A model generated the notes under the pieces. It searched no databases. It saw only the letters and a program-made list of their open reading frames with translations, and was not told the DNA's origin. Of a stretch of DNA of 60,161 nt, positions 1 to 60,161 are shown piece after piece (within the stretch, counting starts at the first letter, position 1; every line of letters starts with the position of its first letter). The translations under genes and the position numbers were made by a program. Location of the stretch: contig CAMYJD010000023.1 in NCBI GenBank assembly GCA_947258655.1, positions 1 through 60,161 of the forward strand, written 5' to 3'. This DNA comes from an uncultured Gammaproteobacteria bacterium. Lineage in GTDB: Bacteria > Pseudomonadota > Gammaproteobacteria > JAADHQ01.

Positions 1-12
1 ATGACCCGAATA

Positions 13-89
13 TGGGGTGGACGATGGGGCTTGAACCCACGACCGCCGGAATCACAATCCGGAGCTCTACCAACTGAGCTACGCCCACC
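13..89 (-). tRNA. tRNA-His (anticodon GTG)
   Basis: On the minus strand this folds as a full cloverleaf with anticodon GTG. The extra 5' G (G-1) opposite discriminator C73, diagnostic of tRNA-His, is present, and the CCA end is encoded (positions 15 to 13). It is the last gene of a Pro-Arg-His cluster and lies 7 nt downstream of tRNA-Arg. Confidence 0.96.
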
Positions 90-96
90 ATAAACA

Positions 97-173
97 TGGC
101 ACGCCCGGCAGGACTCGAACCTGCTACCCTCGGCTTAGAAGGCCGATGCTCTATCCAGATGAGCTACGGGCGC
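97..173 (-). tRNA. tRNA-Arg (anticodon TCT)
   Basis: Minus-strand cloverleaf of 77 nt with encoded CCA. The anticodon loop reads CTTCTAA, giving anticodon TCT, which decodes AGA arginine codons. It sits between tRNA-Pro and tRNA-His on the same strand and is probably processed from their common transcript. Confidence 0.96.
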
Positions 174-300
174 ATATCTCGTCTGCCTGGACAGGGAAAT
201 GACGAATCCAGATAATTAGTATCAACACAAACTTTAAAATCTGGTGAATGAAACCACTCGCTGATTTCATCGGTCATACCATCCAGTTCGAACTACATAC

Positions 301-372
301 GTCGAAAGTTCGACTCTATATACTGGGCACCATTTCGCCCAGACTTTTCAATTTGGTCGGGGTAGAGAGATT
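301..372. repeat. Eroded copy of the tRNA-Pro-derived repeat
   Basis: This stretch repeats 468-541 at a distance of about 167 bp. It contains a degenerate inverted tRNA-Pro T-arm (from 301), the hairpin arms CTGGGC/GCCCAG, and from 354 onward the last ~20 nt of tRNA-Pro including the CCA complement. It is followed (372-450) by a GC-rich stretch holding a CCCC-TTCG-GGGG tetraloop hairpin. No gene is visible between 174 and 522. Confidence 0.8.
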
Positions 373-467
373 ATTCGGGCTCTGCCCTCACCCCTTCGGG
401 GCCGTCGTCGCTACGCTCCAACGTTAGTCGCGCCTTCAGCGCTCCTTTCGAACTGCCTATTTTATAC

Positions 468-553
468 GTCGGGAGTTCGAACCTCTCTACCCTGGGCACC
501 TTTTCGCCCAGACTTTTCAATTTGGTCGGGGTAGAGAGATTCGAACTCCCGAC
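468..553. repeat. Inverted copy of the tRNA-Pro 3' arm
   Basis: Positions 468-492 on the plus strand match the tRNA-Pro T-arm and 3' stem read on the minus strand (553 to 529) in 24 of 25 positions. This gives a long inverted repeat with a 36-nt spacer. The spacer holds a second small hairpin, CTGGGC (492-497) with GCCCAG (506-511). A transcript running through tRNA-Pro could therefore pair its own 3' arm with downstream sequence. Confidence 0.85.
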
Positions 554-599
554 ATCCTGCTCCCAAAGCAGGCGCGCTACCAGACTGCGCTATACCCCG
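523..599 (-). tRNA. tRNA-Pro (anticodon TGG)
   Basis: Minus-strand cloverleaf of 77 nt with encoded CCA (525 to 523). The anticodon loop reads TTTGGGA, giving anticodon TGG for proline. It is first in the Pro-Arg-His cluster and directly follows a near-consensus promoter. About 350 nt of repeat-rich sequence separate it from tRNA-Arg. Confidence 0.96.
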
Positions 600-627
600 A
601 TATGTGCCATTGCTGACAAGGACAGGG

Positions 628-656
628 ATAATACGACTTGGCTTCGTTCAGGTCAA
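628..656 (-). promoter_or_regulatory. Sigma-70 promoter of the tRNA cluster
   Basis: Reading the minus strand, a -35 TTGACC (656-651) and a -10 TATTAT (633-628) are separated by exactly 17 nt. The predicted start is near 620, about 20 nt ahead of tRNA-Pro. Confidence 0.75.
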
Positions 657-806
657 ATATTCAGCAACAATTTTGACCAAAATCGGCTAATTAATCATCA
701 ATGTCGCTGCATTTGGCACAATTGCCCGAACGCAGCACATAATTCTCTTTCTCGAAATCGCCTGACATGAGAAAATACACAGCCATTTTACAGGAACTGG
801 CATTTG

Positions 807-1670
807 ATGAGCGCGAAAATCATAGATGGTAAAAAAATTGCTGCCGAGCAACGGGCTGAAATCGCAAAAAATATTGCCACACTAAACCGGACAAAGGGCT
901 TCAGGCCCGGCCTCGCGGTGATCCTGGTGGGTGCAGATCCGGCATCAGAGGTATACGTCAGAAACAAGCGCAATGCCTGCGAAGAAGTCGGGATCATGTC
1001 CAGGGCCTATGACCTGCCGGCATCCACACCGGAACAGGAACTGCTGTCCCTGATTGACCAGCTCAATAATGATGAGGATATAGATGGTATCCTGGTGCAG
1101 TTCCCGCTACCCGAACAGATCAATACCGAGACAGTTATCGAACGCATTCGCCCGGATAAAGACGTCGACGGCTTCCACCCGTATAACATTGGACGTCTGG
1201 CTGTACGCATGCCGACCCTGCGCTCCTGCACACCCTATGGGGTTATTAAATTACTCCAGTCAATCGACGAGGAGTTTTATGGTCGCGAGGCGGTGATTGT
1301 CGGTGCGTCTAACCATGTCGGCCGTCCGATGGGTCTGGAATTATTATTGGCCGGATCTACAGTGACGACCTGCCATCGGTTTACGCGTGATCTGGCTGCC
1401 TGGGTCGGGCGCTCGGATATTGTCATTGTCGCTGTCGGCAAACCAGGCCTGGTCAAGGGTGAGTGGATCAAGCCCGGCGCTACTGTCATTGATGTCGGTA
1501 TCAATCGCACCGCAGATGGTAAACTGGTCGGTGATGTTGAATTTGACAGCGCCTTCGAACGGGCTGCCTGGATTACTCCGGTACCCGGCGGTGTTGGGCC
1601 GATGACGGTCGCGACACTGATGGAAAATACCCTTGAGGCGGCTTGTACAAGGCGTGCTATCAAGATCTGA
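807..1670 (+). CDS. folD: Bifunctional methylene-THF dehydrogenase/cyclohydrolase FolD
   Basis: Cytosolic enzyme that oxidises 5,10-methylene-tetrahydrofolate with NADP and hydrolyses the product to 10-formyl-THF, feeding purine and formyl-Met synthesis. The 287-aa length matches the family. Visible signatures are the catalytic Tyr50 and Lys54 (YVRNK), the QFPLP substrate motif near residue 98, a GASNHVGRP nucleotide-binding loop near 168, and a C-terminal PGGVGPMT motif. I chose ATG 807 over the in-frame TTG at 804 because MSAKIIDG is the usual FolD start; AGGA lies about 11 nt upstream. It is transcribed divergently from the tRNA cluster. Confidence 0.95.
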
Positions 1671-1699
1671 CACGATACGACCATCGCCAATGATGGCTA

Positions 1700-2449
1700 C
1701 TACTGATGCTTTATAACCACACCCTGTCCGGTCGGTAACTCGAGGATCATGTGTTCGCGCTGCTTCATAAATTCTAATTCAGCGAGCATCTGGTTCTGGT
1801 TAACCATCCAGCCGAAATCATCAAAAACAATGATACCTCCCGGCATTACCCTGTCGAACAGGGATTCGAGCGCCATAATTTCTGCGGCTTCTGAATTCAT
1901 ATCGATATGCAAAAAGGATATTTTTTCCGGTACCTTTTCTTCGAAGACAAACGGCACCGTTCCCGCGATTACATTAACATTTGGATAGACTGAAAAGGCC
2001 TGACGCACTTCCTGGTACAAGGCATCAGCATCATAGTTCGTATAATCCCAGGTCTTTCTTTCCTGTTCGGTCGAGGTCTCCTCTGGTAGACCGCTGAAGG
2101 TATCATACAGATAAAACTGCTTGTCTGATTTACCGAAATCCAGATAACTACACAGCACTTTGCTGCTAAAGCCCCGCAGTACACCACATTCAACAAAATC
2201 CCCCTCAATATTCATGGCGTGGCTTCCAGCCCATGCCAGGGTATGCAGACGCCAGACCAGGCTTTGCTCCTGGTCTGATTGCGCGTATTGCGAGAAGCAT
2301 TGGGTAAAATGTGAATCCAGCGTGAATGAACGATTACGTGAAATGGTGATCAACATATCTGCAGCATAAACACCGGGAAAAATCTCCTTGATAGTGTTGT
2401 ATGCCTGGACGAATGCCTGTTGTTTTTCCTGCGGGATTCCGTAGAACAT
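1700..2449 (-). CDS. TylF/macrocin O-methyltransferase-like protein
   Basis: A 249-aa class I SAM-dependent methyltransferase of the TylF family, whose known members O-methylate sugar moieties of antibiotics or polysaccharides. The SAM-binding loop is seen as GDFVECGVLRGFSS (about 83-96). FLHIDMNSEA near 178 and PGGIIVFDDFGW near 205 supply the acidic residues that bind metal or substrate in this family. In many homologues the first of these reads HIDAD; here it is HIDMN, so metal binding may be altered. The gene stands alone, convergent with folD and with no glycosyltransferase or biosynthetic neighbour, so its substrate cannot be inferred. No strong ribosome-binding site precedes the ATG. 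Confidence 0.75.
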   Translation of the reverse strand: MFYGIPQEKQQAFVQAYNTIKEIFPGVYAADMLITISRNRSFTLDSHFTQCFSQYAQSDQEQSLVWRLHTLAWAGSHAMNIEGDFVECGVLRGFSSKVLCSYLDFGKSDKQFYLYDTFSGLPEETSTEQERKTWDYTNYDADALYQEVRQAFSVYPNVNVIAGTVPFVFEEKVPEKISFLHIDMNSEAAEIMALESLFDRVMPGGIIVFDDFGWMVNQNQMLAELEFMKQREHMILELPTGQGVVIKHQ

Positions 2450-2579
2450 AATAGGTATGTAACTAATGATTATTCATGCTTTATGTATAACACAACACTA
2501 TTGTCGATGAAAGCGCCGTTTTGATCCATGTTAACAACAGCTACTTCAACAGGCAGAATTGCATTGTCTATCTCAGCGC

Positions 2580-3230
2580 TTATTGTGGATTTATGTACTT
2601 ACCTAAATGTGTCGGTAATCCGCTAAAGCAGGCCTTGTAAAGCGGGGACTTAAGTAACTGGCGGGCGTCATAGTCTGTAGCGGCCAGATCATCTTCGAAC
2701 AGACGTAGTTCCTGTTGCTGACCGTTATACTCACCATTACAATATTCATAAATAACATCTGTGCTGACATCAAACTGCCGAAAGGCATGCAGACCGCCAT
2801 TGTAATGATGCAGGTTAATCAGGGTTTGTACAGGGGCATTGCGCTGCTCGGGAAGATAGGCCGCACTGTAATCCCTGATCAATTTGCCTTCGCTATTGTA
2901 GACATAGACCTCGATGCTGTGCACTACATCGGGATTATCTGTTTCCCATTGAATGATGCTGATGACCCTGTCGGTATCCTTGTCTGTATAGGTCACCTCG
3001 CGATAGAAGTCCGGATTGTCGCGGTAACCGCCAAACACCGCAGTTTCCTTGATGCGTTTACCCTCGATCTGTTTCTTGTGCAGTTCCAGTATCTGCTGCG
3101 AGAACGTGTTCCATGCCTTCACATGTTCATTATCGATTAGCATTTGACCGCCACTATCAACTGACCGTGCTGGCAGGCTTGCCGACAAGAACACTGTCAC
3201 AAACAATAGAGAATAAAACGTACGCAACAT
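2580..3230 (-). CDS. Exported protein of unknown function
   Basis: I do not recognise this family. The ATG at 3230 is chosen because GGGAG lies 7-8 nt upstream and it opens directly onto a signal peptide (MLRTFYSLLFVTVFLSASLPARS); the reading frame is open further upstream to 3284. The mature part (about 190 aa) is soluble, charged, rich in aromatic residues, and contains two cysteines that could form a periplasmic disulfide. It stands alone between the TylF-like gene and the bat operon, on the same strand but with gaps of more than 100 nt on each side. Confidence 0.6.
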   Translation of the reverse strand: MLRTFYSLLFVTVFLSASLPARSVDSGGQMLIDNEHVKAWNTFSQQILELHKKQIEGKRIKETAVFGGYRDNPDFYREVTYTDKDTDRVISIIQWETDNPDVVHSIEVYVYNSEGKLIRDYSAAYLPEQRNAPVQTLINLHHYNGGLHAFRQFDVSTDVIYEYCNGEYNGQQQELRLFEDDLAATDYDARQLLKSPLYKACFSGLPTHLGKYINPQ

Positions 3231-3370
3231 GGTCAAACTCCCGTATTTACTGCTGTTTTCATTTAACTGGCCTATCATATTCAATCATACCTGCATCCTA
3301 TGCTAGGACACCAGCTATATGAACAGGTTCCTGTCTATATCTGTAAAATATTTGTGATTGCCAGACTCTA

Positions 3371-4645
3371 TCATAAGGACGCCCTAATACAGGTCTTGCA
3401 TTGACGTAGACAGGTGGATATCAATAGCGAACGCATGCCTGCAATGTCAAGCTGGCATTCGTCCGCACTGTACAGCTTCTGACTGAGCGCATGCATATAG
3501 TCTCTGATGTCCTGCGCGCTGCCAATATTTTGCTGCCAGTAATACTGCCATTGGCTCACGGAAAGATTAGCCGGCCAGCCCATGGCCTGACCCAGAGCAT
3601 TCATGGCCATGCGAATCTGTTCTGCGTCGTTGGCCTGTTGCAGTTGACGTCGAGCATGGTACAACTTGCGTAAATTGAAAAACGCACGTTGAACAGGATG
3701 ACGTATTATCCATAACAATATCAGCGGCACGGTAACAACAATTAAAATAATAGACCAGTACATAACCGGCGTCATGGCAATCAGACCGTCAGGTACGTAG
3801 TTGCTGACTACAACACGCCTTTTCCCGACATCAAAGTACTGCAGACGTATCTCCGGCAACTGCACCCTGCCTGCAGCGGTCGGCGTAAACGGAATACTGT
3901 AATGATGCTGCTGCACCACGGTGTCATGATCGACTACAGTCGTCACGCCTGGATCTGACGGCAGAAACTGGATATCCCTGTTCGTGCGTATTTGCTGGCG
4001 AATATCGGGCATGGACTGTGCTCCGACAGCGACCCCTTTCAAGGTAATATTCCAGTAATAGACCTTGCCATTTCTAAGCGGTGAGAGCCACGACGAACTG
4101 GCTGACAACGCCGACTCCATTTCCACACGACCCATCGGAATATAGGGCGGCAGATAAGGCGGCAATGCGCTGACCTGAATCCGCTGACTTGCGAAACGAA
4201 ACCTGTAACTATCCCGACCACCCTCGCTATAGACCAGTTGCGGTACGTTGACGTCAATCTTGCCGCTTCGACTGGTGCTGTAGAGTACATTCAGATCATA
4301 GCGATAACGCCTGCCAGCCGTTTCGGCCAATACTGTCTTGCGTGTCTCCAGCATAATGTATTCATCACCCGCATGTGGCCTGGATTCGATACGTAGGCTG
4401 ATAAAAGCATCGTTGCTCTCGAGCTGGTAATGGATCTTCAGCATCTGCTGCGGATAGATGGAGCGTGCAGAGAGGCTATAGACAATGCCGATATCCTCGT
4501 TGACCTGCATATGTCCGGGCTGCCTGACTTCTATGAGCCGGGCACTGCTATCTATATCGCCGGCCGACGCTGCTGGCCCGCTGGCCAAGGCCGGGAACAC
4601 CATCATGATCAGCAACGCACAAAGATACCTGCATGGGCTTACCAT
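3371..4645 (-). CDS. batD: BatD-like protein, last gene of the bat operon
   Basis: 424 aa with an N-terminal signal sequence, a periplasmic part rich in beta strand, and one transmembrane helix near residues 300-320 (MYWSIILIVVTVPLILLWII) followed by a basic cytoplasmic tail. That layout is typical of BatD of the Bacteroides aerotolerance operon. The start is the ATG at 4645, which overlaps the TAA stop of the upstream gene by 7 nt (CCATGGTAA), implying translational coupling. BatD proteins are thought to act with the membrane von Willebrand-factor proteins BatA and BatB in envelope stress survival; the biochemical role is not established. Confidence 0.8.
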   Translation of the reverse strand: MVSPCRYLCALLIMMVFPALASGPAASAGDIDSSARLIEVRQPGHMQVNEDIGIVYSLSARSIYPQQMLKIHYQLESNDAFISLRIESRPHAGDEYIMLETRKTVLAETAGRRYRYDLNVLYSTSRSGKIDVNVPQLVYSEGGRDSYRFRFASQRIQVSALPPYLPPYIPMGRVEMESALSASSSWLSPLRNGKVYYWNITLKGVAVGAQSMPDIRQQIRTNRDIQFLPSDPGVTTVVDHDTVVQQHHYSIPFTPTAAGRVQLPEIRLQYFDVGKRRVVVSNYVPDGLIAMTPVMYWSIILIVVTVPLILLWIIRHPVQRAFFNLRKLYHARRQLQQANDAEQIRMAMNALGQAMGWPANLSVSQWQYYWQQNIGSAQDIRDYMHALSQKLYSADECQLDIAGMRSLLISTCLRQCKTCIRASL

Positions 4646-6471
4646 GGCAGCACCCCGGGCTCGCTGATGGGCTGCTCCAGTGGTGCCGGAAATCCTTCCT
4701 CTTCTTCGAACAGGGATTTCCACAGACGCGACTGCTCACGCTTGCCCTGGATCACGATCCTGCGCGCCTGTAATAACTGCGTGGCACTGACCGCAGCGAT
4801 TGCCCCTGTGCCTTGCACCTGTATCGTCTCATCGGCCACCTGTGCGCGCCCCTTGCCACTGGCAATGATATCGAGCAGGCCGGGATCGCGTTGCGACAAT
4901 TCAGCACGCGCACCGCGAGCGGCATTGTCTTCCTTGTCATCAAGACTGAAGTCTCCCCCGCCGCTTGTATTCTGATCGGCCCGCAGGCTGCGTGGCCCCC
5001 TGCCGGCCCGCTGTGCACGTGCAGTGCTGGCAAACGGGTCCTGTGCCATTGACTCAATTACCGATTTTACAAAGGTCAGATTTGCCTGCGCGAATTGATG
5101 CTGCTGGTCATAACGCAGCGTATCTTCGAAGGTCGTCAGTGCAGATGAATACTTTTTGAGCTGAAAAAAGCTGTTGCCGAGATTATACAGGGCATTGGCG
5201 CGCTGCTTGTCCGTGTCAGCAACAAGAAAGGCCTGGGTAAACTGGGTGATAGCGCGCGCGTGGTCCTTGAGTTGATAGGCAGTCGAGCCTTCTCCCATTC
5301 TGGCAATATAGCCGCTATGAATTGCATAGATATCCATTGCCTTGCGGTAGTCCTTTTGTGCATAGGCCGCGTAGGCCGCTTTTTCACTGTCAGTACTCAG
5401 GACCTGGGCAAAGACATCGTTGTCATGCAACAAGGCGGCTGACAGACATAGCAGCATAATGCCTGCTTGTGCGAATCGTGTACCAGGCAGGCGCCATGGT
5501 AATGACATCAGCAGTAATATCAACAATGCCGGCACCAGTAACCAGGGATAGAGTTCAATCCAGGCCTGATCTGTTTCGGCGCCAGTCTCACTAGCCGCCT
5601 GCGCAATCGCTGCCTGTTGATATAATACCCCCAGGCTTCCGAGTTCGTCACTCATCGCGGCATATGCTCCTCCGCTCGAGCGTGCCAGGGCCTGCAGGTA
5701 TGTGTCACGCAGACGAGTGCGCACAGGGCTGTTATCATGCACTAACCAGCCACCTTCAGGAGCCGCGACAGTTGTACCTGCCAGACTGCCAACACCCATA
5801 ATGTATAACGGCGTTTTAAGCAGTTGCGCGGGTATTTCAGACTCGTCATGGGTCTCACCATCGGTCAGAACCACAATCGCCGGAGTATGGCTGTCCTGTA
5901 AATAGCGGTTGGCCAGTTCGATCGCCTCGCTCAGGTTACTGCCCATAGTCGGTAACAAGCCGGCCTGTATCCCTTTTATATAAAAACGCAAGGCATCGCG
6001 ATCCCAGGTCAACGGGCTCAATAAATGCGCATGACCGGCAAACAAGATGATGCCGATACGGTCAGAGCTGTTTTGCGTCAGGAACCGATATAGTTCGGTT
6101 TTAACTCGCTTCAGGCGGTCGGGTCTGATATCGGTAGCCGTCATCGAGCGCGATACATCAACCACAACCATGACATCAGCCGCACGCGCGCGTTCGGGCT
6201 GTTGTAATGGATCGGGATAGCGTGGCCCCGCCAGCGCAACGGCTATCAATAACCAGCATAGCTGCATGAACAGGAAGCGCATCAACAGACGCACCCTGGT
6301 ATCGCCAGCATCAGCCGCGACGACCCAGGGCAGCAATTGCGGGTCGGCATAGACCCGGTTCTGACGTCGATACTGAAGACTGACAAGTAGTGACATCAAT
6401 GCGGGGTGCAAGGCCAGCAACAACCATAAAGGCTCTCTTAATTGCAGTGTAGCGGGTAGCAGGTCCATCAT
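4639..6471 (-). CDS. batB: BatB/BatC fusion: VWA domain plus TPR protein
   Basis: 610-aa membrane protein. Two N-terminal hydrophobic segments (about 15-32 and 65-82) precede a von Willebrand factor A domain with an intact MIDAS motif DVSRS (105-109) and a later TDGE. Further transmembrane helices at about 315-360 are followed by TPR-like helices (roughly 370-470, e.g. ALYNLGNSFFQLKKY) and a charged disordered tail. BatB and BatC are separate proteins in Bacteroides and fused here. The start ATG at 6471 overlaps the batA stop as ATGA. A metal-dependent protein-protein interaction role in the periplasm is known for VWA domains and inferred here. Confidence 0.85.
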   Translation of the reverse strand: MMDLLPATLQLREPLWLLLALHPALMSLLVSLQYRRQNRVYADPQLLPWVVAADAGDTRVRLLMRFLFMQLCWLLIAVALAGPRYPDPLQQPERARAADVMVVVDVSRSMTATDIRPDRLKRVKTELYRFLTQNSSDRIGIILFAGHAHLLSPLTWDRDALRFYIKGIQAGLLPTMGSNLSEAIELANRYLQDSHTPAIVVLTDGETHDESEIPAQLLKTPLYIMGVGSLAGTTVAAPEGGWLVHDNSPVRTRLRDTYLQALARSSGGAYAAMSDELGSLGVLYQQAAIAQAASETGAETDQAWIELYPWLLVPALLILLLMSLPWRLPGTRFAQAGIMLLCLSAALLHDNDVFAQVLSTDSEKAAYAAYAQKDYRKAMDIYAIHSGYIARMGEGSTAYQLKDHARAITQFTQAFLVADTDKQRANALYNLGNSFFQLKKYSSALTTFEDTLRYDQQHQFAQANLTFVKSVIESMAQDPFASTARAQRAGRGPRSLRADQNTSGGGDFSLDDKEDNAARGARAELSQRDPGLLDIIASGKGRAQVADETIQVQGTGAIAAVSATQLLQARRIVIQGKREQSRLWKSLFEEEEGFPAPLEQPISEPGVLPW

Positions 6472-7535
6472 ATTTGCGCCTGCTGGCGCAGGTGAAGTAT
6501 TTGTAACAGGCTCAACACTATCACCGCCAGTAACAGTGGCCATTGATACAGAGGCTGGCGCAGATAAAGTATGCGTGGTTTTTTCTGCGCACGCTCGGCA
6601 TGCTCGATATCCTTGATTGCATTGCCCAGTGTATGCGTATCACCCGCCCAGTAAAATTTTCCTCCGGTATGTTGCGCGATAGCCTCCATTTTGCGGATAT
6701 CGGCTGGATCATATATCAGCCCCGACAGCTGTTGTTCGGCTGCTTCATAGGTGCGTGCGCCAATCGCGACCGTATACACACGCAGGCCTGCCTGGCGCGC
6801 CATTTCGGTGGCCACATCGGCATTAATCTTTCCAGTGACGCGGGTCGCATCGGTGAACAGGACCAGTACGCGTTGGCGGTTTGTCGACTGCTGTGCCTCG
6901 TGGACAGCCTGTGCCAGTGCATTACCCATGGCCGAGGTACGCCCTGCCATACCGGTATGTATACGCGCCAGCATCGTCTTTGCCAGTTCATGATCGGCGG
7001 TCAGCGGCACCAACGTATAAACCGCATCGGCATATACGACGATCGATACATTATCACCGCGTAATTGATCAATGAAACGCGACAGAATGCCCTTGAGCAA
7101 GGTCATGCGGTCCACACGTTGCCCCTGCAACAGATAATCACGCTGCATCATACTGATGGAGGTATCAACAACAAACACGATATCCCGATACTGCTCCGGG
7201 TCCTGCAGCTGTTGTCGCACCCACTCGGGACGCGCCAGGGCAACACTGCACAAACAGATAAATAGCCACACCAGTAATGGACGTAGGCCCGTCGCGAAGC
7301 CGGACTGACGCATGACCTTGCTCAGACTTATCTTTTTCAGTAGCGCATAATGAGGATGGTAATAGCGTTGCCTGATACTGAGCAAGGCGTCCGGAAAATG
7401 CAAGTGTACGCTGTTACGCCTGAGCAGCCTGACAATGACATACAGCACAAACAGTACCAATGGCAGCAACAACCATGGCCATTGACTGAACTGGAACTGC
7501 CAATCCTGCCCGTTCATATTCAACGCATCGGCCAT
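6468..7535 (-). CDS. batA: BatA-like VWA domain membrane protein
   Basis: 355 aa with hydrophobic segments at about 21-36 and 85-100, a VWA domain with MIDAS DTSIS (124-128) and FTDATR, and a final transmembrane helix near the C terminus. This is the standard BatA arrangement: the VWA domain outside the membrane, anchored at both ends. The ATG at 7535 overlaps the stop of the DUF4381 gene by 16 nt and GAGGA lies about 12 nt upstream; a second ATG at 7517 is possible. The stop overlaps the next start (ATGA). Confidence 0.85.
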   Translation of the reverse strand: MADALNMNGQDWQFQFSQWPWLLLPLVLFVLYVIVRLLRRNSVHLHFPDALLSIRQRYYHPHYALLKKISLSKVMRQSGFATGLRPLLVWLFICLCSVALARPEWVRQQLQDPEQYRDIVFVVDTSISMMQRDYLLQGQRVDRMTLLKGILSRFIDQLRGDNVSIVVYADAVYTLVPLTADHELAKTMLARIHTGMAGRTSAMGNALAQAVHEAQQSTNRQRVLVLFTDATRVTGKINADVATEMARQAGLRVYTVAIGARTYEAAEQQLSGLIYDPADIRKMEAIAQHTGGKFYWAGDTHTLGNAIKDIEHAERAQKKPRILYLRQPLYQWPLLLAVIVLSLLQILHLRQQAQI

Positions 7536-7948
7536 AACAGCTTTTCTGTCCTCGCTATTGTCCGGGCAACAATATCGGCACAGCTATCCACACCCGAGAA
7601 ACGCAAGTTGTTGCAATCGTCTATCAATGCCAGCCATTCCCGCCTCTCAAGCGTTGAAATTGTAGCGCTACGCAGATCCTGGCTACCACTGTATATGCGC
7701 AGGATTTCTGTAATAGCATCACCATAGCGGGCCGGATTCATTCGCATTGCCGCTCCATCGAGTTTACGAAAATAGCGCCGTGCCCTGGTTAATGGACGTT
7801 GGCGATAACGTGCATACAACACAAGACACGACAACACGACAAGCACACATACCAGCACTAACAACCATGGCAGCTGATACTCCTGCGCTGGTACGGCCGG
7901 CGCGATGATTTCACGCAGGCCATCGAGTTTTCCAAAATCCTCAGGCAT
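7520..7948 (-). CDS. DUF4381 domain membrane protein
   Basis: 142-aa protein with one transmembrane helix (LPWLLVLVCVLVVLSCLVLY, about 26-45) after a short N terminus that begins with the family-typical acidic and proline-rich segment. A basic cytoplasmic region containing a WLALIDDC-type motif follows. DUF4381 proteins are regularly encoded between a DUF58 gene and batA, as here. It overlaps the DUF58 gene by 8 nt and batA by 16 nt. The function is unknown; context suggests it is a membrane partner of the MoxR/VWA system. Confidence 0.8.
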   Translation of the reverse strand: MPEDFGKLDGLREIIAPAVPAQEYQLPWLLVLVCVLVVLSCLVLYARYRQRPLTRARRYFRKLDGAAMRMNPARYGDAITEILRIYSGSQDLRSATISTLERREWLALIDDCNNLRFSGVDSCADIVARTIARTEKLLWPMR

Positions 7949-8885
7949 AGTGGCCCTGCTTAACTACATCGTCGAACGGTTCATTGGTATACACACGCGT
8001 GCACGGAATCCGGCATGCGGAAAAAACGGATTCGATTTGTGCCAGCTTGTCCTGCATCGCCTGCCGATATTGTTTCTGCAACAAAGGATCGTTGGCATTG
8101 ACCTTGATCGCAGTCGTATCGCTATAGTCATCGATAAGCCAGACACCTGCTGCCGGCAACGATACCTCTATCGGGTCAAGGACCTGTAGTGCCTGCACAT
8201 GATGCTGTGCACTCAACTGCGCCAGCACCACTTCGTCGCTGTGCCTGAGATCATGAAAATCACTGATCAGGATCAGGCGACTGCCGCGAGCGCAACTGAA
8301 CTGCAACTGCGCTAGGATGGCCGACAATGCGATACTTTCACCAGCCCCCGTCAGTGGCGGACAAGCCGCCGCCGCAGTGGCCAGGCCATCGCAAACCCTT
8401 GTTTGCGAACGCTGTGGCTGGATCTGTACGCTGTCGGCTTGCATTAGCGTGATGCCGACCGCACAGTCCTGGCGCAAGTACAGTCCAGCCAGGTAGCTGG
8501 CAAGTTGTAGCGCCCGAGTTACCTTAAGGTGGCCACGTGTACCAAAGCGCATCGGTCCACGCCGGTCGATAACCAGCATGACACTGGCTTCACGCTCCTC
8601 CTGGTATACCTTGGTGAATAATTGCGCGGTCCTGGCCAGCAGTCGCCAGTTCAGGTTTCTGAGATCATCGCCGCTCTGGTATGCGCGACTATCATCATAA
8701 TCAAACCCGCTACCGCGAAAGCTGGATATATGTGAGCCGCTGCGTTGCTGCGCGCTATACTGGCCATGATCTGCGCTGACATTCTGGGCCAACCCCAGAT
8801 TCATATAGTACAGGATCTCGTCACGGGACAGGACAGACTGCATTAACGGATCGGGCTTGGGCTGGATTGGCTTGTTCATTCCCAT
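7941..8885 (-). CDS. DUF58 domain protein
   Basis: 314 aa. The DUF58 signature is clear at about 56-80: FRGSGFDYDDSR, then a YQ-GDDLRNLNWRL stretch. A degenerate VWA-like fold follows (MLVIDRRGPM, then LILISDFHDL). DUF58 proteins accompany MoxR ATPases and VWA proteins and are believed to be part of the substrate or partner set of the AAA+ ATPase. The stop overlaps the DUF4381 start. ATG 8885 is used; an in-frame ATG at 8879 is equally possible, as neither has a strong ribosome-binding site. Confidence 0.85.
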   Translation of the reverse strand: MGMNKPIQPKPDPLMQSVLSRDEILYYMNLGLAQNVSADHGQYSAQQRSGSHISSFRGSGFDYDDSRAYQSGDDLRNLNWRLLARTAQLFTKVYQEEREASVMLVIDRRGPMRFGTRGHLKVTRALQLASYLAGLYLRQDCAVGITLMQADSVQIQPQRSQTRVCDGLATAAAACPPLTGAGESIALSAILAQLQFSCARGSRLILISDFHDLRHSDEVVLAQLSAQHHVQALQVLDPIEVSLPAAGVWLIDDYSDTTAIKVNANDPLLQKQYRQAMQDKLAQIESVFSACRIPCTRVYTNEPFDDVVKQGHYA

Positions 8886-8891
8886 GCTCGA

Positions 8892-9869
8892 TCAGGGCAT
8901 TGGCACCTGTTCTATAATGGCTTGTATAATGCGATTCTTGTCGATACCTTGCGCCTGCGCTGCAAAGGAAATAATGATGCGATGACGAAATACATCCGGC
9001 AATATTTCTATCACATCTTCAGGAATCACGTAGTCGCGCCCATACAGATAAGCCAGCGCACTGGCAGCTCGGGCCAGTGCCAGCGACGCCCGTGGAGATG
9101 CACCGACCTCGATGTGTTGCTGCCATTCGGGAATATACTGACCGAGGTTCCGGGTTGAGCCAACCAGCTTGACGATATACTCCTCAACTGTTCCCTCGAT
9201 ATGAATCTCGGCTACCTGACGCCGTGCCTGTAATACCGTGTCGGGATGAATAGGCGTTTCAATCGTCGACGGATCTGCGCCAAAGTGGCGTTTGCGGTCC
9301 CGGCGCAGGATCTCCAGCTCATCCTCGGGGCCAGGATAATCGAGCTCAATATGTAACAGGAAACGATCAAGCTGTGCTTCGGGTAACGGATAGGTCCCGG
9401 ATTGTTCAAGTGGATTCTGTGTGGCCATGACAATAAACAGGTCGGGCAAGGGTCGGGTAACACCATTAACTGTGACCTGATGCTCCTGCATGGCTTCCAG
9501 CAACGCTGACTGGACCTTGGGCGGCGCGCGGTTAATCTCATCCGCCAATACGATTTCGTGAAAGACCGGTCCGGCAACAAAGCGGAACTCACCCGATTTC
9601 GGATCATAGATTTCGGTACCGGTCAGGTCACCCGGCATCAGATCAGGGGTGAACTGGATACGCTGGGAACTGGCATGCACACCACTGGCGAGTGCATTGA
9701 CGGCGGTGGTTTTGGCAAGTCCCGGGGGACCTTCCAGCAGTACATGTCCGCCGGTTAACAATGCGATCATCAACCTGTCCAGCAGCGGTGCCTGACCAAC
9801 GATTATGCTTTCGAGATGTGAGCGTAACTGTTTGAACGACACCTGGGTATTTTTTTTATCCACTGACAT
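8892..9869 (-). CDS. moxR: MoxR-family AAA+ ATPase
   Basis: 325-aa AAA+ ATPase. The Walker A motif is GPPGLAKTT (47-55), Walker B with sensor region is VLADEINRAPPKVQ near 113, and the arginine-finger/lid region follows to the end. MoxR ATPases act as chaperone-like remodellers for metal insertion or complex assembly, always encoded with VWA proteins. Being first in the six-gene cluster, it probably defines the operon start; the promoter should lie in 9870-10020, where the sequence is AT-rich but I see no convincing -35/-10 pair. The stop lies 6 nt before the DUF58 start. Confidence 0.92.
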   Translation of the reverse strand: MSVDKKNTQVSFKQLRSHLESIIVGQAPLLDRLMIALLTGGHVLLEGPPGLAKTTAVNALASGVHASSQRIQFTPDLMPGDLTGTEIYDPKSGEFRFVAGPVFHEIVLADEINRAPPKVQSALLEAMQEHQVTVNGVTRPLPDLFIVMATQNPLEQSGTYPLPEAQLDRFLLHIELDYPGPEDELEILRRDRKRHFGADPSTIETPIHPDTVLQARRQVAEIHIEGTVEEYIVKLVGSTRNLGQYIPEWQQHIEVGASPRASLALARAASALAYLYGRDYVIPEDVIEILPDVFRHRIIISFAAQAQGIDKNRIIQAIIEQVPMP

Positions 9870-10028
9870 GCTGTTGGCTCAATATTGTATTTATAGTGCA
9901 GATGAGTATATCTGCTTTTACGCAGTAATAGTTAAGCGCTGACATGTAAAAACCTTACCCATCTATATAATAAACGTTCCAGTGTGACATTTTATTCCAT
10001 AATTTCTGCTCCATGCCCTGCATGATCC

Positions 10029-10058
10029 AAAAAAAAGCCGCATTGAATGCGGCTTTTT
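10029..10058 (-). terminator. Intrinsic terminator after the DUF5666 gene
   Basis: GCCGCAT (10037-10043) pairs with ATGCGGC (10047-10053), flanked by A and T runs. Read on the minus strand the hairpin is followed by eight T residues (10036-10029). It ends the DUF5666 transcript and could also work in the plus direction. Confidence 0.88.
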
Positions 10059-10075
10059 CCGGATGTGGATCTTAT

Positions 10076-11329
10076 TTACATGTCATCACGCTCCAGCTTC
10101 GTAGCGACCAGTGTACCGGCATCAACAAAATAGTGAATCTCGACAAAATCGCCTGGCATTAATGATTGCAGGTTGAATTTCTGCTCTGCGACAAAGCCAT
10201 CATCCCTGCTATCTTTCATGATGGTCTCACTGGTAATGGTAACAAGCGTACCATTCTGTAATGTCACCGTTCCTGCATTGGTTGCGGTAATGTCTATGCT
10301 GGCAACAACAGCGGAAACTTCATCACTGGACTCATGCTCCACCTCAACCTCTGCGGCGATGAAATCACCATTCAGATAAAAGCCTTCGACTTCTACCATT
10401 ACACCAGCCAGCAAGGCCGATTTTGTGATGTCCTCGTATTCAGTCTTGTCGTTGACGTTGATTACCTGTCCGTCAACCGCAAAACTGTTGCCTTCGATCG
10501 CAGATGTTATCAGCCCCCTGATCTCCATCTCATCGTTGTCATCACCGTCATGCCCCATATCACCATGATTTTCCAGCTCCACCTTGCTGGCGACCAATTC
10601 CCCGCTGGTGTTGTCAATGCCTGCTGTGCTTTTAACCTCTACAAATAATGTATCGAAGCTGCCCGCCGGCATATCGTCCAGTATCGCTGCACTATAGTCG
10701 ACAGTTATACCGCCAAGATCGAATTTCAGCTTGAGCGCATCATGATTGGCGACAATACCTTTTACCTCTACACCATCGGGATGGAGCACAAGATATGAAT
10801 CCAGATCGGCTGCCTTGACCTCGATACGGCTTGCCTGAATCGTACCGGTACCCGATGAAAAACCACTGACCTCGACGATCATGCCCGCATCAATTTGATC
10901 AACTCCTGACACACCTGCGACCTTGCTCTCAAACACGGTCGCAGCCACAACATTTACTGTCTGCCCCATAATATTGATGCTACCGCTAGTCTGGCCGGCG
11001 CTGATAGCGTTGCTGATCACCACGCCTTCGAGATCATCGTTAAAAGTAATCGTTGTCGCGTTGCCGCTTGTGCCATTGGCACTGCCTGCAATCGTCACCC
11101 GCATGCCGACCTTCAGATCATCTTCACTGGCATGCTCACCATCGATCGAAATGTTGGCGCTGTCAGTTTCGAATTCCACACCATTGACAAAGATACTGCC
11201 AAAACCACTAATCGTACCGACAAACGTACTAGCTGCAGGCGCGTTACCACCTCCGCCACCACCACATGCCGATACCAGCACTGCTATCGCCAACACCCAT
11301 CCAATCCTGCCCAGACCTGACCTGTTCAT
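10076..11329 (-). CDS. DUF5666 domain lipoprotein
   Basis: 417 aa. An N-terminal signal peptide with lipobox (LVSAC, Cys about 22) is followed by a glycine run, so it should be an outer- or inner-membrane lipoprotein. The mature part consists of repeated beta-rich units of the DUF5666 type (FVGTISGFGSIFVNGVEF; then repeats of 'GMRVTIAG', 'GMIVEVSG', 'GVMVEVEG', 'GDFVEIHY'), resembling small OB or barrel modules. It is acidic, with a DDNDEME stretch that might bind cations. Function is unknown for the family. It is monocistronic, with its own promoter, putative operators and terminator. Confidence 0.8.
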   Translation of the reverse strand: MNRSGLGRIGWVLAIAVLVSACGGGGGGNAPAASTFVGTISGFGSIFVNGVEFETDSANISIDGEHASEDDLKVGMRVTIAGSANGTSGNATTITFNDDLEGVVISNAISAGQTSGSINIMGQTVNVVAATVFESKVAGVSGVDQIDAGMIVEVSGFSSGTGTIQASRIEVKAADLDSYLVLHPDGVEVKGIVANHDALKLKFDLGGITVDYSAAILDDMPAGSFDTLFVEVKSTAGIDNTSGELVASKVELENHGDMGHDGDDNDEMEIRGLITSAIEGNSFAVDGQVINVNDKTEYEDITKSALLAGVMVEVEGFYLNGDFIAAEVEVEHESSDEVSAVVASIDITATNAGTVTLQNGTLVTITSETIMKDSRDDGFVAEQKFNLQSLMPGDFVEIHYFVDAGTLVATKLERDDM

Positions 11330-11365
11330 TTCCTTGCTCCTGATTCGTTGCTATTGAAATATAAT

Positions 11366-11417
11366 TGGGATTATTATCCCATTTATGTCATTTGTCAAGA
11401 AATTAGGAAATATTTCC
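11366..11417 (-). promoter_or_regulatory. Promoter with two operator-like palindromes (DUF5666 gene)
   Basis: On the minus strand, -35 TTGACA (11398-11393, perfect) and -10 AATAAT (11375-11370) are 17 nt apart. A 16-bp perfect inverted repeat TGGGAT-N4-ATCCCA (11366-11381) covers the -10 box, and a 12-bp perfect palindrome GGAAATATTTCC (11406-11417) lies just upstream of the -35. Both begin ATGGGA on the minus strand, which suggests two sites for one repressor. The remainder of 11418-11655 shows no gene. Confidence 0.6.
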
Positions 11418-11655
11418 CATAAATATAATAATATTGCATATTAATTTTATGGTTTAGCAGTGGAAATACATCAGAATTTGCCAACAGCATGCATTGGCAG
11501 GATGGGATATGGTTTGTGCTGAATCAGGGACCGGAATCGAATGCCGTATGCTGTACTGTTGCCGCCGCTAGCGCTAACAACACATTAATACCAGCAAGTC
11601 GCCATCAATACAGGGATAGCAGCAGGACGTTACTTTTTAATACAACACAAACATG

Positions 11656-13053
11656 TCACTGGCGACGCCACGTGGTCCCTTGCGCGCCATCTTCGACGAC
11701 AATACCTTCCTGTTTGAACAGGTCGCGGATACGGTCAGATTCGGCCCAGTCTTTGGCCGTACGTGCTGCGTTGCGCTGTTCGATCAGAGCATTGATCTCG
11801 TCATCACTGAGGCCACCCTGCGCGGACGGCCTGCCTCCCTGTTTCAGGTAATGCTCCGCATCATCCTGCAGAATACCGAGCATTCCCCCCAGTGCTATGA
11901 GGATGCCCGCCAGTAGGTTAGCCCTGTCTGTATCGGTGGATTTGGCCTGATTAATGTCCTTGCGCAATTCGGCCAGTACGGCGATCGCGCCCGCGGTATT
12001 GAAATCGTCATCCATCGCCGCAAAAAATTCCCTGCCGTAATTCTGATAATCATCGCTATCTGCCGGCTGCAGACCGCGCAAGGCCGTGTAAAAACCCTCC
12101 AGCGCTGCCTGTGCACTATCCAGTTGTGCATCGGAATAATTCAACGGGCTGCGGTAATGGCTGTTGAGGATAAAGTAGCGGATGACCTCGGGACGGTATT
12201 GCGCCAGAATTTCCCGAACCGTAAAGAAATTACCCAGGGACTTGGACATCTTTTCATTATCAATACGCACAAATCCGTTATGCATCCATACATTAACGAA
12301 CTTTTCACCGCTCGCACCCTCGGATTGCGCGATCTCGTTCTCATGATGAGGGAACTGCAGGTCCATACCGCCGCCATGAATATCAAAATGATTGCCGAGG
12401 CAATGTGTGGACATTGCCGAACATTCAATATGCCAGCCCGGCCGGCCTTTCCCCCACGGTGAATCCCAACTGGGCTCGTCCGGCTTGGCCGCTTTCCATA
12501 ACACAAAATCCAGTGGATCATCCTTGGCTTCATCAACCGCGACACGTGCGCCTGCGCGCAGATCTTCCAGTTTCTTGCCGGACAGTTGACCATAACTGTC
12601 GAACTTACTGACATCATAATAGACATCGCGATTGGCGGCGCTATAGGCAAAGCCCCTGTCGAGCAGGGACTGGATCATCGCGATGATCTCGTCCATGTGC
12701 ATCGTTGCGCGTGGTTCCATCGTCGGCGGCAGGATATTGAGGGCCTCGGCATCCTCATGCATCGCCTGTATGAAACGCTGAGTCAGCTCGGTGAAGGACT
12801 CACCGTTTTCATGCGCACGGTTTATGATCTTGTCATCGATATCGGTGATATTACGCACATAGTTGACATGCTCCTCGCCATAGATATGACATAAATAGCG
12901 GTACACGACATCAAAAACGACCAGTACCCGTGCATGCCCCAGATGGCAGAGGTCATAGACAGTCATGCCACAGACATATAACCTTATGTTTTCAGGATTT
13001 ATAGGGGTAAATGGCGCCTTTTTACGGGTCAGGTTGTTGTAAATCGCTAACAT
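11656..13053 (-). CDS. cysS: Cysteinyl-tRNA synthetase
   Basis: 465-aa class I aminoacyl-tRNA synthetase charging tRNA-Cys in the cytosol. Seen: zinc ligand Cys28 (YVCGMTVYD), the HIGH-type motif HLGH (37-40), a second zinc ligand in HIECSAMS, and KMSKS ([11 protein letters not shown], near 268). Length and start ([12 protein letters not shown]) match family members. It is divergent from ppiB across a 163-bp intergenic region; cysS, ppiB and lpxH are often neighbours in Gammaproteobacteria. Confidence 0.96.
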
Positions 13054-13216
13054 GCAATATTCCGCTCTTTTTGCGTTCAGGTCGTGGATGTCCGTGCGCC
13101 TAGTTTAACAGCAAGCCTGGGATCCGGAAACCGCGACTGCTAACCCGGATATCCGCTTTTGTAGCCGTAGGCAAAAAGCTATATCATACGGGCTTGAAAA
13201 AAGGAGGTAGGCATTC

Positions 13217-13855
13217 ATGTCTCGCTATATCAGCCTGGCCATTGTGGCTATCGCGGCCATTTTCACTATTTTTGCACTACAAAAACAGCTAAAGCCAGCC
13301 GCTACACCCGCACAAGCACAAATTCAACCAACAGGAACAAAAAACATGAAGATATCCATGAAAACAAACCACGGCACGATTACGCTGGAACTGTATCCGG
13401 ACAAGGCCCCGATAACGGTCAAGAACTTCATCGAATATATAGAATCCGGCCATTTCAATGGCACTATCTTCCACCGTGTTATCCCCGGCTTCATGATCCA
13501 GGGCGGCGGTTTTGTTCCCGGCATGACACAGAAAGACACCATGGCACCGATCAAGAACGAAGCCGACAACGGCCTTGCCAATGACGAAGGCAGCATCGCC
13601 ATGGCACGCACCCCGGATCCCGATTCGGCCACGGCACAATTTTTTATCAATGCCAAGGACAACAGCTTCCTGAACTACAGTGCACCGACACCGCAGGGAT
13701 GGGGCTATTGCGTATTTGGCAAGGTCGTAGAAGGCATGGATACCGTAAAGGCCATTGAAAAAGTCGCGACAGGCTCCTCCGGGATGCATCAGGATGTACC
13801 GGTCGAAGATGTCGTCATCGAATCGGTGCAGGTCATCGAGGACGCTGCCGAGTAA
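13217..13855 (+). CDS. ppiB: Cyclophilin-type peptidyl-prolyl isomerase with N-terminal export or anchor segment
   Basis: 212 aa. A hydrophobic N-terminal segment (about 5-20) and a proline/alanine/glutamine linker precede a complete cyclophilin domain from residue ~44 ([42 protein letters not shown]). The domain resembles cytosolic PpiB, but a strong ribosome-binding site (GGAGGT, 13202-13207) places the start at 13217, so the protein is predicted to be membrane-anchored or periplasmic. The internal ATG at 13346 has only a weak site. The stop overlaps the lpxH start (TAATG). Confidence 0.9.
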
Positions 13856-14592
13856 TGCAGGGCGAAACCCTGTTTATATCCGATCTGCATCTGGATTCGG
13901 ACCAACCGGAGATACAGCAACAATTGCTGGCGTTTATCGAGCAGGATGCAAAGGGCAGTGATGCCCTTTACATCCTCGGTGATCTGTTTGAAGTATGGCT
14001 CGGTGATGATGACGACAATGCCGACCATCAACGAACCATTGATGCCTTGAAGCAGCTGCACAGCGACGGCACGCCGGTATACATCCTGCACGGAAACCGT
14101 GATTTCCTGCTCGGGGAACAGTTTGCACAGAACGCGCACTGCTCGATCCTACCCGATCCCAGTGTCATCGATCTGTACGGACAACAGGTCATGATCATGC
14201 ATGGCGACCTGCTCTGCAGTGATGATGTTGCCTACCAGGCCTTCAGGCAACAGATTCGCAACCCGCAATGGCAGGCGCAGTTCCTGCAGCTACCACTGGC
14301 CCAGCGCAAGCAGATCGCCGAGGATCTGCGCAAGAAAAGCCAGCAGGAAACCCAGGGCAAGACGATGGATATCATGGATGTTACACAGGCCACCGTTGAT
14401 GACTTTATGCAACAATACGCGGTACATACACTGATCCATGGACATACCCACCGCCCCGATATCCATACCTGGACCAGCAAGGACGAACGCATGCAACGCA
14501 TCGTGCTGGGTGACTGGTATACCCAGGGCAGCGTGTTGCGCTGGGACCGCAATGAATATCATCTGCAATCCCTGGACAGGAAAGGCCACTGA
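13855..14592 (+). CDS. lpxH: UDP-2,3-diacylglucosamine diphosphatase LpxH
   Basis: 245-aa metallophosphoesterase that cleaves UDP-2,3-diacylglucosamine to lipid X and UMP in lipid A synthesis, at the inner face of the inner membrane. Calcineurin-like metal motifs are in order: ISDLHLD (8-14), GDLFEVWLGDD (40-50), HGNRDF (about 80), MHGDLLCSDD, and HGHTHRP near 196. It is translationally coupled to ppiB through TAATG, one base shared. Confidence 0.95.
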   Translation: MQGETLFISDLHLDSDQPEIQQQLLAFIEQDAKGSDALYILGDLFEVWLGDDDDNADHQRTIDALKQLHSDGTPVYILHGNRDFLLGEQFAQNAHCSILPDPSVIDLYGQQVMIMHGDLLCSDDVAYQAFRQQIRNPQWQAQFLQLPLAQRKQIAEDLRKKSQQETQGKTMDIMDVTQATVDDFMQQYAVHTLIHGHTHRPDIHTWTSKDERMQRIVLGDWYTQGSVLRWDRNEYHLQSLDRKGH

Positions 14593-14601
14593 TACCAGCA
14601 T

Positions 14602-14635
14602 ATATGACCGGACCTGCTGGATAGCAGGTTCATAT
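14602..14635 (+). other. Stem-loop downstream of lpxH
   Basis: ACCTGCT (14612-14618) pairs with AGCAGGT (14623-14629) around a GGAT loop, and ATATGA/TCATAT form an outer stem. No U-run follows on either strand, so it is more likely an mRNA end-protecting structure than an intrinsic terminator. Confidence 0.4.
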
Positions 14636-14711
14636 ACAGTAGTTCAAACGAACTGACAATGTTATGACTTTCTTCGTGCCTTCGCGTTCAAATATATCCT
14701 GCCCCTAAACT

Positions 14712-15278
14712 TCATTGCCCCCATGGCTTACCCATCAATTTTTTCATCGCTGGTGTGATATCCCCGACCTGTAATTGATACTGGCCCTGACGACGGTCGT
14801 TGTAATAACGGATCAGGGTTTCCCTGACCACCGGGAAGGCCAACTCTTCCCAAGGGATCTCGTCCTCGGCAAACAGTTCTACCTCCAGGCTTTCATCCGT
14901 GGGACCAAAGTCGAGATTTGGTAAGCGTGCGCGAAACAGCAAATAGACCTGGCTGATATGCGGGATATTGAACAACGCGTAGAGACTGTCGATTTCGACC
15001 TCGGCCCGGGTTTCCTCGCGTGTTTCACGGGCGGCGCCCTGGGCCGTGGTCTCCTGGTTTTCCATAAATCCGGCCGGTAATGTCCACAGACCATAGCGCG
15101 GCTCGATGGCCCGCTTGCATAACAGGATCTTGTCCTGCCATTCGGGAATACAACCGGTGACGATCTTCGGATTCTGGTAGTGGATCATGCCGCAGGCAGT
15201 GCATACATGGCGCGGCAAATGATCGCCTTCCGGAATAGTGACGACCACGCTGGTGCCGCAATGGCTGCAAAAATTCAT
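14712..15278 (-). CDS. NUDIX hydrolase with N-terminal zinc ribbon
   Basis: 188 aa. A zinc ribbon of four cysteines (C4, C7, C26, C29) is followed by a complete Nudix box starting at Gly70 (G-x5-E-x7-RE-x2-EE). This pairing is seen in NudC-like and related small Nudix enzymes that hydrolyse nucleoside diphosphate-linked compounds; the exact substrate cannot be read. The frame is open to 15341, but ATG 15278 follows a GGGGGTGG site and gives the zinc ribbon at the N terminus, as in homologues. It lies 28 nt downstream of the YjdF-like gene. Confidence 0.88.
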
Positions 15279-15306
15279 ACGCCACCCCCGGCCATGTCTT
15301 TCTGTA

Positions 15307-15936
15307 TCACTGGCCTGCTCCAGCCTGACTGCGCTGTGCATTATGGGTCAGCCCCTTGAGCTGTCTGTCATGCACGCCTGCCAGCACGAGTAAGGCGACA
15401 ATGGCACCGAGCATGGCCACGGCCATATCCGATTGGGTATCCCACACATAGCCCTGCGTGCCAAGGAAGGCCTCGGCCGCTTCCTCTGAATAGAGCGCAA
15501 CCCACCACTCCAGCATTTCGTATAAGGCGCTGATGGACAGACAAATACACACGATAATAAAAAATAACCATGCCCCGTCCTTTACAACTTGCCGTCGGAT
15601 CAGGATTTCCCGAGCGATGATTGCCGGCACAAAACCCTGAGCGAAGTGACCCAGCTTGTCATAGTGATTGCGTTGCCAGCCAAACAGCTCACGGAAATAA
15701 TCAAACAATGGCACTTCGGCATAGGTATAGTGGCCACCCACCATCAATATCACACAGTGCAACAAGATCAGTTGATATGTCAGCGCCGTTAACGGAAAGC
15801 GCTTTTTTGTCCATATCAGGATCACAACTGCAATCAATGCCGGACTGACCTCAAGTACCCAGGTAGGATAATCACGCGGTTTGATAATGGACCAGATCAG
15901 TACCGCCGTAAATGTCAGATACCATCCCTTGCCCAT
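15307..15936 (-). CDS. DUF2238/YjdF-like inner membrane protein
   Basis: 209-aa polytopic membrane protein with about five to six helices (for example 5-16, 30-42, 56-68, 123-140, 172-192). Family signatures include the [13 protein letters not shown] segment near 91-104 and YEMLEWW (about 141-147), followed by WDTQSDM. It matches the E. coli YjdF/DUF2238 family, of unknown function. It starts 4 nt after the stop of the DUF4253 gene, so the genes are probably co-transcribed. Confidence 0.85.
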
Positions 15937-15940
15937 ACCA

Positions 15941-16582
15941 TCATTTCCACTGCAGGAAGATGATGCGCTCTGCCTTTAAATCGCGCTCAAGTTGCGCCCG
16001 TGTCCCGGACATGGACGATAGAACATTCGGGCAGAACTCCAGTAGCTCGCGACTGAAGCGGGAGATATCATCGGGAGAATGCACAAACTCGGCCTTGATC
16101 CAGTTATAACCGGCGCCGATCAGCTTCAGTCCATAACGCCTGTCCCATCCCTTCAGTCTGTCGACAATCTGTTCGGTACTGTAACCGGCGCTGTAGGCGT
16201 GTGTTTTTCTTGTGCGCAGAATATCAAACTTGTCACGGCTTTTAATAATCGCGATTCTATCCGAAACATATCCATGGCCCAGCTCTTGAATATAAATCCG
16301 GTATCCCATCGACTCCATCCTCGCGCGAAGACGTTCAACGAGCCCATGCGTTTGCTGCTCTGCGCTGCTGAAGGACAATCCTGTGCTTACATGGCGGTTA
16401 CCCGTGCGATTCACACCGGTCAGAACGTCGATACGATGCCCCGTTTTTTTTACCATTTTCAGGATCTCGGGATCGAATCCGATTTCCCTGGCCAGGGTCA
16501 GCTCATCAACACTCAACTCGATAGCGGCCTGTACACTACATGCATATATCAGACTAAAGATAATATATGTTAATTTTTGCAT
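15941..16582 (-). CDS. Exported DUF4253-like protein
   Basis: About 213 aa. The C-terminal ~100 residues fit the DUF4253 pattern: an ILRTRKTHAY strand, LKGWDRRYGLKLIGAGYNWI, then EFCPN, and a terminal hydrophobic strand ending IIFLQWK (where most members end in WWD). Homologues are usually cytosolic, whereas this one begins with a signal peptide (MQKLTYIIFSLIYACSVQAA). The start is uncertain: ATG 16582 gives the cleanest signal peptide, ATG 16594 lies four codons upstream, and the frame stays open to 16756. The function of DUF4253 is unknown. Confidence 0.65.
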   Translation of the reverse strand: MQKLTYIIFSLIYACSVQAAIELSVDELTLAREIGFDPEILKMVKKTGHRIDVLTGVNRTGNRHVSTGLSFSSAEQQTHGLVERLRARMESMGYRIYIQELGHGYVSDRIAIIKSRDKFDILRTRKTHAYSAGYSTEQIVDRLKGWDRRYGLKLIGAGYNWIKAEFVHSPDDISRFSRELLEFCPNVLSSMSGTRAQLERDLKAERIIFLQWK

Positions 16583-16765
16583 GGTACCAGGCATCTTTGA
16601 TACGGCCGTTCTGGTATCCGCGCAAGGGCCCTGTGCTTTTGCACATGTACTTGTTGTGGATGGTGCATACATATCATTATTACTCAAAGCCATTGCAGTA
16701 CAAGATGTTGCCCCGGCTTCGGTTTTCATATCAGCGCTTATCTGCCATGACTGCACAAGCTATTA

Positions 16766-17500
16766 TCATATCTCCGTGTCGACAGCAGTGCCGGCCATAT
16801 TTATCAAACGATAGTTCGGGGGTAAACTAAATACATCAGATGCTGCTTTATAGGCGCGATCATAATCGACGAGCAAGCGTGATACACCATCGGCACCCTG
16901 CTCCAATATCGGAAATCCGAACTGCATACTACGCGACGGAGATAACACATCATGAGCAAGAAAACACTCATCCTGCATATCGGCAGGTGTGTTGTTGATG
17001 GTACTGAGATGAATACTGGCCAGAATCCGCTTGAATTCGGCCATTGCCAACATGGCTTCTTCATGCAGGCCCTTGATCACATAGACATCCGCGCAGGTTT
17101 TATCATTGACCTGCAACTGGTAATGGATCGGTTGCTTGCCTTCTATGGCAGGTAAACTGGCGTCATCCAGTTTCTTCGCATCCAGGCTCAGTTTGCGCTC
17201 GATCTTATGCTTACTGTTAACGGACTGGACCTGCATGATCGTTTGATTTTCATGTGACACGGTATAAATTACGTTTTGTTTACGGTCATACAGGGTAAAA
17301 TTGCTCTGATCAACACCGTCATCAAGGCGCATAAATTGTTTATTGACCAGCACCCGGGTCATATAGGGTTCCATACCCGGCTCTGATTCCTGATACATTA
17401 ACATCAGGTCGGTATCGGGATCTGCACCCTTATCACTGCATGAGACCAGTAAGGATAAACATACAATAACTAACGGAAAAACACCGTTGCTTCTATTCAT
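16766..17500 (-). CDS. Lipoprotein of unknown function
   Basis: 244 aa beginning with a lipoprotein signal peptide; the lipobox LLVSC places the acylated cysteine near residue 21, followed by SDKGAD. The mature part is hydrophilic, with two further cysteines, and I recognise no known domain. Its start overlaps the end of the DUF455 gene by 8 nt, which indicates co-transcription with that gene. A gap of about 180 nt, with an open but probably untranslated frame, separates it from the DUF4253 gene. Confidence 0.7.
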   Translation of the reverse strand: MNRSNGVFPLVIVCLSLLVSCSDKGADPDTDLMLMYQESEPGMEPYMTRVLVNKQFMRLDDGVDQSNFTLYDRKQNVIYTVSHENQTIMQVQSVNSKHKIERKLSLDAKKLDDASLPAIEGKQPIHYQLQVNDKTCADVYVIKGLHEEAMLAMAEFKRILASIHLSTINNTPADMQDECFLAHDVLSPSRSMQFGFPILEQGADGVSRLLVDYDRAYKAASDVFSLPPNYRLINMAGTAVDTEI

Positions 17501-18311
17501 ATATACCTGCTTGCTGCTTTAACATTGTCAATTCCTCGTCTGAGAATCCGGCTTCGCGACGCGCCTGATCATGAAAAGGGCCCTTCACATGACCCTGCAT
17601 ATAATCCTGTAATAATGCCGTAAATGTCTGCCCGGCATCAATACCCCGTTGCTTGCATACATACTGGAACCAGCGTGTACCGATCGCTACATGGCCGATC
17701 TCATCACGCAGAATTATCTCCAGTAAGGCCACGGTGCGCAAATCACCGGCGCCACGCAGACGCTCGATCATGCCCGGGGTCACATCCAGGCCCCTGGCCT
17801 CCAGCACCCGCGGCACCAGGGCCATGCGTACGAGCACATCGTGATCGGTCTTGCAGGCCATTTCCCATAGCCCGTTGTGGGCATCGAAATCGCCGTAATC
17901 ACAATCCATTTGCTGCAGGCGCTCGCGTAGCAGGGAAAAATGATACGCCTCTTCTTCGGCCACCTGCAACCAGTCATTGTAGTAATCTCGCGGCATATCA
18001 CGGAACCGGTATATTGCATCCCAGGCCAGATTGATCGCATTAAATTCAATATGACAGATAGCATGCACAAGGGCCTGACGACCCTGATCGGTATTGATTT
18101 TACGTCGCGCAAGCTTGTTGGGCGGCACCAGCCTCGGCAATGGGGGGCGCCCCGGTTCGGGTAATGCGATGGCCTGTTCATGGTAATGCAGGTCCAGTAG
18201 GCCATCACACCATTGGCGCGCATAATAATGCGTCAGGAACACTTTTTCCTGTGCATCGCTACACTCCAGACAACGTTTGGCAGCGGCATACAATGATGTA
18301 ATCATATCCAT
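17493..18311 (-). CDS. DUF455 ferritin-like protein
   Basis: 272 aa, helical. Two sets of carboxylate/histidine ligands typical of ferritin-like di-iron folds are visible: HIEFNAINLAWDA (near 87-99) with EEEAYHF (about 118-124), and EARG-LD with LRDEIGHVAIG (near 207). DUF455 proteins resemble MiaE-type tRNA hydroxylases, but substrates are unproven. ATG 18311 is used; ATG 18305 is two codons on. The stop overlaps the downstream lipoprotein start. Confidence 0.8.
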   Translation of the reverse strand: MDMITSLYAAAKRCLECSDAQEKVFLTHYYARQWCDGLLDLHYHEQAIALPEPGRPPLPRLVPPNKLARRKINTDQGRQALVHAICHIEFNAINLAWDAIYRFRDMPRDYYNDWLQVAEEEAYHFSLLRERLQQMDCDYGDFDAHNGLWEMACKTDHDVLVRMALVPRVLEARGLDVTPGMIERLRGAGDLRTVALLEIILRDEIGHVAIGTRWFQYVCKQRGIDAGQTFTALLQDYMQGHVKGPFHDQARREAGFSDEELTMLKQQAGIYE

Positions 18312-18381
18312 TTCATTTATCCGGATATTACAGCCTCAAGTAATGGTCTGTGCCAGGCGTGTACATGCGCCATAGCAAGGC

Positions 18382-19563
18382 TCACAGGCCCCGCGCCAGG
18401 TCCTTGATGATATCCCTGACATCTTCCAGACCCACGGCAACACGTATCAGGCCATCGCTAATACCTGCCTGTTGTCGCTCTTCGTCGGTCAGCCTGCCAT
18501 GTGTAGTCGTCGCCGGGTGCGTGATTGTCGTTTTCGCATCGCCGAGGTTGGCTGTAATCGATAACATCTGCGTGGCATCGAGCAGACGCCAGGCCGCTTC
18601 CTTACCCCCACTAACCTCAAACGATACGATGCCACCGAAGGCGTGCATCTGACTGGCGGCCAGTTCATGTTGTGGATGTGACTCCAATCCCGGATACCAG
18701 ATGCGAGTGACATTATCCTGTTGTTGCAACCACTGTGCAATCTCCATGGCATTGTGACTATGACGCTGCATACGCAGGCCAAGTGTCTCCAGACCCTTCA
18801 GAAATACCCAGGCATTGAACGGGCTCATACTGGGGCCTGCAGTACGTAGAAAGCCATAAACATCGGTCCCGACCAATTGTTCTGACCCCACGACGGCTCC
18901 ACCTACACAGCGCCCCTGACCATCGATATACTTGGTAGCTGACTGGATGACGATATCTGCTCCCTGTTCCAGGGGTCGTTGCAGGACCGGCGTGCAAAAG
19001 CAGTTGTCCACCACCAACAGCGCTTCATGATCATGTGCAAGCGTGGCCAGCGCACGAATATCGGCGACTTCTGTCAGTGGATTAGATGGTGTCTCCAGAA
19101 AAAAAATACGTGTATTGGCCTGTACCGCATCAGACCAGGCCTGCATATCGGTCTGGTCGACATAACTGATCCCGATACCGAATTTTTCGAGAAAATTATT
19201 AAACAGAATAACCGTGCTGCCAAATATACTGCGTGACGAGACAATGTGGTCACCCTGACGCAGGATGCCGGCACAGGTTGCATAGATCGCTGCCATACCC
19301 GAGGCCATGGCGACACAACGTTCCCCCCCTTCAAGGGCTGCCAGGCGCTGCTCAAAGGTACGCACGGTGGGGTTGGTAAAGCGCGAATAGATATTGCCCG
19401 GGTCCTCGCCCGAGAAACGTGCCGCCGCAGCTGCCGCGCTATCAAACACATAACTGGAAGTCGGGAAGATGGGCTCGGCATGCTCACCTTCCATTGTGCG
19501 CTGCTGTCCCGCCCTTACCGCTATCGTGTCGGGATAATAGTCATTAATCGGGTCATCAGACAT
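18382..19563 (-). CDS. metZ: O-succinylhomoserine sulfhydrylase MetZ
   Basis: 393-aa PLP enzyme of the Cys/Met metabolism family, converting O-succinylhomoserine and sulfide to homocysteine in methionine synthesis. The Schiff-base lysine is Lys211 in SATKYIDGQGR, and the SRFTNPT and ASGMAAI motifs are in place. MetZ typically follows purF in pseudomonads and relatives, as here. AGGA lies just upstream of the ATG. The leader carries a SAM-II-like aptamer, an intrinsic terminator and its own promoter, so expression should fall when SAM is abundant. It is thus transcribed separately from purF. Confidence 0.95.
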   Translation of the reverse strand: MSDDPINDYYPDTIAVRAGQQRTMEGEHAEPIFPTSSYVFDSAAAAAARFSGEDPGNIYSRFTNPTVRTFEQRLAALEGGERCVAMASGMAAIYATCAGILRQGDHIVSSRSIFGSTVILFNNFLEKFGIGISYVDQTDMQAWSDAVQANTRIFFLETPSNPLTEVADIRALATLAHDHEALLVVDNCFCTPVLQRPLEQGADIVIQSATKYIDGQGRCVGGAVVGSEQLVGTDVYGFLRTAGPSMSPFNAWVFLKGLETLGLRMQRHSHNAMEIAQWLQQQDNVTRIWYPGLESHPQHELAASQMHAFGGIVSFEVSGGKEAAWRLLDATQMLSITANLGDAKTTITHPATTTHGRLTDEERQQAGISDGLIRVAVGLEDVRDIIKDLARGL

Positions 19564-19604
19564 TCCTGCGTTCCTCTGTATCAGTGTCTCTTTCAGGCGG
19601 GTAT

Positions 19605-19637
19605 AAAAAAACCCGCATTAGCTGTGCTAAAGCAGGT
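19605..19637 (-). terminator. Riboswitch-controlled terminator before metZ
   Basis: On the minus strand ACCTGC (19637-19632) pairs with GCGGGT (19616-19611), continued by TTAGC/GCTAA around an ACA loop with one U-U mismatch, and is followed by seven T residues (19611-19605). Its 5' arm overlaps GCTTTAGC (19633-19626), which can pair instead with GCTAAAGC of the aptamer (19652-19645). Confidence 0.85.
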
Positions 19638-19640
19638 CGG

Positions 19641-19699
19641 CCACGCTTTAGCTGTATTTATATAGCGCCCGCAAGCTGATGCTCAAATCGGCGCTCGGG
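19641..19699 (-). ncRNA. SAM-II (metA-type) riboswitch aptamer upstream of metZ
   Basis: The minus strand carries the conserved SAM-II elements in order: 5' stem strand GCGCCGATTTGAGC, a loop, CTTGC, the 3' stem strand GGCGC, an A/U-rich linker TATATAAATACA, and the pseudoknot strand GCTAAAGC. This matches the known metX/metA aptamer core (GAUUU, UUGC, AUAAAU, GCUAAA). The terminal pseudoknot pair GC/GC replaces the usual CC/GG and keeps complementarity. It sits in the metZ leader with a competing terminator, as expected for a SAM-sensing off switch. A covariance search would confirm the family. Confidence 0.85.
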
Positions 19700-19702
19700 A
19701 AA

Positions 19703-19731
19703 AGCTTAGGAAAAGTCTGCGGTCTTGTCAA
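19703..19731 (-). promoter_or_regulatory. metZ: metZ promoter
   Basis: On the minus strand a perfect -35 TTGACA (19731-19726) and a weaker -10 TAAGCT (19708-19703) are 17 nt apart. The predicted start (about 19696) coincides with the first base of the aptamer stem, so the leader transcript begins with the riboswitch. Confidence 0.65.
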
Positions 19732-19753
19732 CTGAAAATGGGGCGCGGCGAGG

Positions 19754-21292
19754 TCATCGAGCATTATGCATATCGATCAGCGCAGGCTCTTCGTTATGGT
19801 GCGAATCATCAACAGCATCATTACTACCAGGATTCTTGGCGCTGTCATTGCGCAGCTCCTCCAGTTGATCCAGGTAATCCTGGGTAACATCACCGGTTAT
19901 ATACTCTTTATTGAAGACCGAAGCATCGAAACGTGTTATACGTGGATTACCCCGGCGCACGGACTCTTCCAGGGCATCCAGATCCTGAAAAATCAGCCAG
20001 TCCGAACCGATCAGCTCGTTGACTTCCTCGACACTGCGACCATGTGCCACCAGCTCGGTGGCCGATGGCATATCAATGCCGTAGACATTCGGATACTGCA
20101 CCATCGGTGATGCCGAGGCGAAATAGACCTTGCTTGCACCGGCCTCGCGTGCCATCTGAACAATCTGCTGCGAGGTCGTTCCCCTGACAATGGAGTCATC
20201 TACCAGCAATACATTCTTGCCTTTGAACTCCAGCTCGATGGCATTGAGCTTCTGACGCACCGATTTTTTCCGTTGTTTCTGACCTGGCATGATAAAGGTC
20301 CGGCCGATATATCTGTTTTTAATAAAGCCCTCGCGATACTTGACCCCCAGCGAGTTGGCCAGCTGCAATGCGGATGTACGACTGGTATCCGGAATGGGGA
20401 TGACAACATCGATATCATGATCCGGGAATTCACGCATAATCTTGTCGGCCAGCATCTCCCCCATGCGTAAGCGCGCCTTGTATACGGATATATCATCGAT
20501 AATCGAGTCAGGCCTGGCCAGATAGACATATTCGAACAGGCACGGTGAGTGTGTCGGCTTTTCTGCACACTGACGGGTAAACAATTCGCCGCTCTTACTG
20601 ATAAATACCGCCTCGCCAGGCTCGATATCCCTGATCAGCTCAAAGCCCAGTGTATCCAGCGCCACGCTTTCCGAGGCAATCATGTATTCGACACCCGTTG
20701 ATGTTTCGCGCTTGCCAAATACTACCGGGCGAATACCATTAGGATCACGAAAGCCGACGATACCATGCCCGGTAATCATCGCGACGACGGCATAACCACC
20801 TAAACAACGACGGTGAACTGACGATATTGCGTTAAAAATATCATTTTCATCGATGGGATGTTTGCCCTGATCCAATTCATGGGCAAAGATGTTGACCAGT
20901 ATCTCCGAGTCTGACTCGGTATTGATATGACGCAGGTCTTCGCGGAACAGGTTTTCCTTCAGGGATTCTGCATTCGTCAGGTTGCCATTATGGGCCAGTG
21001 AAATACCGTATGGTGAATTGACATAGAAAGGCTGAGCCTCGGCAGAACTGGAGCAACCGGCAGTAGGATAGCGCACATGACCAATGCCCATTGTACCAGT
21101 GAGCTTGAGCATATGGCGGGTATGAAAAACGTCTCTGACCAGACCATTGTCCTTGCGCAGGTGGAGGCGGTTATTTTCGTCACAGGTCATGATGCCTGCA
21201 GCATCCTGGCCTCTATGCTGCAATACGGTTAACGCATCATAGATATTCTGGTTAACGGGCTTTTGAGAGACAATGCCGACAATCCCACACAT
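19754..21292 (-). CDS. purF: Amidophosphoribosyltransferase PurF
   Basis: 512-aa enzyme of the first committed step of purine synthesis (PRPP plus glutamine to phosphoribosylamine). The N-terminal Ntn glutaminase nucleophile Cys2 is exposed after Met removal (MCGIVGIV). The C-terminal phosphoribosyltransferase domain shows the PRPP loop [14 protein letters not shown] near 363-376. It lies downstream of cvpA on the same strand, as in E. coli and Pseudomonas, with a gap of about 60 nt. Confidence 0.97.
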
Positions 21293-21354
21293 AGCTGCAC
21301 CTTAAAATTACTGAGTGATAAATCCGAGCCTGCCGGTATCCTTACTGACAATAC

Positions 21355-21852
21355 TTAGTTGAAAACAAAGTTCCTGGCCATATCCGCAGGTAGAAAATCG
21401 CGCATCCAGATCGCCATTTCCTGAAAATGCCCTAACAACAGGGATTCCTGCCACCAAACTTCCTGTGAAAGCTGCGGGATCCCTGCCAGCAGAACCAGTA
21501 CAGCGACGACGACAATGCCACGACCAATCCCGAAAATGACGCCCAGCATCCGGTCTGTTCCACCCATGCCGGTCTTGCGCACCAGTTGCCCTATCAGATA
21601 ATTAACCATAGCCCCGACGATCAGCGTGATCAGAAACAATAGCGCAAATGCCACCACCAGACGCACGTTGGCCGAATCGATAGTACCACGAAGCATAGGT
21701 TCAAGCTTGTCTGAAAAACCAATCGCTACCCAGAAGGCCATTACCCAGGCTGCCAGAGAAACCGCTTCACGCACAAAACCACGGAAAAGGCTTATGACGG
21801 CAGACAGGGATATAATAACGAGAATTGCGACATCAACCCAGTTCATATTCAC
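21355..21852 (-). CDS. cvpA: CvpA family membrane protein
   Basis: 165-aa inner-membrane protein with four predicted helices (about 6-22, 28-46, 64-86, 104-123). The N-terminal MNWVDVAILVIISLSAVISLFRGFVREAVSL segment is the CvpA family signature; family members are linked to colicin V production and envelope stress. The order cvpA-purF is the ancestral gammaproteobacterial one. ATG 21852 is used; ATG 21846 (MNWVD) is an alternative. Confidence 0.9.
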   Translation of the reverse strand: MNMNWVDVAILVIISLSAVISLFRGFVREAVSLAAWVMAFWVAIGFSDKLEPMLRGTIDSANVRLVVAFALLFLITLIVGAMVNYLIGQLVRKTGMGGTDRMLGVIFGIGRGIVVVAVLVLLAGIPQLSQEVWWQESLLLGHFQEMAIWMRDFLPADMARNFVFN

Positions 21853-22036
21853 TACAACCCTTAAAACTTACAAAACAAATCCACTGCATGGCTATTCTAG
21901 CAGACCCGCCACGTTACTGAAATTAAAACCGATAGCACTGATAACTGGCATGCTCACACAGCAATACTCTGTATGAATAAACACTACTTAATAATAAAAG
22001 ATATAAATCATATAGATACAAAATCAACAGCGCTTA

Positions 22037-22765
22037 TCAGGGATGCCGGGTCACATAACCCTTGAAGCCTAGCTGCTTTAATTTCAGCGCCAATGCCCCG
22101 GCCTGCTCCTTTTCAGGCAAAGGCCCGACTCTGACACGATACAGACTCTGGCCACTGCGTCCCTTTATTTTCTCGACAAAGGCCTTGTACTTCTTCTTTA
22201 ACAGTTGATCCCGTAATCTGAAGGCCTTTTTCGAATCTGTGAAACTACCGACCTGTACCACCCATACGGCAGATGGCTGTTTTTTCTTGCTCGCGCTGAC
22301 CACCGGAGCTTGTGGTTTTTTGACAACCGCTGGAGCGGTCTCTGCCTGCCTGGTTTCAGCCTTTTTCACTGCCGGCTTTTTAGCGGCGAGCGGCTTGCTG
22401 GCTTCTGGTTTGCGGCTGGTCGGCGCAGGACTTTGCGCCTTCTTTTTCACAGCATCCTTGATTGCAACGCGTGTATCCGCAGCGATGGCCTGCTCAGATG
22501 GAGAGGGATCGCTCTGTGCCGGCGGCAGGGTCAGCACAATTTGCCCATTGTGTTCAGTAGATGGCAGCGCAATATCCTGTTGTTCCACGAAACCCGGCCT
22601 GGCCTGTAGCCCTGGCCTGGGCGCATCCGGAATTTTCCTCAACTGACGCTCGCCAGCACGATCCAGCACGATCGGAATCAAAATAATCCCCAACGCAATA
22701 ATAACTGCCGCACCGACCAATCTTTGTTTTAATGCCTGTTCCACCTGCACCTCTTCGTGCTTCAA
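22037..22765 (-). CDS. dedD: SPOR domain protein, DedD-like
   Basis: 242 aa. A cytoplasmic N terminus and one transmembrane helix (LVGAAVIIALGIILIPIVL, about 16-34) are followed by a long Ala/Lys/Pro-rich periplasmic linker (about 80-160) and a C-terminal SPOR domain (VWVVQVGSFTDSKKAFRLRDQLL to the end). SPOR domains bind denuded peptidoglycan strands at the division septum. DedD-like proteins between folC and cvpA are standard in Gammaproteobacteria. The symbol is given by position and architecture. Confidence 0.88.
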   Translation of the reverse strand: MKHEEVQVEQALKQRLVGAAVIIALGIILIPIVLDRAGERQLRKIPDAPRPGLQARPGFVEQQDIALPSTEHNGQIVLTLPPAQSDPSPSEQAIAADTRVAIKDAVKKKAQSPAPTSRKPEASKPLAAKKPAVKKAETRQAETAPAVVKKPQAPVVSASKKKQPSAVWVVQVGSFTDSKKAFRLRDQLLKKKYKAFVEKIKGRSGQSLYRVRVGPLPEKEQAGALALKLKQLGFKGYVTRHP

Positions 22766-22827
22766 GATTGGTATTCTACATGATTAAGCGAGCGACAACC
22801 AAGAACACATGCAAACCTGGCGCGGAT

Positions 22828-24102
22828 TTATTTTCCGGAGTGTGATATGCGCCGCAACACATCTGCGACGGTGTAGAAAGAACCGCACACGAGGATACAA
22901 TCACCGTCACGGGCAGCCGCCCGCGCATGATCAAAAGCCTGAATTGGATCCTGATTTAGCTGATAATTTGTCACCCCCACGGCCTCCAGCTGGCGCGCCA
23001 GATGATCGACATCCTGACCCCGGCCGACGCTGATTCCACACAATTGCCATTGATACACGATAGGATCGAGCATGCTTGCGACCGCTCCGACGTCCTTGTC
23101 TTGCAGCATGCCGAGAACGGCATAAATACGCCCCCGGCATGCATAGGCACGCAGGTTGTCAAGCAACACCTCGGTAGCCTGGACATTGTGGGCGACGTCA
23201 AGGATGACCGCGACACTGCCTGCGATCACCTGGAAGCGACCAGGCAGGCTGACATCCACCAGACCCTGGCGGAGATGGTCCTGACTCACCGGTAAATCCC
23301 GTGCCAATGACTCCACAACCATAATCACTGCAGCAGCATTTTGCACCTGTTTGTCCCCACGCAAGGCGGGCATCGGCAGACCATAACGGGCACGTTCGTC
23401 AGGACCGAACCAGGACCACGAGCCCTGAGCCATTTTCATGCTGAATGCCTGTCCATATACAAACGTCGGCACCCCGCTCGCATGCGCATGCGCCAGGACG
23501 CTGGCCGGTGGATCGGATTCGGCGCATATCGCTGGCCTGTGCGGACGAAATATACCGGCCTTTTCCAGGCCAATCGTGTCACGGTCATGACCCAGCCAGT
23601 CCTGATGATCGAGGCCGACCGAGGTCAACAAGGCAACGTCTGCATCGATGATATTGACCGCATCCAGGCGCCCGCCCAGGCCGACCTCAAGGATGACCAC
23701 ATCGAGACCAGCGCGGGCAAACAGGTATAAGGCCGCGAGGGTACCAAATTCAAAATACGTCAGTGAGGTCTGTGCGCGCGCCTGGTCGACCGCCGCAAAT
23801 GCCTGACACAACTGTTCATCCCCGGCCTCTTCGCCGTCAATGCGGATACGCTCATTGTAACGGAGTAGATGCGGAGAAGAGTAACAACCCACGCGATAAC
23901 TGGCGTGCCTGTAGATGGATTCAAGCATGGCACTACAGGAGCCCTTGCCATTGGTTCCGGCCACGGTAATGACAGTTGCTTGCAATGCTTGTGGGCAAAG
24001 GCGTTGCCAGACCTGCCTGACACGTTCAAGGCCCATATCAATTTCGGTAGGATGCAGGGTCTCCTGCCAACTGAGCCAGTCATTTAGGTTGTGGAAACGC
24101 AT
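22828..24102 (-). CDS. folC: Bifunctional folylpolyglutamate/dihydrofolate synthase
   Basis: 424-aa Mur-ligase-like enzyme that adds glutamate to dihydropteroate and to reduced folates. The ATP-binding P-loop VAGTNGKGS lies near residue 48, with a downstream conserved EVGLGGRLDAVN (about 140) and DVAHN in the C-terminal domain. Length and start (MRFHNLNDWL) are normal. It sits between accD and the SPOR protein gene on the same strand. Confidence 0.95.
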   Translation of the reverse strand: MRFHNLNDWLSWQETLHPTEIDMGLERVRQVWQRLCPQALQATVITVAGTNGKGSCSAMLESIYRHASYRVGCYSSPHLLRYNERIRIDGEEAGDEQLCQAFAAVDQARAQTSLTYFEFGTLAALYLFARAGLDVVILEVGLGGRLDAVNIIDADVALLTSVGLDHQDWLGHDRDTIGLEKAGIFRPHRPAICAESDPPASVLAHAHASGVPTFVYGQAFSMKMAQGSWSWFGPDERARYGLPMPALRGDKQVQNAAAVIMVVESLARDLPVSQDHLRQGLVDVSLPGRFQVIAGSVAVILDVAHNVQATEVLLDNLRAYACRGRIYAVLGMLQDKDVGAVASMLDPIVYQWQLCGISVGRGQDVDHLARQLEAVGVTNYQLNQDPIQAFDHARAAARDGDCILVCGSFYTVADVLRRISHSGK

Positions 24103-24218
24103 GGAGTAATATTATGACATGACCAGCAACAGAACTGTGCTGGTGCCGGCACAATCCATCTGGCATGTGACGACACAGCTTGGACAGAAGCGCATCAGCC
24201 TGACCCTTTAAAAGTGGG

Positions 24219-25082
24219 TCATGCAGGCTGTTTTTGCAGAATCGACAATATATTTGCCAGCTTGTCGCGTATATCGTTACGACTGATGATCATATCGATG
24301 GCACCATGCTCAAGCAGGAATTCACTACGTTGAAATCCCTCTGGCAGGGTTTCACGCACCGTCTGTTCGATTACACGTGGGCCGGCAAAACCGATCAGCG
24401 CATTGGGTTCAGCGGCATTGACATCACCGAGCATGGCCAGACTGGCCGACACACCACCCATGGTCGGATCGGTCATTACTGAAATAAACGGAATTCCCTG
24501 TTCGGACATGCGCGCGAGAACTGCGCTCGTTTTCGACATCTGCATCAGTGAAATCAATGCCTCCTGCATGCGCGCTCCACCACTGGCAGTAAAACACACC
24601 AGCGGTATTTTTTCCGCCAGACAAATATTTGCAGCGCGGACAAAACGCTCGCCCACGACCGAGCCCATGGATCCTCCCATGTAGCCGAATTCAAACGCAG
24701 CCGCCATCAGCGGGCGTAATTTTAGACTGCCTTTGATAACCACCAATGCATCTTTTTCACCGGTCTTTTTCTGTGCCTGACTGATGCGATCCTTGTATTT
24801 CTTGCTGTCGCGGAACTTTAGTACATCCACCGGTTCTACTTCGGCACCAATTTCCTCGCGACCTTCGGTATCGAGGAAAATATCCAGACGCCGACGCGCA
24901 CCGATACGCATATGGTGTTCACACTTCGGACAAACATCCAGATTACGTTCCAGTTCGGCGCGGTAGAGGATGGCATCGCACATCTCACACTTGGTCCACA
25001 GCCCTTCGGGCACCGTGCGTTTTTCTGCTCCACTCCCCTCCCTACTGATCCGGGAGGGCATAATCTTCGTAAACCAGCTCAT
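24219..25082 (-). CDS. accD: Acetyl-CoA carboxylase carboxyltransferase subunit beta
   Basis: 287 aa. An N-terminal zinc finger (CEMC near 32 and CPKC near 51) precedes the carboxyltransferase crotonase-like domain ([35 protein letters not shown]). With AccA it transfers the carboxyl group from biotin to acetyl-CoA in fatty acid synthesis. Placement between the trp genes and folC is typical for Gammaproteobacteria. Confidence 0.96.
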
Positions 25083-25142
25083 ATGTTGTCCACTTTAAAA
25101 TTTATTCGTTCAAGATTGCAATTAATACCCAATCACTGCCGT

Positions 25143-25946
25143 TCAGCTATCCATTGCCTGGCGCATGGAGCGCAACAGGCTTGTCACTTCTGCACTGATA
25201 GCAGTCTGATCGGTGATGTTTGCCGCTATCCTTTTGATAATAGCACTGCCGACCACCACTGCATCGGCGCTTTGACTGACCTGCGCTGCGCGCTCCGCAT
25301 CGCTGATACCAAAACCGACGCCGAGAGGCAAATCGGTATAAGTGCGGATCTCCTTGAGCTTGTCCTCAACCGCTTGCACCTGCAGATTGGCCGCTCCAGT
25401 GACACCCTTCAGGGATACATAATAGACAAATCCGCTGGCATTTGCGCAGATCGACTGGATTCTTGCGCTGGTGCTGGTCGGTGCGATCAGATAAATCGGG
25501 TCCAGCCCATGTTGATGCAGCATCTCGATCAGATCATGTGACTCTTCCGGGGGAATATCGACGGTCAGCACGCCGTCCACACCGGCCTCGGCCGCAGCAG
25601 CTGCAAATGGCGCATAACCCATGACCTCAAGCGGATTCAGGTAACCCATCAGCACAACCGGTGTAGTGCTGTCCTGCTGGCGGAAATTGCGCACCATATC
25701 GATAACCGTACGTAGACCAATATGGTGCTCCAGTGCACGTTCACTTGCTGCCTGAATGACCGGCCCATCTGCCATTGGGTCGGAGAATGGCACCCCCAGC
25801 TCGATCAGATCAGCGCCAGCCTCGACCATCGCATGCATCAACGCTACTGTCACACCAGGCTCGGGATCACCTGCCATGATATACGGGATCAGGGCCGTGC
25901 GATTGCGTTGCTTTAAGCTGTCAAAACAGGCCTTGATACGACTCAT
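25143..25946 (-). CDS. trpA: Tryptophan synthase alpha subunit
   Basis: 267-aa TIM-barrel lyase that splits indole-3-glycerol phosphate and channels indole to TrpB. The catalytic Glu and Asp are visible in [14 protein letters not shown] (about 49-62); [10 protein letters not shown] near 212 forms the phosphate site. The start overlaps the trpB stop (ATGA, 4 nt), giving translational coupling. Confidence 0.96.
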
Positions 25947-27175
25947 ACGCTAATACCCTCAAGTGCCGCAACGGTATGGATATCCTTGTCACCACGCCCG
26001 GACATATTAACAACAATGACCTGATCTTTTGCCATCGTCGGCGCCAGTTTGGCGACATAGGCCAGGGCATGGCTTGATTCGAGTGCTGGCATAATGCCCT
26101 CACTCCTGGTTACATCATGAAATGCCGTGAGGGCCTCTTCATCGCTAACCGCGACATATTGTGCACGACCGATATCCTTCAACCAGCTATGCTCCGGGCC
26201 GACGCCGGGATAATCGAGGCCGGCAGATATAGAATGGGTTTCGATAATCTGACCATCGCCATCTTCCATCAGATAGGTACGATTTCCATGCAAAACACCC
26301 GGTTTCCCGGCGCACAACGGAGCGGCATGGTGACCGCTTTCAAGCCCGTCGCCGGCTGCCTCTACGCCATAGATGGCCACATCGCTGTCCTGCAGGAATG
26401 GATGAAACAGGCCGATGGCATTGGAACCGCCGCCGACGCAGGCCACCAGCGCATCTGGCAGGCGGCCTTCCATTGACATGACCTGTTCACGTGTTTCACG
26501 GCCGATAATGGCCTGAAAATCACGCACCATGGCCGGATAGGGATGTGGTCCGGCGACCGTACCGATGATATAGAAGGTATCATCGACATTGGTGACCCAA
26601 TCACGCATGGCCTCGTTCAATGCGTCCTTTAACGTCTTCGAGCCCGATTCCACCGGCACCACCTCGGCACCCAGCAGGCGCATACGATAGACATTGATCG
26701 CCTGGCGTTTAATATCCTCCGCACCCATATAGACAACACATTCCATGTTCAGGCGTGCAGCTACCGTCGCTGTGGCGACACCGTGCTGCCCTGCACCGGT
26801 TTCGGCGATAACCCTTTTCTTGCCCATGCGGTTTGCCAGCAATGCCTGCCCGACGGTATTGTTAATCTTATGAGCGCCGGTATGATTGAGATCCTCACGC
26901 TTGAAATAGACGCGCGCACCACCCAATTTTTCACTCCAGCTTTTGGCAAAATACAATGGCGATGGTCGACCGACAAAATGCTTCAGGTCGTAGTCCAGTT
27001 CGGCAAGAAACTCGCTATCGTCCTTGTACTTTTCATAGGCCTGACGTAGCTCCAGCAATGGCGCCATCAGGGTTTCGGCAACAAACATTCCACCATAAAT
27101 ACCGAAATGCCCCTGTGCATCGGGCATATCACTAAAGTTTTCCGCCCTGTCGGCGGATTCACTTACTTTTGACAC
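25943..27175 (-). CDS. trpB: Tryptophan synthase beta subunit
   Basis: 410-aa PLP enzyme joining indole and serine to tryptophan. The Schiff-base lysine lies in [10 protein letters not shown] near residue 100, and the phosphate-binding loop is [10 protein letters not shown]. Its start lies 17 nt inside trpF, so trpF, trpB and trpA are overlapping reading frames in one transcript. The other trp genes are not in the window. Confidence 0.97.
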
Positions 27176-27785
27176 TGTCTACTCCTCGCATAAAGGACTC
27201 GATTTTACTTTCGTCTTTAACACCCTTGTCGCGCTCGACACCACTACTGACATCCACTGCATAAGGCCGTACGCTCCGGATTGCATCTGCAATATTGGCA
27301 GCATCCAGGCCACCGGCCAGAATCACCGCTTTGTCCAGATCGGACGGTATACGTTCCCAGTCAAATACTTCGCCGGTCCCCCCCGGTATCCCGGGACGAT
27401 AACTGTCCACCAGCAATGCCGCTGCCTGCGCGTAGTGTTCCTGCATGGCATGCAGATCGACGTCATCACGCATACTGATGGCCTTGATAAAGCGTTTTCC
27501 ATAGCGGCCGCATTCCTGCGCCGATTCGTCTCCATGGAACTGGATCATGTCAACATTGACATGTTGCAGAACTGTATCGATATATGCGGATTCAGCATTG
27601 ACAAACAGGGCCACCGTACTGACAAAGGCCGGCACAGCCGCAACGATCTCGTGGGCCTGCTCTATGGATACACAACGTGGACTGTTCTGATAAAAAACCA
27701 ACCCCAGGGCATCCGCACCACATTCAACCACAACAGTAGCATCCGCCACCGATGTAATCCCGCAAATTTTAACACGCGTACGCAA
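27159..27785 (-). CDS. trpF: Phosphoribosylanthranilate isomerase
   Basis: 208-aa TIM barrel of tryptophan synthesis. The catalytic cysteine is in KICGIT (residues 7-12) and the catalytic aspartate near 125; DVSSGVE near 175 is the phosphate-binding end. The start is a TTG at 27785 with GAGG about 8 nt upstream; there is no ATG at a suitable place. In most relatives truA lies directly upstream, whereas here about 3.4 kb separates them. Confidence 0.93.
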
Positions 27786-28056
27786 TTACTGACCTCTTTT
27801 TTCCGGCATTTTATGTCATTCTGTCATTACGTCTACCCGAACCAACAATAGCCGGCCTGATACGGACTTCTGACCAGGACTACTTCGCCCAGTAATGATG
27901 TCCAAAGTGAACAGAAAATTTTACTATAAATCAATCAATTCTGCCCATTTCGCATTTTAGCGCAGTTAGCCTTACAGGCAAAGGCGATAACATGGCGGGC
28001 CGTAAACGGGGATATGCACAGGACAGATACGCCAGGCGTCAAGATTTGGCCTGAAA

Positions 28057-29187
28057 TCATTCAGCGCCAGATACCACAGGTTTAATCCTGTAGATTTTAC
28101 CACTATCAGTGGAGAAATAGATCCAGCCCTGCGGGCTTTCTGCCAGGGCCCTGATGCGTTCATTCAGGTCGCCGAGGAGGCGTTGTTCGGCCACGGCATT
28201 ACCGGTGGCGTCGATAATGACGCGGTTCAGATGGCGGAGCTTTAATGCCCCGGCAAACAGATTACCCTTCCAGGCCGGAAATGCCTTGCCTGAATACAAC
28301 AGCAGGCTTCCCGGAGCAATCGAAGGCGTATACTGCTTGAGCGGTTGCTGCATGCCCTTTTTATGCGTCCCTTCCCCGACGGCAACCGGCCCCCAGTATT
28401 CCTTGCCATAGGAGATCACCGGCCAACCGTAATTCAGACCAGGCTCTACCCGGTTTATCTCATCACCGCCACGCGGGCCGTGCTCGATAAGCCACAGCCA
28501 CTTCTGTGACCGGTCATATGCAATACCTTGTGGATTACGATGGCCATAGCTCCATATCTCCGCCAAGGCCCCGCTCTGGCCGACAAACGGATTATCCTTC
28601 GGCACACGTCCATCGCGGCCCACACGCATGACCGTTGCCGCGTGATTCGACAGGTCCTGACCATTGGCACGCACACCGCGATCACCAACAGTGAAAAAGA
28701 CATGCCCCTTGTCATCAAATGCAATGCGACTGCCAAAGTGATAATCAGTCCCGCTAGCCGATTTTGTAACCAGCAGGTCCTGCCAGTGCCTTAATGAACC
28801 GGCTGCCAGCCTGGCCCGCGCCAGCACAGTAACTCCATCACCATCCTGCTCACGTACGAACGTAAAGTAAATCCACTCACCCGCCTTGTAATCCGCTGGC
28901 ACAGCCACATCCAGCATGCCACCCTGACCCTCGGCCAGGACCGCTGGGGCACCCTTCAAGCTTGTGACCGAACCTGTAGCTGTATCCAGCAGCTTGATAT
29001 TGCCCGCGCGCTCGGTAAGCATAAGCTCGGTGGCAGACAGAAAGGTCATGCCCCACGGAATGCCCAGACCGTCTGCGAGCTTTTCGTAAGTGAAGTCTGT
29101 CTCGGTAATGTTACGCTTGTCATCTGCATGCACAAAGGCGGGGCCAGTTAACATGACAAGCAGAATCATCAGTCTCACCGCCATCAT
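28057..29187 (-). CDS. PQQ-dependent sugar dehydrogenase (soluble aldose dehydrogenase type)
   Basis: 376-aa exported six-bladed beta-propeller enzyme of the soluble glucose/sorbosone dehydrogenase family (E. coli YliI/Asd type), oxidising aldoses with PQQ in the periplasm. Visible family motifs include GIPWGMTFL, EGQGGMLDVAV, GDRGVRANGQDLSNH, YGHRNPQGIAY and EHGPRGGDEIN. The ATG at 29187 is chosen because GGAGGG lies 6 nt upstream and a signal peptide follows (MMAVRLMILLVMLTGPAFVHA). No PQQ synthesis genes are in the window, so the cofactor source is unknown. It is part of the insertion between truA and trpF. Confidence 0.88.
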   Translation of the reverse strand: MMAVRLMILLVMLTGPAFVHADDKRNITETDFTYEKLADGLGIPWGMTFLSATELMLTERAGNIKLLDTATGSVTSLKGAPAVLAEGQGGMLDVAVPADYKAGEWIYFTFVREQDGDGVTVLARARLAAGSLRHWQDLLVTKSASGTDYHFGSRIAFDDKGHVFFTVGDRGVRANGQDLSNHAATVMRVGRDGRVPKDNPFVGQSGALAEIWSYGHRNPQGIAYDRSQKWLWLIEHGPRGGDEINRVEPGLNYGWPVISYGKEYWGPVAVGEGTHKKGMQQPLKQYTPSIAPGSLLLYSGKAFPAWKGNLFAGALKLRHLNRVIIDATGNAVAEQRLLGDLNERIRALAESPQGWIYFSTDSGKIYRIKPVVSGAE

Positions 29188-29319
29188 CGCATTCCCTCCG
29201 GCATACAATTGTATGGGCGAATTATCGGTTCCGACACGGTATTCGATGCACAATTAGACAGGAAACAATGCCTGCGGTTCGACAGATGTTAGCTGATACA
29301 AACGCTGACGATTAGGGGA

Positions 29320-29535
29320 TTATTCAAAAAATTCCGCATCATGACGTATTTCATGCGCGAATTTCTCCATCCTGTCAGCCATTTTTTCCAGTTTTTCGAC
29401 CAGGGCGGTGTCTATACTGGCCTCGATCAACAAGGCCAATTCATTATAGTGAGTATCTGCCAGGGTATCACCGGCATCTTCAACCAATTCGCGAAAACGA
29501 CTGGCTACTTCCTCGGCATGGGTGGTATGTTTCAT
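29320..29535 (-). CDS. Small acidic helical protein of unknown function
   Basis: 71 aa, strongly helical by pattern, with heptad-like hydrophobic spacing in the second half (ALVEKLEKMADRMEKFAHEI), suggesting a coiled coil. AAAGGA lies about 7 nt upstream of the ATG. It begins 11 nt downstream of the ppk2 stop, so it is very likely co-transcribed with ppk2. I do not recognise a family; a PPK2-associated or phosphate-stress function would be a guess. Confidence 0.6.
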   Translation of the reverse strand: MKHTTHAEEVASRFRELVEDAGDTLADTHYNELALLIEASIDTALVEKLEKMADRMEKFAHEIRHDAEFFE

Positions 29536-29546
29536 TACATCATCCT

Positions 29547-30464
29547 TTAATCTTTGTGCGGAGCGTTATCGAGTATATGCTCACCTTTTTCATAAATATT
29601 ACTTGCCGAACCGACAATCAGCTCATCGGGTGGAATGGCTACTTTCTTGTCCTTCGAAGTATAATCGAGTTTATCAAGGACAAAACGCATGGCATTGATG
29701 CGTGCGCGTTTCTTGCAGTCAGACTTGACCACCGTCCATGGACAATCTGCCGTATCGGTATAGAAAAACATGGCCTCCTTGGCTTCGGTATAATCATTCC
29801 ATTTATCCAGCGAAGCTAGGTCGATCGGACTGAGTTTCCACTGCTTAAGTGGATCATGTTTGCGCTGCTGGAAACGGCGGAACTGTTCATTGCGGCTGAC
29901 CGAGAACCATAACTTGAACAGCGTAATACCACTACGCACCAGCATACGCTCCAGTTCCGGTGCCTGACGCATAAATTCGAGATAGTCACTGGATGGGCAA
30001 AACTTCATGACACGTTCGACCCCGGCGCGGTTATACCACGAGCGGTCAAACAATACGATCTCACCCTTGCTGGGAAAGTGCTGGATATAGCGTTGAAAAT
30101 ACCATTGACCCATTTCATCCTCAGTGGGCTTCTCCAATGCCACTACACGTGCGCCACGTGGATTCAAATGCTCCATCAAGCGCTTAATGGTTCCGCCCTT
30201 ACCGGCTGCATCCCGTCCCTCGAACAATATCAGTATGCGCTGGCCTGTCTCCTTGACCCAGTTTTGCATTTTCAGCAATTCTATCTGCAAGTCCGTTTTG
30301 AGTGCCTCGTATTCTGCACGATGCATTTTGTCTGCATAAGGATAATTGGCGTCAGCAAAGATTTTTCTCTTGCCCAGTTTGGTAACTTTTTCTGCTGGCG
30401 CCAATGTCTGATCTTCCCTGTCTTCCGCCACTTTCGGCATTGAAAATTTCGCTTCTTTATCCAC
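29547..30464 (-). CDS. ppk2: Polyphosphate kinase 2 (PPK2)
   Basis: 305-aa single-domain PPK2, which transfers phosphate between polyphosphate and nucleotides. The P-loop is GRDAAGKGGT (83-92). The lid and Walker B region includes FDRSWYNRAGVE (about 140-152). The single domain and the AAGKGGTIKR context suit the class I enzymes acting on nucleoside diphosphates, but the class cannot be fixed by eye. It has its own strong promoter and a small-protein gene directly downstream. The N-terminal ~35 residues are charged and probably disordered. Confidence 0.93.
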   Translation of the reverse strand: MDKEAKFSMPKVAEDREDQTLAPAEKVTKLGKRKIFADANYPYADKMHRAEYEALKTDLQIELLKMQNWVKETGQRILILFEGRDAAGKGGTIKRLMEHLNPRGARVVALEKPTEDEMGQWYFQRYIQHFPSKGEIVLFDRSWYNRAGVERVMKFCPSSDYLEFMRQAPELERMLVRSGITLFKLWFSVSRNEQFRRFQQRKHDPLKQWKLSPIDLASLDKWNDYTEAKEAMFFYTDTADCPWTVVKSDCKKRARINAMRFVLDKLDYTSKDKKVAIPPDELIVGSASNIYEKGEHILDNAPHKD

Positions 30465-30505
30465 AGCAATCTCCGTCGTAATAACTATTTATACAATATA
30501 AAAAA

Positions 30506-30534
30506 TATATAGAGTCAATCTTGACCTGTGTCAA
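30506..30534 (-). promoter_or_regulatory. ppk2: ppk2 promoter
   Basis: On the minus strand a perfect -35 TTGACA (30534-30529) and a -10 TATATA (30511-30506) are 17 nt apart. The -35 is part of an inverted repeat TTGAC-N4-GTCAA that could be an operator. An additional TTGACT lies between. Position is about 40 nt upstream of the ppk2 start codon. Confidence 0.65.
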
Positions 30535-30865
30535 TGACAATGGATATTTATCAGGTTCACGAATGTATGGGATGAAATTTACATCCGCTTATAATCAAGA
30601 GAAAATATCATGACCGTTATGCTGATACTATCGACAAAAAAAATGGACAACCCCCTCATTTCGGCACACTCAATCGTGGCCTATATCATGTCATTGGCAA
30701 TACGCATTTTTACCTGCACTAATGCACGATTCAATCTGTCCTGGTCAATGATTGGCTGTTACTGCCATTCCATCCCGTGTTTGCAGAATATGCCAGACAC
30801 CTTGATACGACGATAGCCTCCGTAGCACATGGGTTCGCAGTTCTACAGCGGACATCGGTATCAGA
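30535..30865. other. Gap with no convincing gene
   Basis: A 68-codon open frame on the plus strand (30610-30816) lacks a good ribosome-binding site, domain or composition typical of the neighbours. I see no RNA gene or terminator. The stretch is AT-rich compared with flanking genes. Confidence 0.4.
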
Positions 30866-31048
30866 TCAGGATACGGCTTTCAGTTTCTGCATTAATTGTG
30901 CAATCAGGTCGCTGCATAATTCCTGAAATTCAGGATCTATTACTTCATGCATAAATTCGAGCTCATCGATTACATGGTTAATTTCATCAGCTTCTTTCAG
31001 GGTATCCATCTCGGTACTGACTTTTTGCATATATGCATAGGCTTGCAT
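30866..31048 (-). CDS. Small acidic protein of unknown function
   Basis: 60 aa, acidic in the first part (TLKEADEINHVIDELEFMHEVID), probably helical, with one cysteine near 45. AGGAAC lies only 3-4 nt before the ATG, a short spacing; an internal ATG at 31030 is an alternative start. It stands between ppk2 and truA on the same strand. Its size and charge resemble the 71-aa protein at the other side of ppk2, but I cannot show that they are related. Confidence 0.45.
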   Translation of the reverse strand: MQAYAYMQKVSTEMDTLKEADEINHVIDELEFMHEVIDPEFQELCSDLIAQLMQKLKAVS

Positions 31049-31250
31049 GTTCCTGTCACCAAACTGATAGGATATAAATCCAGTATAGATGATATTTTCG
31101 CATTACTGCCAATCAGCATCAGATATCAGGGCGGAACCGTGACTACCGCAGCGCATACCAATACTGTCAGGTGAATTTTTTGCAGTAATCAGGACTGACT
31201 CGCGCACATAAAACCCGGTTTATATTGGATGATAAGCGACGGATAGATTT

Positions 31251-32030
31251 TCACGAAAAGCATGGTGGCGTGGGTGGCACAGGTAACGCGAATTTTTCCG
31301 GATAGTACACTGCCACCAGGAATAAGCCCTGGGCCGGAGCAGTAATACCTGCAACCGAACGGTCCCTGACCTGCAGTAAAGTCTTCACCCACTCCGGCTC
31401 CTGCTCACCTGCGCCAATAGCCAGCAGGGTACCGGCAATATTCCTGACCATGTGATGCAAAAAGGCATTGGCTTGCACATCGATGACGATATAGTCGCCA
31501 TGCCTGCTTACATCCAACCTGCGAATGTCGCGCACTGCATGACTGGCCTGACAGGCCAGTGCCCTGAATGAGGTAAAGTCATGTTCGCCGATAAAATAAT
31601 CAGCGCCCTGCGCCATTCGCGTTGCATCCAGTGGTTGATGGTGCCAGCACACCCGATTTCTGTATATCGCCGAGCGCGTCATGCGGTTCATAATGACGTA
31701 TCGATAGCTGCGTGATAAAGCCGAAAAGCGTGCATGAAAATCCTCGGCGACGACCTTCGCCCAGCTGATATTGATATCCCTTGGCAAATTGGAGTTGCAA
31801 CCGAGTACCCAGGAACGCTCGCTACGCTGGACATCGGTATCAAAATGGATCACTTGACCGAGGGCATGTACGCCGGAGTCCGTCCGCCCTGCACAGACCA
31901 CCTGTAAATCCGTATCTGCAACATACGAAATCGCCTTCTGCACTTCATCCTGCACAGTTCGACTGCCATCCTGTGCTTGCCAGCCACAAAATTCCGTACC
32001 ATCGTATTCCACACCCAGCGCAATTCTCAT
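31251..32030 (-). CDS. truA: tRNA pseudouridine synthase A
   Basis: 259 aa. It isomerises uridines 38-40 of the anticodon arm. The catalytic aspartate is Asp51 in CAGRTDSGVHALGQ. The frame is open up to 32153, but MRIALGVEYDGTEF at ATG 32030 is the normal TruA beginning; AAGG lies about 9 nt upstream. It follows fimV, separated by a strong bidirectional terminator. Confidence 0.93.
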   Translation of the reverse strand: MRIALGVEYDGTEFCGWQAQDGSRTVQDEVQKAISYVADTDLQVVCAGRTDSGVHALGQVIHFDTDVQRSERSWVLGCNSNLPRDINISWAKVVAEDFHARFSALSRSYRYVIMNRMTRSAIYRNRVCWHHQPLDATRMAQGADYFIGEHDFTSFRALACQASHAVRDIRRLDVSRHGDYIVIDVQANAFLHHMVRNIAGTLLAIGAGEQEPEWVKTLLQVRDRSVAGITAPAQGLFLVAVYYPEKFALPVPPTPPCFS

Positions 32031-32101
32031 ATGCTGAACCTTCTTATAACAAACCCGAACAATAAAGCGTTGTGTTTTATCCCATAAAGCGGCGAAAGAC
32101 A

Positions 32102-32150
32102 CTATCGCTACAAAAAAACCGCCAGAATGGCGGTTTTTTTGTAGCGATAG
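32102..32150. terminator. Bidirectional terminator between fimV and truA
   Basis: A perfect 23-bp inverted repeat (32102-32124 with 32128-32150) with a 3-nt GAA loop. The core is ACCGCCA/TGGCGGT with seven A or T residues beyond it on each side, so both strands give a hairpin that includes a T-tract, and an extra 10 bp stem (CTATCGCTAC) lies outside the T-tract. It begins 12 nt past the fimV stop. Confidence 0.88.
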
Positions 32151-32162
32151 CATGACAGTCCA

Positions 32163-35090
32163 CTAGATCTGGCTCAGTAACTTCTCCGCCTCACTCTTCT
32201 GACTGTCATTTCCTTCTTCGACTACTTCATCGAGTATACTGCGTGCACCTTCAGGATCACCCATATCGATATAAGCACGGGCCAGATCCAGCTTGGTACC
32301 TACTTCATCGATATCAGCCAGCACATCATCATCCAGATCGATATCTTCATCCATGCGCAGCGTGGTATCGGCAACTTCCATGTCTCCAGCGTTGTCGAGA
32401 TCCGGGATCTTCAGTTCCTGGGTAATCTCGTCGCTCAGAGGTTCAGCATCCTGGACAATCTTACGGGTAATATCAGGCTGTTCAATTTCTGCGGTATCGT
32501 CTGCTTCCATGCCTCCAGCACTGTCGAGATCCGGGATCTTCAGTTCCTGGGTAATCTCGTCGCTCAGAGGTTCTGAATCCTGGGCAATCTTACGGGTAAT
32601 ATCAGGCTGTTCAATTTCTGCGGTATCGTCTGCTTTCAGTACGTCGGCAATCCCTTCAAGCTCCGCGGTAATTTCGTCATTGACCGGTGCCTCGTCCGCT
32701 ACTATCTTACGCGTAATTTCAGGATTTTCGACGCCAGGCTCTTCCAGATCCACGCCTTCGAGTTCAGTGGTAATCTCGGTTGTCTCTTCGTATGTCGACT
32801 CGGGCTCGGCATCCTGCAAGCCTTCCAGTTCAGAGGTGAATTCCAGTGTATCATCAAGCTCTTCTTCAGGCTCGGTTGCCGCCAGCATTTCGTCAAGATC
32901 AAGATCGAGACTCTCTTCCTTTACTGCCTTTTCAATGGAACTGATATCTGTATCACTATCGACCTTGTCTTCGAATTCACCAAGATCAAAATCCATGATT
33001 TCAGTATCTTCTTCATCACCAATAGCTTCAGCTGCGGAAGTCGCTGCTACGGCCGCCGCCGCACCGGCAAACAGGTTATTACCTGGACAAAGGTCGTCAC
33101 CCATTTCCACAACCTTTTCCCATGTTTCCGGATCCGGATTATTTTCCAGGTCAGTATGCAGGGCCGCCGCCTCTTCTTCAAAAGCCTCCTTGTTCTTGGA
33201 TGAATAGTAGATTTCCAAAAGCTTTAGTTTCAGGTCATGACGTTCGGGTTCCTTGGCAATGGCACCCTTGATCATATTTTCGGCCGGTCCAAAGCGGCCA
33301 TAGGCCAGGAATACATCGGCTTCGGTCAATGGATCCGATTCAGCCCCCTCGCCCTGCAGATCACTCATGTCACTGAGTACCATATCACTGAGGAATGAGG
33401 AGTCACTCATTTCCTTCGTCGCTTCAGGCGCCGGCTCGTCAATTCTGACTGTTTCAAATAGTTCTTCACTAGACTCGGCTTCGCTGGCCACCGTTGACTC
33501 TTGCACGAGGCCGGGCTCTTCAATCGGCTGTTCCTGCAGGATGCTTTCTTCAAACTGCTGCCCGCCCTGTCCGCGTCTGAGCATAAGCATGCCCAGGATC
33601 AATACCAGCAATCCGCCAGCACCCGCAACGACCCATTTAACTATGGGGTTTTGCTTGAAGTAGGCAAAAACACGGTCGATGATGCCAACGCCTGCCTCTG
33701 CAGCTGCGTCGGGAGCGCTAACCTCACCCGTCTTGAAAGGTTTGGCAGGAAGTTCCGATGTTGGTAATTTATCAATTTCAACGGGCTCAAAACCTGACAC
33801 CACATGCTGGTTAATCGGCGTACCCGGTTTTGCCGGTACTGCATCGACGACCTGTGAAGGCGCCCGCGCAGGTTCTGTTACGGCCGCAGCCTCAGGGGCT
33901 TCAGGCGCCACATCCTCGGGCGGCACTTCGGCAACTGCTGTCTCAGGCTCACTCACCGCTTCTTCAGCAACGCTGGCCGTATCAGGCTCAGTGACCGCAG
34001 CCGCTGGCGCAGTGTCCCTGGCAGCATTGATCTCTGCCAGTTTTTTCTCCAATGCAGCTAACTGGTCTGCTTTTAACTCGGCCAGTCGTTTGGAATTGGC
34101 TATCTGTTCCTCGAGCTCGGATACGCGTAATCTGAGCTCTGCATTCTCCTGTCGCTGGGCTTCTGCCGCCTCACGCGCCAGCATTGCTTCACGATGCGCT
34201 TCGGTAGCAGTACCTGGACCCGCGCTTCCAGCCTGGCTGTCCGTGCCTGCCTCTGCTTGCGGTGGCAAAATCTCCAGGCGCCCCTTGGGTGCGGCAGCAG
34301 CCGTGCGTCGGCCTCGCCATTCGCGTGTTTGTCTGCGTACCTCGGCAAGTGCATCGGCATGTGACTGGCTGAGCATACTGTCTCGATCAGGGATGTTCAG
34401 TGTATAGCCGGCCTTGAGGCGATTGATATTCTGTTTAATGAATGCGTCTGGATTTGCCCGCAACAGTGCCATCATGGACTGTTCTACCGTTACCTGATCA
34501 TCGGGTCTGGCATTATTGGCAATCTTCCATGCCGTATCATTGCGTTTGGTGGTATAGGTATCACCTATAAATCCGCTTGTTCCAGCAGTCGCCGTAGTCG
34601 TATAGGTCGGCGCTTTTGGCTGCTGCGTGCTGGTTGCAGGAGTCACCGGCCGTGAGACAGGGGCTACCGCCGTGGTTGTCCGGGTGGACTGTACAAGGGT
34701 GGGTGGATCGACCAGTTCTGCATATTCTCTCAGTATACGGCCATTGGCCCAGTTTACTTCCAGCAGGAAGTTCAGGAACGGTTCACGGTACCCTTTGCGT
34801 GTTGTGACCTTGATGTATTGCTTGCCATTAGGCTTTGTGACAACAGTGAATTTCAACTGGCGGAGGGTATTGCTATATTCCAGCCCTGCACGTGCAAAGG
34901 CATCAGGTGAGGCAAGGTTTACCCGCATCCCGTCTGCTTCACCCCTTTTCGAGGAAATAATTTCAATTTGTGCATCGAGCGGCTGGTTCAGAAAGGAATT
35001 CAGTTCAATTCCACCCAGACCCAGGGCTTGCACCCAAGCTGGCGACATGACGGCCAGCGATACCAGAACAGAGGCCAGTTTACGAACCAT
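32163..35090 (-). CDS. fimV: FimV/HubP-type polar hub protein
   Basis: 975 aa. A signal peptide (to about residue 22) and the FimV N-terminal domain (LGLGGIELNSFLNQPLDAQI onward) are followed by a LysM peptidoglycan-binding module near 175-235 and coiled coil about 300-360. One transmembrane helix (KWVVAGAGGLLVLILGMLML, near 485-505), a very acidic cytoplasmic region and the C-terminal FimV TPR-like domain (LDLARAYIDMGDPEGARSILDEVVEEG) complete it. FimV organises cell poles and type IV pili in Pseudomonas. Two 43-aa repeats lie at about 818-903. AGGGAG precedes the ATG by 6 nt. Confidence 0.92.
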   Translation of the reverse strand: MVRKLASVLVSLAVMSPAWVQALGLGGIELNSFLNQPLDAQIEIISSKRGEADGMRVNLASPDAFARAGLEYSNTLRQLKFTVVTKPNGKQYIKVTTRKGYREPFLNFLLEVNWANGRILREYAELVDPPTLVQSTRTTTAVAPVSRPVTPATSTQQPKAPTYTTTATAGTSGFIGDTYTTKRNDTAWKIANNARPDDQVTVEQSMMALLRANPDAFIKQNINRLKAGYTLNIPDRDSMLSQSHADALAEVRRQTREWRGRRTAAAAPKGRLEILPPQAEAGTDSQAGSAGPGTATEAHREAMLAREAAEAQRQENAELRLRVSELEEQIANSKRLAELKADQLAALEKKLAEINAARDTAPAAAVTEPDTASVAEEAVSEPETAVAEVPPEDVAPEAPEAAAVTEPARAPSQVVDAVPAKPGTPINQHVVSGFEPVEIDKLPTSELPAKPFKTGEVSAPDAAAEAGVGIIDRVFAYFKQNPIVKWVVAGAGGLLVLILGMLMLRRGQGGQQFEESILQEQPIEEPGLVQESTVASEAESSEELFETVRIDEPAPEATKEMSDSSFLSDMVLSDMSDLQGEGAESDPLTEADVFLAYGRFGPAENMIKGAIAKEPERHDLKLKLLEIYYSSKNKEAFEEEAAALHTDLENNPDPETWEKVVEMGDDLCPGNNLFAGAAAAVAATSAAEAIGDEEDTEIMDFDLGEFEDKVDSDTDISSIEKAVKEESLDLDLDEMLAATEPEEELDDTLEFTSELEGLQDAEPESTYEETTEITTELEGVDLEEPGVENPEITRKIVADEAPVNDEITAELEGIADVLKADDTAEIEQPDITRKIAQDSEPLSDEITQELKIPDLDSAGGMEADDTAEIEQPDITRKIVQDAEPLSDEITQELKIPDLDNAGDMEVADTTLRMDEDIDLDDDVLADIDEVGTKLDLARAYIDMGDPEGARSILDEVVEEGNDSQKSEAEKLLSQI
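32380..32637. repeat. Tandem 129-bp repeat inside fimV
   Basis: Two nearly identical 129-bp units encode 43-residue copies that contain IEQPDITRKI and SDEITQELKIPDLD. More diverged versions of the ITRKI/DEIT motif precede them at 32640-32740, so the acidic region grew by duplication. Unit boundaries are approximate. Confidence 0.8.
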
Positions 35091-35486
35091 GCTTACTCCC
35101 TATTAGTGGATTAGTGGTCACTCTAATTTATAATATTTAGTTGAATATTTAATTGTTATAACAAAACGTTGTCATCAGTATTCTAGAATAATCTTTAATA
35201 TGATGCACTAAACCGTCACCAAACGATAGTGTAGAAATACCCTTTTACCAAAAATTAGCGCGTTTGAATACTATTTATTGATATTTCATTCACTTGAAAG
35301 CATATCGACCGCTCTGCAGTTTTCTATACCTTCACCATTTGGGATTTTTTCAGGGAAGATCGGGATTTCGTAAAATACAGATTAACAACCGGGGTATTGT
35401 CACAGTTCAGCCCAGAAAAAATGCTATCCAGGCAGCGCAGATTATCCAGCCTGCTACAGCATCTGTATGCATCCGTCACACTGCAA
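35091..35486. other. Intergenic region fimV-asd
   Basis: The fimV-proximal part (35100-35300) is AT-rich and contains a perfect 12-bp palindrome TTGTTATAACAA (35153-35164), a possible regulator site for fimV; I see no unambiguous -35/-10 pair. The asd-proximal part shows no gene, clear terminator or repeat. Confidence 0.4.
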
Positions 35487-36599
35487 TCATTCCTCAATGA
35501 GGATGCGTAACATCCTGCGCAACGGCTCGGCAGCACCCCACAATAACTGGTCGCCCACTGTGAAGGCATTCAGATAATCATCTCCCATCGACATTTTTCT
35601 TAATCTGCCCACTGGCACCGACAAGGTACCAGTGACCCGGGCCGGGCTCAGTTCCTGTACTGTAATGTCGCGCTCATTCGGAATGACCCTGGACCACTCA
35701 TTGGCCTGATCGAGCATATCGTGGATCTCGTCCAGCGGGATGTTGCGCTTAAGCTTGACGGTCAGCGCCTGGCTATGGCAACGCATCGCGCCAATACGGA
35801 CACAGGTACCATCAATCGGCACGGGACGATCGCTTCTGCCCAGTATTTTGTTGGTCTCGGCCTGTGCCTTCCATTCTTCCTTGCTCTGACCCGAGTCCAG
35901 TTGTTTGTCGATCCATGGGATCAGACTGCCGGCCAACGGCACACCAAATTGCTCATCAGGATAGGCCTCACTACGGATATGCTCGGCAACCCGGCGGTCC
36001 AGTTCGAGGATAGCGCTGGCGGGATCATCGAGCAGATCGCTAACCGAGTCGCGAATACTGCCCATCTGCTCGACCAGCTCGCGCATATTCCTGGCACCAG
36101 CGCCGGATGCGGCCTGGTAAGTCATTGCCGTCATCCATTCGACTTCATCCTGCTGAAACAGCCCCCCGAGGGCCATCAGCATCAGACTGACCGTGCAGTT
36201 GCCGCCAATAAATGTCTTACCACCCTGCTGCAATGCCTCCCTGATGACATCCTGATTAACCGGATCGAGGATAATGATGCTGTCATCGGCCATGCGCAAC
36301 GTCGACGCCGCATCAATCCAGTAACCCTGCCAACCCTCCTTGCGCAAGCGTGGATATACTTCACTGGTATAAGCACCTCCCTGACAGGAGATAATCGCAT
36401 CCATGGCCTTGAGTGCATCGATATCCAGCGCGTCCTGTAACAGTGGTATGTCCTTGCCGATATCCGGGCCTTGCTGACCTTGCTGCGATGTACTGAACAG
36501 GACCGGCTCGATCAGATCGAAATCTTTCTCTGCCAGCATGCGTTGCATTAACACCGATCCGACCATGCCGCGCCATCCGATTAAACCCACTCTCTTCAT
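35487..36599 (-). CDS. asd: Aspartate-semialdehyde dehydrogenase
   Basis: 370 aa, NADPH-dependent reduction of aspartyl phosphate in the lysine, threonine and methionine pathway. The N-terminal Rossmann motif is [14 protein letters not shown] (8-21), and the catalytic cysteine lies in [10 protein letters not shown] near residue 134. Length fits the proteobacterial type. It follows leuB as in Pseudomonas (leuCDB-asd), but an inverted-repeat element lies between them. Confidence 0.96.
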
Positions 36600-36664
36600 T
36601 CTTTTATACCTTTGATAAAACTGTTAGTAAGCGCCAATCATATACTGCAATGGTACAGTTGCAT

Positions 36665-36722
36665 GTAGCTAGTAGCGAGGAAAAGCGCTTTAGCTCGCAA
36701 CCAGTCACTCGCTACTAGCTAC
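36665..36722. repeat. Intergenic repeat copy A (leuB-asd), 15-bp inverted arms
   Basis: GTAGCTAGTAGCGAG (36665-36679) and its exact reverse complement (36708-36722) frame a 28-nt loop holding the palindrome AAAGCGCTTT. The C-terminal leuB remnant ends (TAG, 36717-36715) inside the right arm. It is related to the elements at 37744 and 43388. Confidence 0.8.
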
Positions 36723-37693
36723 CTTGTTTCCGCAAAGCGGCAACAACCGCATCACCCATTGCATCCGTACCCACCTGCTGTGAACCGGCCGACATGATAT
36801 CCGCCGTGCGCAGGCCCTGGTCTTTTACCGGCGATATCGGGGGCAGAGCCGTGGATGGGCTCATACATTCCCTTGCTGTTAATATCCAGTGAAGCCGATG
36901 GCAGCATGCCAATCGAACCGGTCAACATGGCCGCGGCATCGGAAAGGATATCACCAAACATATTGGTCGTAACCATGACATCGAACTGCTTGGGTGCCCT
37001 GACCAGTTGCATCGCGGCGTTATCCACGTACATGTGCGACAATTCCACCTCAGGGTAATCAGCGGCCAGACCATTCATGACTTCGCGCCACAATTCGGTG
37101 CATTCGAGCACATTAGCCTTATCGACAGAGCACAGACGTTTATCACGCTTCATCGCAGTTTCAAAAGCAACCCGGCCGATACGCTCAATCTCCGTTTCGC
37201 TATAGACCAGAGTATTGAAACCCTGGCGCTCACCGTTTTCCAGCATGCGTACACCGCGGGGTTGACCAAAGTATATACCACCTGTCAGTTCGCGCACGAT
37301 CATGATATCCAGCCCGGATACCACCTCGGGCTTCAGTGTCGATGCAGCGGCAAGCTGCGGATACAGTATGGCCGGGCGCAGGTTTGCAAACAGTTCCAGT
37401 CCGGAACGGATCCCCAACAGGCCTTTTTCCGGGCGTACGGAAATATCCAGTGACTCCCATTTGGTACCGCCGACAGCGCCGAGCAGGATCGCATCGGCTT
37501 GTTTCGCCATGGTCATGGTCTGGTCCGGCAATGGTGTTGCATACTCATCATAGGCACTACCGCCAATCAGACCATGCTCCACTTCAACATTCAGGCCGTG
37601 TTCGGCGCGCAGGTATTCAAGCACCTTGACCGCCTCGGCGACAATTTCGATACCGATTCCATCTCCTGGGAGGACTAGAATTTTATTGCTCAT
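36715..37693 (-). pseudogene. leuB: 3-isopropylmalate dehydrogenase with internal deletion and frameshift
   Basis: The first ~290 residues match LeuB ([58 protein letters not shown]). Just after AGK, near 36823, the sequence jumps to [24 protein letters not shown], the normal C-terminal end, but one base out of frame. About 36-37 conserved residues (the 'IANPLA...' helix region) are missing. The uninterrupted frame stops at 36752 after 313 aa, with a nonsense tail; the native tail continues to TAG at 36715. Either the gene is inactivated or the assembly lost ~110 nt. LeuB oxidises 3-isopropylmalate in leucine synthesis. Confidence 0.85.
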
Positions 37694-37743
37694 GTTTTTT
37701 CCATTCGATTAGTTACTAATACTTTATTATGTATTTTTAACAG

Positions 37744-37808
37744 GTGGCTAGCTGCTGGTAGCGAGATCATAGTTTTTTTACCTCGCTACTAGCCACTAGC
37801 TACTCGCT
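37744..37808. repeat. Intergenic repeat copy B (leuD-leuB)
   Basis: The right arm CTCGCTACTAGCCAC (37782-37796) matches the left half GTGGCTA (37744-37750) plus GTAGCGAG (37758-37765), interrupted by 7 nt. A further CTAGCTACTCGCTAC follows to 37808 and supplies the last codons and TAG stop of leuD. Confidence 0.75.
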
Positions 37809-38446
37809 ACGTTAAACAACCAGGGCGCTTCTTGCCGCCGCCTGTCTTCATAGGCGCGGATTGCATCGGTATGCTGCAGAGTAAGGCCGATATCATCCAG
37901 ACCGTTAAGCAGGCAATGCTTGCGAAACGCATCGACGTCAAATGCAATCGTGTCAGCACCCGGCGTGGTGATGGTCTGCTGCTGCAGGTCAATCGTCAAC
38001 TGGTAACCTGGCTGTGCTTCCACCTCCTTGAACAGCTGCTCCACCTGCTGTTCTGACAGCACAATCGGCAACAATCCGTTTTTGAATGCATTGTTGAAAA
38101 AGATATCGGCAAAACTGGGCGCAATGATGGCGCGGAAACCGTAATCTTCCAATGCCCATGGCGCATGCTCTCGTGATGAGCCACAGCCGAAGTTCTTGCG
38201 TGCCAGCAATACCGAGCCACCCTGGTAGCGGGGTTCGTTCAGAATGAAGTCCGGATTCAACGGGCGTTGACTGTTATCCATGCCCGGCTCCCCATGATCG
38301 AGATAGCGCCATTCATCAAACAGATTGGGGCCAAAGCCCGAACGTTTGATAGATTTCAGGAATTGCTTCGGGATAATCGCATCGGTGTCGACATTGGCAC
38401 GGTCCAGCGGTACGACGATGCCGGTTAGTTTGTTGAATTTTTCCAT
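37796..38446 (-). CDS. leuD: 3-isopropylmalate dehydratase small subunit
   Basis: 216 aa, the swivelling-domain subunit that pairs with LeuC to isomerise 2- to 3-isopropylmalate. Seen: [13 protein letters not shown] near 20 and the substrate loop [15 protein letters not shown] near 82. The frame is open to 38629, but ATG 38446 has GAGGA about 8 nt upstream and gives the usual MEKFNKLTG start. The last residues (VASS) and stop are encoded by the intergenic repeat. Confidence 0.95.
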
Positions 38447-38465
38447 ATCCGATTCCTCTGTATTC

Positions 38466-38485
38466 GCCCCTCCTCCAAGGAGGGG
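38466..38485. repeat. Short GC-rich hairpin between leuC and leuD
   Basis: CCCCTCC and GGAGGGG form a stem with a 5-nt loop in the 50-nt leuC-leuD gap. No U-run follows, so it may be an mRNA stability or processing structure. Confidence 0.45.
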
Positions 38486-38496
38486 GAATGGGCTTG

Positions 38497-39900
38497 TTAA
38501 TCTACATTTCGTATATCGACAAAATGTCCGTTCACTGCGGCGGCAGCTGCCATCGCCGGACTGACAAGATGGGTGCGCCCACCCTGTCCCTGTCGACCTT
38601 CGAAGTTTCTGTTCGACGTCGATGCACAACGCTCACCCGGCTCGAGGCGATCAGCATTCATGGCCAGGCACATCGAACAACCAGGCTCACGCCATTCGAA
38701 GCCGGCAGCCGTAAAAATCTTGTCCAGCCCTTCTTCTTCCGCCTGCTTTTTTACCAGCCCGGAACCCGGGACCACCATCGCAAGTTTAATGTTAGCGGCG
38801 ACCTTACGCCCCCGGGCTATCGCTGCCGCTGCGCGCAGGTCCTCAATCCTGGAGTTCGTGCATGAACCAATAAAGACTTTATCGGGCGCAATCGCGGTGA
38901 TCGGCGTATTTGCATCCAGGCCCATGTAATCCAGTGCCCGTTGCATGCCTTCGCGTTTGACCGGATCTGACTCGGCTTGCGGGTCAGGCACCCTGTCCGC
39001 AATAGTCACGACCATTTCAGGTGATGTACCCCAGGTCACCTGTGGCTTGATATCCTCGGCATTCAGCTCAAGGATGGCATCAAAATATGCGCCTTCGTCC
39101 GTGTGCAATGTTTGCCAGTAGCCTACTGCCTTGTCCCAGTCCTCACCCTGCGGGGCATACGGCCGGCCCTTGACATAGTCAATGGTCTTTTGATCCACTG
39201 CGACCATACCGGCGCGTGCACCGGCCTCGATCGCCATATTGCACAGACTCATGCGCCCCTCCAGCGAAAGTTCCTGTATCGCTTGTCCACCAAACTCGAT
39301 CGCATACCCGGTTCCACCGGCCGTACCAATCCTGCCAATAATAGCAAGAACGATATCCTTACCGGTAATCCCGGTAGGAATACTGCCATCGATCCTGATC
39401 AGCATGTTCTTAGACTTCTTCTGAATCAGGCATTGTGTAGCCAGTACATGTTCGACCTCGGAAGTACCGATACCGAAGGCCAGCGCACCAAAGGCACCAT
39501 GGGTCGAGGTATGTGAATCACCGCAGACCACGGTCATACCCGGCAGCGTCGCACCTTCTTCGGGACCGATGACGTGGACAATGCCCTGACGGACGTCGTC
39601 CATCCTGAATTCGGTGATACCGAAATCGGCACAATTACGGTCCAGGGTTTCGACCTGGATACGCGATACCTCATCACTGATGCCCTTGCTGCGATCAGTC
39701 GTCGGTACATTGTGATCGGGTGAGGCAAGTACAGAGCTGCTGTTCCAGGGTTTACGACCCGCCATGCGCAGGCCTTCGAAGGCCTGTGGCGACGTAACTT
39801 CATGCACCAGGTGGCGATCGATATACAGCAATGTTGTTCCATTCTCATCCTGATGGACCACATGATCATCCCACAGTTTGTCGTATAAGGTTTTCGCCAT
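38497..39900 (-). CDS. leuC: 3-isopropylmalate dehydratase large subunit
   Basis: 467 aa, aconitase-family [4Fe-4S] enzyme of leucine synthesis. The cluster cysteines are seen in [11 protein letters not shown] (about 347) and [11 protein letters not shown] (about 407 and 410). ATG 39900 ([13 protein letters not shown]) is the usual start, with AGGGTGA 6 nt upstream; an in-frame GTG at 39909 is less likely. It is divergent from a LysR regulator gene, across a 132-bp region with palindromes, suggesting LysR control of leuCD. Confidence 0.96.
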
Positions 39901-39946
39901 TTCAGTCACCCTGGTTTATTGCCCAGCCTCGATTGCCATACTGGGC

Positions 39947-40018
39947 ATACTAGGGCAATAGTATATATTACACAAATTCATTATTTTAATATAAACTATT
40001 CCAATTGGTTATATTAAA
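39947..40018. promoter_or_regulatory. leuC-lysR divergent control region
   Basis: A perfect inverted repeat ATACTAgggcaaTAGTAT (39947-39964) lies at the leuC promoter. On the minus strand a possible -35 TTGTGT is followed 17 nt on by a -10 TAGTAT inside the repeat. A second dyad, TATAA-N14-TTATA around CCAATTGG, lies nearer the LysR gene. Dyads with AT-rich spacing between divergent genes are typical LysR targets. Confidence 0.45.
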
Positions 40019-40032
40019 CGGGAATCAAGCGT

Positions 40033-40911
40033 GTGGATATCGATAACTTCAAGGCCTTCCTCAGTGTAGCCGAACAAGGATCTTTTTCACGTGCCGCCGA
40101 CAGGTTGTTTATTACCCAACCCGCAGTCAGTAAACGGGTGGCGGGACTGGAAGCACAGCTACAAACACGATTGTTTGATCGCATCGGCCACAAGATCATG
40201 CTGACCGAGGCCGGCCGCGCGCTGCTGCCGCGCGCGCGCCGTATCCTGCTTGAAGTCGAGGACAGTAAACGCGCCGTGGCCAATCTGACCGAGCGTATCG
40301 GCGGACCCGTGCTCATCGGCACCAGTCATCACATCGGCCTGCATCGCCTGCCACCGGTACTGCGACAATATACCGGTGAGTATCCGGACGTGCGTCTCAA
40401 TATACAATTTATGGATTCGGAGGAGGCCTGTCAGGGTGTCCTCCATGGTGAACTGGAAGTCGGAATCGTGACACTGCCGCTATCACCCGCGCAGGAACTG
40501 GAGCTGATACCGATATGGCATGATCCCCTGGTCCTGGTTGCCCCGACAGGGCATCCGTTGAGCAAACAAAAAAACCTGCAGTTGAAAAAACTCGGCGAAC
40601 ACAATGCCATCCTGCCAGCCACCGGTACATTCACCCGCGAAGTCCTCGAACGCACGCTGAAGCCACTCGGCATTGAATTACAGGTCGGCATGTCCACCAA
40701 TTACCTCGAAACCATCAGGATGCTGGTTTCGGTTGGGCTGGGCTGGAGCATCCTGCCGCGGGCCATGCTTGACGATGGCCTGTGTGAATTGAAATCCACC
40801 AGGATAAAAATGGAACGTATGCTGGGTGTCGTCACCCACACCGAGCGCACACTGTCGAATGCTGCTACTGCGCTGATTGCTACATTGAAACAAACGGCGG
40901 CGCAATCATAA
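40033..40911 (+). CDS. LysR family transcriptional regulator
   Basis: 292 aa. N-terminal winged helix-turn-helix (DNFKAFLSVAEQGSFSRAADRLFITQPAVSKRVAGLE, about 4-40) and a C-terminal periplasmic-binding-like effector domain (from about 90: PVLIGTSHHIGLHRLPPVL). The start is a GTG at 40033; no better ATG exists. Divergence from leuC suggests that it activates the leucine genes in response to a pathway intermediate, as known for LeuO-like or LysR regulators next to leuC in other Proteobacteria; this remains inference. Confidence 0.9.
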   Translation: MDIDNFKAFLSVAEQGSFSRAADRLFITQPAVSKRVAGLEAQLQTRLFDRIGHKIMLTEAGRALLPRARRILLEVEDSKRAVANLTERIGGPVLIGTSHHIGLHRLPPVLRQYTGEYPDVRLNIQFMDSEEACQGVLHGELEVGIVTLPLSPAQELELIPIWHDPLVLVAPTGHPLSKQKNLQLKKLGEHNAILPATGTFTREVLERTLKPLGIELQVGMSTNYLETIRMLVSVGLGWSILPRAMLDDGLCELKSTRIKMERMLGVVTHTERTLSNAATALIATLKQTAAQS

Positions 40912-40955
40912 GTACGTTCAGGCTAATCATGCCTGCTCGCTAATACGCCGTCGGC

Positions 40956-42131
40956 TCAGCTTGTTTCCCTCTCCCTGACGCCCCATGTTGCGACCACGAA
41001 GGCCAATAGCGCGAACAGGGCCGACAACAGAAATACATTCTGGCCACCGATACCCTGCCATAAGGCCCCGCTGAGAAAACTCCCCAGCGCCCCACCGACA
41101 CCGAAACTGGTACTGCTGTACAAGGCCTGCCCGCGCCCCTGATGCTTGCCGGTAAAGAACTGGTGGATCAGATGAATCGCCACCGCATGGACAATACCGA
41201 AACTGGCCGCGTGTAATAACTGCGCTAGCACCAGCCACAGCAGCGACTCGGGCCATTGCGCTATCATGACCCAGCGTATCGCCGACAACAACATGGCGAA
41301 CAAAAACAGTCGGCGCGCACCGAAACGCGGCAGCAGACGAAACATCAACACAAACAGTACGATCTCGGCAATCACACCGAGGGCCCAGAGCTGGCCAATG
41401 ATGCTGTTACTGTAATCGTAATCCTGCAGATAGATACTGTAAAAGGTATAGTAGGCACCGTGACTGGCCTGGATCAGCATACAGCTCAGTAACAGTGCTA
41501 TGACCTCCCTGCGCATCAGTACCTGGCGCAGTGGCTCGTGTTCAATATGCAAATGCCCGGCAACATATTCCGGCACCGTCAGGCTACTGACCCAGATCGC
41601 GAAAAAGATCAGCAATATCACGACCGGCACTACGGACAGATCCAGCCATTCAACCAGCCAGCCCAGGCCGATGGCCGTGGCAATAAAACCAATCGACCCC
41701 CACATCCGGATCACGTTATAGCGGTGCGTCTCACGGCCGAGGAAATTCATCGTGGTCGCCTCGAACTGGGGCAGCGAGGCATTCCAGAAAAAACTGAATG
41801 TAACCATGACGATGACCAGCCACCAGAAGCTCGAACCGATAAAGACTCCGGCAAAACACAAGGCGCTGAGCAAAGATGCCAGGCGCACGATGATCATGCG
41901 GCGGCCGGTATGGTCGGCAATCCAGCCCCATATGTTGGGCGCGACAATCTTGGTGGCCATAACAATCGCCATCAGCAGGCCGATCTGAAAACTGCTGTAG
42001 CCCAGTGTTTTCAGATACGGATTCCAGTAGGGCAACAATGCACCGAGGCTGGCAAAATAGAAAAAATAAAAGCCGGACAGGCGCCAGTACGGGGGCGGAT
42101 GCGATTGGGTCTGCGTGTGCTTCGGGCTCAT
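40956..42131 (-). CDS. MFS transporter, HcaT-like
   Basis: 391 aa, about 12 transmembrane helices. The N-terminal pattern (PYWRLSGFYFFYFASLGALLPYWNPYLKTLGYSSFQIGLLMA) and the ADHTGRR loop-2 motif fit the MFS_1-like group that includes the E. coli 3-phenylpropionate permease HcaT. The substrate cannot be inferred, as no catabolic genes are near. ATG 42131 (MSPKHT) is preferred over 42155; neither has a strong ribosome-binding site. It is convergent with the LysR gene and divergent from the App1-like gene. Confidence 0.85.
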   Translation of the reverse strand: MSPKHTQTQSHPPPYWRLSGFYFFYFASLGALLPYWNPYLKTLGYSSFQIGLLMAIVMATKIVAPNIWGWIADHTGRRMIIVRLASLLSALCFAGVFIGSSFWWLVIVMVTFSFFWNASLPQFEATTMNFLGRETHRYNVIRMWGSIGFIATAIGLGWLVEWLDLSVVPVVILLIFFAIWVSSLTVPEYVAGHLHIEHEPLRQVLMRREVIALLLSCMLIQASHGAYYTFYSIYLQDYDYSNSIIGQLWALGVIAEIVLFVLMFRLLPRFGARRLFLFAMLLSAIRWVMIAQWPESLLWLVLAQLLHAASFGIVHAVAIHLIHQFFTGKHQGRGQALYSSTSFGVGGALGSFLSGALWQGIGGQNVFLLSALFALLAFVVATWGVRERETS

Positions 42132-42299
42132 AGAAGCTAAGCATGATAAAGCCATGTGTTAACAGGATCAAATACGGTGATCATGACGCCATGCCGATAT
42201 ATGTACCCGCTGTTGAGATTGTATGTAACAGAGACATGCGCGATCAAATGTGCAAGAATCGCTGCCAGGATTGCACAAATTCACCACAAGGACCCGATC

Positions 42300-43388
42300 A
42301 TGAAGGAACTCACGACGCTCATCGCCCTGCTGTTTTCGTCTTCGGCCTGGTCGGGTTGGTCGGACTGGTCGGGCTGGGATTTTTTTTCATCGGCTGGGAT
42401 CAAGGAAGATGAACAACTTGTATTTTTCCCGTCCGAGGCCTATCACAGCGACGCTGATGGCTCCTGGAGCATTAACGTTCATGGCTGGGTCTATGAACCC
42501 GAGGCCCTCGGAGAAATAAACACTATTCTGCGCAAGGCATTAGCCATACCCGTCGATAACGGTATTGACAATCAAAGCCTGCTGCGACAGCGGCTACGCT
42601 GGTTCATGGTCGACAATGAACGTGGCAAACGCATCACCATCAAACTGGGCGACAACACATACCGCCTGCACAAATCGGCTGCCAATGGCCATTTTTCCAC
42701 TGCGATACGCGTCAGCGAAGCATTGCTACTGTCTCTGTTAGCAACGTCAACTAATGCCAATCCGATCCACTTTGATGCACTGTTACCGAACAAGGACCAG
42801 CGTTCATTCCGTGGCGAGATCCTTGTCATCCCGAAAACCGGACTCAGCATCATTTCCGACATCGACGATACGATCAAGATCAGCAATGTCAATGATAAAA
42901 AGGAACTGATCAGGAATACATTCATGCGCCCGTTCAAGGCCGCGCCCGGCATGGCATCATTGTATCGGCACTGGCAACAGAGGCAGTCAACGATTTTTCA
43001 TTATGTGTCGGCCAGCCCATGGCAACTCTACCCCGAGCTCAGCGCATTTATGCGCGCGGCAGGATTCCCGCACGGACTGTTTCATATGAAATACTTCCGC
43101 TGGAAAGACAGCAGCTTCCTGAACCTGTTTGCCGATCCGGTCAAATACAAAATGGAGATTATCGAGGCCATACTGCAACGTTATCCGCAACGCAGATTTA
43201 TCCTGGTCGGCGATTCCGGCGAAAAAGACCCAGAGGTCTATGGCATCATTGCGCGCAAATATCACGCTCAAATCGAGCGTATTCTGATCCGCAGGGTCGG
43301 CGACAATAATGGTGCGCAGCGTTTCGGCTCAGCCTTTTCCGGACTGCAGCCCGGTTTGTGGCAAACGTTTACCGAACCAGTTCAATAG
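42300..43388 (+). CDS. Exported App1-like (DUF2183) phosphatase
   Basis: 362 aa with a signal peptide (MKELTTLIALLFSSSAWSG) followed by a Trp/Ser-rich stretch WSGWSDWSGW built from three 9-bp repeats (42348-42374). The HAD-type catalytic motif is ISDIDDTIK near 187, with a second motif HYVSASPWQLYPEL near 238 and VGDSGEKDPEVYG near 302. This is the DUF2183 pattern of yeast App1, a phosphatidate phosphatase. Bacterial members are thought to act on phospholipids or related phosphates; substrate unproven. AAGGA lies 8 nt before ATG 42300; the frame opens earlier, at 42156, without signals. Confidence 0.85.
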   Translation: MKELTTLIALLFSSSAWSGWSDWSGWDFFSSAGIKEDEQLVFFPSEAYHSDADGSWSINVHGWVYEPEALGEINTILRKALAIPVDNGIDNQSLLRQRLRWFMVDNERGKRITIKLGDNTYRLHKSAANGHFSTAIRVSEALLLSLLATSTNANPIHFDALLPNKDQRSFRGEILVIPKTGLSIISDIDDTIKISNVNDKKELIRNTFMRPFKAAPGMASLYRHWQQRQSTIFHYVSASPWQLYPELSAFMRAAGFPHGLFHMKYFRWKDSSFLNLFADPVKYKMEIIEAILQRYPQRRFILVGDSGEKDPEVYGIIARKYHAQIERILIRRVGDNNGAQRFGSAFSGLQPGLWQTFTEPVQ

Positions 43389-43424
43389 CTGTCCTCGCTA
43401 CCAGCTACTCGCTACTGCTTTTGG
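43388..43424. repeat. Intergenic repeat copy C at the aroC 3' end
   Basis: Contains CTCGCTACCAGCTACTCGCTAC (43394-43415, with one variant position), matching the arms of the elements at 36665 and 37744. Read on the minus strand it encodes the final Ser-Ser-Glu codons and TAG stop of aroC, and it fills the short gap to the convergent App1-like gene. Confidence 0.75.
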
Positions 43425-44511
43425 AAGGGATAACGGGCGTTGCCGATTCGACATCGATATTCTGCGCTCGATGCCGCAACATATGGTCCATCAATACGAT
43501 TGCCAGCATCGCCTCGGCAATCGGTGTGGCGCGGATACCGACACAGGGATCATGGCGCCCCTTGGTTACAACTTCGACCGGCTCGCCGTGAATATTGACG
43601 CTCCTGCCGGGCAGACGCATGCTGGATGTCGGCTTCAGCGCGATCGATGCGACAATATCCTGACCGCTGGAGATCCCGCCGAGTACACCACCGGCCTGAT
43701 TGGAGAGAAAACCGTCAGGTGTTATTTCATCACGATGTTCGGTGCCCTTCTGTTCGACACAGGTGAATCCGGCGCCGATCTCGACACCCTTGACGGCATT
43801 GATCGACATCAATGCATGGGCAATATCTGCATCCAGGCGATCAAATATCGGCTCGCCCCAACCCGGCGGCACGCCGGTCGCGACGACGTTAACACGGGCC
43901 CCAATCGAGTTACCCTCCTTGCGCAGTGCATCCATATAGGCCTCGAGCTCGGGCACCTTGCTGGCATCCGGGCAGAAAAACGGATTGCTCTCGACCACTG
44001 TCCAATCAAGCGTTTCGATCGCGATCGGTCCTATTTGGGCCAGATAACCGCGGATCAGGACACCGTAGCGTTGCTGCAGGTATTTCTTGGCGATGGCCCC
44101 GGCAGCCACGCGCATCGCGGTTTCACGTGCCGAGGAGCGCCCGCCACCACGATAATCGCGAAAACCGTACTTTTGCTGATAGGTATAGTCTGCGTGCCCC
44201 GGGCGAAAGCGGTCCATAATCTCGGAATAGTCCTTGGAACGCTGGTCGGTATTCTCGATCAGCAGGCCGATGGGGGTACCTGTGGTTCTGCCTTCAAAAA
44301 CACCCGACAGTATCCTGACCTGGTCGCCCTCGCGACGCTGCGTGGTATGACGGGATTGGCCCGGCTTGCGCCGATCAAGATCGACCTGCAGGTCGGCCTC
44401 GGATAACTCCAGCCCCGGCGGACAACCGTCGACAATACAACCCAATGCCGGCCCATGGCTCTCGCCAAAACCGCTTACCGTGAATATTTTTCCGAATGTA
44501 TTTCCTGACAT
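43405..44511 (-). CDS. aroC: Chorismate synthase
   Basis: 368-aa FMN-dependent lyase making chorismate from EPSP, last common step to aromatic amino acids. Signatures: [18 protein letters not shown] (about 13-30), [17 protein letters not shown] near 47, [19 protein letters not shown] near 120, and [10 protein letters not shown] near the C terminus. The last residues SKSSSE are encoded by the intergenic repeat, so the extreme tail differs from homologues. Confidence 0.96.
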
Positions 44512-44758
44512 GGACGCTATTGTAACGATATCCGCACAATAATTCCTCCTAATTTATACCCCCAACACAAAAAGGAACTCTTGTTGGTCACGCAGGTCAA
44601 ACTCAGTGCCGGTGATAGCACGCTCTGTGATTATGTGCTCCAGTTCAAATTCCGGATCGCAGTCCTAAAGATCGGACGATCACCGCCGTTAAGTATCACA
44701 ACAGCGTTACAAATATAGAAAAATTCGACTCATACCAACTTTAAGAGGACAACGGTCC

Positions 44759-44953
44759 ATGAAACGCAAAGTATATGGTCCAGTAATTGGCTCACATCTG
44801 GGCAGGGAAATCTTTGAAACCGTCGAGGACAACAGCCATAAATATATCTTCGATCGTATTGCCGTCGGTGATGATGATGGCTATCCCCTGAACCAGTTGA
44901 AGAAAAATGAAGTGTTGTTTGAACCTGGTCTGATTTACCGCCAGGCCAGCTAG
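44759..44953 (+). CDS. Small protein of unknown function
   Basis: 64 aa, soluble and charged (MKRKVYGPVIGSHLGREIFETV start), no cysteines, no recognised motif. AGGAC lies about 9-10 nt upstream of the ATG. The preceding ~240 nt (44512-44758) show no other gene. It is followed 144 nt later by an exported small protein on the same strand. Codon use looks like that of neighbouring genes, supporting it as real. Confidence 0.6.
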   Translation: MKRKVYGPVIGSHLGREIFETVEDNSHKYIFDRIAVGDDDGYPLNQLKKNEVLFEPGLIYRQAS

Positions 44954-45097
44954 TCAGTTCCTTGTCACCCGTCAGGCATCGGGCATGCCTGTCTTCGGGC
45001 TGGCCTGTTTGCGCCCGTTCCCCCGTATTTTTTGTCTATACTCTCTATGGTAGCGACCGCTACTTCAAACCGTTACACGACGACAGAGGGATGACAG

Positions 45098-45517
45098 ATG
45101 AAAGCAGTGATAAAATATATTTTCACACCCAGTGCAGGACTGTTCCTGATCACAGCTACGTCCGCATCAGTAGCACCGGAGCAATTAGGTGCCAGCGAGA
45201 TCAAGCAACTCTTCAGCGGCAACACCGTGCATTCCTTACATCTTATCAGGGACCATGAAACAACCCTGTATTATAATCCGGACGGCAGATTTTACGGTAT
45301 CAGCGATGACTCGATCCACCAGGGCAAATGGGAGGTCAGGGGCGACGCTACTATCTGCCTGATACTGGAAAGTGGTACGAGCCGCTGCCGCCCGATCATG
45401 AAAGAAAATGACACTTATTTCAAATTCAAGATCAAGGATAATGGTGAGGTCAAGAAGCTGATCGAATACAAGACGTTTATACCGGGCAATCCCAAGAACT
45501 ACGACTATGTAGACTAG
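45098..45517 (+). CDS. Small exported protein of unknown function
   Basis: 139 aa. A signal peptide (MKAVIKYIFTPSAGLFLITATSASVA) leads to a compact beta-rich domain with YNPDGRFYG, GKWEVRGDATICLIL and a second cysteine in SRCRPI, which could form a disulfide. The 'GxW-x-V-x(4)-C' layout resembles small lipocalin-like periplasmic families (for example DUF995), but I cannot assign it with confidence. AGAGGG lies about 8 nt before the ATG. Confidence 0.6.
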   Translation: MKAVIKYIFTPSAGLFLITATSASVAPEQLGASEIKQLFSGNTVHSLHLIRDHETTLYYNPDGRFYGISDDSIHQGKWEVRGDATICLILESGTSRCRPIMKENDTYFKFKIKDNGEVKKLIEYKTFIPGNPKNYDYVD

Positions 45518-45560
45518 TCACCGGCACCATCGGTCGCAGAATCGTTACACGCCGCAGCCG

Positions 45561-46943
45561 TTAAATCACCTTGGAAAAGCGCTGCTCACTACTGCCGCGC
45601 AGATATTTATCGAACACCATGCAGATATTGCGAATCAGCAAACGCCCGGCCGGACTGACCTGCAAACGGTTCCTATCAATACTAAGCAGGCCATCTTCCT
45701 GCATGGCCTCAAGCTCCGGCCATTCCACAGAAAAATATTCCAGAACCTGGATAGCGTATTTTTCCGCGAGTGTATTCCAGTCAATGCAAAAGTCACACAT
45801 CAGGCGGTTAATAATATGACGCCGCAGGCGATCATCTGCACTAAGTTCGACGCCACGATACACCGGCAGATGTCCGTCATCCACCAGGCGGTAATATTCA
45901 TCAAGGGTTTTGACGTTCTGGCTATAGCTATTTCCGACCTGCCCCAGAGCGGTGATCCCCATGGCAACCAGGTCACAATCGGCGTGGGTAGAGTAGCCCT
46001 GGAAATTCCGGTACAGGCTGCCCTCGCTCTGGGCAAGCGCGAGCTCGTCATCGGGACGTGCGAAATGATCCATACCGATATAGATATAACCCGCCGCAGT
46101 CAAACGCTCGATGATGTATTGCAGCAAATCAAGCTTCTGCGCAGCCGATGGCAGTTCATCAATATTGATACGCCGTTGCGGTTTGAACATCTCGGGAAGA
46201 TGCGCATAGTTAAAAACCGACAGACGCTCGGGTGCAACCCGGATGATCTTGTCGAGTGTATTGCTGAAACTGTCGACACTCTGCAATGGTAATCCGTAAA
46301 TCAGGTCCACACTGATGGACTTGAATCCTGCCTGCCGCGCCGCATCGATCGCTGCCATGGTTTGCTGCTCGGACTGTATACGGTTCACGGCTTTCTGTAC
46401 GGCCGGGTCAAAATCCTGCACACCCAGGCTCATACGATTGAAACCGAGTTCGCGCAACAGCGCAATGGTTTGCGCACGCACTTCGCGTGGATCTATTTCA
46501 ATCGAATATTCACCACTGTCATCGTCATGCAGATTGAAGTATCGACGGGTATTGTGCATCAACTCCGTCATTTGCTGATCACTGATAAAGGTCGGTGTCC
46601 CGCCGCCCCAGTGCAACTGGTCGACACGCCGACCGGAACTGAATAACGTTGCCTGCATGGCCATTTCACGATAGACATGTTGCAGATAGGCATCGGCCTT
46701 GCTGCGATCCTTGGTAACAACCTTGTTACAGCCGCAGTAAAAACACACCGTGTCACAGAATGGCAAATGGAAATACAGCGATAGCGGACCCTCGGGGGTA
46801 TCCCGATTACTCTGCTGCGCGCAGTCGCGATACTGTTGCTCGGCAAAACCGTCATGGAATTGCACCGCCGTCGGATAGGATGTATATCTGGGACCGGCCC
46901 TGTCATAGCGCCTGATCAGATCCAGATTGAATTCTACCTGCAT
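45561..46943 (-). CDS. hemN: Oxygen-independent coproporphyrinogen III dehydrogenase
   Basis: 460-aa radical SAM enzyme decarboxylating coproporphyrinogen III during anaerobic haem synthesis. The [4Fe-4S] cysteines are C63, C67 and C70 (CDTVCFYCGC); HWGGGTPTF follows near 111. The second SAM-site and substrate features (GVQDFDPAVQKAVNR; YGLPLQ) are intact, which marks true HemN rather than HemW. An FNR-type box with a matching -10 lies upstream, so it should be induced when oxygen is low. Confidence 0.95.
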   Translation of the reverse strand: MQVEFNLDLIRRYDRAGPRYTSYPTAVQFHDGFAEQQYRDCAQQSNRDTPEGPLSLYFHLPFCDTVCFYCGCNKVVTKDRSKADAYLQHVYREMAMQATLFSSGRRVDQLHWGGGTPTFISDQQMTELMHNTRRYFNLHDDDSGEYSIEIDPREVRAQTIALLRELGFNRMSLGVQDFDPAVQKAVNRIQSEQQTMAAIDAARQAGFKSISVDLIYGLPLQSVDSFSNTLDKIIRVAPERLSVFNYAHLPEMFKPQRRINIDELPSAAQKLDLLQYIIERLTAAGYIYIGMDHFARPDDELALAQSEGSLYRNFQGYSTHADCDLVAMGITALGQVGNSYSQNVKTLDEYYRLVDDGHLPVYRGVELSADDRLRRHIINRLMCDFCIDWNTLAEKYAIQVLEYFSVEWPELEAMQEDGLLSIDRNRLQVSPAGRLLIRNICMVFDKYLRGSSEQRFSKVI

Positions 46944-46974
46944 GTTTGCCTCACCATTGTCTGTTTGATGACAG

Positions 46975-47016
46975 AGTTTAACCGTTATCGCAGCGACCGT
47001 TACTGATCTGCATCAA
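46975..47016 (-). promoter_or_regulatory. hemN: FNR/ANR-type promoter of hemN
   Basis: On the minus strand TTGATGCAGATCAG (47016-47003) matches the FNR consensus TTGAT-N4-ATCAA in 9 of 10 positions. A -10-like TAAACT (46980-46975) is centred 32 nt further on, exactly the spacing of a class II FNR-activated promoter (-41.5 site). Confidence 0.75.
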
Positions 47017-47205
47017 TCTTCGACGTCCAGACCATAGCGATGGGTTTGATTGATACGCCACAACAGGAACCTGAAAGGCAATGAGCTTTCGTTTTCCCTC
47101 TCGGCTATGTCCCTGAATCAGACCGTTGTATTTTCCCGGGATGCTGTCGGGGATTGTGATAAACGCGCATTGTAACCAATGTGCCGTGCTGCTTGCCAGT
47201 CCGGC

Positions 47206-48570
47206 TCAGAGACTGTCGATGGCCTCGCCGAGGCGATGAACCGGAATAATTTCCATACCTTCAATACGTTCTTTTTTATTGACATTCGCTGCCGGTACAA
47301 TGGCCTTTTTAAAACCGTGTTTGGCGGCCTCGCGCATACGCTCCTGACCATTCGGGACCGGGCGGATCTCCCCGGCCAGGCCGACCTCGCCGAAACAGAC
47401 CAGGTCCTGGGGCAGGTTCTGATTACGAAAGCTCGACAGTATGGCCAGCAGTACCGGCAGGTCCGACGCGGTTTCACTGACCCTGACCCCGCCGACAACA
47501 TTCGCGAATACGTCCTGGTCATACATCGCAATGCCGGCATGGCGATGCAACACGGCCAGCAGCATCGCCAGGCGGTTTTGCTCCAGACCCAGCGTGACCC
47601 TGCGCGGATTGGCGGCATGACTCTCGTCGACCAGGGCCTGCACCTCGACCAGTAGCGGCCGCGTGCCTTCCCAGGTCACCAGGATCACACTGCCGGGCAC
47701 CGCTTCATCATGGCGTGACAGGAATATCGCCGATGGATTACTGACTTCACGCAGACCCTTTTCAGTCATCGCGAACACACCCAACTCATTGACGGCACCG
47801 AAGCGGTTTTTAATCGCGCGTATGACACGGTAGCGGCTACTGGACTCGCCTTCAAAATACAACACGGTATCGACCATATGTTCCAGCACCCTGGGACCTG
47901 CCAGCGTACCTTCCTTGGTGACGTGACCGACCAGAAACAATGAGGTATCGGTCTGCTTGGCATAACGCACCAGTTGTGCGGCACTTTCCCTGACCTGGCC
48001 AACCGATCCGGGGGCCGACTGTAACGCATCGGTGAACACCGTCTGAATGGAATCGACCGCCAGAATTTTTGGCTTCTCCCTGGCCGCTATCGTCAACATC
48101 CTTTCAATCGAGGTTTCGGTCAGCAGTTGCAGATCGTCACCCGGGAGCCCGAGCCGATGGGCGCGCATACTGACCTGTTGCTTGGACTCCTCACCGGTCA
48201 CATACAGTGTCGGCATTCTTGCAGATAATACCGTCAGGCTCTGCAATAACAGCGTCGACTTGCCGATACCCGGATCACCACCAATCAATGTGACCGAACC
48301 GGGCACCAGCCCGCCCCCCAGGACCCGGTCCAGTTCAAGCAGCCCTGAGCCTATACGCTCCTGGTCCGTGCACGCGACATCGGCCAGGCATTGCAGCTGC
48401 GAACCACTGGCATCACCGGAATAATTGCTAAAACGTGGATGCGTAGCGGATTTCGTGGCGACAACTTCAGACATCGAGTTCCACGCGCCACAGTCGGCGC
48501 ATTGCCCCGCCCATTTGGGTGACTGGGCGCCACATTGATTACAGGTATAGTTGATTTTTTCGCGTGCCAT
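47206..48570 (-). CDS. radA: DNA repair protein RadA
   Basis: 454 aa. A C4 zinc finger (C10, C13, C24, C27), a RecA-like ATPase with Walker A GGDPGIGKST near 95, the RadA-specific KNRFG motif near 250, and a C-terminal Lon-protease-like domain. It promotes branch migration during recombination. The frame is open to 48618, but ATG 48570 (MAREKINYTC) gives the zinc finger its usual position. It lies 28 nt downstream of alr. Confidence 0.95.
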   Translation of the reverse strand: MAREKINYTCNQCGAQSPKWAGQCADCGAWNSMSEVVATKSATHPRFSNYSGDASGSQLQCLADVACTDQERIGSGLLELDRVLGGGLVPGSVTLIGGDPGIGKSTLLLQSLTVLSARMPTLYVTGEESKQQVSMRAHRLGLPGDDLQLLTETSIERMLTIAAREKPKILAVDSIQTVFTDALQSAPGSVGQVRESAAQLVRYAKQTDTSLFLVGHVTKEGTLAGPRVLEHMVDTVLYFEGESSSRYRVIRAIKNRFGAVNELGVFAMTEKGLREVSNPSAIFLSRHDEAVPGSVILVTWEGTRPLLVEVQALVDESHAANPRRVTLGLEQNRLAMLLAVLHRHAGIAMYDQDVFANVVGGVRVSETASDLPVLLAILSSFRNQNLPQDLVCFGEVGLAGEIRPVPNGQERMREAAKHGFKKAIVPAANVNKKERIEGMEIIPVHRLGEAIDSL

Positions 48571-48598
48571 GATGCTTGTCTTCGGACTCCCGTGCTTA

Positions 48599-49666
48599 TC
48601 AGCGATAGCTGAATTCAACCCGTGCAGTTAATTTGCACAGCAATTCATAGGCAATGGTATCAGCGTACTCTGCCACCTCCTCGACCGCCAGGCCATCCCC
48701 CCACAAAACCACGTCATCACCAACCCTGGCTTGCGGACATTGACGCAGATCGACGCAAATCATATCCATCGACACCCTGCCAACCAGGGGCACGCGGATG
48801 CCATTGACCAATACCGGGGTCCCGGACCTGGCATGGCGTGGATAACCATCGCCATAGCCTATCGCAACGACACCCACCGGCATGTCTTGCGGACATTCCC
48901 ACGTCGCGCCATAACCTATCGTGTCACCACGACGGTATTGCCGTATCGACATCAGGCCCGAAGACAGCGTCATGACCGGCCGTAATGCTTGCACTTCACC
49001 CCTGCCCGGTAGAAACGGATTGACGCCATACAACATGATTCCCGGCCGGACCCAGTCGAGATGGTTTTCCTGCGCCGCGCACAGAGCCGCGGAATTGGCA
49101 ATACTGCATTCGCCACCAAGCCCCTTGACCGCAGCGAGAAAGTCCCGCAATTGCCGGGCATTGAGTGGATCACCCGGATCATCGGCACAGGCAAAATGAC
49201 TCATGAAACGGACTTTGCCCACTTGCGCACATTGTTGCAGACGTTGATACGCCTCGCCGCTGGCACCGGGAGCGAGGCCCAGGCGATGCATGCCGGTATC
49301 GATTTTCAGCCACACATCCACGGGCGCGGGCAGATCGTTCGATTCAAGCATATCCAGCTGATACGATGCATGCACTACGAGACCGACCCCAGACTGGCTG
49401 GCCTGCAACAGTTCTTCGCGGTTGATCGCACCTTGCAATACGGTAATGTCTTTACCGATACCGGCCGCGCGCAATGCGACGGCTTCACTGACATGGGCCA
49501 CGGCATAACTATCGCAATTGTCCAGTACGCGCGCCACCTGCGCCATGCCATGGCCATAGGCATTGGCCTTGATCACCGCCATGATACGCGTACCTGCTGT
49601 CAACTCCCTGACACGTTGTAGATTATGCCTCAGGGCATCCAGGCTGATTCGGGCATGTGCTCGCAT
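48599..49666 (-). CDS. alr: Alanine racemase
   Basis: 355-aa PLP enzyme making D-alanine for peptidoglycan. The Schiff-base lysine is in AVIKANAYGHG (about 31-40); the catalytic tyrosine region is GYGDGYPR near 253. Start MRAHARISLDALRHNL is typical. It sits between dnaB and radA on the same strand, a usual gammaproteobacterial order. Confidence 0.95.
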   Translation of the reverse strand: MRAHARISLDALRHNLQRVRELTAGTRIMAVIKANAYGHGMAQVARVLDNCDSYAVAHVSEAVALRAAGIGKDITVLQGAINREELLQASQSGVGLVVHASYQLDMLESNDLPAPVDVWLKIDTGMHRLGLAPGASGEAYQRLQQCAQVGKVRFMSHFACADDPGDPLNARQLRDFLAAVKGLGGECSIANSAALCAAQENHLDWVRPGIMLYGVNPFLPGRGEVQALRPVMTLSSGLMSIRQYRRGDTIGYGATWECPQDMPVGVVAIGYGDGYPRHARSGTPVLVNGIRVPLVGRVSMDMICVDLRQCPQARVGDDVVLWGDGLAVEEVAEYADTIAYELLCKLTARVEFSYR

Positions 49667-49705
49667 GAATTAATTACCGGTACTACAGCAGCTACAGGGC
49701 CGCCT

Positions 49706-51100
49706 TCAGCCCAGGCCGTCGTCGTTATAGAAATCCGGCGTGAAGTTCTCGAAACGTGTGTACTGACCGAGGAAGGTCAGGCGGGTCGTGCCGATCGGGC
49801 CGTTTCGTTGCTTGCCGACAATGATTTCAGCGATTCCCTTGTCCGTCGTCTCGGGATTATAGACCTCGTCGCGGTAGATAAAGACGATAACGTCGGCATC
49901 CTGCTCGATAGCGCCGGATTCACGCAGGTCAGACATGACGGGACGTTTATTGGGACGCTGTTCAAGACTGCGATTCAACTGCGACAGGGCCACGACCGGC
50001 ACACTCAGCTCCTTGGCCAGCCCCTTCAGGGAACGTGAGATCTCGGAGATCTCGGCAGTACGGTTCTCTCTGCCGCCGGCCTGCATCAACTGCAGATAAT
50101 CGATCACGATCATACCGAGGCCATGCTCACGCGCCATACGCCGGGCCCGGGCCCGCAATTCGGTCGGGCTCAATGCCGGAGTGTCATCAATAAACAATGG
50201 CGCATCGGCGAGTATTCCCATCGATGAGGTCAGGCGATGCCAGTCATCATCGTCGAGCTTGCCGGTCCTGATGCGACCCTGGTCGATACGACCCAGTGAC
50301 GCCATCAGACGCATGGCCAGTTGTTCGCCGGACATTTCCATACTGAATACGGCAACCGGTTTCTGGTGCTTGATGGCCGCATGCTCGGCAATATTCATCG
50401 CAAATGTTGTCTTGCCCATCGACGGGCGCCCGGCAACAATGATCAGATCCGAGCTCTGCAGCCCCGAGGTCTGCTCGTCAAAATCGACAAAACCGGTCGC
50501 CACCCCGGTGATCGGCTCATCCTGCTGGTACAACGCATCTATGCGATCAACGGCGTCAGCGAGCAGGCTTTTTATACTCTGCATGCCGGTCTTGCCACGC
50601 GTACCCTGTTCTGCAATCCTGAATACCTGCTGCTCGGCATTGTCCAGCAATTCCTTGCTCTCACGTCCTTCCGGATTAAATGCGCTGTCGCTGATCTGCG
50701 TGCCGACGCTGATCAGCTGGCGCAGGATCGAGCGTTCGCGCACAATCTCGGCATAGGCCTTGATGTTCGCGGCACTGGGTGTATCACGCACGAGCTGCCC
50801 GAGGTAGGCCAGTCCGCCGACCTCTTCGAGTTCCTCGTTGTTCTTCAACCATTGTGACACGGTAACCGCATCGAATGGCTTATTCGATTCCGACAACGCA
50901 ATGATGGCCGTCAGGACCAGACGATGATCATGGCGGTAAAAGTCCTCGACTGCGACAACATCAGCGATCCTGTCCCAGCCACTGTTATCCAGCATCAGCC
51001 CACCGAGCACGGCCTGTTCAGCCTCGAGAGAATGCGGAGGAACCTTTAATCTTGCCGTCTCGCTATCGCTTACGGCTGTAGTAATTACTGGGTCGGGCAT
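49706..51100 (-). CDS. dnaB: Replicative DNA helicase DnaB
   Basis: 464 aa. N-terminal helical domain (PPHSLEAEQAVLGGLM), linker, and the RecA-like helicase domain with Walker A GRPSMGKTT near 207 and Walker B IVIDYLQLM near 315. It unwinds DNA at the replication fork. ATG 51100 (MPDPVITT) is chosen; the frame is open to 51184 but the extra residues are basic and atypical. No clear ribosome-binding site is seen. Confidence 0.94.
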   Translation of the reverse strand: MPDPVITTAVSDSETARLKVPPHSLEAEQAVLGGLMLDNSGWDRIADVVAVEDFYRHDHRLVLTAIIALSESNKPFDAVTVSQWLKNNEELEEVGGLAYLGQLVRDTPSAANIKAYAEIVRERSILRQLISVGTQISDSAFNPEGRESKELLDNAEQQVFRIAEQGTRGKTGMQSIKSLLADAVDRIDALYQQDEPITGVATGFVDFDEQTSGLQSSDLIIVAGRPSMGKTTFAMNIAEHAAIKHQKPVAVFSMEMSGEQLAMRLMASLGRIDQGRIRTGKLDDDDWHRLTSSMGILADAPLFIDDTPALSPTELRARARRMAREHGLGMIVIDYLQLMQAGGRENRTAEISEISRSLKGLAKELSVPVVALSQLNRSLEQRPNKRPVMSDLRESGAIEQDADVIVFIYRDEVYNPETTDKGIAEIIVGKQRNGPIGTTRLTFLGQYTRFENFTPDFYNDDGLG

Positions 51101-51323
51101 GTTTGTTAACGGTATTGATGAACGAACGATAATAATTCTTTTTTGATGATTGACTATAATGCCCTGCAAGGACAACATACTCAATACCTGGCAAGGAAAT
51201 ATATGCCGTTGGCGCCCAGATCCGATTCAGTCAAGTGCTTGTTTTATCGACAGACCTGCTCGAGACCAGACGGGTTTATTTTGTAAAATCAAAGATTAAA
51301 GCAATTGCCATATTAACAGTCCA

Positions 51324-51357
51324 GGCAAAAAAATGCCGGAAAAAATTCCGGCATTTT
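51324..51357 (-). terminator. Terminator of the rpsF-rplI operon
   Basis: AAAATGCCGGAA (51330-51341) pairs with TTCCGGCATTTT (51346-51357) around a 4-nt loop. On the minus strand it is followed by a run of T residues. It lies about 40 nt after the rplI stop and before dnaB. Confidence 0.88.
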
Positions 51358-51399
51358 AGCGATTGATCACAATCAGCTGACAGCCTGACGAGACCTGCG

Positions 51400-51846
51400 T
51401 TACTCGGCCTCGACCGTTACTTTCAGACTGGTATTGACGTCTGTGTGCAGATGCACACCTACTTCATATTCCCCGGTCATACGAAGCGGCCCTTCCGGCA
51501 TACGTACTTCTTTCTTCTCGATAGCAACACCTGCGCTGGTGACCGCTTCGGCAATATCGGCAGGACCAATGGAACCGAACAGCTTACCTTCTTCTCCGGC
51601 CTTGGCCGTGATGGTCACAGCAATGTTTTCCAACGCAGTTTTTCGTGATTCAGCTTGCGCCAGAGACTCGGCCGCATGCTTTTCGAGCTCGGCACGACGC
51701 GCCTCGAAGGCCGCAATGTTTTCAGCAGTCGCTGCTGTTGCCTTACCACCGGGAATCAGGAAATTACGCCCGTAACCAGGCTTGACATTGACCTTGTCAC
51801 CCAGATCCCCCAGATTCTCAACCTTTTCTAGCAGTATTACTTCCAT
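51400..51846 (-). CDS. rplI: 50S ribosomal protein L9
   Basis: 148 aa. N-terminal [32 protein letters not shown] signature binds 23S rRNA, joined by a long central helix (about 41-75) to the C-terminal domain. ATG 51846 with GGTGGA upstream is preferred to the in-frame GTG at 51855. Last gene of the operon, before the terminator. Confidence 0.96.
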
Positions 51847-51932
51847 CGCTTCCACCCTATTCTCTTACAAAAAATATTAATCCAAACCACCTGATTGCAA
51901 TCACTAGCAATAAATAACAGGCATCCTTGCAA

Positions 51933-52874
51933 TCAGCTCAAATTTTTAGCAAACCGGGTACGATAATCGACCCAGATATCCGTCAAGGCCAGCGCCATTA
52001 ATAACGGCGCAACAATCTGGCTCAACAAAATCAATAACGCGTACAGACCTACCAGCCAGAAACCGGAGCTGTCCCGCTGCGCCATCAGCCCATGGGCAAT
52101 CCCAAGACCGATAATGACATACAACATACCTATTACAATACTGGCATTGATCAGTATCAGCCCCAGCGCTTCACCGAGGTTCTGCGAAAACAGCAACGCT
52201 ACGATCACAGCAATGGTGAACACACCCACATTGCGACCCAGCCGTAACGCCCGGAACTCCTGTTGCAAGCCGCCCGGATTAAACAGGCGGGCCTGCCAGG
52301 CGCGCGCAATCAGTAGACAGATAATCGCGCCAAAGGCTGTATAAGTAACAACACTTCCAGCCAGTATAGTTGCTGCTGACAGCAACATCGCATCGACTTC
52401 CTGGCTGCTCAGACCGGAACCGGGCTCTCTTAACAGACGCCCCATCGGTTCCAGCAATTGCAGGCCTGCCTGAATCGGCTCGGCGACCAGCAGGAAATAC
52501 GCGACGACCGTTACGATCGCAACAAACCCGATCGTTTGCAATGCCAGTATCAGCGAACGACTAAGCTGTAAAACACTTGCCGCCAACCATAGCAATATCC
52601 ATAAATAGACCGAGTTCCACAAATCCAGTCTGGCGTGTTCACTCAGCTGCAGCAATTGCCCGCTCAGCAACGCGGCTATCGCGGCGCCTGTCAATACGAT
52701 CAGACCCTGCCTGGCACCCAGACGCAGGGTCACCAGTGCAATTGCGATACCACTGAAATAAATCAGTGCCAGTTTAAGTAAAAATGGGGCACTGACACTG
52801 ACAGCAGCGGGTACGGCTGCAGACAATATGGCCTGCAATGGACCCTTGAGGATATAAGATGCAATCACACGCAT
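51933..52874 (-). CDS. DUF2232 membrane protein between rpsR and rplI
   Basis: 313 aa with eight to nine transmembrane helices spread over the whole length. Members of this YybS/DUF2232 family are regularly found in this exact position in Gammaproteobacteria, though E. coli lacks it. The function is unknown. It starts 39 nt after the rpsR stop, so it is part of the ribosomal operon. Confidence 0.85.
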   Translation of the reverse strand: MRVIASYILKGPLQAILSAAVPAAVSVSAPFLLKLALIYFSGIAIALVTLRLGARQGLIVLTGAAIAALLSGQLLQLSEHARLDLWNSVYLWILLWLAASVLQLSRSLILALQTIGFVAIVTVVAYFLLVAEPIQAGLQLLEPMGRLLREPGSGLSSQEVDAMLLSAATILAGSVVTYTAFGAIICLLIARAWQARLFNPGGLQQEFRALRLGRNVGVFTIAVIVALLFSQNLGEALGLILINASIVIGMLYVIIGLGIAHGLMAQRDSSGFWLVGLYALLILLSQIVAPLLMALALTDIWVDYRTRFAKNLS

Positions 52875-52913
52875 CTACACACCTTGGCCGGTCCGTTGAT
52901 TCCCGAAAACAGT

Positions 52914-53138
52914 CTAGTGTTGATCCGTATAAGGCAACAAGGCGATATAACGCGCGCGCTTGATAGCGGTAGATAACTGGCGTTGATATCTGGCCTTGGT
53001 TCCGGTAATACGACTGGGAACTATCTTGCCAGTCTCGGTAATATAATTACGCAGTGTCGCCAGATCCTTGTAATCGATCTCGGTTACACCCTCTGCGGTA
53101 AATTTACAAAACCTTTTACGTCTAAAATAACGAGCCAT
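52914..53138 (-). CDS. rpsR: 30S ribosomal protein S18
   Basis: 74 aa. [17 protein letters not shown] start and the central [31 protein letters not shown] rRNA- and S6-binding region are standard. S18 forms a dimer with S6 on the small subunit. It lies 11 nt downstream of priB. Confidence 0.97.
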
Positions 53139-53149
53139 AATATGTCCTC

Positions 53150-53473
53150 TTAAACCGTGTACTTCAATTCTTTAATGGATTGTGCATGAATAATCAGTCG
53201 GGTTTCCATTTTTTGCCGGCTTTCATAGCTGAGAAAACCCTCGACCTCAATGCGCGAACCTTTGCCTATGCTGCGCCGATAAACATCTCCACAAGCGCTG
53301 ACGATAATGCGGCATTCAACTTTTCTGGCATTACCCGCTTCTTGCTGTATTGACTGATGCTGCAGTGTGAAGCGTGTTATGGAAATGCCTGCGGGTGTAT
53401 TCCGGCTCGCTGGTTCCGAGACGACCTCACCCGTCAATATCAGCCGATTGATGCCCTCGCCTGTATCACTCAC
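53150..53473 (-). CDS. priB: Primosomal replication protein PriB
   Basis: 107-aa single OB fold binding ssDNA during PriA-dependent replication restart. [21 protein letters not shown] and the RFTLQHQS segment are typical; the C-terminal strand IKELKY closes the fold. Position between rpsF and rpsR is diagnostic. It begins 9 nt after the rpsF stop. Confidence 0.93.
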
Positions 53474-53482
53474 TCAGGCGCT

Positions 53483-54007
53483 TCAGGCGTCAGTCGATTC
53501 TGATGCTTCATCCGTATCAGCAGCTTCCGCAGCAACAGGTGCTTCCGCAGCAACAGGTGCTTCCGCAGCAGCAGGTGCTTCCGCAGCAGCAGGCGCTTCC
53601 GCAGCAGCAGGCGCTTCCGCAGCAGCAGGCGCTTCCGCTCTTTCAGTTGCAGCGCTGTCTTCACGGTAGCTACGACTGTCTTTCTCTTCCTTGGCCTTGG
53701 CCATCAGCGAAGGCTCGCTCACGGCCTCTTTCATCTTGACGACCATATTACGTAGTACGGCATCATTGAAACGGAAGGCACTGGTTAGTTCTTCAAGCGT
53801 ATCGGCATCACATTCGATATTCATCAGGATGTAATGGGCTTTATGAAGCTTCTGGATCGGGTAAGCCAGTTGGCGGCGTCCCCAGTCTTCGAGGCGATGG
53901 ATGCTTCCACCTTTGGATTCGATCGTGCCACGATAACGATCCAGCATCGCAGGCACTTGCTCGCTCTGGTCCGGATGAACCAGAAATACAATTTCGTAGT
54001 GTCTCAT
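53483..54007 (-). CDS. rpsF: 30S ribosomal protein S6 with repetitive C-terminal tail
   Basis: 174 aa, longer than the usual 100-135. The S6 fold is complete in the first ~100 residues ([60 protein letters not shown]). The tail then contains six hexapeptides of the type EAPAAA, the last two with Val, ending in an acidic segment. In E. coli the S6 tail receives extra glutamates from RimK; here it is Ala/Glu/Pro-rich. GGGAGAG lies just upstream of the ATG. A putative S6:S18-binding leader precedes the gene. Confidence 0.95.
53523..53630. repeat. Six 18-bp tandem repeats in the rpsF tail
   Basis: Six in-frame 18-bp units of the form GCTTCCGCAGCAGCAGGC (plus-strand reading) with A/G and T/C variants at two positions. 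They encode [12 protein letters not shown] in S6. Perfect units are likely prone to slippage, so copy number may vary between strains. Confidence 0.9.
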
Positions 54008-54027
54008 TGTCTCTCCCTACGGGTTCA

Positions 54028-54071
54028 AGCCTCCCCTGATAGCATTGTGGCTAGCGGGTAAGGCAAGGAGT
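54028..54071 (-). promoter_or_regulatory. Possible S6:S18-binding leader of rpsF mRNA
   Basis: The minus-strand leader reads CTCC...TTACCCGC-TAGC-loop-GCTA...GGGGAG. This is a hairpin with a CCG-containing internal loop, resembling the motif through which the S6:S18 dimer represses its operon in E. coli. The fold is judged by eye. Confidence 0.45.
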
Positions 54072-54232
54072 TAATCGAAAGCCATCACGGCTTATCAAGA
54101 CCGGGTATTGTACAGATATAGGGGAAAAGATAAAAGGGTAATGACACAATAGCAAATAACTTGAATATGTTATTGTTTTATATGGTTATTTTTAAAGTGA
54201 CCTGCATTCCTGCCCGCTTTCCTCTTGTATCT

Positions 54233-54976
54233 TTAACCTTTTCTCTGCCTTAAAACCTCAAACAGGCAAATACCGGTCGCAACCGATACATTCAGGCTAC
54301 TGACGACACCCGCCATCGGTATACGCACGAGAAAATCGCAATGCTCCCTGGTCAAACGACGCATACCTTCACCCTCCGCGCCCATAACAACGGCAATCGG
54401 ACCCTTCAGGTCACAGCTGTACAGCTCCTGCTCGGACTCGCCGGCAAGCCCCACCAGCCATAGCCCCCGCTCTTTCAGATCACGTAAGGTCCGGGCAAGG
54501 TTAGTAACCTGGATCAGCGGTAAATTCTCCGCGGCCCCGCTGGCCACCTTCCTGACCGTCGCCGTCAAACCGACCGCCCGATCACGGGGGACGATGACCG
54601 CATGCACTCCGGCGGCATCGGCACTGCGCAGGCAGGCCCCCAGATTATGTGGGTCCTGAACACCATCCAGTACCAGCACAAAGGGCTGCTGTTGGGCGGC
54701 AAGAATCTGTTCCAGATCGGCTTCAGTAGCCGCCTTGCCAGGCAGGGTACTGGCGACGACGCCCTGGTGGCGTTTATCTGCAAAATGTTCCTGCAGATAG
54801 TCACGCGAGACCCTGTTCAGCCTGATACCGGATTTTTTTGCCAGGCTGACAATTTTTTGCATGCGGGCGTCGCGACGTTGGCCGTCCAGCCAGATCTCCT
54901 GGATGTCCTGCGGCTGATATTTGAGTGCAGCCTCAAGGGCATGCAGACCAAATATGAGTTCGGAATCCGCCTTCAT
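54233..54976 (-). CDS. rlmB: 23S rRNA (guanosine-2'-O-)-methyltransferase RlmB
   Basis: 247-aa SpoU/TrmH family enzyme methylating G2251 of 23S rRNA. The three SPOUT knot motifs are in order: LDGVQDPHNLGACLRSADAAG (about 110-130), VVMGAEGEGM near 193, and SSLNVSVATGICLFEVLRQR near the end. The N-terminal substrate-binding domain begins LIFGLHALEAAL. It begins 7 nt after the rnr stop, with AGGAAAAAG inside rnr as ribosome-binding site, so the two are coupled. Confidence 0.96.
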   Translation of the reverse strand: MKADSELIFGLHALEAALKYQPQDIQEIWLDGQRRDARMQKIVSLAKKSGIRLNRVSRDYLQEHFADKRHQGVVASTLPGKAATEADLEQILAAQQQPFVLVLDGVQDPHNLGACLRSADAAGVHAVIVPRDRAVGLTATVRKVASGAAENLPLIQVTNLARTLRDLKERGLWLVGLAGESEQELYSCDLKGPIAVVMGAEGEGMRRLTREHCDFLVRIPMAGVVSSLNVSVATGICLFEVLRQRKG

Positions 54977-54983
54977 CGATTAT

Positions 54984-57590
54984 TTATTTCTTTTTCCTGC
55001 CAACTTTTTTCTTGATGGCACCGGCAATTCGCTTCACTATTGATTTCTTCTTTTCCTTCTTTTTACCGGCACTTTTCTTTGTTGTTGTCTTTTGCTTGCT
55101 GACTGCCTTTGCGGCCTTCTTCTTCGAAACAGCCTTTTTAGCGCCCGTGGCTTTTTTCCTTGTTGTTACTTTTTTCCCTGCGGCAGTCTTTTTCTTCGCA
55201 GTAGCAGCCTTCTTCTTGCTTGTGGCCTTCTTGCTAGCAGCACTATTCTTCTTTTTCGCTGTCTCGGCCTTGTTCTTGCTCGTGCTCTTCTTTTTCGAGA
55301 CACCCGGCTTCGCTGATGCACGGCGTTTTTTCTTGGCTTTCTTTTTGGCTACACCCGCATCTGCTGCCTGGACTATAACCTGTTGCCCCGTTTTTGCTGC
55401 TGTATGTTCGAGCAATACAAAATCCATTTTGCGCTCATCCAGGTCGACCCTGACCACGCGGATACGCACCGGATCGCCGAGGCGATATATATGCCCCGTT
55501 CTTTCCCCAATGAGCCGATGGCCCTTGGCCTCGAAGTGATAATAATCATTATCCAGCTCACTGACATGTACCAGGCCTTCGACATAGATGTCATCCAGTT
55601 CGATGAACAGCCCGAATGAAGTAACCGATGAGATTACACCGGTAAATTCATCGCCGACCTTGTCACGCATAAACTCGCATTTCAGCCAGCTAATGACATC
55701 ACGAGTCACCTCATCGGCACGCCGGTCGGTCATCGAGCAATGCTCGCCCATCTGCAACATATCCTCCTTGTTATAGGCGAATTTTTTCGCACTCTTTGTC
55801 CGCAGTACATGCCTTATCGCCCTGTGTACGAGCAGGTCAGGATAGCGTCTGATCGGCGAGGTGAAATGTGAATAGGCATCCAGCGCCAGGCCGAAATGCC
55901 CGTAGTTTTCCGGCTGGTACTGTGCCTGCTTGAGGGAACGCAGCATGACGGTCTGGATCAAATGATAATCGATATGCCCTTTTACCTGCTGTAGTAAATC
56001 AGCATAATGCTTGGCATCCGGTAATTCACCGCCCTTCAGTTGCAGGCCAAACTCACCGAGAAATTCGCGCAGATCGCCGATCTTTTCCGTATCCGGTTTA
56101 TCATGCACCCTGAACAGACCCGGTATCCTGTTTTTCAGCAGGAAACGCGCAGAACAGACGTTGGCTGCAATCATGCATTCCTCGATCAACATGTGTGCAT
56201 CATTCCGATGCACAGGGACAACCTCCTCGATCTTGCGAGTTGCACCAAACACAATACGGGTCTCGGGTGTGTCAAAGTCGATCGCACCACGCTCGGTTCG
56301 TTGTCGGCGCAGCACCTTGTACAGGTCATACAGATTTTCCAGATGTGGAACCAGCGTGGCGTACTGTTTGCGTAACTTGCTGTCATTGTCGACGAGCATC
56401 GCCGCAACCTTGTTATAGGTCAGACGCGCATGCGAACACATCACGGCCTCATGAAACTGGAAGCGCGAAATCTCACCATCGCTATCGATATGCATTTCAC
56501 AAACCATACAAAGTCGATCGACCTCAGGATTAAGCGAGCACAGCCCGTTCGACAGAATCTCGGGCAACATCGGGATCACGCGTTCGGGAAAATATACGGA
56601 ATTACCGCGTTCCTCCGCCTCAACATCCAGCGCAGACTTTGGCGTGACATAATGAGAAACATCGGCGATCGCGACCAGCAGGCGCCAACCCTCGCCCTGT
56701 GGTTCACAATAGACCGCATCATCGAAATCACGCGCATCCTCGCCGTCAATCGTGACCAACGGAGTGTCACGTAAATCCAGGCGATCCAGCTTGGCCTCCT
56801 CCAACACCTCGGGGGCGAGGCCGGCGGTCTCCTCCTCGACGGCCTGGGGCCATTCTTCGGGCAGGCCATAAGAACGGATAGCGACATCGATTTCCATGCC
56901 CGGCGCCATATGATCGCCGAGAATTTCAATCACCTCACCAATGGCCTGACGTTTTTTATCGGGATAATGAGTAATGGCAACAACGACAAATTGGCCATCA
57001 CTGGCCTCCAGGGTCTTGTCACAGGGAACAATGATATCCTGACTGAGACGCTTATTATCAGCGACCAGAAAACAGGCGCCGTGCTCAGCATAAAAACGCC
57101 CCACCACTTGCTTATGGGCATGCTCAAGCACCTCGACAATGGCCGCTTCGGCCTTGCCACGGCGATTGTAGCCAACGACATGGGCCACCACGCGATCGCC
57201 ATGCATGACCCTCGCCATCTGCCGCGCCGACAGGAACAGATCATCGCCGCCTTCGTCGGGCTGCAGGAAACCGAAGCCCTCGGGGTGGCCGATGATACGC
57301 CCGCGGATCAGGTCGAGCTTGCTGACCGGGGCAAAACCACGACGGGTATAAATGATCTGACCATCACGCTCCATCGCGCGCAGACGCCGGCGCAGACCCT
57401 CGACCCTGTCCGGGTCTTCATTGAGGGCAAAGATCTCGCCCAGCTGTTCACGGTTGAGTAACTTGCCATGCTCTTCCAGGCATTGCAGGATATACTCCCT
57501 GCTCGGCACAGGATTTTCGTATTTCTCTGCCTCACTGTCAGCGTGAGGATCGGCCTGGTAGGACTGGTCTTTTCTGGATTTTTTTGTCAT
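54984..57590 (-). CDS. rnr: Ribonuclease R with long lysine-rich tail
   Basis: 868-aa 3'-5' exoribonuclease. N-terminal helix-turn-helix and cold-shock domains, RNB catalytic domain with DARDFDDAVY near 283 (metal-binding aspartates), an S1 domain near 650-735 (GDEFTGVISSVTSFGLFIELDD), and a C-terminal tail of about 115 residues (from ~753) almost entirely Lys/Ala/Ser/Thr. RNase R tails are basic in many species and help bind ribosomes or structured RNA; this one is at the long end. First gene of the rnr-rlmB pair. Confidence 0.96.
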   Translation of the reverse strand: MTKKSRKDQSYQADPHADSEAEKYENPVPSREYILQCLEEHGKLLNREQLGEIFALNEDPDRVEGLRRRLRAMERDGQIIYTRRGFAPVSKLDLIRGRIIGHPEGFGFLQPDEGGDDLFLSARQMARVMHGDRVVAHVVGYNRRGKAEAAIVEVLEHAHKQVVGRFYAEHGACFLVADNKRLSQDIIVPCDKTLEASDGQFVVVAITHYPDKKRQAIGEVIEILGDHMAPGMEIDVAIRSYGLPEEWPQAVEEETAGLAPEVLEEAKLDRLDLRDTPLVTIDGEDARDFDDAVYCEPQGEGWRLLVAIADVSHYVTPKSALDVEAEERGNSVYFPERVIPMLPEILSNGLCSLNPEVDRLCMVCEMHIDSDGEISRFQFHEAVMCSHARLTYNKVAAMLVDNDSKLRKQYATLVPHLENLYDLYKVLRRQRTERGAIDFDTPETRIVFGATRKIEEVVPVHRNDAHMLIEECMIAANVCSARFLLKNRIPGLFRVHDKPDTEKIGDLREFLGEFGLQLKGGELPDAKHYADLLQQVKGHIDYHLIQTVMLRSLKQAQYQPENYGHFGLALDAYSHFTSPIRRYPDLLVHRAIRHVLRTKSAKKFAYNKEDMLQMGEHCSMTDRRADEVTRDVISWLKCEFMRDKVGDEFTGVISSVTSFGLFIELDDIYVEGLVHVSELDNDYYHFEAKGHRLIGERTGHIYRLGDPVRIRVVRVDLDERKMDFVLLEHTAAKTGQQVIVQAADAGVAKKKAKKKRRASAKPGVSKKKSTSKNKAETAKKKNSAASKKATSKKKAATAKKKTAAGKKVTTRKKATGAKKAVSKKKAAKAVSKQKTTTKKSAGKKKEKKKSIVKRIAGAIKKKVGRKKK

Positions 57591-57631
57591 TCGCCTATTT
57601 TACACGACTGCCGAGAGTTACGCAGAATTAA

Positions 57632-57660
57632 TTGACATTTTTGACTGATAAAGGTAAATT
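57632..57660 (+). promoter_or_regulatory. tRNA-Leu promoter
   Basis: Perfect -35 TTGACA (57632-57637) and -10 TAAATT (57655-57660) with 17-nt spacing, about 42 nt ahead of tRNA-Leu. Confidence 0.65.
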
Positions 57661-57702
57661 TCGCTTCTCCCAGGGGCAGCAATGCCCGGATAGCCACACA
57701 AT

Positions 57703-57789
57703 GCCGAGGTGGTGAAATTGGTAGACACGCTAGCTTCAGGTGCTAGTGGGGGCAACCCCGTGGAGGTTCAAGTCCTCTCCTCGGCACCA
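57703..57789 (+). tRNA. tRNA-Leu (anticodon CAG)
   Basis: 87-nt class II tRNA with long variable arm and encoded CCA. The anticodon loop TTCAGGT gives CAG, decoding CUG. It is divergent from rnr. Downstream lie direct repeats and, 1.8 kb on, an integrase remnant, so it may have been an integration site. Confidence 0.97.
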
Positions 57790-57884
57790 TTTTCATAGAC
57801 TCCAAAGATACTGTATTTACAGTGTTTTCCGTCCCTCTGATTTTCTGTTTCGTTGTCACTCATTGTCCACGATTGTCCCAAAAA

Positions 57885-57917
57885 TGGAGCGCGAGTGGAG
57901 CGTGGGTGGAGCGCGTT
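57885..57917 (+). repeat. Three 11-bp tandem repeats downstream of tRNA-Leu
   Basis: TGGAGCGCGAG, TGGAGCGTGGG and TGGAGCGCGTT follow each other directly. Short direct repeats beside an attachment site resemble integrase arm-binding sites. The rest of 57790-58038 contains no gene; it also holds a perfect palindrome ACTGTATTTACAGT (57810-57823). Confidence 0.5.
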
Positions 57918-58038
57918 TTTCGACTTCATTGTGATAAAAATCCAATCACACTTCTGTGTTCGTTCGCAATCATATGCGGTCATAGACAACTGATCAAAAC
58001 AAATGTGTGAACTTAAATGATCGCCTCGCTAACTCAAG

Positions 58039-59466
58039 TTAGATCACGCCCTCCCCCCATGCATCCATAGCATCTAATATCCGCTGAGCATCTCCATTAC
58101 CTTCACGCTCATTGCGCAACATAGCAATCCGCTCGTGGTATTCCGTTAGGGTAATACTGCCACCCCCATCTTCATCCTGGAGTCGATGACGGCGAAAGCT
58201 TTCCCACCGTTGGACTTCCTCCGCAGATAAGGTCTCTGGCCAATTCCGGGCACGATAGCGGAACAACAGTTCTGGCAACCTCTTATCGTGAAAATCGAAA
58301 CGTGTTTGCGCAAGTTCCTGCTCCGAGGCATCACGCACCTTAGCCAGTAGTGGACGATCTGCATCGTTGAGGAAACCATCATACAGCGCCAGATCCACAT
58401 CTCCGACGGGACTGAATTCCCTGCTGCTGTAGGCTTGTGCAACTCGCTGCATGAAGCCCTTATTTGAACTCAATAATCCCCAATGCTGGGCACAGGCATC
58501 CAGATCGATTGCGATGCGTTCTGCAATTGACTCATCTAGAGAATTTCGCGGCGCTAGGGCCGGACACTTATTAATCTTTACGGACTTTACTGGCAGCCGA
58601 TCCACCCCATCCGGCAAATCCTCGGCTCGGGTGAACATGCGATCGTGGAGGCCCACTACGTCCAAATCCATGAACGGACTCGGATCCTGACGCAGGTCGT
58701 AAACCAGCACACTATTATTGTTACCTGGCTCACCAATCAATGGCATCACCAAAGTAGTACAACCGGTCTCTGAAGGATACATGCGTGAGGTATGCAAGAC
58801 AGGTTGATGCCCTACCAAGTCTAACTGTTCAGCCGCCTTCCGCTTGTTGCGAAGCTGGAAGAGCCAATCATAGAGACGTGGTTGCCGGTCACGAATCAGG
58901 CGTGCCAAACCAATGGTAGCGCGTACATCAGACAGCGCATCATGTGCGGATTCGTGACCTATACCATTGACTGTGGCTAAATCCTCAAGTCGAAAACTGG
59001 GCCTACCATCATCGTGTCTGGGCCACTCTATTCCTTCTGGTCGCAGCGCGTAGGTCATGCGTACCAGATCGATAAGGTCCCATCGCGAATTGCCTTGCTG
59101 CCATTCGCGGGCGTAGGGATCGTAGAAGTTGCGATAGAGAGTATAGCGGGTCACCTCGTCGTCAAATCGTAAGGTGTTATAACCAACACCGCAGGTACCT
59201 GGCTGAGCCAACTCAGCATGAATTCGGGCAATGAACTCTGGCTCCGGAACGCCCTGCGCATCCGCCACCTGCGGCGTAATACCGGTGAGCAGGCAGGCCT
59301 CAGGGTGTGGCAATACATCCCGTGCCGGCTTGCAGTAGATAACCAGCGGCTCACCCATTTCATTGAGCGCCTCATCGGTGCGTAGCCCGGCAAATTGCGC
59401 TGGTCGGTCACGTCTGGGATCGACACCAAAGGTCTCATAGTCGTGCCAGTAAAGAGTCATAGTCAT
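58039..59466 (-). CDS. sbcB: Exodeoxyribonuclease I
   Basis: 475-aa 3'-5' ssDNA exonuclease of the DEDDh class. Catalytic residues are visible: D9 and E11 in HDYETFG, aspartates in GYNTLRFDDEV near 95-105, and His/Asp in ESAHDALSDVRA near 173-184. The SH3-like and C-terminal ExoI domains follow. ExoI trims single strands in recombination and mismatch repair. It lies between tRNA-Leu and an integrase remnant, so its own history may include transfer, though composition looks ordinary. Confidence 0.93.
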   Translation of the reverse strand: MTMTLYWHDYETFGVDPRRDRPAQFAGLRTDEALNEMGEPLVIYCKPARDVLPHPEACLLTGITPQVADAQGVPEPEFIARIHAELAQPGTCGVGYNTLRFDDEVTRYTLYRNFYDPYAREWQQGNSRWDLIDLVRMTYALRPEGIEWPRHDDGRPSFRLEDLATVNGIGHESAHDALSDVRATIGLARLIRDRQPRLYDWLFQLRNKRKAAEQLDLVGHQPVLHTSRMYPSETGCTTLVMPLIGEPGNNNSVLVYDLRQDPSPFMDLDVVGLHDRMFTRAEDLPDGVDRLPVKSVKINKCPALAPRNSLDESIAERIAIDLDACAQHWGLLSSNKGFMQRVAQAYSSREFSPVGDVDLALYDGFLNDADRPLLAKVRDASEQELAQTRFDFHDKRLPELLFRYRARNWPETLSAEEVQRWESFRRHRLQDEDGGGSITLTEYHERIAMLRNEREGNGDAQRILDAMDAWGEGVI

Positions 59467-59639
59467 AGGCTTTCAGATCTACTTAGTTCATGCAGCATCT
59501 ACTGACGCCACTCAAATACACCTTATATATAGGAAATGTTGTCATCTGCTCTATTTCACTCAAATTCTCTCCACCATTACTTCGCCGCGGCGAATCCAAT
59601 TTATTCCTACTCCCAACACAGTAGATCCTTCACTAACAA

Positions 59640-59975
59640 GTGCTTTCGCATACGATTCAAGCTGTGGGCGGCGACTTCGTCTTCGTTCGTCCCAAAGAAC
59701 GCGGATCATTTGTTGACTACGAGCATCTTGAACGACCCTGGAAGTACATTCTCAAACGTGCAAAGGTGCGCTACCGAAATCCGTACCAGACCCGCCACAC
59801 CTACGCAAGTCAACTCCTGTCAGGTGGTGAGAATGCTCTATTTGTCGCCCAGCAGATGGGGCACAAAACCACCGAGATGATCATGCGTCACTATGGCCGC
59901 TGGGTAGAGCAGGCGGAAGAAACGCATCAGCACGTTTTTGTGTCCAATTTTGGCAGAAACGCAAAAGAAGGATAA
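59640..59975 (+). pseudogene. 3' remnant of a tyrosine recombinase/integrase
   Basis: About 111 residues match only the C-terminal catalytic part of phage-type integrases: RYRNPYQTRHTYASQLLS (box II arginine and histidine), then AQQMGHKTTEMIMRHYGRW (His and the nucleophilic tyrosine). The N-terminal DNA-binding domains and the first catalytic arginine are absent, and a stop codon lies just upstream (59634). The only start available is a GTG at 59640. It is therefore a decayed remnant of an integrative element, presumably once inserted at tRNA-Leu. Confidence 0.85.
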
Positions 59976-60037
59976 TCTGAGGTACATTCCGTTTCTATGA
60001 CCCTACACACCGACTAAATAACAAGACAACGAAAACA

Positions 60038-60161
60038 ATGATCTCTGAACAATACGTGTGGTTAACCTGGTCCAGCGCCTTTCTGATACCGTGGATTGTC
60101 ATATTCGCCGTCGCTCCCACGTACCGCAAAGCGATGTGGTGGGCGAGCCTGTTCACCGCCC
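60038..60161 (+). CDS. Start of a membrane protein, cut by the window end
   Basis: The first 41 residues (MISEQYVWLTWSSAFLIPWI onward, with PTYRKAMWWASLFTA) include one clear transmembrane segment. The 'R-x-M-x-WASLFTA' pattern recalls membrane proteins with a lycopene-cyclase-like domain, but the fragment is too short for an assignment. The gene runs beyond position 60161. Confidence 0.55.
   Translation, partial: MISEQYVWLTWSSAFLIPWIVIFAVAPTYRKAMWWASLFTA

Follow-up and report, generated by a model that had tools for sequence, protein, structure and literature searches.

How is metZ controlled in an uncultured gammaproteobacterium that carries the gene downstream of purF? The window analysed here, a stretch of 60,161 nucleotides, holds purF, encoding amidophosphoribosyltransferase (19754..21292 (-); TIGR01134 524.6 bits, over cutoff), upstream of and co-directional with the regulated gene metZ, which encodes an O-succinylhomoserine sulfhydrylase of 393 aa (18382..19563 (-); NCBIfam NF006003 689.6 bits and TIGR01325 582.9 bits, both over cutoff). 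Between the purF end at 19754 and the metZ start at 19563, the minus strand carries, in this order, a promoter, an aptamer and an antiterminator/terminator. We are highly confident that this arrangement represents a SAM-II riboswitch whose expression platform works by transcription attenuation; judged from its sequence, the metZ leader almost certainly acts as an RNA sensor of S-adenosylmethionine (SAM) that halts transcription when SAM is plentiful. A gene for a DUF455 protein lies downstream of metZ (17493-18311 (-)), and no Pfam family matched 16766-17500 (-). In the genome set examined, the host order comprises four genomes, all belonging to a single genus. Among named records the closest is the MAG ES_Gamma_034; its MetZ shares 87% identity with that of the window.

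A first-pass annotation had read a SAM-II riboswitch at this position and had proposed a search with the Rfam covariance model and a look for compensatory changes. Its coordinates and complementarities were all correct when we re-read the sequence. When the whole window was searched with Rfam at its gathering thresholds, SAM_alpha (RF00521) was not reported. Searched against 231 nt, the same model matched 19704-19631 (-) over its full length (1-79) with 29.2 bits and an E-value of 4.8e-5, significant though under the Rfam gathering score of 36, which is a curation threshold and not a structural feature. We also aligned 27 elements that RF00521 had found in other genera of the class, the window's genus being excluded, and built from them a covariance model containing P1 only. 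On the whole window this out-of-genus model scored 78.9 bits (E 1.3e-17) at 19704-19628 (-), and the runner-up scored 13.6 bits. Thus, the SAM-II identification is borne out by both models.

The anatomy of the aptamer (about 19644..19695 (-)) is that of its class. P1 is formed by AGCGCC (19695-19690) and GGCGCT (19669-19664 (-)); in the 27 relatives, 4 of its 6 pairs are changed on both sides and 99.4% of the cells are paired, and none of 500 shuffles reached the covariation score obtained for the structure as a whole. The compensatory changes are therefore present in P1, as they are in the lower terminator stem of the relatives (see below). The P2 pseudoknot pairs GCUUGC (19676-19671) with the GC and AAGC of GCTAAAGC (19652-19645 (-)). 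Its inner pairs U-A, U-A, G-C and C-G are invariant in 27 of 27 relatives and thus lend P2 no support by covariation; such invariance is compatible with the pseudoknot and is by itself no proof. The outermost two P2 pairs are kept in 17 and 23 of the 27 relatives (unpaired in 10 and 4), and the window has all six pairs. The pocket sequences GATTTG, TTGC (as CTTGC) and GCTAAA are present in the window and are invariant or nearly so in the alignment.

Upstream of the aptamer lies a sigma-70-like promoter (19703..19731 (-)), recognised from its sequence and from the position of TTGAC in relatives: TTGACA at 19731-19726 (-) is followed after 17 nt by the -10-like TAAGCT. The latter is weak, matching the consensus at 3 of 6 positions, which is why the promoter is absent from a consensus promoter/terminator scan of the window. 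In 111 of 142 related elements TTGAC recurs 36-60 nt before the aptamer GATTT, at distances that peak sharply at 40-45, as compared to 12 occurrences in the next 50 nt upstream of the same elements. Thus, both the promoter and its placement are supported. Transcription would be expected to start near 19696, at P1, and the spacing of TTGAC backs the earlier proposal that the start coincides with the aptamer.

Downstream of the aptamer, folding and the relatives identify an intrinsic terminator, GACCUGCUUUAGC-ACA-GCUAAUGCGGGUU (19605..19638 (-); hairpin 19638-19610), with a folding energy of -14.7 kcal/mol and one U.U mismatch, followed by seven U (19611-19605). A simple promoter/terminator scan of the window did not list it because of this mismatch in the stem. 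The terminator overlaps an antiterminator hairpin, GCUAAAGCG...GCUUUAGC (19626..19652 (-), -12.6 kcal/mol), which is the minimum-energy structure of the leader and whose complement is kept in relatives. The complementarity is exact: the terminator 5' arm GCUUUAGC is the precise complement of the aptamer pseudoknot strand, GCTAAAGC at 19652-19645 and GCTTTAGC at 19633-19626 (-) being complementary at 8 of 8 positions, as the first reading had stated. Across the roughly 120,300 strand positions of the window, the 8-mer GCTTTAGC appears 6 times, which puts the probability of meeting it by chance in a span of about 45 nt at about 0.002.

The two hairpins are mutually exclusive and coupled to the aptamer, by folding as well as by an asymmetry between the terminator arms of relatives. 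When growing transcripts were folded freely, the antiterminator formed at every length from about 76 nt, once GCUUUAGC had emerged; when the P2 strand GCUAAAGCG was barred from pairing, which is what a P2 stabilised by SAM would do, the terminator formed instead. An intrinsic terminator is within reach in 120 of 147 non-redundant related elements. Among the 56 metZ-linked elements with terminators, the complement motif was found in 37 of the 5' arms and the mirror motif in none of the 3' arms, counts that come from relatives sharing descent and are not independent events. The duplex between aptamer strand and 5' arm had a mean energy of -9.3 kcal/mol in these 56 elements, versus -3.7 kcal/mol for shuffled arms. 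In these relatives the 5' arm is conserved, and its 3' partner drifts and tolerates mismatches. In a terminator with no second role, both arms would be under equal constraint; conservation of the 5' arm alone thus supports a strand shared between two structures. In 42 elements chosen by their 5' motif, the TTTAGC arm stays and one pair of the lower stem next to it appears as CG, GC, TA and AT, so the terminator stem is itself under selection.

What is the mechanism of the switch? Class membership and the anatomy of the leader point to SAM as the ligand, to termination that depends on SAM and to the direction of switching. Transcription would begin at P1. With SAM scarce, the aptamer 3' strand GCUAAAGC would capture GCUUUAGC on its emergence, forming the antiterminator and letting RNA polymerase continue into metZ. 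With SAM bound, the P2 pseudoknot would sequester GCUAAAGC and leave GCUUUAGC free to pair with GCUAAUGC; the resulting terminator, ahead of seven U, would turn metZ off. The logic first proposed for this leader, in which one strand is common to pseudoknot and antiterminator and SAM means off, therefore stands on the covariance models, on folding and on the comparative asymmetry, its SAM dependence being inferred. A late inverted repeat around the U-tract, GCGGGU-UUUUUUAU-ACCCGC (19597..19616 (-), -10.0 kcal/mol by folding), has the U-tract as its loop and could form only in read-through RNA, which it might refold. It occurs in 11 of 53 metZ-linked terminators versus 2 of 48 control terminators, which is weakly suggestive of an extra element.

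Alternatively, the aptamer could act on translation, with the bound pseudoknot masking the Shine-Dalgarno sequence and the terminator serving purF constitutively. The SAM-II switches of the Sargasso Sea and of Sinorhizobium meliloti metA do work via the Shine-Dalgarno sequence (PMC9373788), and the terminator lies directly downstream of purF, whose transcripts it may also end. However, the metZ Shine-Dalgarno sequence GAGGAA is about 70 nt past the P2 strand and beyond the terminator, and the complementarity of the terminator 5' arm is specific to the P2 strand and retained in relatives. We thus regard translational control as improbable and favour attenuation.

The genes under control bear on the ligand. 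As expected of SAM-II, metZ lies downstream of the element, and a second SAM-II copy in the same genome, with the same arrangement, precedes metK (contig C6, about 96754-95316), where the terminator arm CGCTTTAG pairs with CTAAAGCG of the metK aptamer. These two copies are all that the out-of-genus model found in the genome, and genus relatives keep both (G003). A third RF00521 match in the genome (contig C18, 22.8 bits) was rejected, as it lies in a coding-like region where the out-of-genus model is silent. MetJ was looked for in this genome and not found. Behind metK we also observed a SAH riboswitch that passes its cutoff with 60.1 bits, followed by an ORF read as ahcY from its sequence; at the metK locus, SAM-II and SAH riboswitches thus stand opposed at adjacent steps in the SAM cycle. 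Could a look-alike of the SAM-II pocket bind another ligand? The RF00521 score is under the Rfam threshold, and a spermidine riboswitch class has been reported that is built on a closely related form of a SAM aptamer (PMC10853860). Yet GATTTG, TTGC and GCTAAA are constant across the 27 aligned relatives and the genes controlled in this genome are metZ and metK, leaving another ligand very improbable; SAM is the ligand we retain. Finally, a plus-strand small RNA, to which the match of RF02424 (Bp2_287) at 19594-19730 (+) could point (30.5 bits, E 2.2e-05), is hardly credible, since that score is far under the RF02424 gathering score of 70, promoter and terminator are both on the minus strand, and the match arises because the RF02424 consensus reads as a reverse-complemented SAM-II aptamer.

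How common is the element? We searched 369 genomes drawn evenly from the GTDB class Gammaproteobacteria, which includes the former beta-proteobacteria. At an E-value of 0.003, RF00521 matched 128 of the 369 genomes, 30 of them over the Rfam cutoff, and none of 14 control genomes. At an E-value of 0.001, the out-of-genus model matched 177 of the 369 and 153 of the 313 good-quality genomes, the 14 control genomes belonging to the RF00521 search only. Judged by these model matches, the Rfam threshold greatly understates how widespread SAM-II is among Gammaproteobacteria. The first-pass annotation had called the element, in its gammaproteobacterial purF-metZ setting, an unusual example, a claim that does not hold given its presence in 177 of 369 class genomes and the prior publication of a SAM-II terminator before metZ (PMC9373788). 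The window element is genuine, yet nothing out of the ordinary within its known class.

Genes identified downstream of these elements include metZ, metK, metX, metA, metH and those for aspartokinase/homoserine dehydrogenase, methylenetetrahydrofolate reductase and betaine-homocysteine methyltransferase. In many metX-linked members from beta-proteobacteria the terminator 5' arm is without the complement, which was present in 4 of the 59 elements with a gene scored as neither metZ nor metK. The antiterminator design is thus not universal, and these metX-linked elements likely use a different one. At loci including L054, L111 and L136 we observed a terminator CCCAGTCCGC...CTGGG whose 5' arm is without the GCTTTAGC complement. 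Tandem SAM-II aptamers were seen at L045:4241-4400, L023 (about 1515-1660 (-)) and L032 (about 1515-1680 (-)), with a hairpin and T-tract after the first aptamer and none after the second; tandem SAM-II switches are already known (PMC9481103).

How does the metZ leader compare with known systems? It shares with SAM-II (SAM_alpha, RF00521) the P1 stem, the GATTTGA/CTTGC/AAAT/GCTAAA core, the H-type pseudoknot and a methionine gene downstream, but its gamma-type consensus (GCGCC...GGGCGC, a short loop 1 and a short 3' end) scores under the Rfam cutoff. SAM-V has a pseudoknot and ligand-contact bases resembling those of SAM-II (PMC2704228), but acts on translation, unlike the attenuator proposed here, and was absent among matches at E-values up to 10 in the 231-nt Rfam search. 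A described counterpart is in S. meliloti, where SAM-II before metZ has a predicted SAM-dependent intrinsic terminator and gives rise to the RZ sRNA (PMC9373788); the likeness, drawn from its description, extends to SAM-II and a terminator before metZ, in an alphaproteobacterial host. A study of 2014 reported SAM_alpha only in Rhizobiales and Rhodobacterales (PMC4239095), and in the literature readable without subscription we found no SAM-II with metZ in Gammaproteobacteria and none equated with metXZ.

The metXZ element was described in that study (Leyn 2014) as a novel pseudoknotted RNA before metX or metZ in beta-proteobacteria, with a proposed terminator-antiterminator (PMC4239095). It has the same gene position, a proposed pseudoknot and terminators, but was not equated with SAM-II. 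In the beta-proteobacterial lineages concerned, we found SAM-II elements ahead of metX or metZ, and position, lineage and architecture suggest that the metXZ element is probably SAM-II. Bp2_287 (RF02424), a Burkholderia sRNA adjoining purF, metZ and metX (PMC3521395), comes from the same locus type and is annotated on the opposite strand; reverse-complemented, its consensus gives the SAM-II core and contains GATTTGA...CAGCTTGCGG...GCTAAAGCG. At an E-value of 1e-6, RF02424 matched 1 of the 369 class genomes (G158), and in this single case (contig C56) the match overlaps a SAM-II match on the opposite strand, in line with an antisense reading; in all ten loci searched, several of them beta-proteobacterial, RF02424 was below threshold. 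Judged by its consensus, RF02424 is thus a probable antisense strand of the SAM-II element, that is, a likely strand error in the family.

The genus examined here lends itself well to testing SAM-II attenuation, a mechanism that rests mostly on prediction, with two copies in one genome (metZ and metK), an exact shared strand of 8 nt at metZ and a SAH riboswitch behind metK. More broadly, we consider it likely that the shared-strand SAM-II attenuator is one of the main SAM sensors of the class, present in about half of the sampled genomes and mostly hidden by the Rfam cutoff, and that metXZ and the wrong-strand RF02424 are this same riboswitch. A gamma-tuned model recovers the element in 177 of 369 class genomes, against 30 over the Rfam cutoff; if the wider reading holds, annotation would be corrected, and a known riboswitch would replace two separately named orphan elements.
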